Positions 1 through 64,000 of a DNA stretch of 64,000 nt are shown here, one piece after another. The translations under genes and the position numbers were made by a program. How positions within the stretch are numbered: position 1 is the stretch's first letter; every line of letters begins with the position of its first letter. Source of the stretch: Streptosporangium lutulentum (GTDB lineage: Bacteria > Actinomycetota > Actinomycetes > Streptosporangiales > Streptosporangiaceae); contig NZ_JAUSQU010000001.1 of NCBI RefSeq assembly GCF_030811455.1, forward strand, positions 7,316,001 through 7,380,000. Reading direction: 5' to 3'. Under the pieces are notes generated by a model. It saw only the letters and a program-made list of their open reading frames with translations, made no database searches and had not been told where the DNA came from.

Positions 1-462
1 GAGCTCGCCCGCCGGGCCGGCATCGGCAAGGCCACGCTGTCCGGCCTGGAGAACGGATCGCGCAATCCCACCCTCGAAACGCTCTGGGCGGTCACCGCCG
101 AACTCGGCGTCCCGCTGGCCTCGCTCCTCGCCGCCGGCACGACCCAGGTGATCCGCGGCACGGCCGTGGAGGGCACCCTGCTCCAGGTCTTCGAGGACGA
201 GTCCGTCACCTACGAGCTCTACCGGCTGGTGATCCCCGCGGGGTCGACCCAGCTCTCACCCGCCCATCACGAAGGCGTCACCGAGCACATGACGGTCTTC
301 GCGGGAGTGCTGAGCGCGGGCCCCGCGGACGCCCCCCTCCTGGCCGGGGCGGGGGAGCACATCACCTGGCGGTCGGACGTCCCCCACACCTACGCCGCGA
401 TCGGCGACCAGGACGTCCACGCCGGCCTGCTGATCCGTTACCCGCTCAGAGAATCCCGGTGA
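1..462 (+). CDS. XRE-family regulator with C-terminal cupin domain (5' truncated)
   Basis: The frame is open from the first base, so the start lies outside the window; 153 residues are visible. The visible N-terminus (ELARRAGIGKATLSGLENGS) is the second half of a Cro/C1 helix-turn-helix, including the recognition helix. The remainder looks like a small cupin beta-barrel (PAHHEGVTEHMTVFAG and GEHITWRSDVPHTY), which in this family binds a small ligand and controls DNA binding. A GTG at 148 could be mistaken for a start, but it would discard the HTH that is plainly in frame upstream. The MFS gene follows on the same strand after about 150 bp and may be a target; that is inference only. The ligand is unknown. 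Confidence 0.85.
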   Translation, partial: ELARRAGIGKATLSGLENGSRNPTLETLWAVTAELGVPLASLLAAGTTQVIRGTAVEGTLLQVFEDESVTYELYRLVIPAGSTQLSPAHHEGVTEHMTVFAGVLSAGPADAPLLAGAGEHITWRSDVPHTYAAIGDQDVHAGLLIRYPLRESR

Positions 463-596
463 TCACCTCTCCGTTTCCCGCTTCACCGATGGTCGGTTAA
501 TCGCGGTGGAGCGTCGGCTGCAATGGTGAAATTTGCTGGACTTTCTCCCTTTGGGAACACCGAAGACCCAGCTACATCATGAAAAATACCCAAAAG

Positions 597-602
597 TAAT
601 AT
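597..602 (+). promoter_or_regulatory. -10 hexamer of leaderless promoter for MFS gene
   Basis: TAATAT ends 7 nt before the ATG at 610. No Shine-Dalgarno is present, so transcription probably starts at or next to the start codon. The upstream 100 bp is clearly more A+T-rich than the genes around it. Confidence 0.6.
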
Positions 603-609
603 TCATCCC

Positions 610-1869
610 ATGAGCCCACGGTCCAAAGCAGTGCTCTTCTGGGCCACGGGCGTACTGGCCTACGTCATCGCGGTCTTCCACCGCCAGTCCCTCGGCGTCG
701 CCGGCATCGAGGCCGGGGCGAGGCTCCACGTCGGCGCGGCCGGGCTCTCGGTCCTGGCCATGCTGCAACTGCTGGTCTACGCGGCCATGCAGGTGCCCGT
801 CGGAGTGCTCGTCGACCGGCTCGGGTCCAAGCGCATGCTGGTCATCGGGGCCGCCGTGATGGCCTGCGGCGAGCTCGTCTTCGCGCTGGCGGGCGGGCTG
901 CTGCCGGGAATCGCGGGCCGGGCGCTGATCGGCTGCGGCGACGCGATGACGTTCATCAGCGTGATCCGCCTGGTCAACCTCTCCTTCCCCGCCCATCGCA
1001 ATCCGGTGATGGTCCAGCTCACCGGCCTGCTCGGCCAGCTCGGCGCGATCGCCTCGACGGTGCCCCTGATCCACTCCCTCCACGCGTACGGCTGGACGCC
1101 CACCTTCCTCGGTGCCGCCCTCCTGGGCGTGGTGTCGGTGTTCCTGGTGCTCACGGTCCTGCGCGACTCCCGTCCCGAACGAACCGGAGAACCACCGAGC
1201 CTCAGGGCCGCCTGGGCCGAACCCGGGACCCGGCTGGGCATGTGGACCCACGCGGCCACCCAGTGCTCGGCGGCGGCGTTCCTCCTGCTGTGGGGATATC
1301 CGTTCCTGGTCCAGGGCCAGGGCCTGGACCCCTCCACGGCGGGCGCGCTGCTGACGACGCTGACCGTGTGCGGCATGGTGTGCGGGCCGCTGCTGGGCTA
1401 TCTCGCCGGGCGGTTCCCCTTCCATCGCTCCCGGATGGTGTTCATCGTGATAGGCAGCACCGCCGGAGCGTGGACCGCCGTACTGCTCTGGCCGGGCCGG
1501 GCTCCGCTCTGGCTCCTCTTCCTGCTGGTGGCGGTGCTCTCGGTCAACGGCCCCGGATCGATGATCGGCTTCGACTACGCCAGGACCTTCAATCCGGCCG
1601 CCCGGATCGGCGCGGCCACCGGCATCGTGAACGGCGGCGGCTTCGTCGCGTCCGTGTCGGTGATCGCTCTTGTCGGCGTCGTCCTCGAACTGATGGGGGA
1701 GACCACCCTGGACACCTTCCGGTGGGCGTTCGCCGCGCAGTATCCGATCTGGACACTGGGCGCGGTCCAGGTCCTCCGCTACCGCGGCAAGACCAGGCGC
1801 CTGCTCCTGGCCACCCAGGCGACACCCGGACCCGCTCCCGGCCATCAGGCGGCACCTGAAACGGCCTAG
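610..1869 (+). CDS. MFS transporter
   Basis: This 419-aa protein is very hydrophobic with about 12 predicted membrane segments, the normal size for a major facilitator. The loop after the second helix carries the MFS motif A pattern (VLVDRLGSKRM). It should act in the cytoplasmic membrane as a proton-coupled carrier, but the substrate cannot be told from sequence; the N-terminal half resembles nitrate/sugar-phosphate type MFS members only loosely. The ATG at 610 is fixed by a leaderless-type -10 box. The gene converges on the next one: the two stop codons share the palindrome CTAG at 1866-1869, a 4-bp overlap. Confidence 0.85.
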   Translation: MSPRSKAVLFWATGVLAYVIAVFHRQSLGVAGIEAGARLHVGAAGLSVLAMLQLLVYAAMQVPVGVLVDRLGSKRMLVIGAAVMACGELVFALAGGLLPGIAGRALIGCGDAMTFISVIRLVNLSFPAHRNPVMVQLTGLLGQLGAIASTVPLIHSLHAYGWTPTFLGAALLGVVSVFLVLTVLRDSRPERTGEPPSLRAAWAEPGTRLGMWTHAATQCSAAAFLLLWGYPFLVQGQGLDPSTAGALLTTLTVCGMVCGPLLGYLAGRFPFHRSRMVFIVIGSTAGAWTAVLLWPGRAPLWLLFLLVAVLSVNGPGSMIGFDYARTFNPAARIGAATGIVNGGGFVASVSVIALVGVVLELMGETTLDTFRWAFAAQYPIWTLGAVQVLRYRGKTRRLLLATQATPGPAPGHQAAPETA

Positions 1870-2144
1870 AGGTCGCCGAGTTCACCGAGCGGTTTTGTCC
1901 AGTAGTCCTTGTTCACGGGCTCGCCCTCATCGAGGGCGAGCGTGTCGGAGGCGACGCGGCCGGGGTCGATGGCGGCGTGCATGATCTGAGTGAAGACCTT
2001 GTACGCCTCGTCGTCACCGGACCGTATCTGGCCGCGCTCGATGAGGCGGTACCAGTACTTCTGCTCGATCTCGATGCGGTCGAGAAGCTGTTCACGATTG
2101 AGGGTGCGAGCTTCCTCGATGGTGAGTCGTTCGAAGCGTGGCAT
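1866..2144 (-). CDS. Conserved small hypothetical protein
   Basis: The protein is 92 aa, starting at MPRFERLTIEEART. It is mostly charged and helical in look (EEARTLNREQLLDRIEIEQKYWYRLIERG) with a C-terminal patch YWTKPLGELGDL. I see no membrane segment, signal peptide or known catalytic motif, and I do not recognise a family. The ATG at 2144 is preferred because the reading frame upstream of it is GC-rich filler. It converges with the MFS gene and overlaps it by 4 bp through a shared CTAG. Confidence 0.6.
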   Translation of the reverse strand: MPRFERLTIEEARTLNREQLLDRIEIEQKYWYRLIERGQIRSGDDEAYKVFTQIMHAAIDPGRVASDTLALDEGEPVNKDYWTKPLGELGDL

Positions 2145-2248
2145 GTGGTGATTGTCACATCCGGCCCGCCCGATTGCCGGAGCCCTCGCGCGATGACGGC
2201 CGGGCGTCGCCTTCCGAGCGGACGTGCCTCGACGGCGGGCGGGGCACC

Positions 2249-3157
2249 TCAACGGCGGGCAGGGGCGTGTCCGGGGTCGGGCTCGGCGAACGCCCTCCGG
2301 CTGTGTGCGAGCAGCTCGCGCACCGCGGGGTTGTGTGTGCTCCTCCAGGTCAGAGCGAGCAGGGCGGGCGTCTCGACGTCGTCGACGACGAGGGCGGTGA
2401 GCCGGTCGCGGTAGCGCTCTGCCATCGAGGCGCTGAGGACCGCGACGGCGAGCCCGCGGGTGGCGAGGTCGGCGATGGCGTCGGCGGCACTGGCCTGCAG
2501 CGCGATCACCGGGTGGAGGCCCTGTGCCGCGCAGGCCTGGTCGAACACCGCGCGCAGGCCGGTACCGAGTGGCATGCACGCGATCGGGTGGGCGCTCAGG
2601 TCGCGCAGGGTGACCCGCGACCGCTCCGCCAGGGGGTGCCCGGCCGGGACCGCCGCGACGAGCCGCTCGCTGATGATCGTCATCGCGTCCAGCCCGTCGG
2701 GGGCGGCGGTCGCGGTCCCGATGAGGGCCAGGTCGACGGCGCCGTCACGCACCCCCTCGACGAGCCGGTCGGAGTTGTCCTCCAGCAGGGAGATCTCCAC
2801 GCCGGGATGCGCCCGGTGGAAGGCGGCGAGGGCGTCGAACAGCGGTGTGACGGTACAGCCGATGATCATCCCGACGGTGAGCCGGCCCCGGATCAGGTCG
2901 GTCACCTCTCCCACAGCCTGGCCGAGCGCCGCGGTGGCGGCGAGCGCGGCGCGGGCGTGTTCGAGCGCGGCCTTTCCCGCGACGGTGAGGGTGGCGGTGC
3001 GTGCCGACCGGTCGAACAGCTCGGCGCCGAGTTCGCGTTCCAACTGGCGGATCTGGGCGCTGACGCCGGACTGGCTGATGTGCACCCGCTCGGCCGCCCG
3101 GGTGAAGTTCCGCTCCTCGGCGACCGCGACGAAGTATTCCAGCTGCCTCAGTTCCAT
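2249..3157 (-). CDS. LysR-family transcriptional regulator
   Basis: This 302-aa protein has the length typical of the family. The N-terminal winged helix reads MELRQLEYFVAVAEERNFTR then AAERVHISQSGVSAQIRQLE, the canonical LysR HTH, and a type-2 periplasmic-binding-like effector domain follows (about residues 90-295). The start at 3157 is chosen over an in-frame upstream codon because the HTH always begins within a few residues of the N-terminus, and a TAGAAT box lies 8 nt upstream. It is divergent from the SnoaL-like gene at 3256, and a dyad in the spacer (3176-3195) is a likely binding site, so it probably controls itself and that neighbour. The inducer is unknown. Confidence 0.9.
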   Translation of the reverse strand: MELRQLEYFVAVAEERNFTRAAERVHISQSGVSAQIRQLERELGAELFDRSARTATLTVAGKAALEHARAALAATAALGQAVGEVTDLIRGRLTVGMIIGCTVTPLFDALAAFHRAHPGVEISLLEDNSDRLVEGVRDGAVDLALIGTATAAPDGLDAMTIISERLVAAVPAGHPLAERSRVTLRDLSAHPIACMPLGTGLRAVFDQACAAQGLHPVIALQASAADAIADLATRGLAVAVLSASMAERYRDRLTALVVDDVETPALLALTWRSTHNPAVRELLAHSRRAFAEPDPGHAPARR

Positions 3158-3165
3158 GACTGCAG

Positions 3166-3171
3166 ATTCTA
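3166..3171 (-). promoter_or_regulatory. -10 hexamer of leaderless promoter for LysR gene
   Basis: TAGAAT on the minus strand lies 8 nt before the ATG at 3157, with no Shine-Dalgarno in between. Confidence 0.55.
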
Positions 3172-3175
3172 GCTT

Positions 3176-3195
3176 CCAGCAGATCCATCTGTTGG
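3176..3195. promoter_or_regulatory. Candidate LysR operator dyad
   Basis: CCAGCAGAT-CC-ATCTGTTGG is an inverted repeat matching at 8 of 9 positions. It lies in the 98-bp spacer between the divergent LysR gene and the gene at 3256, just upstream of the LysR -10 box. The position suits autoregulation plus control of the divergent gene. It is a sequence pattern only. Confidence 0.45.
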
Positions 3196-3255
3196 ACTTC
3201 TGGTCAGCGAAAGACCAGGCTGGGAGGCACCGAAGCCCCACACCAGGAGGAACCC

Positions 3256-3621
3256 ATGCCGGAGTACGAGAAGGCCATGCGGCCCGAAGACCTCACCCGC
3301 CTGTTCGTCGAGCGGTCCAACGCCGGCGACGCGGCCGGAGTCGCCGCACTCTACGAAGAGAACGCGGTGCTGGCCTACCCGCCGGGAGGCCAGACGGTGG
3401 GCCGGGAGGCGATCCGCGCGCTGTGGGAGAAGGTGCTGGCCAACCGCCCCCACTTCGAGCCGGAACAACCGCTGCCCACGCTGACGAGCGGCGACCTCGC
3501 CCTCACCTCGACCCCGCCGAAGGACGGGACCGGCGCCCGCGCGCAGGTCGTCCGGCGCCAGCCCGACGGAAGCTGGCTGCGCCTGCTCGACCAGCCCGAG
3601 TTCGTCCCTCCCACCCGCTGA
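3256..3621 (+). CDS. SnoaL/NTF2-like domain protein
   Basis: This 121-aa protein has the length and pattern of the NTF2-like alpha+beta cone fold: an N-terminal helix (LTRLFVERSNAGDAAGVAALY), a core EENAVLAYPPGGQTVGREAI and C-terminal beta strands (DGSWLRLLDQPEF). Members include polyketide cyclases, isomerases and many uncharacterised YybH-like proteins, so no reaction can be assigned. AGGAGG sits at good spacing before the ATG. It is divergent from the LysR gene, its likely regulator. Confidence 0.7.
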   Translation: MPEYEKAMRPEDLTRLFVERSNAGDAAGVAALYEENAVLAYPPGGQTVGREAIRALWEKVLANRPHFEPEQPLPTLTSGDLALTSTPPKDGTGARAQVVRRQPDGSWLRLLDQPEFVPPTR

Positions 3622-3689
3622 ACCACCCACCTCCCGACGCGAGGAACGGCCCCTGGTCCGGGTCCGGCGAACCCGGACGGGAGCCGAAT

Positions 3690-3811
3690 CCGACGAACCC
3701 GAGCACGTGCCACCCATCTTCACCGCCTTCAGAGCACTGCCCCCGCTGCGCCACGTGATGGGCCGCTTCATCGGGCTGGGTGTACGGCAGGAGCACATCA
3801 CCCGCACCTGA
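3690..3811 (+). pseudogene. C-terminal remnant of an FAD-dependent oxidoreductase (probable)
   Basis: The frame ending at the TGA at 3809-3811 reads PPIFTAFRALPPLRHVMGRF followed by IGLGVRQEHI and a short tail. It resembles the conserved C-terminal end of actinobacterial FAD-dependent oxidoreductases/monooxygenases, which commonly finish with a phrase like ARxxGLGxRPEHV. No start codon or FAD-binding region is present upstream in any frame, so this would be a decayed 3' end about 40 codons long. The match is from memory of the family, not from a search. Confidence 0.35.
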
Positions 3812-3953
3812 ATCGCCCCGGATCGGGGTCGCCGTGGTATCCGCCGCGACCAACGGACATGTGCCTGCCCAACGGCGGACTGCCGAGAGCCGAGGAGCCC
3901 GGAGCGACACCTCGGCCTCCTGCCGGACAACCGAGCGTCTCAGCTCCTCGCGC

Positions 3954-3990
3954 CGGTGTACGGCCACCGTGCCGACGAGGCCGTACACCG
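3954..3990 (-). terminator. Hairpin terminator after metallo-hydrolase gene
   Basis: CGGTGTACGGCC (3954-3965) and GGCCGTACACCG (3979-3990) form a perfect 12-bp stem with a 13-nt loop, about 10 bp beyond the stop codon of the minus-strand gene ending at 4002. There is no long U-tract, which is usual for actinomycete terminators. Confidence 0.6.
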
Positions 3991-4001
3991 TGCGCCTCCC
4001 G

Positions 4002-4748
4002 TCAGAGAACTCTGGTGAACGGCTCGGCGAAGTGGGCGGTGGCGATCGTCCCCCGCTCCGCCCTGACCCGGTCCAGCAGTTCCACCCGCGTGGCCGCGGC
4101 GAGTTCGGGGTCGTCGTCGTAGAGGTAGGTCACCGTGGGATCGCTCAGTTGCACGGGGTGCAGCACCACGTCCCCGGTCAGCACCAGATCGCCGACCTGG
4201 ACGACCTGGTGGCCCGGGGTGTGGCCCGGTGCGAGGAGCGCCCGGATGCCGGGGAACACGTCCGAGTGCCCGTCCACCACCTGGAGCCGCTCGCCCAGCG
4301 GCCGGACGACGTGGTCGAGGACCTTCTCCCCGGCCGTGTCGATCTCGGCCCGCTGGAGGACGTACCGGGCGTTGGGGAAGGCCGGTGACCCGTCGATCAC
4401 GGCCCCGCCCGCGTGGTCGCTGTGCAGGTGCGTGATGACCACCGCGTCCACCTCCTCCGGGGCCACCCCGACCCGCGCGAGCTCGGCCCCGAGAATCCCG
4501 GGAACGGGCGCCCAGCTCGCCGCGGGCGAGTTCTCCGGGCCGACTCCGGTGTCCACCAGCACCGTCCGGCCCACCGCGTCGCGCAGCAGGTAGCAGTGGA
4601 AGTGCAGGACCCATTCGTCCTGCTCCCCGTGGCAGCCTCCGGGGAACATCTCCGGCAGTGGGCGCCGGATCGAGTCGCCCATCGGTCCCACGGCGTCACA
4701 CAGCGGGAACACGTCGACTCCCGCGACCGTTATGAACTGATGTGGCAT
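4002..4748 (-). CDS. MBL-fold metallo-hydrolase
   Basis: The protein is 248 aa. The metallo-beta-lactamase zinc motif HLHSDH spans residues 107-112, and further metal-ligand regions are visible (LLAPGHTPGHQ and LVLTGDVVLHP). The early GG-rich loop and the VDTGVGPE strand fit the lactonase/AttM-like branch of the superfamily, so an ester or lactone substrate is possible but unproven. The ATG at 4748 is preceded by GGAGA at proper spacing; the in-frame upstream extension has no such site. It is transcribed alone and ends at a strong hairpin. Confidence 0.85.
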   Translation of the reverse strand: MPHQFITVAGVDVFPLCDAVGPMGDSIRRPLPEMFPGGCHGEQDEWVLHFHCYLLRDAVGRTVLVDTGVGPENSPAASWAPVPGILGAELARVGVAPEEVDAVVITHLHSDHAGGAVIDGSPAFPNARYVLQRAEIDTAGEKVLDHVVRPLGERLQVVDGHSDVFPGIRALLAPGHTPGHQVVQVGDLVLTGDVVLHPVQLSDPTVTYLYDDDPELAAATRVELLDRVRAERGTIATAHFAEPFTRVL

Positions 4749-4872
4749 CTGTTCTCCTGTTCGGAATGGATTGACGATGCTACGGTGATATCGGGTGTGA
4801 CGCACTGCTGGCCAGGCCGCATGCGACTTTCCACCCGCGTCTCTCATTTACCGCCCCTTTTCAGGCATGCGG

Positions 4873-4923
4873 TTCACCCCCTGTGAAAGGTCGTCGATGA
4901 CCTTTCACCCCCTGTGAAAGGTC
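4873..4923 (+). promoter_or_regulatory. Tandem-repeat leader with mutually exclusive hairpins before rho paralogue
   Basis: A 20-nt unit, TTCACCCCCTGTGAAAGGTC, occurs at 4873-4892 and identically at 4904-4923. GTGAAAGGTC (4883-4892) can pair fully with GACCTTTCAC (4899-4908), or that same middle segment can pair fully with the second GTGAAAGGTC (4914-4923). The two 10-bp stems exclude each other. The second stem buries GAAAGG (4916-4921), the Shine-Dalgarno of the gene starting at 4928. This is the layout of a translational switch; a pair of DNA operators is the alternative reading. Confidence 0.6.
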
Positions 4924-4927
4924 ATTC

Positions 4928-6091
4928 ATGACCGTCGAAACACCCATCAAGAAATCCTCGCGTCCTCGCGAGAGCCGTCCCCGACCCCCGCGTCCCCGCG
5001 AGAGCGACGCCCCGGTCGACACCGTGGCCGGCCTGCTCGACGTCCGCGACAAGACCGGATACATCCGGACCTCCGGCTACCTGCCCGGTCCGGGCGACGT
5101 GCGCGTGCCCCACTCCCAGATCACGCAGTACGGCCTGCGCCCCGGCGACCACGTCGTCGCCACCGCACGCAGGCCGTACGAGAAGCTGATCGACGTGGAG
5201 ACCGTCAACGGCGACACCGACTGGCGGCGCAGACCCGACTTCGCGGACATGACCCCGATCCACCCGCGCGACCGGCTCCGTCTGGAGACCGGCTCGGTGA
5301 CCGGCAGGGTCGTCGACCTGTTCGCCCCGATCGGCAAGGGGCAGCGCGGCCTGATCGTCGCTCCGCCCAAGGCGGGCAAGACCATGGTCCTGCAGGACCT
5401 GGCCGCCGCGATCACCCGCAACCACCCTGGCTGCCACCTCATGGTCGTGCTCGTCGGCGAGCGCCCCGAGGAGGTCACCGAGATGCGCGAGTCCATCCAC
5501 GGCGAGGTGGCCGCGTCCACGTTCGACCGCCCCGACCGCGATCACACCGCCGTCGCCGAACTCGCCGTCGAACGCGCCAAGCGCCTCGCCGAGACCAGGC
5601 ACGACGTCGTCCTCCTGCTGGACTCCCTCACCCGCCTCGCCCGCGCCTACAACAACCTCGCCCCCGGCGGCGGACGCACCCTCGCAGGCGGCATCGACGC
5701 CTCGGCCATGCTTCCCCCGCGCCGTTTCTTCGGCGCCGCGCGCAACCTGCGCGACGGCGGCTCGCTGACGATCCTCGCCACCGCCCTGGTCGAGACCGGC
5801 TCCCGGATGGACGACACCCTCTTCGAGGAGTTCAAGGGCACCGGCAACATGGAGCTGCGCCTCAGCCGCGCCCTCGCCGACAAGCGCCTCTATCCCGCCG
5901 TGGACCTCGACGCCTCCGGCACCCGCCGCGAGGAGATCCTCCTCGACCCGCAGGAACGGCAGCTCACCTGGCGGCTGCGCCGTACTCTGGGCGGCCTGGA
6001 GAAGCAGCAGGCCCTGGAGCTCCTCACCGACCGGCTCAGGGAGACCCCCTCCAACGCCGCCTTCCTCCAGCAGATCCAGCAGACCGCCTGA
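4928..6091 (+). CDS. rho: Transcription termination factor Rho, short paralogue
   Basis: At 387 aa this is much shorter than the main actinomycete Rho, which carries a long Arg/Asp-rich insertion. After a short Arg/Pro tail (1-30) comes the RNA-binding cold-shock-like region (about 33-95) and the RecA-like ATPase: Walker A APPKAGKT with K151/T152, Walker [11 protein letters not shown], and the secondary RNA-site loop near [11 protein letters not shown]. The catalytic core looks intact, so it should form a hexameric RNA-dependent ATPase. The N-terminal helical domain of E. coli Rho is missing. The housekeeping rho is probably elsewhere in the genome. The gene has an unusual repeat leader, listed separately. 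Confidence 0.9.
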
Positions 6092-6154
6092 GCCCCCGCT
6101 CGGCTCCCCAGAACCGGCAGCCGGACCACGTCCCGAACCAGGGATGATAGGGAC

Positions 6155-7030
6155 ATGCTGGCTGACGTCGTCGACTACCTCGCCTGCCCGGTCTGCGGCG
6201 ACGGGCTGAGCCTGAACGGCCCGGCCGTCAGGTGCCCCCGGGGGCACGGCTTCGACGTGGCCAGGCAGGGATACGTCAGCCTGCTGACCGGCTCCCAGGC
6301 GCCGGGCACGGCCGACAGCCCCGCCATGGTGGCCGCCAGGGAGGCTTTCCTCGGAGCCGGGCATTTCGACCCCCTGGCCGAGGCGGTCGCCGGCGCCTGC
6401 CGTACCGGCGCGAGGGTGGTCGCCGACGCGGGCGCGGGGACCGGGCACTACCTCAGCCGGGTGCTCGACCGGCTCCCGGAGGCCGTCGGGATGGCGCTGG
6501 ACGTGTCCAAACACGCGACCAAACGGGCGGCGCGGGCGCACGCCCGGCTGGGAGCGGTGGTGGCCGACGTGTGGAGGCCGCTGCCCGTCCGCGACAACAC
6601 GGTGGACACCCTCATCAACGTATTCGCCCCCCGGAACGGGGCAGAGTTCGCCCGGATCCTCAAAGGTGACGGCGAGCTGATCGTGGTGACACCCACCTCA
6701 AGGCATCTCGCACCCCTGGTCGAGCGGCTGGGTCTTCTCTCGGTGGACGAGTCGAAGGAACGCCGGGTGGCGGAGAGCCTGAGCGACCACTTCCTTGAAA
6801 CCGGACGGAGCACTCACGAGTTCGAGATGGCCCTGGGACACGAGGCCGTCGAGGCCGTCGTGGGAATGGGTCCGAGTGCCTGGCATACGGATAAGGAGGT
6901 TATGCGACGAAAAATCACAGAGCTCCCCGAAACAAGCAATGTGGTTGCTTCTTTCCGTATGTCTATCTTTCAACCCCACCTCCGATCAAGTCGTGTGCTT
7001 GACAGCCACCTTCGTGACACATGTTACTGA
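6155..7030 (+). CDS. RlmA-type 23S rRNA (guanine-N1) methyltransferase
   Basis: The 291-aa protein starts with the RlmA/TlrB zinc site (CPVCGD near residues 10-15, then CPRGHGFD with Cys and His) followed by the family phrase RQGYVSLL. The SAM-binding motif I is ADAGAGTGHYL (about residues 89-99), and VFAPRNGAEFARIL is the motif IV region. Family members methylate G745 or G748 of 23S rRNA, the latter giving tylosin resistance; which one applies here cannot be told. The extreme C-terminus is Ser/His/Arg-rich and longer than I expect for the family, beyond the usual end near SIFQP. Confidence 0.85.
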   Translation: MLADVVDYLACPVCGDGLSLNGPAVRCPRGHGFDVARQGYVSLLTGSQAPGTADSPAMVAAREAFLGAGHFDPLAEAVAGACRTGARVVADAGAGTGHYLSRVLDRLPEAVGMALDVSKHATKRAARAHARLGAVVADVWRPLPVRDNTVDTLINVFAPRNGAEFARILKGDGELIVVTPTSRHLAPLVERLGLLSVDESKERRVAESLSDHFLETGRSTHEFEMALGHEAVEAVVGMGPSAWHTDKEVMRRKITELPETSNVVASFRMSIFQPHLRSSRVLDSHLRDTCY

Positions 7031-7161
7031 TGTGACTTTTAGTCCGAAATTCCCACACATTAGTGAAGCGGATAATCCCTGAAGGCGACATACTGGACCG
7101 CAATCCGGCGAGCCCACGCCTGGACGCGTGAAGCCAATGCCTTGACGGAGGGAAGCGCCAT

Positions 7162-8928
7162 ATGAAGGCGGAGGAACGCTGGCAGGCCAGGTTCGGTGCG
7201 CCGCGTGTGACGCTGCCCGTGTGGGCACGCCAGGCTCCCGCCCGGGCCGTCTACCGCAGTAACGCCTCCGGCGCGTGGGAGGTCTACGTCTGGGACCGCG
7301 CGGCAGGCTCGGCGCGCCAGGCGACCGCCCGGCCCAAGGGCACCTCGCACGGCGCGCTCGACCCCACCGGCCAATGGATCTGGTGGTTCTCCGACACCGA
7401 CGGCGACGAGTGGGGCCGCTGGATGCGCCAGCCCTTCGGCGGCGGTCCCGACGAGCCGATCGACCTCGAACCCGGTTTCCCCGCGGGGATCGCCCTGTCC
7501 TCGACCGGCGAGGCGGCCATCGGCATGGCCCGCCCCGGCGAAGGCTTCACGATCTATCTCGTACGGCCGGGCGAGCCCGCGCGCGTGATCTACGAGCACG
7601 CCGAGGCCGCCTCCGTGTCCGCCATCTCCCTGGACGGCTCGCTGATCGCGATCAGTCACAGCGAGCACGGCGACTCCCGGCATCCCGCGCTGCGGGTGCT
7701 CCGGCCGAACGGCGAACTCGTCGGCGACCTGCACGACGGCCCCGGCAAGGGTGTTCTCGGCCTGCGCTTCGCGCCCCTTCCCGGCGACCGCAGGCTGCTC
7801 ACCCTGCACGAGCGCAGAGGCCGCCGCGAACCGCTGGTCTGGGACCCCGAGACCGGCGACCAGCGGGAGATCTGGCTACGCGACCCCGGTGAGATCACCG
7901 CCGACTGGTACGACGACGGGCGCTCGCTGCTCGTCATCCGGGCCAACCGCGGCCGCACCACCCTGACCCGCTACGACCTCCCCGGCGGCGGGCACTTCCC
8001 GATCGAGACCCAGCACGGCGTGATCGAGGCCGCCGCGCCCCGTCCCGACGGCTCCGTGGAGTACTCCTGGTCCAGCGGCGCCCACCCGCAGGTGATCCGG
8101 TCGACCAACGGCCACGTGGTGATGAACCACGGCGGGCCGATCTCCCCGCCGTCCGTCCCGGTGGAGGACGTCGACGTGGAGGGCCCCGGCGGTCGCATCC
8201 ACGCCCTGGTCTCCCGTCCCGAACGCGGGTCCGGGCCGTTCCCCGCGGTCTTCCTGCTGCACGGCGGGCCGACCGCGCAGGACGACGACTCCTTCGTGCC
8301 CCAGGTGGCCGCGTGGGTGGATCTCGGCTTCGCGGTGGTGCGGGTCAACTACCGCGGCTCGACCGGGTACGGCTCGGCCTGGCGCGACGCGCTGAGCGGC
8401 GACGTCGGGCACATCGAGCTGGCCGACGTGGCCGCCGTCAGGGACACCATGGTCGACCGGGGCGTCGTCGACCCGGATCGGCTGGTGCTGTCCGGCGCCT
8501 CGTGGGGCGGCTACCTCACGCTCCTCGGTCTGGGCACCCAGCCCAAGATGTGGGCGGCGGGCATCGCCACGGTGCCGATCGCCGACCATCTGGCCGCCTA
8601 CCAGGAGGAGACCGAGGCGCTGCGCGCCTACCACCGCGCGCTGCTCGGCGGCTCTCCCGCCGAACAGCCTGAGCGCTACAGGCACTGCTCGCCGATCACC
8701 TACGTCGACCAGGTCGAGGCGCCGCTGCTGATCCTGGCCGGGGAGAACGACCCGCGCTGCCCGATCGGGCAGATCGAGACGTACGTGTCCCGGCTCGCCG
8801 AGCGCGCCCACGACCACGAGGTGTACCGCTACGACGCGGGCCACGGCTCGCTGGTCGTCTCCGAGCGCATCGCGCAGATGTCGGCCCAGCTCGACTTCGC
8901 CCGCAAGCACGTGAAGACGGAGCCCTGA
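7162..8928 (+). CDS. S9-family serine peptidase (prolyl oligopeptidase type)
   Basis: The 588-aa protein has an N-terminal beta-propeller (about 1-330, repeated WxxDGRSLL/DPTGQWIWW blades) and a C-terminal alpha/beta hydrolase domain starting near FLLHGGP. The nucleophile motif is GASWGG with Ser447; the likely Asp is D530 in ENDPRCP and the His is H561 in AGHGS. No signal peptide is present, so it is cytosolic. It should cleave short peptides, acylaminoacyl- or prolyl-type. GGAGGG precedes the ATG at good spacing. It looks monocistronic. Confidence 0.9.
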   Translation: MKAEERWQARFGAPRVTLPVWARQAPARAVYRSNASGAWEVYVWDRAAGSARQATARPKGTSHGALDPTGQWIWWFSDTDGDEWGRWMRQPFGGGPDEPIDLEPGFPAGIALSSTGEAAIGMARPGEGFTIYLVRPGEPARVIYEHAEAASVSAISLDGSLIAISHSEHGDSRHPALRVLRPNGELVGDLHDGPGKGVLGLRFAPLPGDRRLLTLHERRGRREPLVWDPETGDQREIWLRDPGEITADWYDDGRSLLVIRANRGRTTLTRYDLPGGGHFPIETQHGVIEAAAPRPDGSVEYSWSSGAHPQVIRSTNGHVVMNHGGPISPPSVPVEDVDVEGPGGRIHALVSRPERGSGPFPAVFLLHGGPTAQDDDSFVPQVAAWVDLGFAVVRVNYRGSTGYGSAWRDALSGDVGHIELADVAAVRDTMVDRGVVDPDRLVLSGASWGGYLTLLGLGTQPKMWAAGIATVPIADHLAAYQEETEALRAYHRALLGGSPAEQPERYRHCSPITYVDQVEAPLLILAGENDPRCPIGQIETYVSRLAERAHDHEVYRYDAGHGSLVVSERIAQMSAQLDFARKHVKTEP

Positions 8929-9170
8929 CCCTCTCCGTGCCCGGTGTCCGCCGTTTCGCCGCAGGCCGGAACAAGCGCCCTCGGACCTCCCGCCGTGCCG
9001 TTCGTCATCGGGCCGGCCACCGCGCCGTCGCGATCGTGACGGCGAGGCCGGTGGCCGGAAATCCCGGCGCCTAAAGGAAACCGTAAGCAATCCGTAAACG
9101 GGTCCCGCCATGCTTGAGGCACATCGAACAGCGGGCCGCACCGGACCCGCCGCCCATTGAGGAGCAGGCC

Positions 9171-9722
9171 ATGAGCAAGGTCGTCGCAGTCATCTACATC
9201 TCGATGGACGGCGTCGTGGAGGCGCCCGCCTGGACCGGGCCGTTCTGGAACGACGACCACGGCAAGTTCCAGGCCGGTCAGCTCGCCCAGAGCCGCGCCC
9301 TGCTCCTGGGCCGCGTCACCTACGACGGCATGGCCCAGGCCTGGCCGCAGATGGAGGCCGCGGGCCAGGACGTGGGCGAGATGAACAACCTTCCGAAGTA
9401 CGTGGCCTCCACCACGCTCACCGACCCGACGTGGAACGCCACCGTCATCGACGGCGACGTCGCCGAGGAGGTCGCCAAGCTGAAGGCCGAGGACGGCAAG
9501 GACCTCCTCATCTACGGCAGCGGCGATCTCGTCAACTACCTGATCGAGCACGACCTCGTCGACGAGCTCAAGCTCTTCCTGCACCCGGTCGTCGTCGGCA
9601 CCGGCAAGCGCCTCTTCGCCGACGGCATCGACACCAAGACCTGGCGGCTCGGCGGCACCCACGTCTTCAGCTCCGGCGCGATCGTTCTGGACTACCGCCC
9701 GGCGGCCCGGCAGGAGGCATAG
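9171..9722 (+). CDS. Dihydrofolate reductase-like (RibD C-terminal domain) protein
   Basis: The 183-aa protein has the DHFR-like fold pattern: VVAVIYISMDGVVEAP at the N-terminus, LLLGRVTYDGMA (the GRxTYE/D motif that contacts NADPH), then LLIYGSGDLVNYLIEHDLVD and the LFLHPVVVGTGKRLF strand. This YyaP/YwjB-type branch of stand-alone reductases has mostly unknown substrates. The ATG at 9171 follows GAGGAG; an in-frame upstream start would add 19 residues not seen in relatives. It converges with the phosphatase gene. Confidence 0.85.
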   Translation: MSKVVAVIYISMDGVVEAPAWTGPFWNDDHGKFQAGQLAQSRALLLGRVTYDGMAQAWPQMEAAGQDVGEMNNLPKYVASTTLTDPTWNATVIDGDVAEEVAKLKAEDGKDLLIYGSGDLVNYLIEHDLVDELKLFLHPVVVGTGKRLFADGIDTKTWRLGGTHVFSSGAIVLDYRPAARQEA

Positions 9723-9811
9723 GGACAAGCCGGCGAACCGGGGGCGCCGGACCGCCGAGTCGTGAAACCGCCAGGATCCCGATCACAGGGTTCACCGGGT
9801 CTCACGAGGAC

Positions 9812-9836
9812 CACCGAGGTCACCGGGGCCTCGGTG
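9812..9836. terminator. Bidirectional hairpin between convergent genes
   Basis: CACCGAGG (9812-9819) and CCTCGGTG (9829-9836) form an 8-bp stem, with further GC-rich dyads directly after it. It lies midway between the reductase stop at 9722 and the phosphatase stop at 9872. Confidence 0.4.
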
Positions 9837-9871
9837 CCGGGCCGCCGGCACCGGCCGCCGGACCCTCTGGT

Positions 9872-11410
9872 TCATCTGGCGCGAAGGACCACGATCGCCA
9901 GGTCGTCCGCGCTCGGCTCGGGGGCGAAGTCTTGCACGGCACGGCGGATCCGCTCGGCGACCGCCCGGGCCGACAGGCCCACGCACTCGGCGAGCAGCTT
10001 GGCCAGACCCCCGTCGTCGTCGAGCAGGTGGCCGTTCCGGCGTCGCTCGGTCACCCCGTCGGTCACCGCGAGAAGGACGTCTCCGACGTCGAGGTGGACG
10101 AGCTCCGCCTTGAAGGTCGCCTCGGGGAAGACCCCCAGCAGGGACTGGGAGGTCACCACGGTCTCCACGACGCCGCTGGGCCGCAGTCGCAGCGCCTCGG
10201 GATGACCCGCGGAGACCACCCACACGTCCAGCCCGGTCGGCACCGGCGTGATCTCCCCGTGCAGCAGGGTCAGGAACCGGGCCCGCTCGCCCTCCTCCAG
10301 GATCGCCTGGTTGAGGCGGTCGAGGACGGCGGCCACGCCGTACCCCTCCCTGGAGAGCAGACGCAGGGTGTGCCGGGCCAGGCCGGTGACCGCGGCGGCC
10401 TCGGGACCGGTCCCGCAGACGTCGCCCACCGCGAACCGCCACGCGTCGTTCCCCGCGGCGAACAGGTCGTAGAAGTCACCGCCGACCTCGTTGGTCTCCC
10501 CCGCGGGCTCGTAGACCACGGCGGAGTCGAGCCCGGGGATCTCACCCGGCTCGTTCGGGGGCAGCAGGCTGCGCTGCAGAGCCCGGTTGGCCGCCGCCTG
10601 GGTGGCGTAGAGCCGGGCGTTGTCCATGGCGAGGGCGGCCCGGCGGCCGATGTCCTCGGCGTACTGGAAAATGTCCTCGGGGAACCGGTCGGGCCGTCCC
10701 AGGCACATCGTCCCCAGCACCCGTCCGCGGGCGAGGAGCGGGATCACCAGCATCTGGGAGTCGCCGAGCTGCGTCGAGCCGCCGGACTGCGGGATCTGGA
10801 CCGCGGCGAGCTCCTCGGCCAGCTCGTCGATGCGCCGCTCGTCGGTGTGCCACAGGTAGGCCGGGCGCTGCGGGCCGCCGCCGTCGGTCCAGGTGTAGAC
10901 GGCGCACCAGGTGGCCAGCCGGGGCACCACGATCTGCGAGATGATCGCGGGCACCATGTCGGGGTTGAGGGTGCCCGCGAGCAGGTCGCTGGCGTCGGCC
11001 AGGAAACCCATCCAGATCGGCCCGCGGCTCGGCTCCTCCATGGACGACTCGGAGACCGTCCGTCCCGCGAATTCGGGCAGCCGGAGCCTGGCCCACTGGG
11101 TGCGGTGCTGTCCGGCGAAGGTGACACCCCACTCTTCGACGGGCACACTGGGACCGTTGGGGCCCTGTTCGGGGGCGCTGTTCTGGCGCACCTCGATCCG
11201 GACACCATCACCCAGATGGCTCCAGACGACCTCGAACGGCAGGTCGATCACCTGTGAGGTCAGCTCTTCCGCCAGGCGATCCGCCAGTGTCAGCACAGAC
11301 GCGGCGGCCCAGGCGGTCAGCACCTCTTCGGTGAACCGCCTGGCGGCAGAGACGGCCGTGTCTCCTGGGGCGAATGTCGCGGCCAGGACGGCTCGGGGAG
11401 CATTGGTCAC
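9872..11410 (-). CDS. PP2C-family (SpoIIE/RsbU-like) phosphatase with HATPase and GAF domains
   Basis: The protein is about 512 aa. In order it has an RsbW-like ATPase domain (about 1-90, with a degenerate N-box RLAEELTSQVIDL lacking the usual Asn), a GAF sensor domain (about 115-285) and a SpoIIE-type PP2C phosphatase (about 300-512: VGGDFYDLF, FAVGDVCGTGPEAA, DGVTERR, SADDLAIVVLR). Such proteins dephosphorylate anti-anti-sigma factors in partner-switching systems. The GTG at 11410 (MTNAPRAVL) is preferred; an ATG at 11431 would add seven residues. Longer extensions would run into the divergent kinase gene. It is divergent from the HAMP kinase, suggesting shared control. Confidence 0.85.
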   Translation of the reverse strand: MTNAPRAVLAATFAPGDTAVSAARRFTEEVLTAWAAASVLTLADRLAEELTSQVIDLPFEVVWSHLGDGVRIEVRQNSAPEQGPNGPSVPVEEWGVTFAGQHRTQWARLRLPEFAGRTVSESSMEEPSRGPIWMGFLADASDLLAGTLNPDMVPAIISQIVVPRLATWCAVYTWTDGGGPQRPAYLWHTDERRIDELAEELAAVQIPQSGGSTQLGDSQMLVIPLLARGRVLGTMCLGRPDRFPEDIFQYAEDIGRRAALAMDNARLYATQAAANRALQRSLLPPNEPGEIPGLDSAVVYEPAGETNEVGGDFYDLFAAGNDAWRFAVGDVCGTGPEAAAVTGLARHTLRLLSREGYGVAAVLDRLNQAILEEGERARFLTLLHGEITPVPTGLDVWVVSAGHPEALRLRPSGVVETVVTSQSLLGVFPEATFKAELVHLDVGDVLLAVTDGVTERRRNGHLLDDDGGLAKLLAECVGLSARAVAERIRRAVQDFAPEPSADDLAIVVLRAR

Positions 11411-11530
11411 TGTTCCGTGACTACCACACATCCCGCTGCCATGGGGTGAATCGAAGGCGGGACTACAGGTTGCGCACCGTGACAGACTGGGGTGACTCAC
11501 GGCTGCGCACCCGGGAGTCAGGGAGGTCTT

Positions 11531-14500
11531 ATGACCACGGCCAACACCGTGTCCGACGTCGAGGAGCGACGTTACAGCGAGTCTGATCTGCAACCGATTC
11601 TTCAGACGCTCATCACCTGGCGCGACGGTGACTTCCGCCGCCGGGTTCCGCATGCCCCACCAGGGATTCTCAGCGAGATCCGACTCCTGCTCAACGAGGT
11701 CGCCGACCGTCGCGAACACCTCGCCAACGAGCTCCATCGCGTCCGCCGCGAGGTGGTCAAGGAGGGCCGGTTCGGCGAACGCCTCACCGCCGGGCCCGGC
11801 GTGGGCTCCTGGGCCGAGAGCGTCGACTCGGTGAACTCTCTGATCGACGCCCTGGTCGGGCCGGTCAGCGGCGCGGCGGACGTCATCGACGCCGTGGCCA
11901 AGGGAGACCTGTCACGCCGGATCGACCTCGATCGCAGCGCCAGGGGCGAGGTGCGCCGCCTCGGCAAGGCGATCAACGGCATGGTCGACCAGCTCTCCCT
12001 GTTCACCTCGGAGGTGACGAGGGTCGCCCGCGAGGTCGGCACCGAGGGCCGGCTGGGCGGCCGGGCGAACGTGCGGGGCATGTCCGGCAGCTGGCGCGAC
12101 TTGACAGAAGCCGTCAACACCATGTCAAGCCGCGTCTCCGCGCAGGTCCGCGACATCGCCCTGGTGACCACGGCGGTCGCGAGGGGCGATCTGAGCCGCA
12201 AGGTCACCGTCGACGCGGTCGGCGAGATGTTCGAGCTGAAGAACACCGTCAACACCATGGTCGACCAGCTTCTGGCGTTCGCCGAGGAGGTCACCCGCGT
12301 CGCCCGCGAGGTCGGCACCGAGGGCCAGCTCGGCGGCCAGGCCCAGGTGCGCGGCGTCTCCGGGGTCTGGAAGGACCTCACCGACAACGTCAACTTCATG
12401 GCGGGCAACCTGACCACCCAGGTCCGCGCGATCGCCACGGTCGCCACGGCGGTGGCCCAGGGCGACCTGTCCAAGAAGATCACCGCCGACGCCCAGGGTG
12501 AGATCCTCCAGCTCAAGGACACCCTGAACACCATGGTCGACCAGCTGTCGATGTTCGCCGACGAGGTCACCCGCGTCGCCCGCGAGGTCGGCACCGAAGG
12601 CCAGCTCGGCGGCCAGGCCCGGGTCCGCGGCGTCTCCGGGGTCTGGAAGGATCTCACCGACAACGTCAACTTCATGGCGAACAACCTCACCTACCAGGTC
12701 CGCAACATCGCCGAGGTCACCACCGCCGTCGCCACCGGCGACCTGACCCGCAAGATCGACGTGGACGCGCAGGGTGAGATCCTCGCGCTGAAGACCACCA
12801 TCAACACCATGGTCGACCAGCTCTCCTCCTTCGCCTCCGAGGTGAGCCGCGTCGCCCGCGAGGTCGGCACCGAAGGCCAGCTCGGCGGCCAGGCCCAGGT
12901 GCGCGGCGTCTCCGGCACCTGGAAAGACCTCACCGACAACGTCAACGTCATGGCGAACAACCTGACCACCCAGGTCCGCCAGATCGCGGCCGTGTCCACC
13001 GCGGTGGCCCAGGGCAACCTGTCCAAGAAGATCACCGCCGACGCCCAGGGCGAGATCCTCCAGCTCAAGGACACCCTGAACACCATGGTCGACCAGCTGT
13101 CGATGTTCGCCGACGAGGTCACCCGCGTCGCCCGCGAGGTCGGCACCGAAGGCCAGCTCGGCGGCCAGGCCCGGGTCCGCGGCGTCTCCGGGGTCTGGAA
13201 GGACCTCACCGACAACGTCAACTCCATGGCGAACAACCTCACCTACCAGGTCCGCAACATCGCCGAGGTCACCACCGCCGTCGCGAACGGCAACCTGACC
13301 CGCAAGATCGACGTGAACGCGCAGGGTGAGATCCTCGCGCTGAAGACCACCATCAACACCATGGTCGACCAGCTCTCCTCCTTCGCCTCCGAGGTCACCC
13401 GGGTGGCGCGCGAGGTCGGCTCGGAGGGCCAGCTCGGCGGCCAGGCCCGGGTCGACGGCGCCGAGGGCATCTGGAAGCGGCTCACCGAGAGCGTGAACGA
13501 GCTGGCGGGCCGCCTCACCACCCAGGTCCGCGCGATCGCCGAGGTCACCACCGCCGTCGCCCGCGGCGACCTGACCCGCTCGATCGCCGTCGACGCCGAG
13601 GGAGAGATCGGCGAGCTCAAGGACAACATCAACACGATGGTGTCCAACCTGCGCGACACCACCACCGCCAACCAGGAACAAGACTGGCTCAAGTCCAACC
13701 TGGCCCGCATCTCCCGCCTCATGCAGGGCCATCGCGACCTGATGGAGGTCGCCAAGCTCATCATGAGCGAGCTGACCCCCCTGGTCTCGGCCCACTACGG
13801 CGCCTTCTACCTGGCGAACCCCTTCGGCGACCACGACCTGCACCTGATCGCCGGGTACGGCGCGCGCCCCGGCTCCCACCCCCGTCAGCGCTTCTCCACC
13901 GGCGAGGGGATCGTGGGACAGGCCGCGATGGAGGGCAAGAGGATCATTCTCCGGAACGTCCCCGCCCGGTATCTGACCGTGGACACCGGCCTCAGCACCT
14001 CGACCCCGGCCCAGATCGTCGTGCTGCCGATCCTGTTCGAGACCCAGGTGCTCGGTGTGCTGGAGCTGGCCTCGTTCAGCCAGTTCAGCGAAGTCCACCA
14101 CGACTTCCTGAACCAGCTCGTCGAAACCATCGGCGTCACCATGAACACGATCATCGCCAACTCCCGGACCGAGGACCTGCTGACCGAGTCGCAGCGCCTC
14201 ACCACCGAGCTGCAGGAGCGTTCGGACGAGCTCCAGCGCCAGCAGGAGGAGCTGCGCCGCTCCAACGCCGAACTGGAGGACAAGGCCGCGCTGCTGGCCA
14301 AGCAGAACCGGGCCATCGAGATCCAGAACTTCCAGATCGAGCAGGCGCGCCGTACGTTGGAGGAGCGTGCCGAGCAGCTCGCGGTCTCCTCCCGCTACAA
14401 GTCCGAGTTCCTGGCCAACATGTCCCACGAGCTGCGCACTCCCCTGAACAGCCTCCTCGTGCTGGCCAAGCTGCTCACCGAGAACGCCGAGGGCAACCTC

Positions 14501-15706
14501 ACCGCCCAGCAGGTGGAGTTCGCCAAGACCATCCACGGCGCCGGTTCGGCCCTGCTCCAGCTGATCAACGACATCCTCGACCTGTCCAAGGTCGAGGCCG
14601 GCCGGATGGACGTCCACCCCCAGCAGATCTCCCTGCCCAAGCTCGTCGACTACTTCGAGGCCACCTTCGCCCCGCTGGCGCAGGACAAGGGGCTCTCGTT
14701 CGCCGTCGAGGTCGACCCGTCGATCCCGCAGGAGCTCCGCACCGACGAGCAACGCCTCCAGCAGGTGCTGCGCAACCTGCTCTCGAACGCGATCAAGTTC
14801 ACCCCCAAGGGCGAGGTACGGCTGCGCGTGATCCGCGCCCAGCCCGCGGTGGCCTTCGTCGACGACACCCTGCGCGGCGCCGACGGCATCCTGGCCTTCG
14901 AGGTGGTGGACACCGGCATCGGCATCGCCGCCGACAAGCTGGAGGTCATCTTCGAGGCGTTCCGCCAGGCCGACGGCACCACCAGCCGCAAGTACGGCGG
15001 GACGGGCCTGGGCCTGTCCATCTGCCGCGAGATCGCCCGCCTGCTCGGCGGCGAGATCCACGTGGTCAGCAAGGTGGGCGAGGGCAGCACCTTCATCCTC
15101 TACCTGCCGCCGTCCTACGGCGGCCCGCTGGCCTCGCGCGACGGCGGGGCGACCGCTCCCAACTCCTCCCCCCGCAACCCGGCACTCGTCGGGGTGCTGG
15201 AGGACCCCGACGACCTGCCCGACATCCCGATCTCCGATGACATGTCCCTCTCCCCGTTCTCGCAGAACGAGGGCAAGCCGTGGAAGGGCGAGGATCCGCT
15301 CACCGGGGCCAAGATCCTGATCGTGGACGACGACATCCGTAACGTGTTCGCGCTGACCAGCGTGCTCGAACGCTACGGCTCCACGGTGGTCTACGCCGAG
15401 AACGGCCGCGAGGGCATCGAGCAGCTGGAGCGCAACGAGGACGTCGCGCTGGTCCTGATGGACATCATGATGCCGGAGATGGACGGCTGGGCCACCACCT
15501 CGGCGATCCGCCGGATGCCGCAGTTCGCCGATCTGCCGATCATCGCGCTTACCGCTAAGGTCATGCGAGGCGACCGGGAGAAGAGCATCGCCTCCGGTGC
15601 CTCCGACTACGTACCCAAGCCCGTGGATGTCGACCGCCTGCTGGAACGCCTGCGTGGATGGCTCACCCGGGGCAAGCCGGCCACCGATTCGAACGAAGGC
15701 GTGTGA
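11531..15706 (+). CDS. Hybrid histidine kinase with seven-HAMP array, GAF and receiver domain
   Basis: The 1391-aa protein has no membrane segment or signal peptide. It holds seven HAMP units (about residues 110-715) spaced 92 residues apart, joined by linkers reading [17 protein letters not shown] domain (about 750-870), a coiled coil (about 875-955), HisKA with H966 in SHELRTPL, HATPase_c (about 1050-1190) and a receiver with D1311 in [11 protein letters not shown] follow. The layout is that of group III (Nik1-like) soluble osmosensing kinases, in which the poly-HAMP stalk itself signals. GGGAGG precedes the ATG at 11531. The response regulator follows after 3 nt. Part of the HAMP array is a recent tandem duplication, listed separately. 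Confidence 0.95.
12470..13573 (+). repeat. Two near-identical 552-bp HAMP-pair copies
   Basis: DNA from 12470 onward repeats at 13022 with exactly 552 bp (two 92-codon HAMP units) between copies. For more than 230 bp only a few bases differ, for example gggtgaga/gggcgaga and aaggatctc/aaggacctc. Identity falls off in the last third of the second copy. It looks like a recent tandem duplication or gene conversion inside the kinase gene. Confidence 0.8.
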
Positions 15707-15709
15707 TCG

Positions 15710-16342
15710 ATGCCGGACCGAGCCAAAATTCTCCTGGTGGACGACCGGGAGGAGAACCTGATCGCGCTCGAAGCCATCCTCAGCTCGCTCGATCTGACGC
15801 CCGTCCGGGCCAAGTCAGGGGAGGAGGCGCTCAAAGCCCTCCTCGGCACCGAGTTCGCGTTGATCCTTCTGGATGTCCGCATGCCGGGCATGGACGGGTT
15901 CGAGACCGCGGCCCACATCAAGCGCCGCGAGCGCACCCGCAACATCCCGATCATCTTCCTGACCGTGGTCGACAGCGCTCCCGACTACGCCTTCCGCAGC
16001 TACGCCGCGGGCGCCGTCGACTACCTCACCAAGCCGTTCGACCCCTGGGTGCTCAGGGCCAAGGTCGCGGTGTTCGTCGAGCTCTACAACATGAACCGCC
16101 GCCTCGCCGAGCAGGCCACCATGCTCCGCGAGCGACTGAACACCGAGCTGCCGCCGGGTGACGCCGCCGAGCACGCGGCCGTGCTCCCCGAGCTCTCCAA
16201 ACGCCTCACCGCGGTCGAGGACGAGCTCGTCCGGGTCGCCGAGCTGGCCCGCAAGGGCGGCGACCCCACCCTCACCGGCCCGATGTCCGACCTGTCCAAC
16301 CGGCTCGAACACCTGCGAGCGGGCTTCGACGCCCTCTCCTGA
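15710..16342 (+). CDS. Response regulator (receiver plus coiled-coil tail)
   Basis: The 210-aa protein starts with a CheY-like receiver (1-125): acidic pair DD in ILLVDDREENL, phospho-acceptor Asp in LLDVRMPGMDG, Thr in IFLTVVD and Lys in YLTKPFDP. The rest (about 130-210) is helical and carries no HTH, so output is probably protein-protein. It starts 3 nt after the hybrid kinase stop, so the two are co-transcribed and it is the natural phosphoacceptor of that kinase. Confidence 0.9.
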   Translation: MPDRAKILLVDDREENLIALEAILSSLDLTPVRAKSGEEALKALLGTEFALILLDVRMPGMDGFETAAHIKRRERTRNIPIIFLTVVDSAPDYAFRSYAAGAVDYLTKPFDPWVLRAKVAVFVELYNMNRRLAEQATMLRERLNTELPPGDAAEHAAVLPELSKRLTAVEDELVRVAELARKGGDPTLTGPMSDLSNRLEHLRAGFDALS

Positions 16343-16407
16343 GGAGGGGGTCCCTCGCAGCCGGGAAGCTCGTCGCCGATCCACGACTGCTGGAGAGGCC
16401 CCGGAAG

Positions 16408-16432
16408 GGCACGGCCCGCGACCGGCCGTGCC
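16408..16432. terminator. Hairpin between convergent response regulator and NYN genes
   Basis: GGCACGGCC (16408-16416) pairs with GGCCGTGCC (16424-16432), a 9-bp all-GC-rich stem with a 7-nt loop. It lies between two convergent stop codons and may serve both strands. Confidence 0.5.
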
Positions 16433-16457
16433 GGAGAACCTCAGGGGCTGCGCGGGA

Positions 16458-17717
16458 TCAGCGGCGGGCGCGTTCGAGGGCGTCCCAGAAGCCCCGGCGG
16501 AGGGCGTGACGGACCTCGTCGTGGAGGAGGAAGTCGATCGGCAGGGAGGAGCCCTGGAGAAGGCGCGCCTCCAGGTCGGAGGGCATGCGGGGCTTGCGGG
16601 CGAGCACCGCCTCCAGCCACAGGGCGGGCGCGTCCTTGGCGACGGACTCGCCGAAGTCGTGGCCCTCCTTGTGCGCGGCCTTCACCGCCTCGGAGAGGGT
16701 GGTCGTGCTGCTGGTGGCCGCGCTCTGGATCGGCACGGGAGCCGCCTGAGGCCCGGTGTAGGCGCCGAGCTGGGACGTCTGGTAGCTCGGCATGCCGCCG
16801 GTGTTGCCGCCCATGGAGTACTGGGGGGCGGGCGGCTGCGGACCGGTCGGGCCGTTGGGAGCCACGGGAGGCGGGGCCGGGGCCGCCGGAGCCGGCGGGG
16901 GGACCGGAAGCGCCTGCGGGGACTCATGGGTGTAGCTCGGGTAGGCCGGGAGCGCGGGCTGGGAGTGGGCCGCGCGGGAGGTCTGGGCCACGGGAACCGG
17001 GGTGGTGGGCGGGGCGCCGTTGACACTGTGGGAGCCGCCGTGGGAGCCGCCGCCCTGGCCGTTGACGCTGTGAGACCCGCTGTGGGAGCCGCCCTGGCTG
17101 TTGCCGCTGTGGGAGCCGCCGCCGCCCTGGCCGTTGCCGAGCTGCTGGAGGCCGTTGCTCAGGGCGGGTGACTCCACGGCGTTGCCGGCGAGGCTGACGT
17201 AGGGCCGCAGGTGACTGCCGCCGATCTCGATCAGGTCATCGCATTCCTGGCGGAGCGTGCGGGACACCGCCCAGCTGCCGTCGGCGGTGATGTGTACGAC
17301 GGTGACCCGGATGCCGAGGTCCTGGGCATCGCAGACGACCTGCGCCAGGTCTTCGTCGCCGCTGACCACCACCGCGTCGCAGACCGCGCTGTTGCGGGCC
17401 AGCGTCATCAGGTCGCGGTGAACCTGGGCGTCCACACCCTCACGGCGTCCGGGGCGGATGCGCGACAGCCTGAGCTTGAGGCCGGGGATGTCGGCCAGCG
17501 TGTCGTGCTCGGGCGTGCGGCGGCCCTCGACGGTCGCCTCGTACCAGTAGCAGCGCAGCACCGGCAGTCCGGTGCGCTCTCTGGAGAGCTGGTCGAGCAT
17601 CTGGAGCATGCCCGGATAGTCCCAGGAGACGGCTTCGCGATGGCGGGTCCCATGCACGGCCATCGCGCCGTCGGCCAGCAGGTAGCCAGCGTCCACGAAC
17701 AGCGCGCAGCGATCCAC
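16458..17717 (-). CDS. NYN-domain (LabA/DUF88-like) protein with low-complexity linker
   Basis: The 419-aa protein has an N-terminal NYN domain of the PIN-like nuclease fold (about 1-170): CALFVDAGYLL with the first acidic residue, then VDAQVHRDLMTLAR and AVVVSGDEDLAQVV with further acidic residues. These suggest metal-dependent RNA cleavage. A Gly/Ser/His repeat stretch (about 195-235) and a Pro/Ala-rich linker (about 235-340) lead to a C-terminal helical domain (about 345-419) of unknown function. The start is GTG at 17717. It is transcribed alone and converges on the response regulator. Confidence 0.8.
   Translation of the reverse strand: MDRCALFVDAGYLLADGAMAVHGTRHREAVSWDYPGMLQMLDQLSRERTGLPVLRCYWYEATVEGRRTPEHDTLADIPGLKLRLSRIRPGRREGVDAQVHRDLMTLARNSAVCDAVVVSGDEDLAQVVCDAQDLGIRVTVVHITADGSWAVSRTLRQECDDLIEIGGSHLRPYVSLAGNAVESPALSNGLQQLGNGQGGGGSHSGNSQGGSHSGSHSVNGQGGGSHGGSHSVNGAPPTTPVPVAQTSRAAHSQPALPAYPSYTHESPQALPVPPPAPAAPAPPPVAPNGPTGPQPPAPQYSMGGNTGGMPSYQTSQLGAYTGPQAAPVPIQSAATSSTTTLSEAVKAAHKEGHDFGESVAKDAPALWLEAVLARKPRMPSDLEARLLQGSSLPIDFLLHDEVRHALRRGFWDALERARR
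17018..17150 (-). repeat. Gly/Ser/His minisatellite inside NYN gene
   Basis: Short, mostly in-frame repeats of a GGSHS-type peptide (GSHSGNSQGG, GSHSGSHSVN, GSHGGSHSVN) are encoded here by repeated blocks of the form gtgggagccgcc. Length variation in such a coding repeat would only change linker length. Confidence 0.6.
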
Positions 17718-17929
17718 GCGACACCGCCCTTCCTCGTGGCCCGGCCCTTGGACTCAGACAAGTCTGAAGGAGCCCCTGAGAGACCAGATAGACGGCCCTT
17801 CCTCAGGGTAATCAAGCAGCTGATCGTCCGAGGGTGAATCCCGACGATTCCACCCGCGCCCGCCCATACGCCGGACTGTTTACGCAGACCGTACCAGTTT
17901 GTCCCGTTATTGAGGTGCCACTCGGATGG

Positions 17930-20668
17930 TCACGAATCCATCCGAACACTCACCACCGCGGCCCCGAAAAGCAAGACGTCCTGACGGGTGCTCACCGTGA
18001 GCACCGGATCCCGGCCGAGGGTCGCCTGGAAGCCGTCCACATCCGTGCCGAAGGTCACGCTCGTATCCCTCGCCCCGGTGGCGGACCCGTCGAACGGGTT
18101 GCGCGGGTCCCTGTCCCCGCTGTCCGGGCGGAGGGTACGGCCGCCCAGCGTCACCCGGTCTCCCCGCACGCTCGCGTCGCCCTCCCAGGTCACCAGTGCC
18201 ACCCGCGCGGGCGTGCCGGTGGACGTCAGCCCGTTGAGCGGGATCCGCACCGACCTGTGCCCGCCGTCCAGCACGGTGGCGGTGTCGACGACGACCGCCT
18301 GGCTGTACGGCCGGCTCGGATCAGCCGCGATGATCACCAGACTCCACCCGGCGTGCTGCGAGACTCCGGGCCTCAGCGAGGCGTCCGCCACCCAGTACGT
18401 TCCGCGGACCTCGCCCACCAGCCGCGTCACGTCGGCGAACGCCTGGTATCTCCGGCCGGACGGCAACCCCCTCTCCACCACCCGCGCCGCCCTCACCTTC
18501 CTGTATCTCTCGTCCCCCGGCGCCTTGAACTTGACCTGCCCGCTGGAAGGCGCGCTCGCCGACCAGTAGAGGCCGGCCCAGACCAGCTTGCTGGTCCTCG
18601 GCAGGAGAAGCTGGGCCGCGCTCGAATTTGTCGTCGACGGGTCCCCGTCCTTGTCGAAAGGGCGCATCGCCCAATGGTTGTTGTCCCGACGGTCACCCGT
18701 GCGCGAACGGGCGGCACCGCACGCGGATCCGGCGCGCACGCAGCTCAGCAGGGTGTTCCCGATCGCGGAGGTGACCACCCGGCCGTCCGTGGCGAACCGG
18801 GCGGGGGCGCCGGCGGCCCGTACCCCGCTGCTCGACCTGGCCGTCGTCCGCACCCCTCCGGCGGAGACCGTGACCGAGGGCGCCGAACCCTTGACCCCCG
18901 CCGCCGAGGAGACCAGGACCCGCAGGAACACCGCCGTGGCCTGGTCCGCCGCCAGCGAGCCACGGGTGCACCGCGCGCCTCGGGCCCGCATCCGGCAGGA
19001 CCAGCCGTCGACCGTACCGACCGGCGTGACCACGACGACCGCCCGTCCCCTCCGGGCCGCCGCCAGCAGCGTCACCCCGTCCGGCAGGCCGATGTCGGCG
19101 ACGAGCTCGCCGCTCTCCTCGGCGGCGGCGTTGTGCAGCCGTACCACCACGATGCCGGGCTCGGACCTGACCAGCGCACCGAGCACGTCGATCCTGGCGA
19201 CCAGGCGCGACGAGGACCTGGTGTTCGTCCGCCCCCTCGGACTCGCCGTGCCCCGGGGACCCGCCCCACCTCGGAGACTCATCCCACTGCGGGGACTCGC
19301 CTCACTTCGCGAACTCGCCGCCCCTTTCGGACTCGCCTCACTACGAGGACTCGCCGCTCCTGTCGGGCTCGCCTCACTTCGTGAACTCGCCTCGGTGCGA
19401 GGACTCGCCCGGTCTTCGAGGCCGGCCCCGCTCCGGAGACTCGCCTCACTACGAGGACTTGCCTCACTACGAGGACTTGCCGCTCCTTTCGGGCTCGCCT
19501 CACTACGAGGACTCACCCCGCTACGAGGACTCGCCTCATTCGGGGGACGGGCTCCGCCTCCGGGACCGGCCCCGGGACTCGCCCCGCTATGGGGGCTCGC
19601 CTCACTACGGGGGCTCGCCTCGCGTACGGGTGGCTGCGCCACGATTCCGGGGCTTTTCCGCCCCTCCGCCCCCTGGCTCGGGGACGGCCACGGGGCATGG
19701 GGGCGGGGCTCCGGGGTCACGACCGGCCCCACGACGGAGGAGGGCAGCGGTTCGCCCGCCGACACCAGCACGAGCGCCGACGCCGTCACGACCGCCGTAA
19801 CCGCCACACCGGCCGCGATCACGCGCCGCAGGGGCCGGGGCGCCCGCCGCCACCGGCCGGACACCCCGCCTCCGGCCGTGGCGCCCATCTTGCCCAGCGC
19901 CGTTCGATACCCGGCGAACGCCGGACCGACGATGAGCGGACCGACGACGGCCCGCAGGCTCTGGCCCATACCGGCCAGCTCGACGAACACGGCGTGGCAG
20001 CCGGGGCAGTCGTTCATGTGCCCGTCCACGGCCAGGCTCTCTTTTTTGGTCAGGCCGCCCCGCACGTGATTCCCCAGCTTGCCCAGCATCGGGCGGCACT
20101 CCGGGGAGAGTGTCTCGGCCAGGTGGATCCGCAGGCAGGCCTGGCGCATCTTCTCCCGGGCCTGGTAGGCCAGTGCGGCCACCCCGTTCTCCGTGAGGTT
20201 CAGCAGGACGGCGATGTCGGCGAGCCTGCCCGACTCGACCTCGACGTGCCAGAGGACGAGCCGCCACCGCTCCGGCAGGGAAAGGAAGGCTCTGGCGGGC
20301 GGCGACTGCCTCAGATGGGCCAGCGCCGGGTCCACGAAAGGCACCTCCGGGTCGAGGGGCTCGATCTCCTCGCCCGGCTCCTGCCCGTCGCCCCTCTCGG
20401 ACCGGTCGTGGATCGTATGTCGGAGCGCGGTGAGCAGGTAGACCCGGAACGCCTGCTCCGGGCCGCCGCCCCGCTCGATCACGTGATGGATCCCGGCGAA
20501 CGTCTTCTCCACGACGTCCTCGACCTCGGCCTCGCCCGAGACGAGTTGCTGGGCCAGGGCCCAGGCCGCGGACACATGCCGCCGGTAGAGCCAGTAATAG
20601 GCCTCCGCATCCGCCTCACGGGTCGCGGCCAGCAGCTCGGCGTCGCCTTGAAGTGATTTCGCACTCAT
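17930..20668 (-). CDS. ECF sigma factor fused to zinc-finger anti-sigma, TM and extracytoplasmic domain
   Basis: This 912-aa protein has sigma region 2 (about 15-95) and region 4 (about 120-185, LPERWRLVLWHVEVE then LADIAVLLNLTENGVAALAY). A zinc-finger anti-sigma motif HxxxCxxC (H217, C221, C224) follows, then a membrane helix (283-304). Next comes a Ser/Pro-rich stretch of SEASPR-type hexapeptides (about 335-480). A large region with beta-sandwich character (about 490-912) contains KLVWAGLYWSAS, QAFADVTRLV and HAGWSLVIIAADP. Topology predicts sigma inside and sensor outside. A sigma that ships with its own inhibitor and receptor probably needs proteolytic release. GAGG precedes the ATG. Confidence 0.88.
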   Translation of the reverse strand: MSAKSLQGDAELLAATREADAEAYYWLYRRHVSAAWALAQQLVSGEAEVEDVVEKTFAGIHHVIERGGGPEQAFRVYLLTALRHTIHDRSERGDGQEPGEEIEPLDPEVPFVDPALAHLRQSPPARAFLSLPERWRLVLWHVEVESGRLADIAVLLNLTENGVAALAYQAREKMRQACLRIHLAETLSPECRPMLGKLGNHVRGGLTKKESLAVDGHMNDCPGCHAVFVELAGMGQSLRAVVGPLIVGPAFAGYRTALGKMGATAGGGVSGRWRRAPRPLRRVIAAGVAVTAVVTASALVLVSAGEPLPSSVVGPVVTPEPRPHAPWPSPSQGAEGRKSPGIVAQPPVREASPRSEASPHSGASPGAGPGGGARPPNEASPRSGVSPRSEASPKGAASPRSEASPRSEASLRSGAGLEDRASPRTEASSRSEASPTGAASPRSEASPKGAASSRSEASPRSGMSLRGGAGPRGTASPRGRTNTRSSSRLVARIDVLGALVRSEPGIVVVRLHNAAAEESGELVADIGLPDGVTLLAAARRGRAVVVVTPVGTVDGWSCRMRARGARCTRGSLAADQATAVFLRVLVSSAAGVKGSAPSVTVSAGGVRTTARSSSGVRAAGAPARFATDGRVVTSAIGNTLLSCVRAGSACGAARSRTGDRRDNNHWAMRPFDKDGDPSTTNSSAAQLLLPRTSKLVWAGLYWSASAPSSGQVKFKAPGDERYRKVRAARVVERGLPSGRRYQAFADVTRLVGEVRGTYWVADASLRPGVSQHAGWSLVIIAADPSRPYSQAVVVDTATVLDGGHRSVRIPLNGLTSTGTPARVALVTWEGDASVRGDRVTLGGRTLRPDSGDRDPRNPFDGSATGARDTSVTFGTDVDGFQATLGRDPVLTVSTRQDVLLFGAAVVSVRMDS
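19230..19640 (-). repeat. 18-bp coding minisatellite (SEASPR hexapeptides) in sigma-factor gene
   Basis: About twenty degenerate 18-bp units of the type gactcgcctcactacgag (read on the plus strand) encode hexapeptides such as SEASPR and GAASPK. They form the presumed extracytoplasmic stalk just outside the membrane helix. The unit is a multiple of three, so changes in copy number would keep the frame. Confidence 0.8.
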
Positions 20669-20731
20669 TGTGACCTCATCAATACCAAGAGTTACTCACC
20701 GCATGATTCCGCAGCCTCTGGCATGACTAAA

Positions 20732-20754
20732 CCCCGATCGATTTTTTATCGGGG
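20732..20754. other. Hairpin between sigma-factor gene and pyrE
   Basis: CCCCGAT (20732-20738) and ATCGGGG (20748-20754) flank a T-rich 9-nt loop. It lies between divergent genes, upstream of the pyrE promoter, so it is not a terminator for either; an operator is possible. Confidence 0.35.
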
Positions 20755-20790
20755 GGGCCAGGTGCGAACCGCGCGTCATGCGGACCGCCC

Positions 20791-20796
20791 TAACCT
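20791..20796 (+). promoter_or_regulatory. -10 hexamer of leaderless promoter for pyrE
   Basis: TAACCT ends 7 nt before the ATG at 20804, with no Shine-Dalgarno. Confidence 0.6.
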
Positions 20797-20803
20797 TGGT
20801 GCC

Positions 20804-21340
20804 ATGAACGATCGCGAGAACCTGTTGGTCGAGATCAAGAGCAAGGGCGTCGTACACGGCAAGGTCGTGCTGTCCTCGGGCAAGGAGGCGGACTTCTATG
20901 TGGACCTGCGCCGGGTGACCCTCGACGGGCAGGCGGCGCCGCTGGTGGGCCGGGTCATGCTGGACCTCACCGAGGACCTCGACTACGACGCGGTCGGCGG
21001 GCTCACCCTGGGCGCCGACCCCGTGGCGACCGCCATGCTGCACGCGGCGGCGGCGCGAGGCAGGACGCTCGACGCGTTCGTGGTCCGCAAGGCGCAGAAG
21101 GCGCACGGCATGCAGCGCCGGATCGAGGGCCCGGACGTGGCGGGGCGACGGGTGCTCGCGGTGGAGGACACCTCCACGACCGGCGGATCCCCACTGACCG
21201 CGGTGGAGGCGCTCCGCGAGGCGGGCGCCGAGGTCGTGGCCGTGGCCACAATCGTGGACCGGGGGGCCGCCTCCGCGATCGCCGAGGCGGGCCTGCCGTA
21301 CCGGACCGCCTACAACCTGAGCGACCTCGGCCTGGGCTGA
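20804..21340 (+). CDS. pyrE: Orotate phosphoribosyltransferase
   Basis: The 178-aa enzyme converts orotate and PRPP to OMP in pyrimidine synthesis. It has the PyrE start phrase VHGKVVLSSGKEADFYVDLR, the catalytic-loop region VVRKAQKAHGM with Lys residues, and the PRPP-binding motif VLAVEDTSTTGGS. Length is normal for bacterial PyrE. The ATG at 20804 is fixed by a leaderless-type -10 box. The C-terminal phrase TAYNLSDLGLG is unusual because its DNA is reiterated about five more times beyond the stop codon; see the repeat entry. Confidence 0.95.
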   Translation: MNDRENLLVEIKSKGVVHGKVVLSSGKEADFYVDLRRVTLDGQAAPLVGRVMLDLTEDLDYDAVGGLTLGADPVATAMLHAAAARGRTLDAFVVRKAQKAHGMQRRIEGPDVAGRRVLAVEDTSTTGGSPLTAVEALREAGAEVVAVATIVDRGAASAIAEAGLPYRTAYNLSDLGLG

Positions 21341-21545
21341 ACCAGAACGGCCTGCAACCTGAGCGACTTCGGTCCGGACCGAACCAGAACGGCCTGCAAC
21401 CTGAGCGATCTCGGTCCGGACCGAACCAGGACCGCCTACGACCCGGACGACCTCGGCCCGAGCCGAACAAGACCGCCTACACCTCAGACGACCTCGGTCT
21501 GAGCCGAACAGGACCGCCTACGACCCGGACGACCTCGGCCTGTGC
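21305..21545 (+). repeat. Tandem copies of the pyrE 3' end
   Basis: Six units start at 21305, 21347, 21389, 21431, 21472 and 21513 with period 42, 42, 42, 41 and 41 bp; the last is partial. Unit 1 is the end of pyrE itself, from ACCGCC through the stop codon to CCAGA. Units 2 and 3 keep the reading frame and would add 14-residue repeats (RTACNLSDFGPDRT) on readthrough; units 4-6 are shifted by 1-bp deletions. Units 2 and 3 contain a palindrome around TCGGTCCGGACCGA, perfect over 16 bp in unit 2, so the array may also end transcription. Confidence 0.85.
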
Positions 21546-21567
21546 CCGCGGCGTCCGGAGAGAATGC

Positions 21568-22029
21568 TCACTGCTCTCGGGAAACGGTGAACTCCTGGCG
21601 CTCCCCGGGCTTGCCCGGGGGGCGGACGGTGCCGTTCACCCGGACGTGGACGGCGGTGGAGTCTGCCAGCACCACGTCGACCTTGGAGTCGAAGGACTGG
21701 ACCTGCTCGTCCTTGACCAGTTCCCGGTTGAGCAGCACATCGCCTCCGACGACCTTGAGGAAGACCGCGGGACAGCGCTCCCGCGCGCACTGGATGAGAA
21801 CCGTCGGGACCCGCCCCGAGGCGGAGGGCTTGGGGGCGGTGGTCGTGGGAGCGGCGGCCGGAGGCGAGGAGGTCGCGGGCGCGGGCAAGGCGGCCGACTC
21901 CGGCGGGGGGTCCAGCGCGCCGATCAACGAGAGAGCTCCGACCACGATCAGGGCGACGAGAGCCAGCACCGCCAGACCTGCGAGAACCAGTCGGGCGACA
22001 CCCATCGGATCAGAACTGTGGCGTCCCAC
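21568..22029 (-). CDS. Membrane-anchored protein with RodZ-C-terminal-like domain
   Basis: The 153-aa protein has one membrane helix (about 12-38, LVLAGLAVLALVALIVVGAL), a Pro/Ala/Thr-rich linker (about 40-72) and an extracytoplasmic beta domain (about 73-153). Phrases such as DVLLNRELVKDEQVQSF and VRVNGTVRPPGKPGERQEF resemble the DUF4115 domain found at the C-terminus of RodZ, but the RodZ HTH is missing. It may take part in envelope assembly; that is inference. The start is GTG at 22029 with a leaderless -10 box 7 nt upstream. DedA lies upstream on the same strand. Confidence 0.6.
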   Translation of the reverse strand: MGRHSSDPMGVARLVLAGLAVLALVALIVVGALSLIGALDPPPESAALPAPATSSPPAAAPTTTAPKPSASGRVPTVLIQCARERCPAVFLKVVGGDVLLNRELVKDEQVQSFDSKVDVVLADSTAVHVRVNGTVRPPGKPGERQEFTVSREQ

Positions 22030-22036
22030 ACTGTGG

Positions 22037-22042
22037 AGGTTA
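22037..22042 (-). promoter_or_regulatory. -10 hexamer of leaderless promoter for RodZ-like gene
   Basis: TAACCT on the minus strand ends 7 nt before the GTG at 22029. Confidence 0.55.
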
Positions 22043-22082
22043 GCGGCTGGTGAGGTATCTCTCGACCGGCCGGGGACATCGG

Positions 22083-22808
22083 TTACGGCTGGATGTTTCG
22101 CCTTGTCGGAGCGGTGGGAGCACCGAGACGGTGCTTTCCTCCGGACTCGGGACCACCGGAACCGCCGCCCTTACGGCCCTTCACGAATTCCAGGACGATC
22201 GGGATGATCGAGAGGAGAATGATCACAAAAGCGCCCGGCAGAATGTATTTGTCGATGTCGGGCACCGCGGAGCCGACCACGCGGCCGAAAATCAGCATGC
22301 TGTCGGTCCAGAGAATCCCGCCGACGCAGTTCCACAGGAAGAACCTCTTGCGGTCCATGCCGAGCATTCCGGCGACCGGGTTGAGGAAGGTGCGCACGAT
22401 CGGGATGAACCGGGCGAGCACCACGGCCTTGGCGGGGCCGAACTTCTGGAAGTAATACTCGGCCTTGTCGACGTGCTCCTGCCTGAAGAGCTTGGAGTCG
22501 GGCTTGTCGAACAGCCTGCGGCCGAACGTGGCGCCGAGGTGATGGCCCAGCTGGGCGCCGATGATGGCGCAGATCGGGGCCAGGACCAGCAACACGGGGA
22601 ACGAGAGCGGTGTGAGCCCGGGAATGGCGGCGGCCGCCTCGACGGTGCTGAAGACCCCCGCGGCGACGAGCAGCGAGTCACCGGGCAGGAAGAATCCGAG
22701 CAGCAGCCCGGTCTCGGCGAAGATGATGCCGAGCACCCCGATGGTGGCGAACGGGCCCAGCAGGCCGAGCCACCACTTGGGGTCAAGGAGATTGTGCAGG
22801 AGGTCCAT
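22083..22808 (-). CDS. DedA-family membrane protein
   Basis: The 241-aa integral membrane protein carries DedA/SNARE-associated (VTT) hallmarks: GLLLGFFLPGDSLLVAAGV near the N-terminus, the G-rich GAQLGHHLGATFGRRLF segment and FIPIVRTFLNPVAGMLGM with the conserved Arg. Family members act as lipid flippases/scramblases (undecaprenyl phosphate or phosphatidylethanolamine). The C-terminus is a basic Gly-rich cytosolic tail. ATG at 22808 is preferred over an in-frame ATG at 22856 because a TAGGCT box lies 8 nt upstream and DedA proteins begin near MDLLHNLLDP. Confidence 0.88.
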   Translation of the reverse strand: MDLLHNLLDPKWWLGLLGPFATIGVLGIIFAETGLLLGFFLPGDSLLVAAGVFSTVEAAAAIPGLTPLSFPVLLVLAPICAIIGAQLGHHLGATFGRRLFDKPDSKLFRQEHVDKAEYYFQKFGPAKAVVLARFIPIVRTFLNPVAGMLGMDRKRFFLWNCVGGILWTDSMLIFGRVVGSAVPDIDKYILPGAFVIILLSIIPIVLEFVKGRKGGGSGGPESGGKHRLGAPTAPTRRNIQP

Positions 22809-22816
22809 CGGCGTGA

Positions 22817-22822
22817 AGCCTA
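22817..22822 (-). promoter_or_regulatory. -10 hexamer of leaderless promoter for DedA gene
   Basis: TAGGCT on the minus strand ends 8 nt before the ATG at 22808. It argues against the longer start at 22856. Confidence 0.5.
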
Positions 22823-22972
22823 TCTGCGACGGAGCCCCACCGCTGACAGATCGCATGGGCCGAAGTGGTTGCGAAGCTATCCGGCCGGGGCAGAACCCGG
22901 AATACTAGCGGACGGGCATTGTCCTAAGCCCCGCGCCAGCTGTTCACAGCCGTCTCCAGGGAGATGACACCG

Positions 22973-23995
22973 ATGCCTATCGCGACTCCAGAGGTCTACG
23001 CCGAGATGCTCGATCGGGCCAAGGCGGGCGGGTTCGCCTATCCGGCGATCAACGTAACCTCGTCCCAGACCCTCAATGCCGCGCTCAGGGGCTTCGCCGA
23101 AGCTTCGAGCGACGGCATCATCCAGGTGTCCACCGGCGGCGCCGAATTCCTTTCGGGTACAACGATCAAGGATATGGTGACCGGTTCGGTGGCGCTGGCG
23201 GAATACGCCCGCGTCGTCGCGGCCAAATACCCCGTGACGGTCGCCCTGCACACCGACCACTGTCCCAAGGACAAGCTGGACGGTTTTGTACGGCCGCTGC
23301 TCGACATCTCGCTCGAGCGGGTCGCCAAGGGACAGGACCCCCTGTTCCAGTCGCACATGTGGGACGGCTCCGCCGTACCGCTGGACGAGAACCTGGAGAT
23401 CGCCAAGGATCTCCTGGAGAAGGCCGCCCGCGCGAGGATCGTTCTCGAGGCGGAGATCGGCGTCGTCGGCGGCGAGGAGGACGGCGTCGTCGGCGAGATC
23501 AACGAGAAGCTCTACACCACCGCCGAGGACGCCCTGGCGACCGCCGAGGCCCTGGGCCTCGGCGAGCGAGGCCGCTACATGCTCGCCGCGACCTTCGGCA
23601 ACGTGCACGGCGTCTACAAGCCGGGTCACGTCAAGCTCCGCCCGAGCGTGCTGAAGGACATCCAGGACGCGGTCGGCGCCAAGTACGGCAAGGAGAAGCC
23701 CTTCGACCTGGTCTTCCACGGCGGCTCCGGCTCGCTGCTGGAGGAGATCCAGGAGGCCATCTCCTACGGCGTCGTGAAGATGAACATCGACACCGACACG
23801 CAGTACGCCTTCACCCGCCCGATCGCCGATCACATGTTCAGAAACTACGACGGCGTGCTCAAGGTCGACGGTGACGTCGGCAACAAGAAGGCCTACGACC
23901 CCCGGTCCTACGGCAAGGCCGCCGAGACCGCGATGGCGGCCCGCATCGTCGAGGCCTGCCAGCACCTGAAGTCCGCGGGCACCAAGCTCGCCTGA
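22973..23995 (+). CDS. fbaA: Class II fructose-bisphosphate aldolase
   Basis: The 340-aa zinc enzyme splits fructose 1,6-bisphosphate into DHAP and G3P in glycolysis, and works in reverse in gluconeogenesis. Visible family motifs are TVALHTDHCPKD (zinc ligand and active-site Asp), the EAEIGVVGGEEDGV segment, FGNVHGVYKPGHVKL and FHGGSGS, which binds phosphate. The length fits the class IIA enzymes of actinobacteria. AGGGAG (22958-22963) is 9 nt from the ATG at 22973; the ATG at 22964 directly abuts it and is therefore unlikely to be the start. Confidence 0.96.
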   Translation: MPIATPEVYAEMLDRAKAGGFAYPAINVTSSQTLNAALRGFAEASSDGIIQVSTGGAEFLSGTTIKDMVTGSVALAEYARVVAAKYPVTVALHTDHCPKDKLDGFVRPLLDISLERVAKGQDPLFQSHMWDGSAVPLDENLEIAKDLLEKAARARIVLEAEIGVVGGEEDGVVGEINEKLYTTAEDALATAEALGLGERGRYMLAATFGNVHGVYKPGHVKLRPSVLKDIQDAVGAKYGKEKPFDLVFHGGSGSLLEEIQEAISYGVVKMNIDTDTQYAFTRPIADHMFRNYDGVLKVDGDVGNKKAYDPRSYGKAAETAMAARIVEACQHLKSAGTKLA

Positions 23996-24023
23996 CGGGC
24001 GAACGACGGAGAAACGGATCCCG

Positions 24024-24059
24024 GATCGGCCCCCGGAGAGAAATCTCCGGGGGCCGATC
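24024..24059 (+). terminator. Strong hairpin terminator after fbaA
   Basis: GATCGGCCCCCGGAGA (24024-24039) and TCTCCGGGGGCCGATC (24044-24059) form a perfect 16-bp stem closed by a GAAA tetraloop, 28 bp after the aldolase stop codon. Confidence 0.85.
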
Positions 24060-24096
24060 TTGGCCTGACGTGCCTTCACCGGGTAGGACTGTCGTC

Positions 24097-24516
24097 ATGG
24101 AATCGCACGAGAACCTCCTCGCCGGCCCGCCACCCACCCTGCTCCCCGACCTGTCCGAGGCCCGGGAGGCCCTGGAGGCCGGCGCCCAAGCATCTGACGT
24201 CGCCGCGCGCTTCCCCACCTATCCGGCCGCGTGGGCAGCGCTCGCGGACGAGTACTTCGCAGCCGGACACGCCGTGACGTCATACGCCTTCGCCCGCACC
24301 GGCTACCACCGCGGCCTGGACCAGCTCCGCAGATCGGGCTGGAAGGGCCACGGCCCGATCCCCTGGAGTCACGCCCCCAACCGCGGTTTCCTGCGGTGCC
24401 TGCACGCGCTGGCCCGCGCCGCCCAGAGCATAGGGGAGAAGGACGAGGCCGAACGCTGCTTCCAGTTCCTGAAGGATTCCAGCGCCGAGGCGTCCAAGGA
24501 ACTGACCGGCCGCTGA
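24097..24516 (+). CDS. DUF3151 family protein
   Basis: The 139-aa protein begins [17 protein letters not shown] and contains the family phrases [16 protein letters not shown] and [20 protein letters not shown], followed by WKGHGPIPW. The helical pattern resembles a TPR-like repeat ([21 protein letters not shown]). Its function is unknown, but its position between fba and purA is widely conserved in actinobacteria. A TAGGAC sequence 7 nt before the ATG is a weaker match to the leaderless pattern seen at other genes here. Confidence 0.8.
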
Positions 24517-24522
24517 ATCCCC

Positions 24523-24603
24523 GGCGATCTCGGCGATCTCCGAGGCCGTCGGGGTCTCCGGGATCGCCGGGATCATTAAGCCTCCGAGGCCGCCGAGATC
24601 GCC
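24523..24603. repeat. Nested inverted repeats between DUF3151 gene and purA
   Basis: GGCGATCTCGGCG (24523-24535) and CGCCGAGATCGCC (24591-24603) are perfect 13-bp arms around smaller dyads. A second short dyad, ATCTCCC (24642-24648) with GGGAGAT (24659-24665), follows. Together they probably end transcription of the upstream gene. Confidence 0.5.
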
Positions 24604-24687
24604 AAAAACATCAAGGGCGTCGAAGTCGCCGAGGTCAAGAGATCTCCCACCCTTGGACGGGAGATGCCCATTTCGGACGTCGTCGGG

Positions 24688-24693
24688 TATTCT
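24688..24693 (+). promoter_or_regulatory. Candidate -10 box of purA promoter
   Basis: TATTCT lies about 66 bp before the purA ATG. A start a few bases downstream would place the hairpin at 24707-24730 inside the purA leader. I see no convincing -35 box at normal spacing. Confidence 0.35.
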
Positions 24694-24706
24694 CGCTACG
24701 CAAGAG

Positions 24707-24740
24707 CCCCTGTCGCGATTGCGCCAGGGGTTTTCGTTTT
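24707..24740 (+). terminator. Intrinsic-terminator-like hairpin in purA leader (possible attenuator)
   Basis: CCCCTG (24707-24712) pairs with CAGGGG (24725-24730), with an inner GCG/CGC stem, and is followed by TTTTCGTTTTT. A U-rich tract like this is rare in so GC-rich a genome. The hairpin lies after the candidate -10 box and before the purA Shine-Dalgarno, so it could cut purA transcription short. It could instead simply end transcripts from upstream. Confidence 0.5.
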
Positions 24741-24758
24741 TGTGGTGGGAGATTCACG

Positions 24759-26042
24759 ATGCCGGCTGTCGTTCTCTTTGGTGCCCAGTGGGGCGATGAG
24801 GGCAAGGGTAAGGCGACCGACCTGCTCGGCGACCAGGTCGACTACGTCGTCAGATACCAGGGAGGAAACAACGCGGGTCACACGGTCGTGATCGGCGACC
24901 AGAAGTACGCGCTGCATCTGCTGCCGACGGGAGTGCTCTCCCCGAACGTCGTCCCGGTCATCGGCAACGGCGTCGTCATCGATCCGAGCGTGCTGCTGAG
25001 CGAGATCGACGGGCTGGCGGCCCGGGGGGTCTCCGCCGAGCGGCTGCTGATCTCCGCCAACGCGCATCTGATCATGCCCCACCACAGGGCCATCGACAAG
25101 GTCACCGAGCGCTACCTCGGCAAGGCCAAGATCGGCACCACCGGCCGGGGCATCGGCCCCGCCTACGGCGACAAGATCTACCGGATGGGCGTGCGGGTCC
25201 AGGACCTGCTCGACCCGGGCATCCTGCAGCAGAAGATCGAGGTCGCGCTCAACGAGAAGAACCAGATCCTCACCAAGATCTACAACCGCCGGGCGATCGA
25301 CGCGGGCAAGGTCCTGGATGAGTATCTCGGCTACGCCGAGCGCCTCAAGCCGCACATCGCGGACACCTCGCTGGTCCTGAACAAGGCCCTCGACTCCGAC
25401 AAGGTCGTGCTGCTGGAGGGCGGCCAGGGCAACCTGCTCGACATCGACCACGGCACCTACCCGTTCGTCACCTCCTCCTCCCCGACGAGCGGCGGCGCCT
25501 GCGCGGGCTCCGGCATCCCGCCGACGCGGCTCACCCGGGTGATCGGCATCATCAAGGCCTACACCACCCGCGTCGGCTCCGGCCCGTTCCCGACCGAGCT
25601 CGACGACGAGATGGGCGAGTGGCTGCGCACCACCGGCGGCGAGTACGGCGTGACCACCGGCCGCAACCGCCGCTGCGGCTGGTTCGACGCGGTGATCGCC
25701 CGCTACGCCACCCGGATCAACGGCGTCACCGACTTCTTCCTCACCAAGCTGGACGTGCTGTCCGGCCTGGAGACGATTCCCGTCTGCGTGGCCTACGAGG
25801 TGGACGGCGTCCGCTACGACGAGATCCCGATGACCCAGACCGACTTCCACCACGCCAAGCCGGTGTACGAGGAGTTCCCCGGCTGGCAGGAGGACATCAC
25901 CGGCGCCAGGAGCTTCGAGGATCTGCCCGCCAACGCGCAGTCCTACGTGAAGGCCCTGGAGAAGATGAGCGGCGCCCGCATCTCCGCCATCGGCGTCGGT
26001 CCCGGCCGCACCGAGACTCTCCAGATCAACCCATTGATCTAG
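24759..26042 (+). CDS. purA: Adenylosuccinate synthetase
   Basis: The 427-aa enzyme makes adenylosuccinate from IMP, aspartate and GTP, the first committed step to AMP. The GTP-binding P-loop is [20 protein letters not shown] at the N-terminus. GNNAGHTV, the catalytic His in that phrase and the C-terminal KLDVLSG motif are all present. Length is standard. GGGAG lies upstream of the ATG at 24759; a long in-frame extension upstream is non-coding in character. A perfect 19-bp hairpin ends the gene. Confidence 0.97.
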
Positions 26043-26044
26043 TT

Positions 26045-26099
26045 TTCTCCCGCTACGGCTCGCACCTGGGAAGTCCGGACGCGAGCCGTAGCGGGAGAA
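26045..26099 (+). terminator. Very strong hairpin terminator after purA
   Basis: The arms 26045-26063 and 26081-26099 are a perfect 19-bp inverted repeat (TTCTCCCGCTACGGCTCGC and its complement) with a 17-nt loop. It begins 3 bp after the purA stop codon. Confidence 0.85.
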
Positions 26100-26115
26100 C
26101 GGCGCATGAGGTCGA

Positions 26116-26121
26116 TAAGGT
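26116..26121 (+). promoter_or_regulatory. -10 hexamer of leaderless promoter for GDPD gene
   Basis: TAAGGT ends 6 nt before the GTG at 26128, directly after the purA terminator. Confidence 0.5.
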
Positions 26122-26127
26122 CCCTCT

Positions 26128-27054
26128 GTGCATGCCGAGATTCATGGCCATCGCGGAGCCCGCGGACTCCGTCCCGAGAACACGCTGCCCGGTTTCGCCC
26201 ACGCTCTGGAGCTGGGTGTCGACGCGCTGGAATTTGATGTCGCGTTGACGGCCGACCGGCGGCTGGTGCTCACACACGACCTCACCGTGTCCTCGATCAC
26301 CAGTGCCGACGTCCGTCCGGCGTTCCGGGGTGACCCGCTCTTCCCCTACGTGGGCCGGCCCATCGGCGAGCTCACCCTGGCACAACTGCGCACGCTTGAG
26401 GTCGGGGTACGGCTGCCGCGCCAGGAGAACGACCGTTTCGCCCCCACCCAGGTGCCGGTGCCGAACACGCGGATGCCGACCCTGGGAGCCGTCCTGGGTC
26501 TGGCGGACGCCTACTGCGCCCGCGACGTGCGGATGCACGTGGAGCTCAAGTCCGACCCGACGAGGCCGGAGCTCAGCGCCGACCCCCGCGAGCTGACCGA
26601 ACTGGTACTCGCCGAGCTCGACCGGCACCACAGACTCGACCGGGCGGCGATCCTCAGCTTCGACTGGCGCATCCTGGAGATCGCCCGCTCCCTGGCCCCG
26701 GCGACCCGGCGATACGCGCTGATCGAGCGGGCCACCATGGACAGCGTCTGGCTCAACGGCCTGCGGCTCGACGACTTCGACGGTGACATCCCGGCCGCCG
26801 CGGCGGCCGCCGGGGGCACCACGGTCTCCCCCGAGCACGTGATGGTGGACGAGGAGTTCGCCCGCCGGGCCGAGAAGATCGATCTGCCGATGGCCGTGTG
26901 GACCGTCAACGAGCCCGGCCGGGCCGCCGAGCTGCTCGACCTCGGGGCCGCCGCGATCGTCACCGACTATCCCGACCGGATGCGTGCCCTGTGGGCCGAC
27001 CGGGGCATGTCCACACCCGCGCCGATCACCCCCATGCGCGGCACGGGCACCTGA
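26128..27054 (+). CDS. Glycerophosphodiester phosphodiesterase
   Basis: The 308-aa protein has the GDPD TIM-barrel signature: HGHRGARGLRPENTLPGF with catalytic His and Glu, ALEFDVALTADRRLVLTHD with metal-binding Glu/Asp and the second catalytic His, then VELK. It hydrolyses glycerophosphodiesters to glycerol 3-phosphate and an alcohol. No signal peptide is present, so it acts in the cytosol on lipid breakdown products. The C-terminal phrase MAVWTVNEPGRAAELLDLGA is also typical. The GTG start is supported by a leaderless -10 box. It converges with corA. Confidence 0.92.
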   Translation: MHAEIHGHRGARGLRPENTLPGFAHALELGVDALEFDVALTADRRLVLTHDLTVSSITSADVRPAFRGDPLFPYVGRPIGELTLAQLRTLEVGVRLPRQENDRFAPTQVPVPNTRMPTLGAVLGLADAYCARDVRMHVELKSDPTRPELSADPRELTELVLAELDRHHRLDRAAILSFDWRILEIARSLAPATRRYALIERATMDSVWLNGLRLDDFDGDIPAAAAAAGGTTVSPEHVMVDEEFARRAEKIDLPMAVWTVNEPGRAAELLDLGAAAIVTDYPDRMRALWADRGMSTPAPITPMRGTGT

Positions 27055-27247
27055 CCCCCCCTCCGGCGCGAACGCCCGGATCCGACTCCTCCTCGCGCCG
27101 GGCACGGGGAGGCCAGAGCCGATCGGGGGCGGGAGTTCGACGCACCGGGCACCGGGTCCGCGCTTCGAGGTCCCGCCCGGCGACGGGGTTCCACGCGCCG
27201 TCGCCTCCGCCCCCGGCGGCACGCAGGGGGCGGATCCGGCGCGGACG

Positions 27248-28402
27248 TCACATCCAGCCGTTGCGGCGGAACCCCCGGTAGAGCAGCGAGCAGGCGATCA
27301 CCATCACGCCGATCACGACGGGATAGCCGAAAACGGATTTGATCTCGGGCATGTGCTCGAAGTTCATGCCGTAGATGCCGGCGATCATCGTGGGGACGGC
27401 CATGATGGCGACCCACGAGGAGATCTTCCGCATGTCCTCGTTGGCGAGCGCGTTCGAACGGGCGAGCGCCGCCTGCAGTATGGAGTTGCAGAGCTCGTTG
27501 GACGACTCGACCTGCTCGCAGACGCGGGCCAGGTGGTCGACGACGTCGCGGAAGTACTCGCGCATCTCGGAGGGGATCATCCGGCGCTGGGCCAGCGTGG
27601 ACAACGGCGCCTGGAGCGGCGTGACGGACCGCTTCATATCGATCATCTCGCGCTTGAGGTTGTAGATCCGGCCGATGTCACGGGCGCTGACGTCGGCGAA
27701 GACCATGGCCTCGACGTCCTCCAGCTCCGTCTGCATCAGGTCGGCCACGCCGAGGTACCGGTCCACGACGTGGTCGGCGATCGCGTGCAGCACGCCGGTC
27801 GGGCCGCGGTTGAGGAGCTTGGGCTTGTCCTCCAGGCGCTCGCGCACATCCGCCAGCGGGCAGTACCTGCCGTGCCGTACGGTCACCACGAAGTCGGGGC
27901 CGACGAACACCATGATCTCGCCGGTGCCAATGATCTCGCTGGTCGCGGTCAGCACGTCGTGGTCGAGGTAGGCCACGGTCTTCAGGACCACGAACAGCGA
28001 GTCGTCGTAGCGCTCGACCTTGGGCCGCTGATGAGCCTTGACGGCGTCCTCGACGGCGAGCGGGTGCAGGGCGAAGACCTCCGCCAGCCACTCGACCTCG
28101 GGGGCGTCGGGTTCATGGAGACCGACCCAGACGAAGGCGTTGCCCTTCTCGCCGCCCTTCTCTCCGGGGTTCTTCTCGTTGGCGCTCTGCACGGCCGCGT
28201 TGTGCGCGCGGACGAGGTCGAGGGCGTCGGGGATGCCCAGCGCCTCGATCCTCTTGCCACCGATGTAGGCGGCGTACTCGACGAGTGAGTCACTCGGAGG
28301 AACGCATGTGCCGGTCATCCGGTCACGGAGGACCGTGGGGGTACGTGGGGCACGGATCACACCTGCGTGCTTGATACGGGGAAAAAGAAGCGAGGAGCGC
28401 AT
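27248..28402 (-). CDS. corA: CorA-family magnesium/cobalt transporter
   Basis: The 384-aa protein has a long N-terminal cytosolic domain (about 1-310) rich in charged helices and two C-terminal membrane helices. The first ends in the selectivity motif YGMNF (AGIYGMNFEHMPE), which identifies CorA. The pentameric channel carries Mg2+ and often Co2+/Ni2+ into the cell. The C-terminus is basic (RGFRRNGWM). AGGAAAGG precedes the ATG at 28402. It is divergent from purD over a 610-bp spacer. Confidence 0.94.
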   Translation of the reverse strand: MRSSLLFPRIKHAGVIRAPRTPTVLRDRMTGTCVPPSDSLVEYAAYIGGKRIEALGIPDALDLVRAHNAAVQSANEKNPGEKGGEKGNAFVWVGLHEPDAPEVEWLAEVFALHPLAVEDAVKAHQRPKVERYDDSLFVVLKTVAYLDHDVLTATSEIIGTGEIMVFVGPDFVVTVRHGRYCPLADVRERLEDKPKLLNRGPTGVLHAIADHVVDRYLGVADLMQTELEDVEAMVFADVSARDIGRIYNLKREMIDMKRSVTPLQAPLSTLAQRRMIPSEMREYFRDVVDHLARVCEQVESSNELCNSILQAALARSNALANEDMRKISSWVAIMAVPTMIAGIYGMNFEHMPEIKSVFGYPVVIGVMVIACSLLYRGFRRNGWM

Positions 28403-28999
28403 GGCGAGCCTTTCCTGCCCAACCCGGCAGAATCCGCACGCGACGCTATGTCACCTCGGTTCGAAGTGGGAATGCGTGCGGAGCCGGTCGGGCGCCGAAG
28501 TGGAGTGGTCGAGAGTGCGCACAGCAGGCGTGCGCGAGCACGTACTGCTGGGATCGCCAGAGGACATCCCGAACCACCTCCAATCAGCAGGAGACACGCA
28601 AAGCAGCCCAAATCTAACACGGATCTGGGGTACCTCTCAGACTACCCTCAGCCGCAAGCATCGATCATGCATAAGCTGACAAAATTCACCCACTATCACC
28701 GTCTAGCGATGGAACTTTCCAGGCTTACCCGTATAGGGAATTACTTCTCCGCTTACGGGACTATCGAGACACGACCGGTCGCGACCGTCGGAAGGCGACC
28801 GGCGTCCCGGCCCTCCGCGCCGGCTCCCACCGGGGGCGAGTGCCCCCGCGGTCGCGAATGGGCCTTCGGCGGAACGCACCCGGAGGCCGGCCCTCGCGTT
28901 CACCGCTCCGGGCGCCCGCGACGAGTTCTCCGTCCACAGCCTGTGGACAGGGAACGGGACGGGGCGCGGGCGGGCCGCGGACGGCGGCCCCGAGACCGA
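28403..28999. other. Gene-free spacer between corA and purD
   Basis: No convincing gene lies in this 600-bp stretch. The middle (about 28600-28770) is markedly more A+T-rich than its surroundings and probably holds corA regulatory DNA. A 7-bp hairpin CGGGGGC-GAGT-GCCCCCG lies at 28831-28848 and a weak dyad CCCGTA/TACGGG at 28728-28759. I see no recognisable Mg2+ riboswitch. Confidence 0.4.
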
Positions 29000-29005
29000 T
29001 AGGCT
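29000..29005 (+). promoter_or_regulatory. -10 hexamer of leaderless promoter for purD
   Basis: TAGGCT ends 7 nt before the GTG at 29013, with no Shine-Dalgarno. Confidence 0.6.
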
Positions 29006-29012
29006 CTGTCAC

Positions 29013-30245
29013 GTGCGCGTTCTTGTGATTGGATCCGGCGGGCGTGAACACGCCCTGTGCCGGTCTCTGACGGCAGACCCCCAGGTCACCGAAGTCCACT
29101 GTGCTCCAGGAAACGCAGGTATCGCGCAGATCGCGACCCTGCATCCGGTGACCCCCACCGACCCTGCGGCGGTCGCGGAGCTGGCCCGGAGACTCGGGGC
29201 GGACCTGGTCGTGGTCGGTCCCGAGGCACCCCTCGTCGCCGGGGTCGCCGACGCGGTCAGGCAGGCGGGCATCCCCTGCTTCGGACCGTCCGGGCAGGCC
29301 GCCGAGATCGAGGGCTCCAAGGCCTTCGCCAAGGACGTCATGGCGGCGGCGGGCGTGCCCACCGCACGATCGCGCACATGCGTCACGCCGCAGGAGGCCG
29401 CCGCCGCCCTGGACGAGTTCGGCGCGCCGTACGTGGTCAAGGAGGACGGCCTCGCGGCGGGCAAGGGCGTGGTGGTCACCCACGACCGCGACGAGGCGCT
29501 GCGGCACGCCGCCGCCTGCGGCCGGGTCGTCGTCGAGGAGTTCCTCGACGGCCCGGAGGTGTCGCTGTTCGCGCTCTGCGACGGCTCCACCGCCGTGCCG
29601 CTCCAGCTCGCCCAGGACCACAAGCGCGCCTACGACGGCGACCGGGGCCCCAACACCGGCGGGATGGGCGCCTACACGCCGCTGCCGTGGGCCCCCGACG
29701 GCCTCACCGAACAGGTGATGGCCGAGACCGTCTTCCCGACCGTGGCCGAGCTCGCCGGGCGCGGCATGCCGTACACGGGAGTGCTCTACGTGGGGCTGGC
29801 CCTCACGTCCAAGGGCCCGAAGGTGATCGAGTTCAACGCCAGGTTCGGCGACCCGGAGACGCAGGTCGTGCTCGACCGGCTGCGGACGCCGCTGGCGGGC
29901 CTGCTGCTCGCCTGCGCGAACGGGACGCTCGAAGGGTTCGGCCCCCTGTCCTACCGCGACGGCGCCGCGGTGGCCGTGGTGATCGCGGCGGAGAACTACC
30001 CGGCCGACCCCGTAAGGGGCGACGTCGTCGAAGGACTCGCGGACCTCGTCGAGAACTCCTACGTGCTCCACGCGGGGACCGCGTTCGACGGCGACCGGAT
30101 CGTCTCCGACGGCGGGCGGGTGCTCAACGTGATCGGCACAGGCCAGGACGTGGCCACGGCACGCGCGGTAGCCTACGAGGCGGTCGACCGCATCCGGTTG
30201 CGCGGCTCGCACCACCGCACCGACATCGCAGGACACAGCATCTGA
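29013..30245 (+). CDS. purD: Phosphoribosylamine-glycine ligase (GAR synthetase)
   Basis: The 410-aa ATP-grasp enzyme joins phosphoribosylamine to glycine, step two of purine synthesis. It has the N-terminal VLVIGSGGREHALC, the GARS motif FGPSGQAAEIEGSKAFAKDVM, the ATP-grasp segment YVVKEDGLAAGKGVVV and the highly conserved RFGDPETQVVL. Length is standard. The start is GTG, fixed by the leaderless -10 box and the position of the nucleotide-binding strand. The membrane-protein gene follows after 70 bp. Confidence 0.97.
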   Translation: MRVLVIGSGGREHALCRSLTADPQVTEVHCAPGNAGIAQIATLHPVTPTDPAAVAELARRLGADLVVVGPEAPLVAGVADAVRQAGIPCFGPSGQAAEIEGSKAFAKDVMAAAGVPTARSRTCVTPQEAAAALDEFGAPYVVKEDGLAAGKGVVVTHDRDEALRHAAACGRVVVEEFLDGPEVSLFALCDGSTAVPLQLAQDHKRAYDGDRGPNTGGMGAYTPLPWAPDGLTEQVMAETVFPTVAELAGRGMPYTGVLYVGLALTSKGPKVIEFNARFGDPETQVVLDRLRTPLAGLLLACANGTLEGFGPLSYRDGAAVAVVIAAENYPADPVRGDVVEGLADLVENSYVLHAGTAFDGDRIVSDGGRVLNVIGTGQDVATARAVAYEAVDRIRLRGSHHRTDIAGHSI

Positions 30246-30315
30246 TCGGCATGTCCCGACGCGCCGGGGGCAGCCTTCCGCCCGCCCCCGGCCGCTCCGC
30301 CCCCACGGAGGAACG

Positions 30316-31347
30316 ATGTCGCTCGACCCCGCAGTCCCCGAACGGATCGGCGACACCGGCGTGCTGCGCTGGCCGGGCACCTGGCGGGTGTACGTCGCCA
30401 CCCGCAGCGAGGAGATCAAGGCCGACACCGAACGCGCCCTGACCCTGCGCGAGGAGGCGGGCCAGCTCCTGTCCGTGGGTGAGGGCATCGGCACGCACCT
30501 GGCCCGCGCGGAGTCCTACGCGCGCGGCAGGCACGGCGTACGGCGCTGGCTGACCGGCCACGCCATCGAGGGCGCCTGGTCGAACGTCAACAGCGCGACC
30601 GTGATGCTGTACGGCGTGCTGCCGACGGCCGAGCTGTGCGGGCGGGGCCCCGAGGTGTCGGCGATCGGCCGCGCCTACCTGCCGGGCGACGACCCCCGGC
30701 TGGTCCACCTCCAGAACAGGATCGCCGCCGGGGATCTGCAGGAGCAGGACAGGCCGCTGATGCAGTCGGTACTGCGGGCCGCCTACACCGCGCAGGCGAT
30801 GGAGACCGGCAGGGTCCGCAACTTCCGCAACCTGCTGCTCGGCTGGGTGGTCATGCTGGCCCTGATCGTGCTGGGTGTGGTGGTCGTCGGCGCGGTCTGG
30901 CCCGACGCCATCCCCATGTGCGGCAACCAGTCGGTGATCAGGACGCAGGGGCTGATGCCCGCGCAGATCTGCCCGACGGGCGGCCTGGCGCCCAGCGGCG
31001 GCGACGTCCCGCTCGTCGCCCTGATCGGCATGCTGGGCGCGGCGCTGGCCACCGCCGCCTCGATCTCGACCCGCTCGGAGCTGTCCACCCGCTACTCGCT
31101 GGCGGTGGCCCAGAACCTGCTCAAGGCGCCCGCCGGAGTGGCCACCGCCGTGCTCGGCCTGCTGATCCTGAACTCGGGTTTCGTCCCCGGTTTCTCCGGG
31201 CTCGGCTCGCAACCGGCGATCCTGGTCTGGGCCATGGCGTTCGGGTACGGCCAGCAGGTCGTCACCCGCTTCGTCGACCAGCGAGCCGACTCCCTTCTGG
31301 TCGCCGCCTCACCGCTCACCCCTGCTTCGAACTTCCGGACCAGATAA
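30316..31347 (+). CDS. Multi-pass membrane protein of unknown function
   Basis: The 343-aa protein has a charged soluble N-terminal half (1-170) and about four hydrophobic segments in the C-terminal half: near 176-197 (LLLGWVVMLALIVLGVVVVG), 235-255, 275-292 and 300-317. The stretch between the first two contains two Cys residues (PMCGNQ and AQICPTGG) that could form a disulfide outside. I do not recognise the family. GGAGG precedes the ATG at 30316. It lies 70 bp after purD on the same strand and may be co-transcribed. Confidence 0.65.
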   Translation: MSLDPAVPERIGDTGVLRWPGTWRVYVATRSEEIKADTERALTLREEAGQLLSVGEGIGTHLARAESYARGRHGVRRWLTGHAIEGAWSNVNSATVMLYGVLPTAELCGRGPEVSAIGRAYLPGDDPRLVHLQNRIAAGDLQEQDRPLMQSVLRAAYTAQAMETGRVRNFRNLLLGWVVMLALIVLGVVVVGAVWPDAIPMCGNQSVIRTQGLMPAQICPTGGLAPSGGDVPLVALIGMLGAALATAASISTRSELSTRYSLAVAQNLLKAPAGVATAVLGLLILNSGFVPGFSGLGSQPAILVWAMAFGYGQQVVTRFVDQRADSLLVAASPLTPASNFRTR

Positions 31348-31691
31348 GGCCAGGTCGAAGCGGTTATCCCCCGGCTTTTCATTGATCGGGAAAAGGCGAT
31401 GGGGATCGCCTCGCACATCGGCGAGGAACGTATAAGCCGTCCCGGCCGAGAAGATTCACCGCCTCCGGCGGATCGGCACCGGCAGGGCTCCCGTATGGGA
31501 AGATCGTTGAGCGGGAGCACAACCGCGACCCGGAAACCCACCACCGGCAGACTAGTCATCCGCCTGAGGGGTAGTTCCCGCACGAAGTGGCCGGTTCAGG
31601 CGTATCCAACGGCTACTGTTGGCCGATAAACCTCGGCTGCCGCCTCTTGCCACACGAATCACCTAAAACCCACTTGCAAGGAGCATGACGC
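31348..31691. other. Gene-free spacer upstream of murA
   Basis: No gene is supported in these 344 bp. The region before the murA Shine-Dalgarno (AAGGAG at about 31678) is relatively A+T-rich and contains TACTGT near 31613 as a possible -10 box. I see no other structure. Confidence 0.35.
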
Positions 31692-32960
31692 ATGGTCCGT
31701 TACCGCGTGCGCGGTGGCAACCCACTTCGTGGAACCGCCTTCATCCAGGGTGCCAAAAACGCCGTCCTGCCCATGATCGGTGCGGCATTGCTGGCGGCCA
31801 AGGGCCGTACGGTCCTGCGCAACGTTCCCATCATCGAGGACGTGCGCCGCGCGGTCGAGCTGGCCGAGACGATCGGCGCCAAGGTCGAGCTCCACGAGGC
31901 CGAGCGCACGCTGGTGATCGATGCCTCGACGTTGAAGAGCCCGGTGCTGCCCGCGGAGATCGCCCGCCGCTTCCGTGGATCCGTGCTGTTCGTGCCCGCG
32001 CTGCTGCACCGCCTCGGTGAGGCGATCATCGAGGGCGTCGGCGGCTGCAACCTGGGCAGCCGCAACCTGGACTTCCACTACCTGGGCTACAAGCGCCTGG
32101 GCGCGATCGTGGACGAGGGCGACTCCGTCATCCACGTCAAGTCCTCCGGCCTGACGGGCGCCAACCTGTATCTGGACACCCCCTCGCACACCGGCACCGA
32201 GAACCTGATCATGGCCGCCGCCCTCGGGCGGGGCACCACCGTGATCGAGAACGCGGCGCTGGAGCCCGAGGTCCTCGACGTGATCGACATGTTGAGCCGG
32301 ATGGGCGCGAAGATCAGCGGCGGCGGCACCGGTTTCATCACCGTGGAGGGCGTGGAGGAGCTCCAGGCCGTCGAGCACACCGTGATGCCCGACCGCCTCG
32401 ACGCGGGCGTGTTCGCCATGGCCGCGGCCATCACCGGCGGCGAGGTCAACCTGGTCGGCGCCAACCTGGAGCACCTCGGCGTGGTCCGCTACAAGCTGGA
32501 GCAGATGGGGGTGGACTTCGCCGACCACGGCGCGGTGCTCCACGTCCGCCGGGATCGCCCGCTGCGCCCGATCAACGTCATCACCGACACCTATCCCGGC
32601 TTCGCCACCGACCTGCAGTCGCCCATCATGACGGTCGCCTGTCTCGCCGACGGTGCCAGCTACATTCACGAGCGCATTTTCGACGGCCGGTTCGCACTGG
32701 CCTCCGAACTGAACAAAATGGGCGCCGACATCGAGGTGAAGGAGAACAGCGCGGTCGTCCGCGGAGCGACTCCGCTAACCGGCACCGAGGTGACCGCGCA
32801 CGACCTCCGTTCAGGAATCGCCCTCGTACTCGCCGGCCTCGCCGCCGAAGGGGAGACCGTGATCGAATCGGGATATCTCATCGACCGCGGTCACTCATAT
32901 CTCGCCGAGCGTATGCAGGCCCTCGGGGCGGATGTCCGCCGAGAGATTTCAGCATCATAA
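31692..32960 (+). CDS. murA: UDP-N-acetylglucosamine 1-carboxyvinyltransferase, divergent form
   Basis: The 422-aa enzyme transfers enolpyruvate to UDP-GlcNAc, the first step of peptidoglycan precursor synthesis and the fosfomycin target. K22 and N23 in GAKNAVLP match the substrate-binding pair. C119 in GVGGCNLGSRNLDFH matches the catalytic loop Cys, and DLRSGIALVLAGLAA matches the C-terminal motif. The N-terminus (MVRYRVRGGNPLRGTAFIQG) differs clearly from the usual actinomycete MurA, so this may be a second paralogue. AAGGAG precedes the ATG. A separate regulator gene follows. Confidence 0.88.
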   Translation: MVRYRVRGGNPLRGTAFIQGAKNAVLPMIGAALLAAKGRTVLRNVPIIEDVRRAVELAETIGAKVELHEAERTLVIDASTLKSPVLPAEIARRFRGSVLFVPALLHRLGEAIIEGVGGCNLGSRNLDFHYLGYKRLGAIVDEGDSVIHVKSSGLTGANLYLDTPSHTGTENLIMAAALGRGTTVIENAALEPEVLDVIDMLSRMGAKISGGGTGFITVEGVEELQAVEHTVMPDRLDAGVFAMAAAITGGEVNLVGANLEHLGVVRYKLEQMGVDFADHGAVLHVRRDRPLRPINVITDTYPGFATDLQSPIMTVACLADGASYIHERIFDGRFALASELNKMGADIEVKENSAVVRGATPLTGTEVTAHDLRSGIALVLAGLAAEGETVIESGYLIDRGHSYLAERMQALGADVRREISAS

Positions 32961-32968
32961 TCAGCGGG

Positions 32969-33043
32969 TTTGAGACGCTCAAAAACGGCGCTGACCTGTG
33001 TAAATAGCGCCAGTCATGGGTTTAGCCCGGAAGGCCCTTCCGG
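32969..33043. promoter_or_regulatory. Two palindromes between murA and regulator gene
   Basis: TTTGAG-ACG-CTCAAA (32969-32983) and the 17-bp palindrome CCGGAAGG-C-CCTTCCGG (33027-33043) lie upstream of the regulator start at 33123. A TTGGAC at 33046-33051 just after the second could be a -35 box. The second palindrome is a candidate operator for autoregulation; the first may end murA transcripts. Confidence 0.4.
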
Positions 33044-33122
33044 AATTGGACACAAAACGGGCGTGACATTACGGCCCCCGCAAGCGATCGTTCCAAAAGA
33101 GAGCCGAAAACAAACGGACGGC

Positions 33123-34475
33123 ATGATGGGACGAACATTGGTCGAGCGGGCCGAAGAAGCGCCACGAGTGTCACGCCCGGGTGCCATGACACCGGACCTC
33201 ACTATCGGTGTGGTGGGCCCCCATGACCTCGTCGAGCGGGTGATGTTGATGGGGCACGCGGCAGCCCCCTTGCCCTGCCGCCTGGTGGCGGCGGCCTACC
33301 GGGACGAGCAGGAAGCCGCCGACAAGGTCACCCGACTGGGTGCCGGGGTGGACGCATGTCTGTTCGCCAGCCCGGTCCCCTACGATCTGGCCCGGCGGTC
33401 GGGGGTGCTGACGATGCCCGCGACGTATGTCCAGCTCGGCGGTGCCGCGTTGATCGCCGCACTGGCCAGGGCCGCGCTGGACGAACGAATAGATCCGCGC
33501 AGGGTCAGCATCGATGTCCTGAACCGGGGCGACGTCGAGGAGGCCTACAGCGACCTGAGCCTCCCCTTCGGGGATGTGCACAGCCGTGACGAGCCGGGCG
33601 CCACCGGCACGATCGCGGCCTTCCACGAACGTCTCGCCCGCCAGGGCGGCACCAGCGGGGCGCTCACCTGCCTGCCGGCGGTCGCCGACCGTCTTCAGAC
33701 GGCCGGCATCCCGGTGATCAGGATCCGCCCGACCTCCGCCGCGGTCCGTACGGCACTGCACACGGCCGCCCTGCTCGGTGCGCATCACCGGCTGGAGGAG
33801 TCGCAACTCACGGTGGTCCTGGTCGAGGTGCCCACACTCCGCGAGCCGATCCGCCGGGCCGCGCCGCGCTACTGGCGCGACGAGCTCCGGCTGTCCCTGC
33901 ACCGGCTGCTGGTGCAGGAGGCCAACCGGATCAACGCGTCGGTCACCACGGTCGACGACCACAGTTACATGGTCACCGCGACCCGCGGCTCGGTGGCCGC
34001 GGCCACCGAGGGCTTCCGGGTGCTGCCGTTCGCCGCGCGGGTGCGAGACGAGCTGGGCCTGGCGGTCGAGGTGGGCGTCGGCATGGGCCGTACCACCCAC
34101 GACGCCGAGTCCCACGCCCGTGCCGCACTGGCGCGCACCCAGGCGGGCAAACAGGCCCAGGGCTTCGCGGTGGACCGCGAGGGCCGGGCGCTGATCCCCG
34201 CCCCCAGGATGGCTCCGCAGAACACGGGCCCGCTGAAGCCCAAGGGCGTGGAGGTGCTGGCCAGACTGGCGGCCAAGCTGGAGGGCGGAGACACGGTGGT
34301 GGACGCGGAGGGCGCGGGCAAGATGCTCGGCGTCACCCCGCGTACGGCCCGGCGGCTGCTGCGCACGTTGGTCGACGAGGGACTCGCGTGGCCGCTTCCG
34401 CCGAACCGCACCCCCCAGCCCGGGCGCCCCCGCCAGCTCTACCGCCTGATCGTGGAGAAGCTCGGCACCCGCTGA
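33123..34475 (+). CDS. One-component regulator: ligand-sensing and cyclase-like domains with C-terminal winged helix
   Basis: The protein is about 450 aa. An N-terminal domain (TIGVVGPHDLVERVMLMG onward) has a Rossmann or periplasmic-binding look. The middle (about 230-365: VVLVEVPTLREP, VTTVDDHSYMVTATRG, LAVEVGVGMGRTTHDAESHARAAL) resembles the GGDEF/GTP-cyclohydrolase III-like nucleotide fold without a GGDEF motif. The C-terminus (about 385-450) is a winged helix (AGKMLGVTPRTARRLLRTLV). It should bind DNA in response to a small molecule or nucleotide. The exact start is uncertain: ATG at 33123, 33126 or 33186; no clear Shine-Dalgarno supports one. Confidence 0.65.
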   Translation: MMGRTLVERAEEAPRVSRPGAMTPDLTIGVVGPHDLVERVMLMGHAAAPLPCRLVAAAYRDEQEAADKVTRLGAGVDACLFASPVPYDLARRSGVLTMPATYVQLGGAALIAALARAALDERIDPRRVSIDVLNRGDVEEAYSDLSLPFGDVHSRDEPGATGTIAAFHERLARQGGTSGALTCLPAVADRLQTAGIPVIRIRPTSAAVRTALHTAALLGAHHRLEESQLTVVLVEVPTLREPIRRAAPRYWRDELRLSLHRLLVQEANRINASVTTVDDHSYMVTATRGSVAAATEGFRVLPFAARVRDELGLAVEVGVGMGRTTHDAESHARAALARTQAGKQAQGFAVDREGRALIPAPRMAPQNTGPLKPKGVEVLARLAAKLEGGDTVVDAEGAGKMLGVTPRTARRLLRTLVDEGLAWPLPPNRTPQPGRPRQLYRLIVEKLGTR

Positions 34476-34497
34476 CACCCGCACGACCGTCTGCCCT

Positions 34498-34543
34498 GAT
34501 CTGGAGGTCTCCGCCTCGACCGTACGGCGGAACCTCTCAGATC
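34498..34543 (+). terminator. Imperfect hairpin after regulator gene
   Basis: GATCTG (34498-34503) pairs with CAGATC (34538-34543), with inner GAGG/CCTC and CCGCC/GGCGG stems. It begins 23 bp after the regulator stop codon. Confidence 0.5.
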
Positions 34544-34570
34544 ACGGTAGACCCCGGGCAGGGCCTGCCG

Positions 34571-34785
34571 CCTCACCGTCGGCCTCGCGGGGGACCTCCC
34601 GGACCTCCGGCCGATCTCATGCGGGATTTCTCGCCGTCGACCTCGCGAGGGCCCTCCCGCCCCCGGCCGATCTCGCGCGGGGTTGCTCGCCGTCGACCTC
34701 GCGAGGGATCTCTCTGCCCCCCGGCGATCTCGGGCGGGGCCCTTTGGACCATCGGCGAATCTCGCGCGGAGTCTCAACGCCTGAA
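34571..34785. repeat. 56-57-bp tandem repeats before DMT exporter gene
   Basis: About three and a half degenerate copies follow one another; the marker CGATCTC occurs at 34612, 34668 and (as CGATCTCG) 34725, and a shortened copy ends near 34780. Each full unit includes CGCCGTCGACCTCGCGAGG, which contains the palindrome CCTCGCGAGG. It fills a 354-bp gene-free spacer (34476-34829). Confidence 0.65.
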
Positions 34786-34829
34786 CCCCGCGAGCGAATT
34801 GTCTCGTTCGGGGTCTATTGTCATGCGCT

Positions 34830-35774
34830 ATGGGCCATAACACTCCTGACAGCCGCAAGACGCTCCTCATATGGGGAGCGCTCGCGATCGTATACGTGGT
34901 GTGGGGCTCCACCTACCTTGCAATCAAGATCGTCGTCGAGACACTTCCCCCGCTGCTCAGCGGCGCCATGCGCTTCATCACGGCCGCGCTGATCCTCGGT
35001 ACCGTCGTGTTCCTGTTCCGCCACCGGCAGGCCTTTCGGATGAGCTGGAAGGAACTCGGCGGAGCGGCGCTGGTCGGGTTGTTGCTGTTGACCGGCGGCA
35101 ACGGCATGGTCGCGGTGGCCGAGCAGCACATCTCCAGCGGGCTGGCGGCGCTGCTGGTCGCCTCGGTGCCGCTCTGGCTGGTGATCCTCAGGGTTGTCAG
35201 CAGGGACAGGCCCCAGGCGATGACCCTGGCCGGGGTGCTCATCGGGTTCGGCGGGGTGGCGGTGCTGTCACTGACGGGTGGAGGCAGCTCGGCGGACGGC
35301 GTGGGCATCGCGATCATCCTGCTGGCGTCGCTGTCGTGGTCGCTCGGCTCGTTCCTGTCCGCCCGGATCCCGATGCCCGCCGACCCCTTCGCCGCGAGCG
35401 CGATCGAGATGGCCGCTGGCGGCGTCGGGCTGGTGCTGACCGCCATGGTCGTGGGCGAGCGTCTCGACCTCACCGCCGTCTCGGGACGATCCTGGCTCGC
35501 CCTGGGCTACCTGGTCCTGATGGGCTCGCTGGTCGCCTTCACCGCCTACGTCTGGCTGCTGGGCAACGCCCCCATCTCCCTGGTGTCCACCTACGCCTAC
35601 GTCAACCCGGTCGTGGCGGTCGTCCTCGGCGCGCTCATCCTGAGCGAACCCGTCACGACCTCGATGATCGCCGCCGGTGTGGTGATCGTCCTCGGCGTCG
35701 CCCTGGTGGTGTCCACCGAGCGGCGCAGAAAGGCGGAGAACGTGGCGGCGGAGCTGGAGTCCGCGCCCGTGTAG
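34830..35774 (+). CDS. DMT-superfamily (EamA) transporter
   Basis: The 314-aa protein has ten predicted membrane helices in two EamA repeats, as in YedA/RhaT-type exporters. The first helix carries IVYVVWGSTYLAIKIVV and the second repeat the phrase LVSTYAYVNPVVAVVLGALILSE, which is near-diagnostic for the family. It probably exports amino acids or other small metabolites. The ATG at 34830 is chosen because the nearer ATG at 34823 leads to an immediate stop. TATTGT 9 nt upstream suggests a very short or absent leader. Confidence 0.88.
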   Translation: MGHNTPDSRKTLLIWGALAIVYVVWGSTYLAIKIVVETLPPLLSGAMRFITAALILGTVVFLFRHRQAFRMSWKELGGAALVGLLLLTGGNGMVAVAEQHISSGLAALLVASVPLWLVILRVVSRDRPQAMTLAGVLIGFGGVAVLSLTGGGSSADGVGIAIILLASLSWSLGSFLSARIPMPADPFAASAIEMAAGGVGLVLTAMVVGERLDLTAVSGRSWLALGYLVLMGSLVAFTAYVWLLGNAPISLVSTYAYVNPVVAVVLGALILSEPVTTSMIAAGVVIVLGVALVVSTERRRKAENVAAELESAPV

Positions 35775-35870
35775 AGCACGTGGCCGGCGGTGCGGGGGGC
35801 GGCTCCCCCGCACCGATCCGGCGGAAGGCTGATTGCGGTCGCGGGCCAGGGCGGTCTTCGGTACCGCCGT

Positions 35871-36932
35871 TCAGGCGTTCCTGAAGGCCTCGGCGGCGGC
35901 CAGGAAGGCGTCGTTGGCCTCGGGGGTGCCGATGGTGATCCGGGCGCCCTCCCCCGCGAAGGGACGCACCGCGAGCCCCTGAACCGCGCAGGACCCGGCG
36001 AAGTCCATCGTGCGCTCGCCCAGGCGGAGCCAGACGAAGTTGGCCTCGGTGACGGGCACCGTCCAGCCCTGGGAGATCAGGGCCTCGCGGACCCGGCCGC
36101 GCTCCTTGACCACGGCGTCCACCCGCTCCAGCAGCTCGTCCTCGGCCGCCAGGGAGGCGATCGCGGCGACCTGGGCCAGGTGGTTGACCGCGAAGGGCAC
36201 CGTCGTCTTGCGCACGGCGGACGCCACCGGCTCATCGGCGATCAGATAGCCCACCCGGAGCCCGGCCAGGCCGTACGCCTTGGAGAACGTCCGCAGCACG
36301 GCCACGTTCGGCCGCTCGCGGTAGACGGTGAGCCCGTCGGTGACGTCGGCGTCCCTGACGTACTCCCGGTAGGCCTCGTCGAGCACGACGAGCACGTCCT
36401 CGGGGACCCTGTTCAGGAAGGCCTCCAGCTCGGCCGCGTGGACGACCGTGCCGGTGGGGTTGTTCGGGTTGCAGACGAAGACCATGCGCGTCCGCGGGGT
36501 GATCGCGTCGGCCATGGCCTCCAGGTGGTGCGTCTCACCCAGCAGAGGGACCCGTACCGAGGTCACCCCGGACAGGTCGGCCATGAGGGGGTACGCCTCG
36601 AACGACCGCCAGGCGTAGACCACCTCGGCGCCCGGCTCTCCAACGGTCTCCAGGAGCTGCTGCAGCAGCGTCACCGACCCCGCGCCGGGCGCGACGTGCT
36701 CGGGCGGCACGCCGTACTTCTCGGCGATCGTGTTGGTCAGTTCCGTGGCCGCGGGATCGGGGTAGAGATGCATCTCGGACGCCGCCTTCGAAACCGCCTC
36801 GACCACGGAGGGCAACGGTCCGTAGGGGGATTCGTTCGAAGACAGCTTGTAGGACCGACCGTCGGCGGACACCGCGGTCTTGCCCGCCTTGTAGGCGGGC
36901 ACCGTGTCCAGAATCGCGCGGAAACGAGGCAT
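35871..36932 (-). CDS. hisC: Histidinol-phosphate / aromatic aminotransferase
   Basis: The 353-aa class I/II PLP enzyme has [15 protein letters not shown] at the substrate end, [19 protein letters not shown] and the Schiff-base Lys K218 in [15 protein letters not shown]. It transfers an amino group between glutamate and imidazole acetol-phosphate, or acts on phenylpyruvate. The isolated position, away from other his genes, and the sequence style favour the HisC2/Pat-type paralogue. A TAAAGT box 6 nt before the ATG supports the start. It is divergent from the Uma2 gene. Confidence 0.88.
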
Positions 36933-36938
36933 GCTCTT

Positions 36939-36944
36939 ACTTTA
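36939..36944 (-). promoter_or_regulatory. -10 hexamer of leaderless promoter for hisC-like gene
   Basis: TAAAGT on the minus strand ends 6 nt before the ATG at 36932. Confidence 0.55.
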
Positions 36945-36995
36945 GAAGGACCGGGCGGATGGGGCATCATCGGTGTGACACTGGAGGTGAGAGGC

Positions 36996-37631
36996 ATGCC
37001 CGACCGGGAGGACGAGATGAGCATCGCACCCTTGGCCGAAGCCGAGCCCATTCCCGACTGGGCGATTCCTCCCAAAGAGGGCTTCACCGCCGATGACCTC
37101 GATCGGCTTCCCGGGATCCCCCCTCACACCGAACTGATCGATGGCACGCTCGTGTTCGTGAGTCCTCAGACCCGCTTTCACGGTCTCGTGATTTTCCTCC
37201 TTCGCAGAGAGCTTGATCTGACGGCACCTGCTCATCTTCGAGTGGAACAGGAGATGACTGTAAAGCTGGGACGACGGCAGCGGCCGGAGCCGGACCTGGT
37301 GCTCCTTCACGCACACGCGTCATCCGATCTCATGCGGACCTTCTACGAGGCGTCAGATGTGCTGCTCGCCGTCGAAGTCGTCTCCGAGGAGTCCGAAGAA
37401 CGCGATCGTAACCGCAAGCCTCAGTTGTATGCCGAGGCTGGAATCCCCCACTTCTGGCGGATCGAGAACGTTGAGAACCGCCCCAGCGTCTACGTCTACG
37501 AACTGAACCCGGTGACCAAGGCATACGCGCTCACCGGCATCCATCAGGATCGATTGAAGCTCAGCCTTCCCTATGACATCGACATCGACCTGACGGAGAT
37601 CGGTAAGCCTCGATCCCTGCCTGGCCAGTAG
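36996..37631 (+). CDS. Uma2-family (DUF820) putative restriction-fold endonuclease
   Basis: The 211-aa protein has the Uma2 pattern of the PD-(D/E)xK nuclease fold: ELIDGTLVFVSPQT early, then RPEPDLVLLHA (the PD), LLAVEVVSEESEERDRNRKPQLYAEAG with Glu and Lys, and IPHFWRIE. Such genes are often multicopy in actinobacteria and cyanobacteria and are of unclear role. GGAGG 8 nt upstream supports ATG 36996 over ATG 37017. Codon use is a little less GC-biased than its neighbours (cttcga, gttgag), hinting at later arrival. Confidence 0.85.
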   Translation: MPDREDEMSIAPLAEAEPIPDWAIPPKEGFTADDLDRLPGIPPHTELIDGTLVFVSPQTRFHGLVIFLLRRELDLTAPAHLRVEQEMTVKLGRRQRPEPDLVLLHAHASSDLMRTFYEASDVLLAVEVVSEESEERDRNRKPQLYAEAGIPHFWRIENVENRPSVYVYELNPVTKAYALTGIHQDRLKLSLPYDIDIDLTEIGKPRSLPGQ

Positions 37632-37691
37632 CCGGACAGGTGACCGGCGGGATGGCCCGCACCGGTGAAGGTGTCCTCATCGCCGTCCCGG

Positions 37692-37713
37692 CTACTCCCT
37701 GAGCAAGCGGAGC
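37692..37713 (-). repeat. Imperfect copy of the nrtR-like gene 3' end
   Basis: CTACTCCCTGAGCAAGCGGAGC here matches the 3' end of the NUDIX regulator gene (37779-37800) at 19 of 22 positions, including the stop codon. It lies about 87 bp beyond that stop. It may be a second case of gene-end duplication as seen after pyrE, or chance. Confidence 0.4.
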
Positions 37714-37778
37714 GGCCGGGGAGTGGCACGGTGTGACGGCCTCCGCGCGCAGCACGGATTGGGCAAGGTCCCGCTCGA

Positions 37779-38444
37779 CTACCCCTTGAGCGAGCGGAGC
37801 ATCGGCGGATGGAGCAGCACCGCCGGGCCCCGGCGGTAGAGCTTGGCGGGGCGTCCGCCGTCGCGGGCGGTGATGCCTCCGGTGGGCACCAGGAAGCCCT
37901 CCGCCTTGGTGACCTTGCGGTGGAAGTTGCGCGGGTCCAGGGAGCGGCCCCAGACGATCTCGTAGACCCGGCGCAGATCGGCGACGGTGAACTCCGGAGG
38001 GCAGAAGGCCGCGCCCAGCGGGGTGTACTCAAGCTTGGCGCGGGCGCGCTCGATCCCGTCGAGCACGATGCGCCGGTGGTCGAAGGCCATCTCCTGGAGG
38101 GACGAGACCGGCTGCCAGCTCATGTGCGCCTCGGTGGAGGCCGGCAGATCGGGGGCGAGGCCGAGATAGGCGACGCTCAGGACGCGCTGGCGCGGATCCC
38201 GGTCGGGATAGCCGTAGGTCTGGAGCTGTTCCAGATGGACGGCGGCGCCGGGCAGGCCCGCTCGTTCGGCGAGGACCCGGGCCGCGGCGGCCGGCAGGTC
38301 CTCGTCGAGCTGGATGAAGCCGCCTGACAGGGCCCAGCGTCCCTCGTAGGGCGGTTTGTTCCGTTGCCAGACGAGGGCGCTCAGCGCCTGGCACCGCACC
38401 GTGAGGACGACCAGATCCACGCTGACGGGAACGCGCGGAACCAT
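37779..38444 (-). CDS. NrtR-type NUDIX-domain transcriptional regulator
   Basis: The 221-aa protein has an N-terminal NUDIX domain (about 1-130) and a C-terminal winged helix (about 140-221: CPPEFTVADLRRVYEIVWG then NFHRKVTKAEGFLVPTGG). The NUDIX box reads GFIQLDEDLPAAAARVLAER: the first Gly/Glu spacing is kept, but the REUxEE core is RVLAER, so hydrolysis is probably lost. This matches NrtR, which senses ADP-ribose or related NAD metabolites and represses NAD-salvage genes. No NAD gene lies nearby. The start is supported by a leaderless -10 box. Confidence 0.82.
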   Translation of the reverse strand: MVPRVPVSVDLVVLTVRCQALSALVWQRNKPPYEGRWALSGGFIQLDEDLPAAAARVLAERAGLPGAAVHLEQLQTYGYPDRDPRQRVLSVAYLGLAPDLPASTEAHMSWQPVSSLQEMAFDHRRIVLDGIERARAKLEYTPLGAAFCPPEFTVADLRRVYEIVWGRSLDPRNFHRKVTKAEGFLVPTGGITARDGGRPAKLYRRGPAVLLHPPMLRSLKG

Positions 38445-38451
38445 GTCAGGC

Positions 38452-38457
38452 ACGTTA
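38452..38457 (-). promoter_or_regulatory. -10 hexamer of leaderless promoter for NrtR-like gene
   Basis: TAACGT on the minus strand ends 7 nt before the ATG at 38444. Confidence 0.6.
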
Positions 38458-38463
38458 CACCGA

Positions 38464-40299
38464 TCAGGCGCCCGCCCGGACGTGTAACGTCTCGGCGGCG
38501 GCCCGCCCATCGGCCGTCGCGACCGAGACCTTGATCCACGCCCCCGCCAGCACCTGTGACCAGTCGAGTGGGATCCACGCCGTCTCCATCCGGACGGGCA
38601 GGTCGGGCAGCGGCTCCGTCAGGTTCACCCCGGCCACCTCGACGACCTTCGGGCTGTCCTGCCCGTCCCAGGTGAGCGTCACCTTGGAGCCCATGAGCAG
38701 GTTGTATCCCCGGATCTCCAGGCCGTCCTGGATGTCACGCCCCTTGCGGACCGCGTCGACCGCGATGGGCCGGTCCCAGTCGCGGGCGATCTCCTCGGAG
38801 AGGGACGGGGATCCGCAGGTGAAGAAGTCGCTCCACATGTAGGAGACGACCTTGGAGACATACCGCCCGACCTGGGCGATGGCCGTGTCGAGCCGTTCCT
38901 TGTCGGTGCGCCCCCTGGTGCCGGCCCTCTCCTCACAGAAGTCCTCGTCGGACGGCTCGAAGGCCTCCACGTTGGCCCAGAGCTGCACGTTGTAGCCCTG
39001 CTCGACCATCTTGGTCCGCGCCTCGGCCATCGCCCGGTAGTAGTCGCGGGTCGAGCCGTAATACGCGGTGCCGTTGGTCGCCTCCCCCACGACCGGGCGC
39101 AGCCGCTCGTCCACGTTCTCCTCGCGCTGGTCCGGCCAGAAGAGCCCGACCTTGCCGGTGCCCCGGCTGTCCTGCGGCGCGATGATCCCGACCCCGGTCC
39201 TGGCCAGGGCCTCGAAGCCCTTGGCGACCTGCTGGGGCGTGGCGCTGAACGACAGCCGCTTGCGCGCGTCGAGGTAGGGACTGACCAGGATCGGCTTGCC
39301 GGGCATCTCCTGATCCACGATCTCGTGCTGCGAGGCGTAGACCTTGAGCGTCGGGTTGTCCTCCTCCCCGCCGTCGCCGTCGTACGTCATGTCGCGCATC
39401 TGCAGCTCGAACGGCTGGTAGAAGCCCGCCAGCGAGGTCCGGTTCTGGAACCGGGCCCCGTAGTCCTGCATGATCCGCCGGGTGAGCGTGGTGAGGGTGT
39501 CGATGCCCTCCTTGGACGCCCGCGTCTCCTGGGCCGGATCGCGCGGCGACAGCGGCAGCGCCGGGTAGACCTTCACCCCGAACCTGTCGCCGAGATCCAG
39601 CAGCTCGGTGAGGCTGTCCTGCTCCGCACCCGCGATCAGGATCACGTGGTAGCCGCGGCCCACGTTCCTGATGTTCTCGCAGCTCGGGTCGTCGGTACCG
39701 TCGTCGGGCGCGACGATCCGGTAGAAGACGGTCTTTCCTACGGAGATCTTCTTCTCGAACTCGGGACAGCGGAACAGGTCCGGGCCGAACGCCTCGTCGG
39801 TCCGGTACACGAAGGTCGAGGTCACCTCGTTGCCCGGGTTGGCCGCCTTGAGCTCCTGCTCCGCCGCCTTCACGCACGGCAGCCCGTTCTCCTCGCAGGG
39901 CTTGTAGCGGGGGTCGAGGTTCCCGTCCTTGTCGAGGATCCAGCCGTCCCCGTCGACGCCCCGGTCCTGCAGACCCCACCCGATCCGGATGACGGTGTCG
40001 CCGCCCACCTTGTGGATCGCGTCGAACTGCCGTCGCCAGGTGCAGTGGTCGACGGTCGGGATGAGCCAGTAACCGGTCAGCGCGTACGGGGAGGGCATGG
40101 CCGTGTCGAACGTTCCACACGGATCGGTGAACTCGTCCGCGGCCGGAGTCGGGGTGGAGGAGGTCGACGAGGGGGCGGAGGAGGACGCGATCGACGCGCT
40201 GTCACCCGTCGGAGAGATCACATCGATGGGGGCGACCAGCACGATCGCTGCCACCACGGCGATGATCGCCACGCCTAGGAAAGCGATGAGCCAGCGCAC
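38464..40299 (-). CDS. Membrane-anchored DUF4434-like glycoside-hydrolase-fold protein
   Basis: The 611-aa protein has an N-terminal membrane anchor or signal (3-23, WLIAFLGVAIIAVVAAIVLV), a Ser/Thr/Pro linker (about 32-55) and a large outside domain. LTGYWLIPTVDHCTWRRQFD, VIRIGWGLQ, GVKVYPALPLSP and GFYQPFELQM suggest a TIM-barrel related to DUF4434, a presumed glycosidase family. The C-terminal part (about 500-611) looks like a beta-sandwich. It should act on a cell-surface glycan and lies at the edge of the glycan locus. Start is GTG with TAGTGT 7 nt upstream. Confidence 0.65.
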   Translation of the reverse strand: MRWLIAFLGVAIIAVVAAIVLVAPIDVISPTGDSASIASSSAPSSTSSTPTPAADEFTDPCGTFDTAMPSPYALTGYWLIPTVDHCTWRRQFDAIHKVGGDTVIRIGWGLQDRGVDGDGWILDKDGNLDPRYKPCEENGLPCVKAAEQELKAANPGNEVTSTFVYRTDEAFGPDLFRCPEFEKKISVGKTVFYRIVAPDDGTDDPSCENIRNVGRGYHVILIAGAEQDSLTELLDLGDRFGVKVYPALPLSPRDPAQETRASKEGIDTLTTLTRRIMQDYGARFQNRTSLAGFYQPFELQMRDMTYDGDGGEEDNPTLKVYASQHEIVDQEMPGKPILVSPYLDARKRLSFSATPQQVAKGFEALARTGVGIIAPQDSRGTGKVGLFWPDQREENVDERLRPVVGEATNGTAYYGSTRDYYRAMAEARTKMVEQGYNVQLWANVEAFEPSDEDFCEERAGTRGRTDKERLDTAIAQVGRYVSKVVSYMWSDFFTCGSPSLSEEIARDWDRPIAVDAVRKGRDIQDGLEIRGYNLLMGSKVTLTWDGQDSPKVVEVAGVNLTEPLPDLPVRMETAWIPLDWSQVLAGAWIKVSVATADGRAAAETLHVRAGA

Positions 40300-40306
40300 G
40301 ATCAGG

Positions 40307-40312
40307 ACACTA
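40307..40312 (-). promoter_or_regulatory. -10 hexamer of leaderless promoter for DUF4434-like gene
   Basis: TAGTGT on the minus strand ends 7 nt before the GTG at 40299. Confidence 0.6.
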
Positions 40313-40359
40313 CCGTTCTTGCGATCAGGCGGACATAAGCTGCTTCGCCGTACGAAGGT

Positions 40360-41448
40360 TCAGCTCTTGACGCCTGCCCACGCCTCAAGCTGGGCGACGA
40401 AACGGCGGGCGGAGTTGGGCCAGTGGTGGTTGGCACGGGCCGCCGCATACCCTCGCGCTCCCCGGGCGTGCCGCTCCCGGACGTCGTCCCGCAGCCAGAG
40501 CACGGCCTGGGCGACGGCCTTGGGGTCCTGCCAGGGGACGACCATCCCGCTGTCGTAGCGTTCGACGAGCTCGACCGCGCGGGGCGAGGGAGTGGTGATC
40601 ACGGGAATGCCGTGGGCCATGTACTCCACGATCTTCGTGGGCATGGAGTGCCGGTAGTTGGGCTCGTCGCGCAGGAGGGAGAGCCCGGCCAGCGCGCCGT
40701 CGAGCCGCTTGAGCGCCTCGTCGTTCGGCATGAAGTCGCGCCACTCCAGCACGCCCTCGGCCACCGCCTCGTTCAGGATCGGCCGCGACTGGGGGTCGGC
40801 GTAGCCGATCAGCTCGACCGCCACCCGGTACGGCTGGAGTAACCTGCCCACCTCGACGGCCTCGCGCACCCCTCGCGCCTCCGACAACCAGCCGAGGTAG
40901 ACGACGCGGTCGTCGCCCGGCGCGATCACGTCGTCGGGCACCCAGGTCTCGTTGGGCACCACCAGGTGGGCCTGGCGGAACCGGCCGGCGTAGGCGGTCT
41001 CGGCCAGGAGCAGGTGCAGGTGCCGCTCGGCCGCGCCTTCGAGCATCCGGGCCAGGAACCGCACCGGCGGACGCATGAACGCGGGCAGCCAGGGCTTCAG
41101 CGACAGGGTCGCCGGGGTGTCCTCGTGCACGTCCCAGACCACCGGGGGCCGCTTGCGCATCCCCACGACCGCGAGCAGCAGCTCGGGGTCGTGGATGACC
41201 ACCAGGTCGACCTGCTTGCGCATGCGCTTGAACACCTTGCGCGCGGCGCGAACGGCCGTCAGCCGCTTGCGTTCGGCCGCCCGGGGGAGGTCGACGCCGT
41301 TCACCCAGGATCGGGCCATGACGCCCCGCGCGCTGAAGGGCGCGGCATACGTGACCTCATGACCGGCATCCACGAGCGCGCGGATCTGCCGGTGCAGGAT
41401 CCGGGCGTCCTCGGGGTGATGCACCACCGTCATGACGAGCACGTGCAC
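40360..41448 (-). CDS. Family 4-type glycosyltransferase
   Basis: The 362-aa GT-B protein starts MHVLVMTVVHHPEDARILHR, with the HPxDARI phrase common in this group. The C-terminal half has VVYLGWLSEARGVREAVEVG and the donor-binding segment YRHSMPTKIVEYMAHGIPVI (EX7E-like). It should transfer a sugar from a nucleotide donor during surface-glycan assembly at the cytosolic membrane face. The GTG start follows AAAGGG, and only 20 bp separate it from the stop of the upstream dehydrogenase gene, so the two form an operon. Confidence 0.88.
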   Translation of the reverse strand: MHVLVMTVVHHPEDARILHRQIRALVDAGHEVTYAAPFSARGVMARSWVNGVDLPRAAERKRLTAVRAARKVFKRMRKQVDLVVIHDPELLLAVVGMRKRPPVVWDVHEDTPATLSLKPWLPAFMRPPVRFLARMLEGAAERHLHLLLAETAYAGRFRQAHLVVPNETWVPDDVIAPGDDRVVYLGWLSEARGVREAVEVGRLLQPYRVAVELIGYADPQSRPILNEAVAEGVLEWRDFMPNDEALKRLDGALAGLSLLRDEPNYRHSMPTKIVEYMAHGIPVITTPSPRAVELVERYDSGMVVPWQDPKAVAQAVLWLRDDVRERHARGARGYAAARANHHWPNSARRFVAQLEAWAGVKS

Positions 41449-41468
41449 TGCGCGCAGCCCTTTCGTCG

Positions 41469-42731
41469 CTAGAGCCGCTCGACGCGTTCACCCTCGGCGA
41501 GCACGCCTCGGGTGTCGAGCACGAGTCTGCCGTGGTCCTCGACGATCGACAGGTCGAAGGCTGCGTGCTGCTGAAGCAGCAACGTCACATCCGCGTCCGC
41601 GACCGCCCTGGCAAGGTCTTCCTCACGCGGCACCGAGGTGCCGTCCACTCGCCATTCCTTTACGTATGGATCAACGAAGACGAGCTCCGCCCCGAGCTCC
41701 AGGAGCACGCGGGCGACCGGCACGGCCGGCGTCTCGCGCTCGTCGGCGATGTCCGGCTTGTAGGTGACGCCGAGCAGCACCACCTTGGAGCCGTTCACGG
41801 CCTTCTTCTGCCGGTTGAGCAGCCGCTGCACGCGGGCCACCACGTAGGACGGCATCCGCTCGTTGATCTCCTGGGCCAGCTCCACGAACCGGAAGGGGTA
41901 GCCCAGCTTGCGCACCCTGTAGGACAGGTAGGACGGGTCGACGGGGATGCAGTGTCCCCCGACTCCCGGTCCCGGCAGGAACTTCTGGAAGCCGAACGGC
42001 TTGGTGGCCGCGGCCTCGATGGACTCCCAGAGGTCGACGCCGAGCTCGTCACAGAAGATCGCCATCTCGTTGACGAGGGCGATGTTGACGTGCCGGTAGG
42101 TGTTCTCCAGGAGCTTGGCCATCTCGGCCTCGCGAGTGCCGCTGACCGGCACGACCTGTTCGATGAACTGGGAGTAGAACCCGACCGCGCGGTCCTTGCA
42201 GGCGGGCGTGTAACCGCCGACGACCTTGGGGGTGTTGCGCAGCCCGTACTTGGGGTTGCCCGGGTCGATGCGCTCGGGCGAGAAGGCGAGGTGGAAGTCG
42301 ACGCCCGCGACGAGACCGGAGGCCTCCAGGATCGGGCGGGCGATCTCGTCGGTGGTGCCGGGCCAGGTGGTGGACTCCAGGACCACCAGGGACCCCGCGC
42401 TCAGGTTGCGGGCGACGACGTTGGTGGCGCCCTCCACCGCCGACAGGTCGGGGCGGTGGTCCTCGTCCAGCGGGGTCGGCACGCAGATGATGATGGTGCG
42501 GCTCTTCGCGAGCACGGACTCGTCCAGCGTGGCGCTGAAGCCGCTGACGAGCATGTGCTCGAGGTCGGCGTCGGTCAGGTCGTCGATGTAGGAGTGGCCG
42601 GCGTTGAGAGCCTCCACCTTCTGCGGATCGACCTCGAAGCCGACGACTCGCAGCCCTGCCGCCGTGGCCTCCTTGGCCAAGGGCATGCCGACGTAGCCCA
42701 GACCTATGACGGCCAGGTCGTAGGCAGTCAC
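41469..42731 (-). CDS. UDP-sugar 6-dehydrogenase (UDP-HexNAc type, WecC/WbpA-like)
   Basis: The 420-aa enzyme oxidises C6 of a UDP-sugar to the acid with two NAD+. Seen are the NAD fold AVIGLGYVGMPLAKEATAAGL, STTWPGTTDE, KLLENTYRHVNIALVNE and the catalytic Cys C261 in GVGGHCIPVDPSYLSYR. The motif style fits UDP-GlcNAc/ManNAc dehydrogenases more than UDP-glucose ones. Together with the epimerase at 44948 it could make UDP-ManNAcA. GTG at 42731 is chosen for the closeness of the NAD fold and an AAGG upstream. It is co-transcribed with the downstream glycosyltransferase. Confidence 0.9.
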   Translation of the reverse strand: MTAYDLAVIGLGYVGMPLAKEATAAGLRVVGFEVDPQKVEALNAGHSYIDDLTDADLEHMLVSGFSATLDESVLAKSRTIIICVPTPLDEDHRPDLSAVEGATNVVARNLSAGSLVVLESTTWPGTTDEIARPILEASGLVAGVDFHLAFSPERIDPGNPKYGLRNTPKVVGGYTPACKDRAVGFYSQFIEQVVPVSGTREAEMAKLLENTYRHVNIALVNEMAIFCDELGVDLWESIEAAATKPFGFQKFLPGPGVGGHCIPVDPSYLSYRVRKLGYPFRFVELAQEINERMPSYVVARVQRLLNRQKKAVNGSKVVLLGVTYKPDIADERETPAVPVARVLLELGAELVFVDPYVKEWRVDGTSVPREEDLARAVADADVTLLLQQHAAFDLSIVEDHGRLVLDTRGVLAEGERVERL

Positions 42732-42860
42732 TGGAAGACCTTGGAATGCCGGAAACAACACTTCATGGTGGCAAAGGCTATCTCAAGTCCGAACGAGCCA
42801 CGCCTAATGTGATTGAACGCATCGCAAACGGCAGCTTTCCCCGCTATCAACACGAGACCA

Positions 42861-44891
42861 TCAACCGGCAATGGATTGGTAGATACCACGGTAGGTCTCG
42901 GCAATGCGGCTCCAGGTGCGCTTGGACGCCACTTCAGCCCGTCCGGCCTCACCCATCGCGGCCCGCCGCTCCGGATCGTCACGCAGTCCCGCGATCGCCT
43001 TGGCGAGCGCCTCGGGGTCACCCGCGGGCACCAGAAGCCCGGCCCCGTCTGAACCCACGAGCTCCGACAGGGCAGGCAGATCGCTCAGTACGACCGGCTT
43101 GCCGAGAGCCATCGCCTCGACCGGTTTCAATGGTGTAACAAGTCGGCAGACTCGCAGGTCCTCGCGCGGGCAGACGAAGATGTCGATGGCCGCCTGCGCC
43201 TGCAGCGCCTCCTCGGGACCGACCCTGCCGGGCAGGATCGCGATGTCCCCCAGCCCCAGTTCCTCGACCTGCTCCAGCAGCGCCGCCCGCTCCACGCCGT
43301 CGCCGACGAGCAGCACCTTGACCGGCGCGCCCTGGTCCCGCAGGAGCGCGGCAGCGTTGATCATGGTCGCGAAGCCCTCGTAGGCCACGATGCTCGACAC
43401 GGAGCCCATGACGATCTCGCCGGGCTCGATGCCGTAGGCGGCGCGGAACGCCGCTCCGTCGTACTCCGCGACCAGCAACGAGTCGTCCACGGCGTTGGGC
43501 GCCAGGAAGATCTTCTCTCTCGGCACGCCCCGCTCGACGATCTCGGCGGCCATGGTCTCCGCGAGGGTGACCACGGCGTCGGCGGAGCGCATGATGAACG
43601 CCTCGCGGTCACGCTGGAGCACGTGCCGCTGGCTGCCGATGCGCTTGGGGTCGCGGGACGCCCAGGTCTCCTCCAGGAAGCCCCGGACCTCGTAGACCAT
43701 CGGCGTGCCGGTACGCTCGCGCACGGCGAGCGCCACCGAGCCGTTGCGGTGGTCGGTCGCGGCGTGCAGCACCTGCGGCCGGAGCGTCCTGACCAGCTCG
43801 GTCACCTCGCCGGCGCCCCGGATCATCCGGCCCTGGCTCTCGAAGGGCACCTCGCCGCTCGGGATCAGGCGGTGGTAGGGGGTCCCGTCGATCTCCTCGT
43901 ACGGCGTGGCGTCGGCGTGGCCCTGCATCATCGGCCAGCCCCAGCTGGTCACGACGTGCGGGTCCAGCCCGAGGGCCCTCTGCGCGGTGACGATCCGGTG
44001 CGTGCGCACGGTGTATCCGGCCTGCGTGTACGGCAGGGCGTTGGTGACACAGTGCAGCACCCGGCCCGCGATCCGCTCGCCGACGATCACCTTCGCCTTG
44101 GGCGGGATCGGGTTCGGCTGGATGGAGGCCAGCTCACCGGCGTAGTAGAGGGCACGGCGCTTGATGAACGGGTATCGGGTGTGCGCCTGGAGCACCGCGG
44201 CGGCCTCGGTCATCCGGCCGGCGTCGAAGTGCGCCTTCGCGTCGTCCCACGGTCCCCGCACGAGACGCATGCCGAGCTTGCGAACGACGATCTTGGCCCG
44301 GCGCGCGACGGGCCAGGCGAAACGACCCACGACGGGACGCACCCGCGGCGGAAGTGTCTCCGCGGCCGCCTGCGCCACCCGCATCGGATCGGACTTGACC
44401 TTCGTCGCCACCACGCGGGAGACGATCACCGGGTGCCGGGCGAACCCCTTGATGAGTCCGCGCAGGCCGGCGCGGGCCGACTTCGCGGAAACCGGATTCG
44501 CCGCAGCCGGGACCGCCTCCGGCGGGACCGGAACGGACTCCGCCGAAACGGGAGCGGACTCCGGCGCGGTGGGCTCCGGTGCGACCGGAACGGTCTCCGG
44601 CGCGGCGGAGGCGGGCTCCGCGGAAACCGGGGCGGGCTCTGCCGGAACGGGCTCGGGGAGAGCCGGAACGGGCTTGTCTGACACCAGCGCGGGCTCCTGT
44701 GAATCTGAAACGGGTTTCGCCGAAGCCGGAACGGGCTCGGCCGAATCCGAAGCGGACGTCGCCGAAACCGGAAGAACGGCCTCTGGGGGAACGGGAACCG
44801 ACTTCGGTGAATCTGGTACGGACTCCGCTGAAGCTGGAACCGATTTCACTGAAACCACGGGGGAGTATGGCCTGTTGGCATCGGATACCAC
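42861..44891 (-). CDS. Glycosyltransferase with long Pro/Ala/Glu-rich N-terminal tail
   Basis: The 676-aa protein has a low-complexity N-terminal region (about 8-145) of SAEPVPA-like hexapeptide blocks. A GT-B catalytic part (about 270-676) follows, with QAGYTVRTHRIVTAQRALG, VYEVRGFLEETWASRD, KIFLAPNAVDDSLL and the donor motif PLKPVEAMALGKPVVLSDLP. It should be a family 4 retaining transferase. The GTG at 44891 is preferred because TACGGT lies 6 nt upstream and a longer frame would overlap the divergent epimerase gene. The tail may be a membrane- or partner-tethering linker. Confidence 0.82.
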   Translation of the reverse strand: MVSDANRPYSPVVSVKSVPASAESVPDSPKSVPVPPEAVLPVSATSASDSAEPVPASAKPVSDSQEPALVSDKPVPALPEPVPAEPAPVSAEPASAAPETVPVAPEPTAPESAPVSAESVPVPPEAVPAAANPVSAKSARAGLRGLIKGFARHPVIVSRVVATKVKSDPMRVAQAAAETLPPRVRPVVGRFAWPVARRAKIVVRKLGMRLVRGPWDDAKAHFDAGRMTEAAAVLQAHTRYPFIKRRALYYAGELASIQPNPIPPKAKVIVGERIAGRVLHCVTNALPYTQAGYTVRTHRIVTAQRALGLDPHVVTSWGWPMMQGHADATPYEEIDGTPYHRLIPSGEVPFESQGRMIRGAGEVTELVRTLRPQVLHAATDHRNGSVALAVRERTGTPMVYEVRGFLEETWASRDPKRIGSQRHVLQRDREAFIMRSADAVVTLAETMAAEIVERGVPREKIFLAPNAVDDSLLVAEYDGAAFRAAYGIEPGEIVMGSVSSIVAYEGFATMINAAALLRDQGAPVKVLLVGDGVERAALLEQVEELGLGDIAILPGRVGPEEALQAQAAIDIFVCPREDLRVCRLVTPLKPVEAMALGKPVVLSDLPALSELVGSDGAGLLVPAGDPEALAKAIAGLRDDPERRAAMGEAGRAEVASKRTWSRIAETYRGIYQSIAG
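44460..44870 (-). repeat. Coding repeats of SAEPVPA-type in glycosyltransferase gene
   Basis: Degenerate in-frame repeats of roughly 18-24 bp, of the type GCCGAAACCGGAACGGACTC on the plus strand, encode alternating Ser/Ala/Glu/Pro/Val blocks in the N-terminal tail. Confidence 0.65.
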
Positions 44892-44897
44892 GCCGTG

Positions 44898-44903
44898 ACC
44901 GTA
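44898..44903 (-). promoter_or_regulatory. -10 hexamer of leaderless promoter for glycosyltransferase gene
   Basis: TACGGT on the minus strand ends 6 nt before the GTG at 44891. The divergent epimerase gene starts only 57 bp away, so the two promoters share this short spacer. Confidence 0.45.
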
Positions 44904-44947
44904 CCATAGGCAACGTTTGCCCCACTGCCGTATGAAAGGCGAGGTCA

Positions 44948-46117
44948 ATGAGGGACTTTGGTCCTCCGGGTACTGCCCCGGGCCCTGAAAATCCCCTCGT
45001 CCTGCACGTCCTCGGCGCGCGGCCCAACTTCCCGAAGGCCGCTCCCGTGGTGCGCGCTCTCGCCGCGCTGGGGGTGAGACAGGGCATCGTCCACACCGGT
45101 CAGCACTACGACGCGCTCATGTCGGACGTGTTCTTCGCCGATCTCGGCCTTCCCGAGCCGATCGCCAATCTGGGCGTCGGATCCGGCTCGCACGCGCGCC
45201 AGACGGCCGCCCTGCTGATCGGCCTTGAGGATGTCGTGCTTGAGCACGCGCCCTCGCTGGTCGTCGTCTACGGCGACGTGAACTCGACGCTGGCCGCGAT
45301 CATGGTCTGCTCCAAGCTCCACATCCCGACCGCGCACGTCGAGGCGGGCCTGCGCTCCTTCGACCGGGAGATGCCCGAGGAGGTCAACCGGGTCGTCACC
45401 GACGCCCTCTCCGACATCCTCTTCGCCACCTCGCCGGACGCGCTCTCGCATCTGGCGGCCGAGGGCGTGGATCCGGCGCGGGTCCATCTCGTCGGCAACC
45501 CGATGATCGACAGCCTGTTCTCCGCGCTGGACCGTCTCGACCCGGCCTCGGTCCGCTCGCGACTCGGGCTCCCGGAGCGGTACGGAGTGGCCACCCTGCA
45601 CCGTCCCGCCAACGTCGACGACCCGGCTTCCGCGAAGGAGCTGGTCGACGCCGTACTGGAGGTGAGCGAGCGCCTGCCGATCGTGGTGCCGATCCACCCT
45701 CGGGGCCGCGAACGCCTGGCCGAGGCGGGGCTGGTGACCGGCGGCAACCTGTCGATCATCGACCCGCTGGGCTACGTGGACTTCATGTCACTCGTGCGGG
45801 GCGCGGCCCTGGTCGTCACCGACTCCGGCGGCGTGCAGGAGGAGACGACCATGCTGGGCGTCCCCTGCCTGACCGTCCGGCCCAACACCGAGCGGCCGAT
45901 CACCATCACGCACGGCACCAACCGGCTGGTCACCCCGGCGCTGCTGCCCGCCGCCGCCGACAGGGCCCTGGCGGACGGCGCGGCGACGCCTTCCGGCGAC
46001 CTGCCCCCGCTCTGGGACGGCAAGGCCGGGCCCAGGATCGCCCGGGTGATCGAGTCCTGGCTCCGCGGCGAGAACCTCTCCCCGGCGGGGCAAGCCGTAC
46101 CGCCCAAATCCCTGTAA
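44948..46117 (+). CDS. wecB: UDP-N-acetylglucosamine 2-epimerase (non-hydrolysing)
   Basis: The 389-aa enzyme interconverts UDP-GlcNAc and UDP-ManNAc. It has VLGARPNFPKAAPVVRAL, HTGQHYD, the active-site region VYGDVNSTLA, HVEAGLRSFDREMPEEVNR and VTDSGGVQEE with allosteric/active-site residues, all hallmarks of WecB. GAGG precedes the ATG at 44948. It is divergent from the long glycosyltransferase and followed on the same strand by another one, so it supplies precursor to the surrounding glycan locus. Confidence 0.94.
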   Translation: MRDFGPPGTAPGPENPLVLHVLGARPNFPKAAPVVRALAALGVRQGIVHTGQHYDALMSDVFFADLGLPEPIANLGVGSGSHARQTAALLIGLEDVVLEHAPSLVVVYGDVNSTLAAIMVCSKLHIPTAHVEAGLRSFDREMPEEVNRVVTDALSDILFATSPDALSHLAAEGVDPARVHLVGNPMIDSLFSALDRLDPASVRSRLGLPERYGVATLHRPANVDDPASAKELVDAVLEVSERLPIVVPIHPRGRERLAEAGLVTGGNLSIIDPLGYVDFMSLVRGAALVVTDSGGVQEETTMLGVPCLTVRPNTERPITITHGTNRLVTPALLPAAADRALADGAATPSGDLPPLWDGKAGPRIARVIESWLRGENLSPAGQAVPPKSL

Positions 46118-46180
46118 AGCGGCTAATTAGGTACGGCCGAAGCCGTACCCTGGCACGACCCCGGACAAAGGCGAGCCCTC

Positions 46181-48238
46181 ATGAGTGAAGAGACCCCCGA
46201 AGAGCCGAAGTACCACCGTCTCGGGCCGATCAACTGGTTGCCCGAGGAGCGCAAGGTCGTCGAGCGCTTCGAGGAGCGTGTCCGGGACCTGGAGCGGCGG
46301 CTCGCCATCGCCGAGGCCCGGGCCGACTACGCCCAGTGGAAGCTGGAGTCCACCAAGGTCCAGCGTCCCTACCGGGTGGCCGAGGTCCTGACCACGGCCA
46401 AGGGGGCGGGCGTCGTGGCGCTGCCGGGCAAGCTGCGCTCGGCGATGCAGACGCGCAAGGGGCCCAAGCCGCCCCGGCCGGTCGCCGAGGTGATCGAGGA
46501 GCTGGACCACCGGGGTCCGTCCGTGGACGTGCCGCAGGTGAAGTGGCCGGCGGGACCGGTCACGCGTCCCGACATGAAGGTCGCCGTCATCCTGGACGAC
46601 TTCTCCCGGATGGCGTTCAAGTACGAGTGGAACCAGATCGAGTTCGGGCTCCGCGACTGGCCGGAGATCTTCGCCGAGAACCGGCCCGAGCTGCTGTTCG
46701 TGGAGTCGGCCTGGCACGGCAACCAGGGCCGCTGGCGCTACCAGATGACCGGGAACAACGCCCCCAAGCCGGAGCTGCGCGCCCTGATCGACTGGTGCCG
46801 CGCCGAGGGGATCCCCACGATCTTCTGGAACAAGGAAGACCCGCCGAACTTCGACTTCTTCATCGACACGGCCAAGCTGTTCGACCACGTCTTCACCTGC
46901 GACGGCGACATGGTGCCCCGCTACCGCGAGGTGCTGGGACACGACCGGGTCGACGTCCTGCAGTTCGCGGCCCAGCCCCGGGTGCACAACCCGATCCAGG
47001 AGAAGCGCGGACGGCTGCACGACGTGGTCTTCGCGGGCATGTACTTCAGGGACAAGCACCCGGAGCGCCGCGAGCAGATGGAGACCGTCCTCGCCCCGAT
47101 CCGCGAGCTCGGCCTGCACATCTTCGCCCGCAACGGCACCGTGGACGAGAAGTACGCCTGGCCCGCCGAGTACGTCCCGCACATCGTGGGCGAGCTCCCC
47201 TACGACCAGATGCTGGCCGCGTACAAGATGTACAAGGTCTTCCTCAACGTGAACTCGGTCCTCGACTCCCCGACCATGTGCGCCCGCCGGGTCTTCGAGC
47301 TGTCGGCCTGCTCGACCTCGATCGTCTCCGGCTGGTCCCGTGCCATCGAGGAGACCTTCGGCTCGCTGATCCCGATCGCCCACGACGAGCTGGAGTCCTA
47401 CAACCAGGTCCTGCACCTGATCAACAGTCCCGAGCTCCGCGCCCGCCAGGGGCACCTGGCCATGCGCGAGGTCTTCGACAAGCACCTGTTCACCCACCGC
47501 GTGGACCAGATCCTCCAGGTCCTCGGCAGGCCCGTCGAACCCCGGACCCGGTCGATCTCCGTGGTGCTGCCCACCAACCGCGCCTCCCAGCTTGAGCACG
47601 CGATCGCCTCGGTGGCCCGCCAGACCCACCAGCCCCTCCAGCTCGTGATGGTCCTGCACGGCCTCGACATCGACCCCGTCGTCGTCGCCGACAAGGCCCG
47701 GATGGCCGGCATCATCGACGTCACGGTCCTGGCCGCCGACTCCTCGCTCTCCCTCGGCGCCTGCCTCAACATGGGCATCGCCGCCGCCGAGGGCGAGCTG
47801 GTCGCCAAGATGGACGACGACAACCTCTACGGCGCGCACTACCTGTCCGACCTGGCCCGCGCCTTCGACTACTCCGACGCCGAACTCGTCGGCAAGGGCG
47901 CCCACTACGCCTACTTCGAGGGCACCAACACCACGATGCTCCGCATGCCGGGCCTGGAGCATCGCTACGCCTGGCTGGTGCAGGGCGGCACCTTCCTCGG
48001 CAAGACCGACATGTTCCGCCACTACGGCTTCGAGGACGTCACGCGGGGCGAGGACACCCGCATGGTCCGGCAGCTCAAGGAGGACCGGGTCAAGATCTAC
48101 TCCGCCGACCGGTTCAACTTCGTCTACTGGCGCAGCGGCGACCCCGCGATGCACACCTGGCAGCCCGACGACCACAAGCTCACCCGCGGCGCGCAGTTCT
48201 CCTTCGTCGGCCACCCCGAAGACCACGTCATGATCTGA
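46181..48238 (+). CDS. Two-domain glycosyltransferase (CgeB-like plus family 2 GT-A)
   Basis: The 685-aa protein opens with a charged coiled coil (about 20-60). The middle (about 130-455) resembles CgeB/Glyco_trans_1_2 proteins: VAVILDDFSRMAFKYEW, FVESAWHGNQGRWRYQM and FELSACSTSIVSGWS. The C-terminal part (about 460-680) is a GT-A family 2 domain: ISVVLPTNRASQLEHAIASV, metal motif KMDDDN and GEDTRMVRQL. One chain could thus add two sugars, as in teichoic-acid or capsule polymerases. No membrane segment is seen. It follows wecB by 63 bp. Confidence 0.85.
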   Translation: MSEETPEEPKYHRLGPINWLPEERKVVERFEERVRDLERRLAIAEARADYAQWKLESTKVQRPYRVAEVLTTAKGAGVVALPGKLRSAMQTRKGPKPPRPVAEVIEELDHRGPSVDVPQVKWPAGPVTRPDMKVAVILDDFSRMAFKYEWNQIEFGLRDWPEIFAENRPELLFVESAWHGNQGRWRYQMTGNNAPKPELRALIDWCRAEGIPTIFWNKEDPPNFDFFIDTAKLFDHVFTCDGDMVPRYREVLGHDRVDVLQFAAQPRVHNPIQEKRGRLHDVVFAGMYFRDKHPERREQMETVLAPIRELGLHIFARNGTVDEKYAWPAEYVPHIVGELPYDQMLAAYKMYKVFLNVNSVLDSPTMCARRVFELSACSTSIVSGWSRAIEETFGSLIPIAHDELESYNQVLHLINSPELRARQGHLAMREVFDKHLFTHRVDQILQVLGRPVEPRTRSISVVLPTNRASQLEHAIASVARQTHQPLQLVMVLHGLDIDPVVVADKARMAGIIDVTVLAADSSLSLGACLNMGIAAAEGELVAKMDDDNLYGAHYLSDLARAFDYSDAELVGKGAHYAYFEGTNTTMLRMPGLEHRYAWLVQGGTFLGKTDMFRHYGFEDVTRGEDTRMVRQLKEDRVKIYSADRFNFVYWRSGDPAMHTWQPDDHKLTRGAQFSFVGHPEDHVMI

Positions 48239-48608
48239 GCCCGCACGGGTCCGAAGGCCGGGTCAACGGACCGGGACCTCCAAGCGGCAGCCGTACGGCC
48301 ATGCCGGTTTCGCCCTGTCCGCAGGTGTGGTGCGGAGGCTCCCACGGACCGGGCAGGGCGCGGCCGTCCGCGGAGGAACACGGCCCGGCGCCTCGGAACC
48401 GCCCGTCGAGTTCGTAGCGGCAGGCGGTCCGCTCGTACGGACTCGCGCGATCGCGGCGGTGTGCTCTGTCGAAGAGATCCAGCGCCGGTCATGGTGACGC
48501 CGCCGGGCCCGGGCCCGGCGAGCCCACTACCGGCGCAGATCTCGACCGTTCTCTCAAAGGGTCGCTGAAGGACCAGCGGCTGGGGATCACCCGTGGCCGA
48601 AGCCCGAG
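48239..48608. other. Gene-free spacer after glycan locus
   Basis: Nothing firm is visible in these 370 bp. On the minus strand one frame (about 48487 down to the stop at 48228) reads protein-like, with four Cys residues and PHHTCGQGETGMAVRLPL, but it begins directly after a stop and has no start codon. It may be a decayed gene end or chance in GC-rich DNA. Confidence 0.4.
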
Positions 48609-49810
48609 TTAGGCGTGGCGGTCGCCGCAGTCGCCCCCGCTCCGGTCCGCGTCGACCTTGACCTGCGTACCGATCTTCTGTCCGGTCGCGAGAGCGCTCC
48701 GGTCCTCGCGGCGCTGTCCGCGGTCACCGGGTTTCAGCGTCCGGGATGTCGTCGAGCATGCGCAGCCCAGGCCGACGCGCTGGATCAGCAGTGCGGTGCT
48801 GGGGTCGAGCCGGGCCGTGCCCCGGAAGGTGGCGAAGACGCGGTGCACACCGATGGGGAGGGCTCTGACGATCAGTCTGGCGTGGCCGTCGGCGTCGAGC
48901 GGGGCCGTGCCCAGCATCAAATCGTCGGTGGAGAAGGCCACCAAGCCGGTGGGAATCGTCGCGTCAGACGGGGTCACCGTCGCGGTGAAGACGATCGGAC
49001 CGCTGTTCACCGAGGCACACGGGGAGGTCAGCGTGGTCGTCGTCGTGGCCGTTCCACATGGCGAGACGGCGGGCCTGGTGACGGTGTTGGTGTCCAGGGT
49101 GACGGCGCCGTTGCGGGCCAGGGCGCGGCCGTTGACGGTCACGCCGGTGGTCACCGTGATCGAGGTCAGCGCGAGGATGTTCCCGGTGAGGCTGGAGTTG
49201 GTTCCCAGCGTGGCCGAGCTGCCGAGCTGCCGACCTGCCAGAAGACGTTGCTCGCCTGGGCTCCCCCGGTGAGGGTCACCGTGCTGGCGGACGCGGTGAC
49301 GAGGGTGGAGGCCGCCTGGAAGACGAAGACCGTGTTCGGGTCTCCCTGCGCGTTGAGGGTCAGGTTCCCGGTGATCCCGAAGGTGCCCGCGGCGGAGGTG
49401 TAGACCCCTGGCGTCACGGTGGTCCCGCCGAGTTCCGTCGGCACGGTGGCGGCAGGAGTCCGAGCGGCGGCATCGTCGTAGGCGGCGGTCAGGTCGACCT
49501 GGGCCTGCGCGGCGTCGGCGTCGGCCGCATGGATGGTTCCGTTCACGGTGCCGGGCGGAAAGCCGGTCACCGCCGTGCCCGGGCTCAGCCCGAGGTTCCC
49601 GGTGACCACGGTGGAACCGGTGTTGGTGACGGTGCTCCCAGCCAGAACCGCGAAGTCCGCGGCCGTGCCGAGCACCACCGGTGCCGCCGCACTCGCGGCA
49701 TGTGGCGTCGCGACGAGAGCCCCCATCGCGGCCACGACGGTGAGAACTCCCGCCAGCCAGGAACGGACGATATTCGGCGGCGCAGCGTAAGGGCGACGAG
49801 CGCCTACCAT
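48609..49810 (-). pseudogene. Ice-binding (DUF3494) domain protein, frameshifted
   Basis: Frame 1 (49810 downward) encodes a signal peptide (SWLAGVLTVVAAMGALVATP then ASAA) and a DUF3494 domain: LGTAADFAVLAGSTVTNTGS, VTGNLGLSPGTAVTGFPPG, SNVFWQVGSS. It then breaks into SAARPRWE and stops. The expected continuation (SSATLGTNSSLTGNILALTS then VTVNGRALARNGAVTLDTN and an Ig-like domain) is intact in another frame to the TAA at 48609. Two tandem copies of the 8-mer GAGCTGCC (49216-49231, plus strand) lie at the break; losing one restores a 397-aa frame. The product would be secreted and surface-bound, for ice binding or adhesion. GGAGA precedes the ATG. Confidence 0.85.
49216..49231 (-). repeat. 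8-bp tandem duplication causing the frameshift
   Basis: GAGCTGCCGAGCTGCC is two perfect copies, followed by a third near-copy GACCTGCC (49232-49239). The family sequence needs only one of the two perfect copies. The short tandem array is a natural site for replication slippage. Confidence 0.85.
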
Positions 49811-50183
49811 AACATTCTCCTTTTATTCCGATATTTAGCAGTTCAGGCATATTGTCGATGATGAACCAACCCTTCCGACTTTACTGAGCGACAGCGTCAT
49901 ATTCGCCATACGACATACGCACAGATCCCAGTCGCGCATATTCGCCCGTCTTATATGCGAAAAATGGGATGCGATCTGCAATGTTCCATACAATAAGAAT
50001 CTTTTTCGCATCATGTTGGCCGATATTGATATATCGAGACGTCGGTCAATACTCCGGCGACGTCTGAGATCAGGATCGGAATCCGAGATACCGCGCTCGA
50101 AAACGGGCACGCATTTGTTTAGGTCGAACACGCCGGGTAGAGCGACGAGTGCCCCACCATCGCTAAAGAGAGGGAGTCCGACC
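49811..50183. other. A+T-rich gene-free spacer
   Basis: No gene is supported. These 373 bp are by far the most A+T-rich of this part of the window. Dyads are visible, for example CGCATAT/ATATGCG around 49946-49970 and GACGTC repeated near 50039 and 50060. It must hold the promoters of the divergent ice-binding gene and PRC-barrel gene. Confidence 0.45.
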
Positions 50184-50528
50184 ATGATCGAGAACATGTG
50201 GGACTACAACCCCCAGGCGCACAGCGACGACCAGATGCTGGACCTGGTCGGGTACGACGTCGAGACCACCGACGGCAAGATCGGTTCGGTGGACGAAGAG
50301 AACAACGTGGTGGGCGACAGCTATATCGTCGTCGACACGGGATTCTGGATTTTCGGCAAGAAAGTCGTGCTGCCCGCCGGCACGGTGCACCGGGTGGATC
50401 CCCAGGAGCGCAAAATCTATGTGGCCCGCACCAAGGAAGAGATCAAGAACGCTCCGGAGTTCGATGAGGAAACCTACAAGGAGCCCGGCTACCGCGACAG
50501 TCTCGGCAGTTACTACGGCACGCTGTAG
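50184..50528 (+). CDS. PRC-barrel domain protein
   Basis: The 114-aa soluble protein contains a PRC-barrel beta domain: LVGYDVETTDGKIGSVDEEN (the GxxVxxxDGxxG pattern), then SYIVVDTGFWIFGKKVVLPAGTVHRVD, where the last phrase marks the end of the barrel. PRC-barrels occur in RimM and photosynthetic reaction centres; small stand-alone ones like this are often linked to stress response. GGGAG precedes the ATG. A strong hairpin ends the gene, so it is monocistronic. Confidence 0.85.
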   Translation: MIENMWDYNPQAHSDDQMLDLVGYDVETTDGKIGSVDEENNVVGDSYIVVDTGFWIFGKKVVLPAGTVHRVDPQERKIYVARTKEEIKNAPEFDEETYKEPGYRDSLGSYYGTL

Positions 50529-50540
50529 TCGTTAACCGCC

Positions 50541-50572
50541 AATGGGCTCTTCTTCTCCAGGAAGAGCCCATT
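50541..50572 (+). terminator. Hairpin terminator after PRC-barrel gene
   Basis: AATGGGCTCTT (50541-50551) and AAGAGCCCATT (50562-50572) form a perfect 11-bp stem with a 10-nt loop, 12 bp after the stop codon. Confidence 0.8.
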
Positions 50573-50801
50573 GTGCACCCGTCAATCTTTTCATGACCAT
50601 CCGAGGGTGCGCCCCTGCCGCCTCAGGGGCGGGATCCACGATCTCTCCCGTACACCACGTGAAAGGACGCGCCCCAACTCCCCGGCTCGAACTTTCTCAC
50701 GCCGATATGCCCCATCCCCATCCGTCGAGAATGACAAAGAACCGGCAGATCAGCGGAATCCCGGGCGCAAACGGGGCTGGAGCCGGTACGGCGGCCGGGT
50801 G

Positions 50802-52298
50802 TCAGGGGGTGGTGTCCGCTGGCCTCTTGACGGTTTCGGGCTCGACGCCGTTCACGAGGGGGGCGGGGGTGGCGCCGTTCAGGAGGGAGCGGGCGAGGCC
50901 CAGACCGGTGCCGCCGAGGGTGAGGGCCTTGGCCAGCATCTCCTCGATGCCCTGGGCGCCGTTGAGGACGACCATGTGGTCGACGTTGCCGAAGGCCTTG
51001 GCCCCTGCTTCGACGATCTGGGGCCAGTTCTCGGCGAGTTGCTGGGCGATGACCGCCTCCTGGTTGTCGGCCAGGGCCTCCGCCCGGGCCCGGATCGCCT
51101 CCGCCTCCGCCAGACCCTTCGCCCTGGCGGATTCCGCCTCCGCCAGACCCTGTGCCCGGGTGGCCTCCGCCAGGGCGAGACCTCGGGCCTTGGCCGCCTC
51201 GGCCTCACCCACACCGGTGGCCGTGGTGGCCTCACCGGCCGCCAGGCCGCGCAGCCGTACGGACTCCGCCTCGGCCGCCGCGGCCTGCTTGACCTGTGAG
51301 GCCTGCGCGGCGGCGCGGAGCTCGGTCTCGCGGGCCTCGGCCTCGGCCTGGGCGATGCGCGCGTCGCGCTCGGCCCTGGAGGCCGTCACGGTCTCGTACG
51401 CCTTGGCGTCCGCGGGCTTGCGGACCTGGGCCTGGAGCCGCTGCTCGGCCAGCGCCGCCTCAAGCTCGGCCGCCCGGGTCTCCTGGACCACGACCTCCTG
51501 GCGGGCCGACGCCTCCGACAACGGGCCGGCCTGGCGGGACCTCGCCTGGGCCTCGTCGATCTCCGCCTGGTAGGCGGCCTGCTTGATCTTGGAGTCACGC
51601 CAGGCGGACGCCTTGTTGGCCGCGGCGACCTGCTCGGCCTCGGTGGCCTCCTGGTCGCGCTGAGCCTCGGCGATGCGGGCGGAGGCGGCGATCCTGGCGG
51701 CGTGCGGCTTGCCGAGGTTGGTGATGTATCCGGTCTCGTCGTCGATCTCCTGGATCTGCAGCGAGTCGACGATCAGGCCGAGCTTGATCATCTCGTCGGC
51801 GGCCGAGGCGCGGGTCTCGCCGGTCAGCCGTTCGCGGTTGAGGATGAGGTCCTCGACGGTCAGGTTGCCGATGATCGAGCGCAGGTGACCGGTGAACAGC
51901 TCGTGGATGGCTCCGTTCATCGAGTCCTGCTGGTCGAGGAAGCGGCGGGCGGCGTTGGCGATGGAGTGGAGGTCGTCGCCGACCTTGTAGATCACCACGC
52001 CCCGCACCACCACCGGGATGCCCTGCTGGGTGACGCAGGAGACCTGGAGGTTGGCCGCGCGGCTGTCCAGGCGCAGGCGGCGGGCGGTCTGGAACCCGGG
52101 GAGCACGGAGGTGCCCTTACCCGTGATGATCTTGAATCCGAGGCTGTCGGTGACCTCGGTCTTACCCCGGGCGCCGAGACCGGAGATGATCAGCGCCTCG
52201 TTGGGCTCGGCCACCCGCCAGACGGCCTTGAACAGCAGGATGAGGACGAGGAGGGCGACAAGGACGACGCCTCCGATGATGAGGTATTCCGTAGGCAT
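50802..52298 (-). CDS. Flotillin-family SPFH protein
   Basis: The 498-aa protein has one N-terminal membrane helix (about 5-25, YLIIGGVVLVALLVLILL), an SPFH domain (about 28-200: VAEPNEALIISGLG, VVVRGVVIYKVGDD, LGLIVDSLQIQEIDD) and a long Ala/Glu/Arg coiled coil (about 205-410) with repeated EAEAxRAxGLAEAES heptad-type units. The C-terminus has WPQIVEAGAKAFGNVDHMVVLNG. Flotillins scaffold membrane microdomains. Only 30 bp separate it from the OB-fold gene upstream, forming the known flotillin-NfeD-like pair. Confidence 0.93.
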   Translation of the reverse strand: MPTEYLIIGGVVLVALLVLILLFKAVWRVAEPNEALIISGLGARGKTEVTDSLGFKIITGKGTSVLPGFQTARRLRLDSRAANLQVSCVTQQGIPVVVRGVVIYKVGDDLHSIANAARRFLDQQDSMNGAIHELFTGHLRSIIGNLTVEDLILNRERLTGETRASAADEMIKLGLIVDSLQIQEIDDETGYITNLGKPHAARIAASARIAEAQRDQEATEAEQVAAANKASAWRDSKIKQAAYQAEIDEAQARSRQAGPLSEASARQEVVVQETRAAELEAALAEQRLQAQVRKPADAKAYETVTASRAERDARIAQAEAEARETELRAAAQASQVKQAAAAEAESVRLRGLAAGEATTATGVGEAEAAKARGLALAEATRAQGLAEAESARAKGLAEAEAIRARAEALADNQEAVIAQQLAENWPQIVEAGAKAFGNVDHMVVLNGAQGIEEMLAKALTLGGTGLGLARSLLNGATPAPLVNGVEPETVKRPADTTP

Positions 52299-52328
52299 CG
52301 CAGCCTCCGTGGTGAGGGGGAGGGGAGA

Positions 52329-52529
52329 TCAGACGAACGCGCGGGCGACATAGACCGTACGCGGCGGGAAGTATTCGACGACGACGACGATCGAACCCGC
52401 GGCGATTTCCTCATCGGGGACCGTGGGATGCGCGTAGAACGCTTCGACACCCCCGCGAACCGCCACCATCACCTCCCCGACCAGACCGGGGCCGATCTTT
52501 CCGGTGACCCTGCCCTGCTTACCGACCAC
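52329..52529 (-). CDS. Small NfeD-like OB-fold protein
   Basis: This 66-aa protein (VVGKQGRVTGKIGPGLVGEV then MVAVRGGVEAFYAHP and IAAGSIVVVVEYFPPRTVYV) looks like the C-terminal OB-fold domain of NfeD proteins, the usual partners of flotillin-type SPFH proteins; the protease and membrane parts are absent. GTG at 52529 is chosen because GGGGAG lies 6 nt upstream; an ATG at 52604 would add 25 residues without a ribosome site. It is the first gene of the flotillin operon. Confidence 0.7.
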   Translation of the reverse strand: MVGKQGRVTGKIGPGLVGEVMVAVRGGVEAFYAHPTVPDEEIAAGSIVVVVEYFPPRTVYVARAFV

Positions 52530-53056
52530 GCGAGACTCCCCGTCCACCAGAAACACACCCGCAAGCGCGGACGCTACTCCGATATGACCGACTTCACCAC
52601 CCATTACGGTACGAATTTGGGTGTAACCAAACTATTGGTGCGAACCCATACATCTCATCTTCATATCGATAACGATCGGGCATATGACAACGTTCCTACA
52701 CGAACATCTCATATCAGACCGGTTATCGCCCCCGCTTCCACACCCGCCACCGTGCTCACGCCGGACCGCCACGCCCATACCCGGGCCCGATCACCGCGTC
52801 CGGCAGACCGGGCGCCTTGTCGAAACAGGCGAAGCGCCCCCCTCCGCGATCCTCGCGAAGCCGCATCCAATATAAGGCCGATAAACCGCCTGTAAAACTG
52901 TTTTGTTTCTCCGAATAACCGACTGAATTTTCAACGATCGGGACATGATTCACATCTGAGGGATGTCACCAATAGCATTTCAACTGCGCGGTAAAAAGTT
53001 CCCGCGAACGCAGCGCGGCAACTGCCGACGATCATTCCAATCGTGAGGATCGCCCC
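52530..53056. other. Gene-free divergent spacer
   Basis: No gene is supported in about 530 bp between the flotillin operon and the flavoprotein gene. The parts near 52600-52700 and 52880-53000 are A+T-rich and should contain the two divergent promoters; TACCGT near 52606-52611 on the minus strand is a possible -10 box for the flotillin operon. Confidence 0.4.
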
Positions 53057-53073
53057 ATGACCGATCCTCACGA
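53041..53073 (+). promoter_or_regulatory. Start-codon hairpin of the flavoprotein gene
   Basis: TCGTGAGGATCG (53041-53052) and CGATCCTCACGA (53062-53073) form a perfect 12-bp stem whose 9-nt loop holds the ATG at 53057. The only Shine-Dalgarno-like sequence (GTGAGGA) is inside the stem. The structure should hinder translation unless opened; as DNA it could equally be an operator. Confidence 0.6.
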
Positions 53074-55039
53074 GATCAATCCCCGTAAGGCCGTGGAACT
53101 CGGCATGGAACGGCCCATCTCCCGCCGCGACTTCTTCGACGGCGTGGCCGCCGCCGCGATGATCGCGACGCTGAGCTCGCCGTCCGGACGCGCCGGCGAC
53201 GTGGCGGCGGGATCCGGCGTCACCGGCCCGGAGGACCTGAGGATTCACCCCGGCGACTCCTGCCCGTCGACCCTCACCGGGCTGCGGGGCGACACCCCGG
53301 CGGCGCTCGGCGTGCCCCACGCTCTGCGGGACCACCGGTTCTGGCCGCACGCGGACGCGCCCGAACCCACCGGTGAGTGCTACGACCTGGTGGTGGTCGG
53401 CGCCGGGATCAGCGGGGTCAGCGCCGCGCACAAATGGCTGGAGCGCGATCCGGAGGCGCGGATCCTGATCCTGGACAACCACGACGACGTCGGCGGGCAC
53501 GCCCAGAGCAACGTGTTCCGTCCGGCGGGCGGGAAGGGACCGCTGTTCGGGTCCGGCGGATCGGCGTCGATCAGCACCCCCTCGGCGTGGACCTCCGAGG
53601 GCAGGGAACTGCTCGGCGGGCTCGGCGTCCGTCTCCAGCGGTTCGAGGGCCACGCGGCTCAGGACCTGTACCCGAACCTCGGGATGCACGCCGGCGTCTT
53701 CTGCGACCGGGAGACCTTCCCCACGGAGAAGCTCGTCGTCCTCGCCCCGGGCACGAAGGCTCCCGGATGGATCGCCGAGCTGCCCGTCGCCGAGCAGGCC
53801 GGCAAGGACCTGCTCATGCTCTACGGAAATCCGCCCGACTGGTTTCCCGGGCTGTCCGCCGAGGAGAAACAGAGGCGCCTGGCCACGCTGACCTACGCGG
53901 ACTTCCTGAAGGACGTCTGCGGGGTCCACCCGGACGTCCTGCGCTACGTCGCGACCATGCCGAACGCCAGGTGGGGCTACGGCTCCGACGCCTTCGGCGC
54001 GATCGACGCGTGGGGGAGCGCCGACGACCACGACTACCCGGGCTTCCAGGGGCTCGGACTCGACCGTTCCCAGCCGTCCCGGTACAACTCACCGACCATG
54101 ATCAAAAATTGGGAGGCGAACGATCCGGACGTCTACCACTTCCCCGAGGGCAACCAGGCGCTCGTCCGGATGATGATCGGCCGGATGATCCCCGGCTTCG
54201 CCACGGCCACCGGCATGGAGGAGATCACCACCGCCGGGTTCGACCGCGGCAGGCTCGACCGGCCGGGCAACCGGGTCCGCGTCCGCCTGTCCAGCCCGGT
54301 GGTCTCGGCCGCCAACGAGGGCGATCTCCACACGGCCACCGCCGCCACGGTGGGCTACTTCGACGGGAACAGGGTCAGGACCGTCCAGGCCGGAAACGTG
54401 ATCATGGCCTGCTGGAACGGGCTGATCCCCTATCTGGTCGACCGCCTTCCCCCCGAGCAGGAGGAGGCGCTGCACGGGGCGATCAGGGTGCCGATGCTCC
54501 ACGCGACGGTCCAGCTCCGCGACTGGCGGGCCTGGAAGGAACTGGGCGTCAACCGCGTCAGGTTCACCGGCGCCTACTGGTGCGCGGCCGAACTCGGCCG
54601 TCCGGCCGGCGTCGGGCGCTACAGATCTCCGGAGAACCCGGAAGAGCCGATCGTCGTGCACCTGACCGGCACGCCCGCCGTGGCGGGCAGATCGCCCGCC
54701 GAGGGCTCGGTCCTCGGACGGCGGCGGCTGCTCGCGACGCCCTACGGCTACCTGGAACACAGCATCCGCGACCAGCTCAACCGGCTGCTCCGCCCGGGGG
54801 GTTTCGACCCGGGACGCGACATCGAGGCGATCACGGTCAACCGGTGGAGCCACGGCCGCGCGCCCGAGTACGCCACCCCGTGGGATCTCGGCTTCTATCC
54901 CGACGGGCCCTTCCCCGCGGCCGTGGCGCGACGGCGGGTCGGCCGGATCGCGATCGCCAACTCCGATTCCGTACCGGCCCCCTCCGCCGACGCGGCGATC
55001 ACCGCCGCCTACCGCGCGGTCCGGGAGCTTCAGAGCTGA
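53057..55039 (+). CDS. Tat-exported flavoprotein, spermidine dehydrogenase-like
   Basis: The 660-aa protein begins with a Tat signal (ISRRDFFDGVAAAAMIATLS, twin Arg at 23-24). The FAD-binding fold is DLVVVGAGISGVSAAHKWLE with downstream LDNHDDVGGHAQ. YHFPEGNQALVRMMIGRMIP and ANDPDVYHFPEGN are close in style to the SpdH spermidine dehydrogenase family. It should oxidise an amine at the cell surface, but the substrate is unproven. The ATG sits in the loop of a 12-bp hairpin, listed separately. It converges with the acyltransferase gene. Confidence 0.8.
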   Translation: MTDPHEINPRKAVELGMERPISRRDFFDGVAAAAMIATLSSPSGRAGDVAAGSGVTGPEDLRIHPGDSCPSTLTGLRGDTPAALGVPHALRDHRFWPHADAPEPTGECYDLVVVGAGISGVSAAHKWLERDPEARILILDNHDDVGGHAQSNVFRPAGGKGPLFGSGGSASISTPSAWTSEGRELLGGLGVRLQRFEGHAAQDLYPNLGMHAGVFCDRETFPTEKLVVLAPGTKAPGWIAELPVAEQAGKDLLMLYGNPPDWFPGLSAEEKQRRLATLTYADFLKDVCGVHPDVLRYVATMPNARWGYGSDAFGAIDAWGSADDHDYPGFQGLGLDRSQPSRYNSPTMIKNWEANDPDVYHFPEGNQALVRMMIGRMIPGFATATGMEEITTAGFDRGRLDRPGNRVRVRLSSPVVSAANEGDLHTATAATVGYFDGNRVRTVQAGNVIMACWNGLIPYLVDRLPPEQEEALHGAIRVPMLHATVQLRDWRAWKELGVNRVRFTGAYWCAAELGRPAGVGRYRSPENPEEPIVVHLTGTPAVAGRSPAEGSVLGRRRLLATPYGYLEHSIRDQLNRLLRPGGFDPGRDIEAITVNRWSHGRAPEYATPWDLGFYPDGPFPAAVARRRVGRIAIANSDSVPAPSADAAITAAYRAVRELQS

Positions 55040-55072
55040 CCGGCCGATCAGGGACCTCCCGGCCCGGCCCCG

Positions 55073-55187
55073 CCCGATCGCGCCCGGACTCCCGAGCGGA
55101 CTCGGCCCCGCGCGATCGCGCCCGGACTCCCGAGCGGACTCGGCCCGCCCGATCGCGACCGGACTCCCGAGCGGACTCGGCCCCGAC
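55073..55187. repeat. 37-38-bp tandem repeats between convergent genes
   Basis: Three copies begin with CGATCG at 55075, 55113 and 55150 and contain CCGGACTCCCGAGCGGACTC. Each copy includes the dyad CCGAG-CGGA-CTCGG. The array fills the 3' spacer between the flavoprotein stop and the convergent acyltransferase stop and may act as terminator for both. Confidence 0.7.
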
Positions 55188-55268
55188 CCCTCCGGACCGA
55201 CCCAGCCGGGCAACCGGCCGGGCCGTCCCGGACCGTCCCGGACAGGCCCCGAGCCGTCCCGGGCGGAC

Positions 55269-56297
55269 TCAGCCGGGTCGCCTCAACCTGGTGAAGGCCC
55301 AGCTCATCTTGGGTTCGACCGCCCAGTGGGCCACTCTCCGCACCGGCTCCGTGCACAGCACCACGGCGAGCCCCACCCCGAAGAGCGTCACGATCAGCAC
55401 CCCCGGCAGGGTGGCGGCCCAGTCGCCGTAGAACCGCTCGACCGTCTTCACCACCAGGCCGTGGAGCAGGTAGGCGTACATGGTCGACATTCCGAGCGTG
55501 GAGTACCAGGTGCGCCGGGACGGCGTGACCGCCAGGAACGCGGCGACCAGCAGCGCCCCCGCGGCCAGCATGCCCAGCCGGATCAGGCTGCCGGTGAGGT
55601 CGTCCACCCCGATCGCGTCGTTGGCGTTCCGCCAGCGGATCCACTCGGTCTTCACGTGGGTGTGCAGGGCGAACGCCGCGACCACCCCGAGGACGAGCGT
55701 GACCGCCCCCGCGATCCGGACCCGTCGCCGCCTGAGCCACGCGAAGTGCTCCGGCCGGAGCATGAGCCCGAGCACGTAGAACGGGAGCAGCCCGAGCGTG
55801 CGGTTCATCGACAGCTCGTCGGGCAGCCTGCTCATCCCCGACAGCAGGGACAGTCCGACCGCGACCGCCAGCGGCCACCTGAGCTGCTGCCAGACCGGCG
55901 TGGACAGCCGCCACAGGAACAGCGACATCAGGAACCAGGTCAGGAAGTACGGATCGAGCAGGCTGATGTCCAGCTTCCCGTACAGGATCAGGCGGGGGAG
56001 CGAGTAGATCAGCTCGAAGATCACGTACGGCACGGCGAGCGTGCTGATCAGCTTGCGCGCCTTACCCGAACCGAAGGTGAAATTTCGCGACAGATAGCCG
56101 CTGAGCACGATGAACAGCGGCATGTGGAACAGGTAGACGAAGAAATACACGGCGTGCGCGCTCGGCACATCCCGGAGGTTCTCGATCAGGTGCCCGCAGA
56201 CCACGAGGATGATCGCCAGAAACTTGGCGTTGTCGAAGAACGGATCCCTGTCGGCGGCAGGCGGGAAGGCCACCCGAAGCGGGGTTGCGACACTCAC
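55269..56297 (-). CDS. Acyltransferase-3 family membrane protein
   Basis: The 342-aa protein has about ten membrane helices. The N-terminus carries FFDNAKFLAIILVVCGHLIE, with the catalytic-type His in the first helix as in OatA/OafB and fucose-4-O-acetylase-like proteins. FFVYLFHMPLFIVLSGYLSR and the YLLHGLVVKTVERF segment near the end are also typical. It should O-acetylate a sugar, possibly the surface glycan encoded nearby. GTG at 56297 is chosen for the closeness of the DPFFDNAK motif; TACCGT lies 9 nt upstream. Confidence 0.85.
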   Translation of the reverse strand: MSVATPLRVAFPPAADRDPFFDNAKFLAIILVVCGHLIENLRDVPSAHAVYFFVYLFHMPLFIVLSGYLSRNFTFGSGKARKLISTLAVPYVIFELIYSLPRLILYGKLDISLLDPYFLTWFLMSLFLWRLSTPVWQQLRWPLAVAVGLSLLSGMSRLPDELSMNRTLGLLPFYVLGLMLRPEHFAWLRRRRVRIAGAVTLVLGVVAAFALHTHVKTEWIRWRNANDAIGVDDLTGSLIRLGMLAAGALLVAAFLAVTPSRRTWYSTLGMSTMYAYLLHGLVVKTVERFYGDWAATLPGVLIVTLFGVGLAVVLCTEPVRRVAHWAVEPKMSWAFTRLRRPG

Positions 56298-56383
56298 AGC
56301 CCCCGGACGGTAACGAGTCCCGCCCAACACCCGGCGAACGGCCGGTGACACCGCGGGGAACTTCCCCGCGGTGTCACCGGGGG

Positions 56384-57190
56384 TCACCCGACGGCCGCGG
56401 CGCTGGCGTCCCAGAGGGCGCGCGCCAGATCGGGGTCCCTCATCCCCCTGGGCACCGCGGCCGGGGCGCTCTTGGCGAAGTAGCGGCCCGGATGGGCGGC
56501 GCCGTCCGGGTGGGTGGCGAGGTGGACCATGGTGCTCGCGCCCTCCTCCACGGTCTGTCCCATGCCCGGGATGTTCTGCACCATCCACATCATGAACGTC
56601 CCCGGGGCGAACTCCGTCTTGATCACGCCCGGGTGGAAACAGGTGGCGGTCACGCCCGTCCCGGAGAGCCGCCGGGCCAGTTCCACCGTGAACAGCGCTC
56701 CGGCCTGCTTGGAGTCGCCGTACTGCAACCAGCCGCTCCACCGCCGCCTGTCCCGGCTCAGGTCGGCCGGATCCAGGCGCCCGGTCTTGGCGGCCCTGGA
56801 CGTGGTGGTGATCACCCTGCCCTTCACCCGCTCCAGCAGCAGGTTCGTCAGAAGGAAGGGCGCGAGGTGGTTCACCTGGATCATCATCTCGTGGCCGTCA
56901 CCCGTGAGCTTCCGCTCGGTGGTCATGACGCCCGCGTTGTTGATCAGCACGTCGATCCGCTCGTAGCGGGAGAGCAGCTCCGCGCCGAGCTTCCGCACGT
57001 CTTCCAGGGATGTGTAATCGCAGGTCAACGTATCCGGGATCGTTCCGCTAACCGCTTTCACCCGATCGGCCACCCGAGCCAGCCTGCCGGAATTACGGCC
57101 GACCAGAACAATGCGCTGCCCGCGCTTGGCGAGCTCCACCGCGGCGGCCTCACCGATTCCGGCACTAGCCCCTGTAATCACACTAATCAT
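56384..57190 (-). CDS. Short-chain dehydrogenase/reductase
   Basis: The 268-aa Rossmann-fold enzyme has the NAD(P)-binding motif TGASAGIGEAAAVELAKRG, NNAGV, the catalytic Ser region TTTSRAA and Tyr/Lys in YGDSKQAG. The look is that of retinol-dehydrogenase/WW-domain-oxidoreductase-like SDRs with unknown substrate. An Arg after the first strand (GRNSGR) suggests NADP preference. GGAGG 5 nt upstream supports ATG 57190. It lies 86 bp upstream of the acyltransferase on the same strand and may be co-transcribed. Confidence 0.88.
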   Translation of the reverse strand: MISVITGASAGIGEAAAVELAKRGQRIVLVGRNSGRLARVADRVKAVSGTIPDTLTCDYTSLEDVRKLGAELLSRYERIDVLINNAGVMTTERKLTGDGHEMMIQVNHLAPFLLTNLLLERVKGRVITTTSRAAKTGRLDPADLSRDRRRWSGWLQYGDSKQAGALFTVELARRLSGTGVTATCFHPGVIKTEFAPGTFMMWMVQNIPGMGQTVEEGASTMVHLATHPDGAAHPGRYFAKSAPAAVPRGMRDPDLARALWDASAAAVG

Positions 57191-57310
57191 CAGATCCTCC
57201 ACTGCGCGGAAACCTTATTCGGTGCTAGTCTCCTGTGCGATCTTCCGGAGGCGTATTTATCCCTAAAGCGGCGCAAGCCTCCACACGCTCAGAGGTTGGG
57301 ACGAGTGGAC

Positions 57311-59827
57311 ATGGGCTCTGGAAACCGGTCAATTCGGTTTAAGATCTTCCTGTTGCTGCTCCTGCCCCTGTTGTCGCTGAGCGCACTGTGGGGTTTTGTC
57401 CTCAACCTGACCGTCGGTGACGGCGCGGCCCTGTTGCGAGCGGACGCCCTCTACCAAACGGTCGGCCTCACCTCCACCGAACTGGGACTTCAACTCCAGG
57501 CCGAGCGGATGCAGTCCACGGTCGCGATCAGCACCCGGGTGCTCACCAGCGAGATCGGCGGGCAGCGCACCCGCACCAACCAGGCCGTCGCGGCGTTCAG
57601 GAAGGCCGAGGCCGAGTTCCATTCCGGCACCCCCGAGCTCCACGCGTCCCTGGAGGGAATGCTCCGCCAGCTCGACCGGCTCCCCGGCATCCGCTCCGGC
57701 GTCGACAACGGCCAGCACTCACGGCTGAGCGTGCTGTCGAACTACAACCAGATCCTGGACTCGGTCTTCCTCGTGTACGACCAGATGATCGCGGTTCCCG
57801 ATCTCTCGATCTTCCAGCAGGCCACGGCCATGCAGGCGATGGGCAGCGGCCGCGAGATGCTCGCCAGGGAGAACGCGCTGATCAGCGGGGCGCTGATCGA
57901 CTACCGGCTGTCGGCGGAGGAACGCAGCGCCTTCGGCGAGTACGTCGCCAACCGGCGCTACCTGTACGCGCACGGCCTGTCTTCCCTGGACGCCGCGCTG
58001 AGCAAGCCGTACCGCGACACCTTCAACTCCACGGCCTTCGAGAAGTTCACCGCCCTGGAGAAGACCATCATCGCGAGCACCGGCAACCGGCTGCCTCCCG
58101 ACGCGGCCACCTGGAAGGCGACCTCGGACGGGATCGCGTCCTGGCTCGACCAGATCGGCCTCGCCTCCTCCAAGGAGCTGGCCGACCGGGCCCAGTCGGT
58201 GGCCACCGGCATCCTGGTCCGGATCATCGTCGCCGGCGGCGTCGGCCTGATCGCGGTGGTCGCGTCGATCATCATCTCGATCCGCTTCGGCCGCCGGCTG
58301 GCCAACGAGCTGGCGGGCCTCCGCTCGGCCGCTCTGGACCTGGCGGACGTACGGCTCCCGCACGTCGTGGAGCGGCTCCGGCGCGGCGAGGAGGTGGACG
58401 TGCGGGCCGAGGCCCCGCCGATCGAGGCGAGCGGCTCGCCCGAGGTCCGCGACGTGGCCCAGGCGTTCGGCTCGGTGCAGCGCACCGCCGTCGAGGCCGC
58501 CGTCGGCCAGGCGAACCTGCGCCGCGGCGTCAGCCACGTCTTCGTGAACCTGGCCCGGCGCAACCAGAGCCTGCTCCAGCGCCAGCTCACCCTGCTGGAC
58601 AGCATGCAGCACAGGGCGACCGACCCCGACAGCCTTGAGGACCTGTTCCGGCTGGACCACCTCACCACCCGCATGCGGCGGCACGCGGAGGGCCTGATCA
58701 TCCTTTCCGGCGCGGCGCCCGGCCGGTCCTGGCGCAGGCCGGTGCCGGTGATCGACATCCTGCGGGCCGCGATCGCCGAGGTCGAGGACTACACCAGGGT
58801 CAACGTGCTGCCGCTGCCCGATCTCTCGCTCGACGGGGCCGCGGTCGCCGACATCACCCACCTGGTGGCCGAGCTCATCGAGAACGCCACGATCTACTCA
58901 CCGCCGCAGACCACGGTGACCGTACGCGGCGACGTCGTCGCCAACGGGTTCGCCGTCGAGGTGGAGGACCGCGGCCTGGGCCTGAGTGGCATGGAGTACG
59001 CGGCGATCAACGAACGGCTGGCCAACCCGCCGGAGTTCGACCTGGCCGACAGCGCCCGCCTCGGCCTGTTCGTGGTGGGCCAGCTCGCCTCCCGGCACGG
59101 CGTCCAGGTCATCCTGCGCGGCTCCCCGTTCGGCGGCACCACGGCCATCGTCCTCATCCCCCGCACGGTGCTCACCGAGCGCCCCTCACCGCTCACCCTC
59201 ACCGCCGAGCGCGTGGCCGACCGGCCGGGGCAGCTCTCCGAGCCCGCGCCGCCGAACGCCCTGGAGTCCGGCCTCTCCGGCAAGGGCCTGCCCCGCAGGA
59301 CGAGGACGGCCCCCGCCGCCCAGTCCGCCACCGGACCGGCCCTCAGCGTGGTGTCCGACCCTCCCGCCGACCGGCCGGTCACCGCCGGGACGCACGGCGC
59401 GCCGGACCTCGATCCGGATCCCGGGACGCAGCGCGAACCCGCCCGTGAGACGCGCCGCGAGCCGGATCGTGAGCCGGCGCAGAAGACGGACCGCGGGCCG
59501 GGCGCCGAGCCGGATCCCGGGACGCAGCGCGAGCCGGTGCGTGAGACGGCACGTCAGGCGTCCTTCCACACCACCACCGGACCGGGCAGCCTGCCCCGCC
59601 GGGTGAGGCAGGCCAACCTGGCCCCGCAGCTCCGCCAGGAGCCCGAGGCGCCCGCCAAACCGGGGCCCGCCGCTCCAGAGCCCGCCTCCGAGCCCGCCGA
59701 GGAGCGCTCGCCCGAAAAGGTCCGCGCGCTGTTCTCCGCCTTCCAGGCAGGCTCGCAGCGCGGACGCGAGGAGCAGGCAAATGACTTCGCACACCAAATG
59801 ACGACAGGCGACAAGGGGGACGAATGA
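57311..59827 (+). CDS. Conservon sensor kinase (CvnA-like, nitrate/nitrite-sensing type)
   Basis: The 838-aa protein has a first membrane helix (about 9-30), an outside helical NIT-type sensor domain (about 40-290), a second helix (about 300-322), a HAMP-like linker (LRRGEEVDVRAEAPP) and a DHp-like helix (LLQRQLTLLDSMQ, DHLTTRMRRHAEG). An HATPase_c domain follows (about 515-620: ELIENATIYSPP, VEDRGLGLSG, RLGLFVVGQLASRHG). The C-terminal tail (about 640-838) is disordered and repetitive (DPGTQREPARET). The stop overlaps the next start as ATGA. The ATG at 57311 follows a GGGACGAG. It heads a four-gene conservon. Confidence 0.93.
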   Translation: MGSGNRSIRFKIFLLLLLPLLSLSALWGFVLNLTVGDGAALLRADALYQTVGLTSTELGLQLQAERMQSTVAISTRVLTSEIGGQRTRTNQAVAAFRKAEAEFHSGTPELHASLEGMLRQLDRLPGIRSGVDNGQHSRLSVLSNYNQILDSVFLVYDQMIAVPDLSIFQQATAMQAMGSGREMLARENALISGALIDYRLSAEERSAFGEYVANRRYLYAHGLSSLDAALSKPYRDTFNSTAFEKFTALEKTIIASTGNRLPPDAATWKATSDGIASWLDQIGLASSKELADRAQSVATGILVRIIVAGGVGLIAVVASIIISIRFGRRLANELAGLRSAALDLADVRLPHVVERLRRGEEVDVRAEAPPIEASGSPEVRDVAQAFGSVQRTAVEAAVGQANLRRGVSHVFVNLARRNQSLLQRQLTLLDSMQHRATDPDSLEDLFRLDHLTTRMRRHAEGLIILSGAAPGRSWRRPVPVIDILRAAIAEVEDYTRVNVLPLPDLSLDGAAVADITHLVAELIENATIYSPPQTTVTVRGDVVANGFAVEVEDRGLGLSGMEYAAINERLANPPEFDLADSARLGLFVVGQLASRHGVQVILRGSPFGGTTAIVLIPRTVLTERPSPLTLTAERVADRPGQLSEPAPPNALESGLSGKGLPRRTRTAPAAQSATGPALSVVSDPPADRPVTAGTHGAPDLDPDPGTQREPARETRREPDREPAQKTDRGPGAEPDPGTQREPVRETARQASFHTTTGPGSLPRRVRQANLAPQLRQEPEAPAKPGPAAPEPASEPAEERSPEKVRALFSAFQAGSQRGREEQANDFAHQMTTGDKGDE

Positions 59828-60231
59828 CCGGAAAACTGACTAACACCGGCGAGCTGAACTGGCTCCTCGACGACCTGACCAGCAGGGTGGGCGCGGTGCG
59901 TCAGGCAGTGATCCTGTCCACCGACGGGCTCGCCGTCGGCTTCTCCAAGGGGCTCGGCCGCGAGGACGCGGAACACCTGTCCGCGGTCGCCGCCGGGTTC
60001 CAGAGCCTGGCGCGCGGAGCCGGGCGCCACTTCGGCGGCGGCGAGGTGCGCCAGACCATCGTGGAGATGGAATCGGCGTTCCTCTTCGTGACCGCCGCGG
60101 GACGAGGAACCTGCCTGGCCGTGCTGAGCGACTCCGACGCCGACGTCGGCCACATCGCCTACGAGATGGCGATGCTGGTCAAGCGCGTCGGCCAGCACAT
60201 CTCCACCCAACCACGCCAAGGCATCTCGTGA
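59824..60231 (+). CDS. Roadblock/LC7 domain protein (CvnB-like)
   Basis: The 135-aa protein is a roadblock/LC7 fold (LNWLLDDLTSRVGAVRQAVI, ILSTDGLAVGFSKGL, MESAFLFVTAAGRGTCLAV). In conservons it binds the kinase and the small GTPase as a regulator, comparable with MglB. It starts inside the kinase stop (ATGA) and is translationally coupled. Confidence 0.93.
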   Translation: MTGKLTNTGELNWLLDDLTSRVGAVRQAVILSTDGLAVGFSKGLGREDAEHLSAVAAGFQSLARGAGRHFGGGEVRQTIVEMESAFLFVTAAGRGTCLAVLSDSDADVGHIAYEMAMLVKRVGQHISTQPRQGIS

Positions 60232-60298
60232 ATGGGGAAGCAGGCCACCACGGCCTCCATCGGCCATTCGATCCCCGAGCCACGGACGGGGGGACCGG

Positions 60299-60646
60299 AT
60301 GACCCAGTGGATGGACGAGGAGGCCGGACCGGTCGTCCGCCCCTACGCTCTCATCGGAGGCCGCACCCGGTCATCGGGTGACACGCTGGATCTGATCGCG
60401 ATGGTCACCTCGACCGGCGCCGTCTCGTCCGGGGGGTTCGTGCCCGGACCTGAGCAGGAACGCATCCTCGCCATGGTCACCACCGCGACCTCGGTCGCCG
60501 ACGTCGCCTCGGACCTCAACCTGCCGCTTGGCGTGGTCCGCGTTCTTCTGGGCGACCTGCAGGACCACAAGCTCATCTCGATCGGGCGCGCCTCTGCGAG
60601 CGAGCGCATTCTCAAGGAAGTGATCAATGGACTTCGGGCCCTCTGA
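60299..60646 (+). CDS. DUF742 protein (CvnC-like)
   Basis: The 115-aa DUF742 protein starts with the family phrase EEAGPVVRPYALIGGRTRSS and has a helix-turn-helix-like C-terminal half (VADVASDLNLPLGVVRVLLGD). It is a conserved conservon partner of unclear role, possibly DNA- or protein-binding. GGGGG lies upstream of the ATG. Its end overlaps the GTPase start by 20 bp. Confidence 0.92.
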   Translation: MTQWMDEEAGPVVRPYALIGGRTRSSGDTLDLIAMVTSTGAVSSGGFVPGPEQERILAMVTTATSVADVASDLNLPLGVVRVLLGDLQDHKLISIGRASASERILKEVINGLRAL

Positions 60647-61202
60647 CGAACCCGTCGCGCTCAAGATTCTCATCGCGGGTGGCTTTGGGGTGGGCAAAAC
60701 CACGCTTGTCGGCGCCATCAGCGAGATCCGGCCGCTCCGCACGGAGGAGGTGCTCTCCGACCGCGGTATCGGCATCGACGACGTCGACGGCGTGGAAGGC
60801 AAGACCACCACCACGGTCGCGATGGACTTCGGTCGCATCACGATCCGTGAGGGCCTGGTCGTGTACCTGTTCGGCACCCCCGGGCAGGAGCGGTTCTGGT
60901 TCATGTGGGACGAGCTGTCCTACGGCGCGCTGGGCGCGGTCGTGCTGGCCGACACCCGGCGGCTGACCGACTGCTTCCCCTCGATCGACTACTTCGAGCA
61001 GCGGGGCACGCCGTTCATCGTCGCGGTCAACTGCTTCGACGGCGCCGACCGGCACGAGGCCGACGACGTGCGGGTCGCCCTCGACCTGGACGCCGACGTG
61101 CCGGTGCTGCTGTGCGACGTACGGCGCCGCGTCTCGGCCAAGACCGTGCTGGTGGCGCTCGTGGAGCACTCCCTGAAGGTGCTCACGGCCAGCCAGAGCT
61201 GA
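60627..61202 (+). CDS. Small GTPase (CvnD-like)
   Basis: The 191-aa Ras-like GTPase has the P-loop GGFGVGKTTLV (about 18-28), a Thr-rich switch I region (EGKTTTTVAMDFG), switch II GTPGQERFW and the NKxD position replaced by NCFDG, as usual for this prokaryotic group. It is the output switch of the conservon, controlled by the kinase/roadblock pair. It begins within the DUF742 gene, 20 bp before that stop, and is translationally coupled. Confidence 0.94.
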   Translation: MDFGPSDEPVALKILIAGGFGVGKTTLVGAISEIRPLRTEEVLSDRGIGIDDVDGVEGKTTTTVAMDFGRITIREGLVVYLFGTPGQERFWFMWDELSYGALGAVVLADTRRLTDCFPSIDYFEQRGTPFIVAVNCFDGADRHEADDVRVALDLDADVPVLLCDVRRRVSAKTVLVALVEHSLKVLTASQS

Positions 61203-61266
61203 GCGGATCGGTGGCCCGCGGCCCTCGTCGCGAGGCTACCGGTCCGTCATGCCCCTTTCCGGGCAT

Positions 61267-61298
61267 GCGCGTGCACGCCGTTCCCGGCGTGTGCGCGC
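61267..61298. terminator. Hairpin between the two conservons
   Basis: GCGCGTGCACGCCG (61267-61280) and CGGCGTGTGCGCGC (61285-61298) form an imperfect long stem with a 4-nt loop. The surrounding 289 bp between the GTPase stop and the convergent DUF742 stop contain further GC-rich dyads but no gene. Confidence 0.45.
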
Positions 61299-61491
61299 CG
61301 TATCGCCGCGGGCCACGCCGTGCCGGTCGCGTGCTCCCCCGCCGAACGTCACCGCACCGCCGCATGCCCTCGTCGCACGCCGCACCGCCGCACCCGGCGT
61401 GCGGGCGGCGGCCCGGACGTGCGGCCGGGCCGCCGAAGCGCCTCGTGAAAGCGCCCAGACGGCCCGGAGAGATCACGATCCCGGGGGACGG

Positions 61492-61863
61492 TCAAAGAGC
61501 CCGGAGGCCCCGGATCACCTCTCTGAGAAGGCTCTCAGGAGGCACCGAGGCCGACGGAAGCGGCGACCGCACCAGGATGAGACCCTGATCCAGCAGATCT
61601 CCCAGCAGCACCTTGATCACTCCGATCGGCAGCCCGGCGTCCGAGGCGATCTCCACGACCGGCCGCGCCCGTCTCACCAGCCTGAGCAGCCGCCGGTGCT
61701 CGGACCCCAGCGGCGAACCCGATGAGATCGTCGCCCCCGTCGCCACGGCCATCGACAGCAGATCGAACGCGGTGGACGACGTCTTCGTCCGCCCACCGGT
61801 CAGCGCGTAGGGGCGGACGACGGGTCCCGCCTCCTCGTCGATCCACTCGATGTCGTCTTTCAT
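61492..61863 (-). CDS. DUF742 protein, second conservon
   Basis: The 123-aa DUF742 protein has IDEEAGPVVRPYALTGGRTK and the HTH-like VEIASDAGLPIGVIKVLLGD, clearly paralogous to the one at 60299. It overlaps the roadblock stop by ATGA coupling. No GTPase gene follows; the next 289 bp are non-coding, so this conservon is incomplete in the window. Confidence 0.92.
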   Translation of the reverse strand: MKDDIEWIDEEAGPVVRPYALTGGRTKTSSTAFDLLSMAVATGATISSGSPLGSEHRRLLRLVRRARPVVEIASDAGLPIGVIKVLLGDLLDQGLILVRSPLPSASVPPESLLREVIRGLRAL

Positions 61864-62249
61864 TGGCCTGCCATCCGGGGACCGGTGGCCAGATGCTGGC
61901 CGACGCGGGTGACCAGCCGGGCCATCTCGTAGGCGATCAGGCCCACGTCCGCGGCGCCGGTGGTCATGACCGACAGACAGCTTCCCTGGCCCGCCGAGGT
62001 GACGAAGAGGAACGCCGAGTCCATCTCCACCATCGTCTGGCGTACGGCCCCGCCACCGAACTGCAGGCTGGTCCCCTTGGCGAGACTCTGGAAGCCGGAG
62101 GCCACCGCTGAGAGATGATCGGCGTCCTCCTTGCTCAGCCCTCGGGACGAGGCCATCATCAACCCGTCGTTGGACAGGATCAGCGCATGCGAGACGTCCG
62201 CCACACTCGTGACAAAGTCATCCAGCAGCCAATACAGCTCACCCGGCAC
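61860..62249 (-). CDS. Roadblock/LC7 domain protein, second conservon
   Basis: The 129-aa roadblock protein reads ELYWLLDDFVTSVADVSHAL, ILSNDGLMMASSRGL and MDSAFLFVTSAGQGSCLSV, paralogous to the one at 59824. GTG at 62249 is chosen because AAGGGG lies upstream; a GTG at 62354 would add 35 charged residues not typical of the family. It is translationally coupled to the DUF742 gene. Confidence 0.88.
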   Translation of the reverse strand: MPGELYWLLDDFVTSVADVSHALILSNDGLMMASSRGLSKEDADHLSAVASGFQSLAKGTSLQFGGGAVRQTMVEMDSAFLFVTSAGQGSCLSVMTTGAADVGLIAYEMARLVTRVGQHLATGPRMAGQ

Positions 62250-62363
62250 GTGGTTAAACCCCTTCCCCTCTGATGATCTCGCTCGTTTCCTGCCCTCGCC
62301 GGCTCCGTGAATCCGGTCTCGCCATGCGGGTCTCGGCCTCGCGTCTTCGTTCACGGTTCCGGT

Positions 62364-64000
62364 TCATCGCTTCTCGCCTTCGTTGTCGTCCTCCGCGCGC
62401 CCGCGCCGCCATCCCGACTGGAGCGAGCTGAGCACCGCCCTGGCCTCCTCAGGTGATCGTTCCTTGGCCTCGATCTCGGGCGTCGCCTGTCCGGGCTCCT
62501 GGCCCAGCCGCGACGACAGGTTCGCCTGGCGCACCCGGCGGGGCAGCCCGCCGTTTCCGCGCCGCAGCGGCCTCCACAGGTCTGTGGAGATCGTCTCCAC
62601 GGGTTCTCCCGCCTCCACGGGTCCCGGGCGCTCCGGCAGCAGCGCCAGCACCGGCTCCGCCGGCTCGGGCTGCTCCGGTTCGCCCAGCAGTTCCGTGGGG
62701 AGGACGACGACGACTCCGGTCCCTCCGTACGGTGAGACCCGCAGCTTCACCTCGACCCCGTACCGGGAGGCCAGCAGGCCGACCACCGCGAAGCCCAGGC
62801 GATCGGTCTCGGCCGGGTCGAACTCCGGCGGGCTGGCCAGGCGCTCGTTGATCGCGGCGAGTCTCTCCGGGGACAGTCCGAGTCCCCTGTCCTCGATCTC
62901 GATCGCGAAACCCCGGCCCACGACCCCGCCCTGGACCGACACCTGGCTCCCCGGCGGGGAGAAGACCGTGGCGTTCTCGATGATCTCGGCGAACAGGTGC
63001 ATCATGTCCGCCGCCGCGTTGCCGACCACGGTGACGCCTTCCATCGAGTAGATCCGCACCCGGGCGTAGTTCTCGACCTGGGCGGCGGCGCCGCGCAGCA
63101 CGTCCTCCATCGGCACCGAGGAGCGCCACCTGCGCCCCGAGGCCCCGCCGGACAGGATCACCAGACCCTCGGCGTGGCGGCGCATGCGGGTGGTGAGGTG
63201 GTCGAGCCGGAACAGGTTCTCCAGCGCCTCGGGGTCCTCCGCCTGCTTCTGCATCCCGTCGAGCATCTTGAGCTGGCGCTGCAGCAGGGACTGGCTCCGG
63301 CGGGCGAGGTTGCGGAATGCCTGGCCGACGCCCTCGCGCAGCCTGGCCTGTTCCACGGCGGCGTCCACCGCACGGTGCTGGACGCTGTCGAAGGCGGCGG
63401 CGACGTCGAGGACCTCGGCCGTGCTGCCCAGCGGTTCCAGGGGCGGCGCCTCGGCGTTCACGTCCACCTTCTCGCCCCTGCGCAGCTTCTCCATGACCCG
63501 CGGCAGCCGTACCTCCGCGAGGTCGATGGCGGAGCGCCGCAGGCCGGCGAGTTCCCGGGTGAGCCCGCTGCCCACGCGGTAGGAGATCAGCAGCGACGCG
63601 ACGACCGCGACGAGTCCCAGGGCGCCGGCGACACCGGCCCTGACGAACACGCCGGTGGCCGAGGGGGCCGCCCGGCCGGTGAGCACCAGGTCCGTCGCCG
63701 TCAGGGACCGCTCGTAGAGGGCCTCCAGCTCGTCGCCGGCGCTTCGCCAGTCGGTGGCCGACACGACGCCGCCGGACAGCAGGCGGTTCTCCAGACCGGC
63801 GAACCGGGCGTACAGCGCCGAGGCCGTCAGCTCGGCGAAGGGCACGCGCAGATCCGACTCCAGCTCGGGCAGCGCCTGATCCATGAGGAAGGCCCGGTTC
63901 GTGGAGAACTGGGTGAACAGGCGCAACTCCTCCGACGGCAGCGGCCTTCCGAGTGTCAGCGCCTCGGCGGCGAGCGCCCGCTCGCGGTTGAGGAGGTCCT
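62364..64000 (-). CDS. Conservon sensor kinase, second copy (5' truncated)
   Basis: The frame stays open to the window end, so the N-terminus is missing; about 545 residues are visible. They include part of the NIT-type sensor (DLLNRERALAAEALTLGRPL), a membrane helix (GVAGALGLVAVVASLLISYRVG), the DHp-like region (LLQRQLKMLDGMQ and DHLTTRMRRHAEG) and HATPase_c (AEIIENATVFSPPGSQ, IEDRGLGLSPER, LGFAVVGLLASRYGV). It is paralogous to the kinase at 57311, with a shorter C-terminal tail that keeps the LPRRVRQANL phrase. Confidence 0.92.
   Translation of the reverse strand, partial: DLLNRERALAAEALTLGRPLPSEELRLFTQFSTNRAFLMDQALPELESDLRVPFAELTASALYARFAGLENRLLSGGVVSATDWRSAGDELEALYERSLTATDLVLTGRAAPSATGVFVRAGVAGALGLVAVVASLLISYRVGSGLTRELAGLRRSAIDLAEVRLPRVMEKLRRGEKVDVNAEAPPLEPLGSTAEVLDVAAAFDSVQHRAVDAAVEQARLREGVGQAFRNLARRSQSLLQRQLKMLDGMQKQAEDPEALENLFRLDHLTTRMRRHAEGLVILSGGASGRRWRSSVPMEDVLRGAAAQVENYARVRIYSMEGVTVVGNAAADMMHLFAEIIENATVFSPPGSQVSVQGGVVGRGFAIEIEDRGLGLSPERLAAINERLASPPEFDPAETDRLGFAVVGLLASRYGVEVKLRVSPYGGTGVVVVLPTELLGEPEQPEPAEPVLALLPERPGPVEAGEPVETISTDLWRPLRRGNGGLPRRVRQANLSSRLGQEPGQATPEIEAKERSPEEARAVLSSLQSGWRRGRAEDDNEGEKR

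Follow-up and report, generated by a model that had tools for sequence, protein, structure and literature searches.

The 3' end of pyrE in Streptosporangium lutulentum runs on into a tandem array that is very probably a private, neutral minisatellite of the gap between two convergent genes, born by local tandem duplication; its neutrality and its molecular mechanism are both what we infer. The array lies in a window of 64,000 nucleotides, which is the whole stretch of DNA analysed (contig NZ_JAUSQU010000001.1, positions 7,316,001 to 7,380,000). A segment of ~42 bp across the pyrE stop would have been tandemly duplicated in this lineage, at a time when the gap was probably just tens of bases wide, and later rounds of slippage or unequal recombination would have brought the number of copies to about six. 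The copies outside the gene would have drifted, selection on PyrE keeping unit 1 as it was. A duplication across the stop codon would be tolerated because it leaves the protein unchanged.

Tandem Repeats Finder placed the array at 21305-21540, with a period of 42, 5.7 copies, 79% matches and a score of 246, and the repeat finder returned six copies with spacings of 42, 42, 42, 41 and 41. From its start within pyrE to its end at about position 21540, the array fills the convergent gap. An earlier note, made from the letters alone, had described the end of pyrE as reiterated about six times, with a first unit made of the last codons, the stop and a 6-bp spacer; the two programs found the array to be real and in that place, and the first unit has the proposed composition (Table 1). 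The best self-match of the region is 62 vs. a maximum of 12 across 60 shuffles. Its units lie head to tail, have a length within 10-100 bp, are present in at least two copies and resemble each other beyond chance, all of which are features of minisatellites. Relative to unit 1, the identities of units 2 to 6 are 83, 81, 79, 83 and 74%, respectively. All pairs considered, identities range from 64 to 93%, and no two units are identical, the closest being units 2 and 3 (93%). Since these two units are so alike, as are units 4 and 5 (88%), the array probably grew in several rounds. The repeat finder also reported paired arms at 21368-21382 and 21411-21425, at the palindromes in units 2 and 3.

Table 1. 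Features of the pyrE locus (positions in the window)
Feature	Position	Strand	Description
pyrE, orotate phosphoribosyltransferase	20804-21340	+	178 aa; TGA at 21338-21340; Pfam Pribosyltran, E 7.9e-09; gene caller
Unit 1	21305-21346	+	42 bp: 33 coding bases of the pyrE end, TGA stop and 6-bp spacer; ancestral copy; C-terminus conserved in congeners
Unit 2	21347-21388	+	42 bp; 83% identity to unit 1; perfect 16-bp palindrome at 21368-21383
Unit 3	21389-21430	+	42 bp; 93% identity to unit 2; 14-bp palindrome at 21411-21424
Unit 4	21431-21471	+	41 bp; 79% identity to unit 1
Unit 5	21472-21512	+	41 bp; 88% identity to unit 4
Unit 6	21513-21540	+	Partial; periodicity weakens near 21540
Convergent neighbour	21568-22029	-	153 aa; 3' end faces the array; start at 22005 according to the gene caller; hydrophobic stretch near the start, by eye
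Inverted repeat	21599-21624		11-bp stem within the 3' end of the neighbour; local fold of -26.8 kcal/mol

Concerning the flanking genes, the name pyrE, taken over from the earlier note, fits the Pfam match, and PyrE identity across 15 congeners (one genome per species) is 88-97%, the C-terminus being conserved too. The convergent neighbour had no Pfam match, and the comparison of the pyrE DNA with plasmids gave no match. The inverted repeat within the 3' end of this neighbour is found as an unbroken stem of 7-11 pairs in seven of the 15 congeners (L003, L004, L005, L006, L009, L011 and L012) and is absent as such in the other eight. It is a candidate array-independent hairpin that could serve the pyrE transcripts, or it may just reflect the coding sequence.

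The array has a single blastn match in the whole 10.64-Mb genome (3 contigs, 100% complete); the occurrence of its units throughout the genome apart from pyrE, which the earlier note had named as the observation that would speak against it, was thus looked for and not seen. The array is absent from all 15 congeners, and in the 250 bases after their pyrE genes no array unit was matched better than shuffles. Because the C-terminus of PyrE is conserved in these congeners and no trace of a unit lies downstream of it, the comparison indicates that unit 1 is the original and that the outer units are copies of the pyrE end.

The orthologous gap was then surveyed in 42 genomes, of which 16 belong to the genus (counting the present one) and 26 are relatives. 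These relatives, from Streptosporangiales and near relatives, were taken from 80 loci, of which Streptomyces, other loci, and L033, L043 and L060 (the same as genomes of the genus) were left out before counting. In each of the 42 genomes, pyrE is followed by a gene called in the convergent orientation. A clear tandem self-repeat occupies the gap in 11 of them (6/16 in the genus and 5/26 among the relatives), with two more marginal cases (60 shuffles each); other repeats thus sit in the pyrE gap of five of the 15 congeners. Their lags are 18, 22, 24, 30, 32, 42, 43 and 61 bp, and the median gap width is 140 bp where a clear repeat is present (n = 11) vs. 18 bp in the other 31 genomes. When the 11 repeat-bearing gaps were compared in 55 pairs, a clear resemblance was seen for L005 and L006 (47 vs. 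17 for shuffles) and a slight one for L045 and L051 (16 vs. 14), the remaining pairs not exceeding shuffles. What was duplicated in L005 and L006 is the 3' end of the convergent gene instead of that of pyrE. As the repeats in the orthologous gaps are mostly unlike each other, this survey indicates that the pyrE gap has grown on several occasions by different tandem duplications, one and the same gap acquiring a different array from one species to another. Judged by pyrE DNA, the closest congener is L004 (94.0%), where the gap measures 1 bp and holds no array.

The pyrE array is not special, private arrays with other units being common in the gaps of this genome and of its relatives. Intergenic arrays numbered 74 in 860 kb of this genome vs. 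2 when the gaps were shuffled, and 138 vs. 5 in 800 kb from five congeners. Among convergent gaps, the array-bearing proportion was 15/151 in this genome and 41/127 in the five congeners; further afield, it was 3/18 in a different genus of the same family, 8/102 across seven genomes belonging to other families of the class, and 1/15 in E. coli K-12 (100 kb). The first two rates are not strictly comparable, since the congener samples all come from around pyrE and those of this genome do not: here, the convergent gaps bearing an array are 11/75 around pyrE, and 1/38 and 2/34 in two regions far from it. As for the other orientations, the proportions are 52/457 codirectional and 12/127 divergent gaps in the congeners, and 41/458 and 6/148, respectively, in this genome. 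All gap counts are approximate, as the genes were called by our own codon-usage caller, which yields plausible genes around pyrE but can miss or mis-start genes, so that some "gaps" of 1-3 kb are probably missed genes; under two training schemes, the congener convergent-gap count was 42/129 vs. 41/127. In Streptomyces loci, 32 arrays were found in 238 gaps, nearly all codirectional, vs. 4 in shuffled ones; 12 of these arrays overlap 3' ends and none a 5' end.

Many arrays begin within a gene end, and another gene end is duplicated near-identically at 2118491-2118572 (42 bp, 97%, 35 coding bases). To judge such overlaps, one unit was placed at random over the estimated pre-array gap. Of 73 convergent-gap arrays, 26 overlap a 3' end vs. 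23.6 ± 3.1 expected under this model. The gap at pyrE is estimated to have measured 30 bp before the array arose, leaving a 42-bp unit with hardly any chance of missing a gene end. The proposal that the end of a housekeeping gene had been copied repeatedly therefore stands in part: the array does derive from the conserved pyrE end, but a special copying of such an end is unsupported, arrays being common and their 3' overlap in convergent gaps matching blind placement. In 123 codirectional cases, 27 arrays overlap a 3' end and 9 a 5' end, with 14.9 ± 3.1 expected for each. Purifying selection can explain this 3' excess over 5', since a duplication across a stop spares the protein and one across a start disturbs the leader; the excess of 27 vs. 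14.9 may also reflect a modest true preference of arrays for gene 3' ends.

Two other readings give the array a function. According to the first, it is a selected bidirectional terminator, in which the amplified TCGGY..RCCGA hairpin of each unit stops transcription between the convergent genes; the earlier note had likewise suggested that the palindromes of units 2 and 3 could end transcription. These palindromes are indeed present (a perfect one of 16 bp in unit 2 and one of 14 bp in unit 3, as read from the sequence), and a long stem forms between them in the fold. As RNA, the array region has a more stable fold than its shuffles (z of -3.4 on the + strand and -2.2 on the - strand), one pair is changed on both sides in two of the six units, 96.7% of the cells are paired, and the gap is convergent. 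Yet perfect palindromes can also come from template switching, the covariation and pairing measures within the array were matched by 98 or more of 500 shuffles, and a consensus scan of 20400-22400 found no T-tract terminator. No Rfam match was obtained in 20300-22500 at E up to 1. The 15 congeners manage without the array, and a different hairpin lies just beyond it in the 3' end of the neighbour, here and in seven of them. A survey in which the central 150 bases of 676 gaps of at least 60 bp were folded (array-free codirectional gaps being subsampled to ~30%) pointed the same way: convergent gaps with arrays (n = 55) had a median z of -0.98 vs. -1.15 for array-free ones (n = 148; p = 0.34), and arrays added no folding in codirectional (p = 0.27) or divergent (p = 0.93) gaps. 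Among gaps free of arrays, the convergent ones fold better than the divergent ones (p = 9e-5), a difference not seen among gaps with arrays (p = 0.39), from which it follows that hairpins track convergent gaps and not arrays. A selected terminator is therefore unlikely, and the termination proposed for the palindromes found no support. Readthrough of the stop, giving a PyrE with C-terminal 14-residue repeats, is scarcely conceivable. Past the stop, 53 codons follow in an open frame, with CGA in place of the stop codon in units 2-4, so the in-frame repeats described before do exist; they are three, however, and not two, the first single-base deletion standing at the end of unit 4, where the repeat reading stops. 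Besides, the common CGA can be one inherited change, and the absence of the array from the 15 congeners leaves such an extension of PyrE unsupported.

The remaining readings concern where the array came from. Palindromic repeats standing at gene ends resemble REPs in their position, which would suit units that belong to a dispersed family, akin to REP or MIRU, and inserted at pyrE; such an insertion is nonetheless very improbable, as the array matches the genome once, unit 1 is pyrE coding sequence, and the hairpin core (at most one mismatch) occurs at six places, four of them inside the array, vs. three for a reversed control. An array ancestral in the genus and deleted in the other 15 genomes would agree with the units having diverged more than one expects of an array that postdates the separation from L004. 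Such a history is quite unlikely: several losses would be needed, each restoring both gene ends, no trace of a unit follows pyrE in the 15 congeners, and the repeats present in congener gaps have other units. As for an assembly artefact, it is argued against by the fact that every unit differs from the others, as well as by the contiguity and completeness of the genome and the recurrence of such arrays in other assemblies, and its probability is close to nil.

Regarding the mechanism of a private duplication, MutS had no match in the genome, in which one NucS and two Ku matches were found. The NucS pathway is described as acting on transitions (PMC8228993), and larger slipped loops may escape it. 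Among 28 isolated young two-copy duplications, 39% have at least three bases of junction microhomology vs. 8% of simulated ones (rank test, p = 0.45), the rest having little or none. As this signal is mixed, no single mechanism is claimed: slippage and homology-free duplication, e.g. by fill-in and end joining (Ku being present), are both plausible. A reading of strong microhomology, based on 24 of 34 perfect duplications with at least three bases (10% expected), was dropped, since that set includes pieces of older arrays. In perfect intergenic repeats, 25 of 42 periods are divisible by three, an excess that may reflect missed coding repeats. Concerning age, the divergence from unit 1 is 17-21% for units 2-5, and the fourfold sites of pyrE give K = 0.18 relative to L004. 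At that rate, the unit divergence would exceed what is expected for an array formed after the split from L004, which suggests either that arrays evolve faster or that this array is older and was lost in L004.

The pyrE array belongs to a known kind, the bacterial minisatellites. Like these and the VNTRs, including the mycobacterial MIRU-VNTR loci, it has units of tens of bp, in tandem and intergenic, in an actinobacterium. MIRUs are one sequence family spread over many loci, whereas the units at pyrE are private to one locus. With intrinsic terminators, it shares GC-rich hairpins right after a stop codon and a convergent gap, but it has no T-tract and folding strength is not linked to arrays. 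REP elements, described as high-copy palindromic repeats, are likewise short palindromic sequences outside genes (PMC3733652), in contrast to the single-locus unit of pyrE. Arrays starting in gene ends have already been described in the archaeal Borg elements (PMC9879509), where some arrays have a first unit that is wholly or partly inside a gene end and where the repeats are presented as recently formed and of independent origins. The likeness extends to many head-to-tail arrays per genome, independent and fast evolving (PMC9879509), and the pyrE array too starts within a gene end and has a unit private to its locus. Borg units are, however, reported as perfectly repeated and A-rich (PMC9879509), whereas those of pyrE differ by 7-36%, are GC-rich and lie on a bacterial chromosome. 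A literature search naming Streptosporangium with tandem repeats and intergenic found no paper.

Ordinary as it is, the array provides a clear example of intergenic growth, in which duplicates of gene 3' ends are added to the gap and the protein is left as it was. A larger reading, in which the convergent gaps of Streptosporangium are hot spots of tandem duplication, perhaps via transcription collision, and the spacers between convergent genes owe their growth mainly to reiteration of the final tens of bases of these genes, is doubtful; were it true, spacers would be growing in this way across the lineage, with the pyrE array as one footprint. It is weakened by the convergent gaps of this genome being no richer in arrays than the codirectional ones (15/151 vs. 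41/458). The frequency of arrays in the convergent gaps of the congeners (41/127) would make the genus tractable for the birth and turnover of minisatellites in the setting of a genome with no MutS match, and array loci are candidate markers for strain typing.

Several other repeats were met along the way. The densest arrays among the sampled congeners are those of G013, 9420001-9620000, where 14 of 30 convergent gaps, and ~29% of the convergent-gap bases, are concerned. At G000:C1:7042787-7042959, a codirectional gap holds five 33-bp copies with 100% matches, young by their identity. In the window itself, another convergent gap carries an array at 55062-55185 (38 bp x 3.2, 94% matches), and a divergent gap contains ~340 bp of degenerate 21-bp repeats (44517-44853). 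At 19274-19640, 18-bp repeats code for a Ser/Pro/Arg-rich low-complexity stretch in a 912-aa ORF (17930-20668, minus strand), which matches sigma-70 region 2 above the cut-off and region 4 below it. Finally, a 276-bp unit is present in six copies at 11972-13641 and, its length being a multiple of three, is probably coding.
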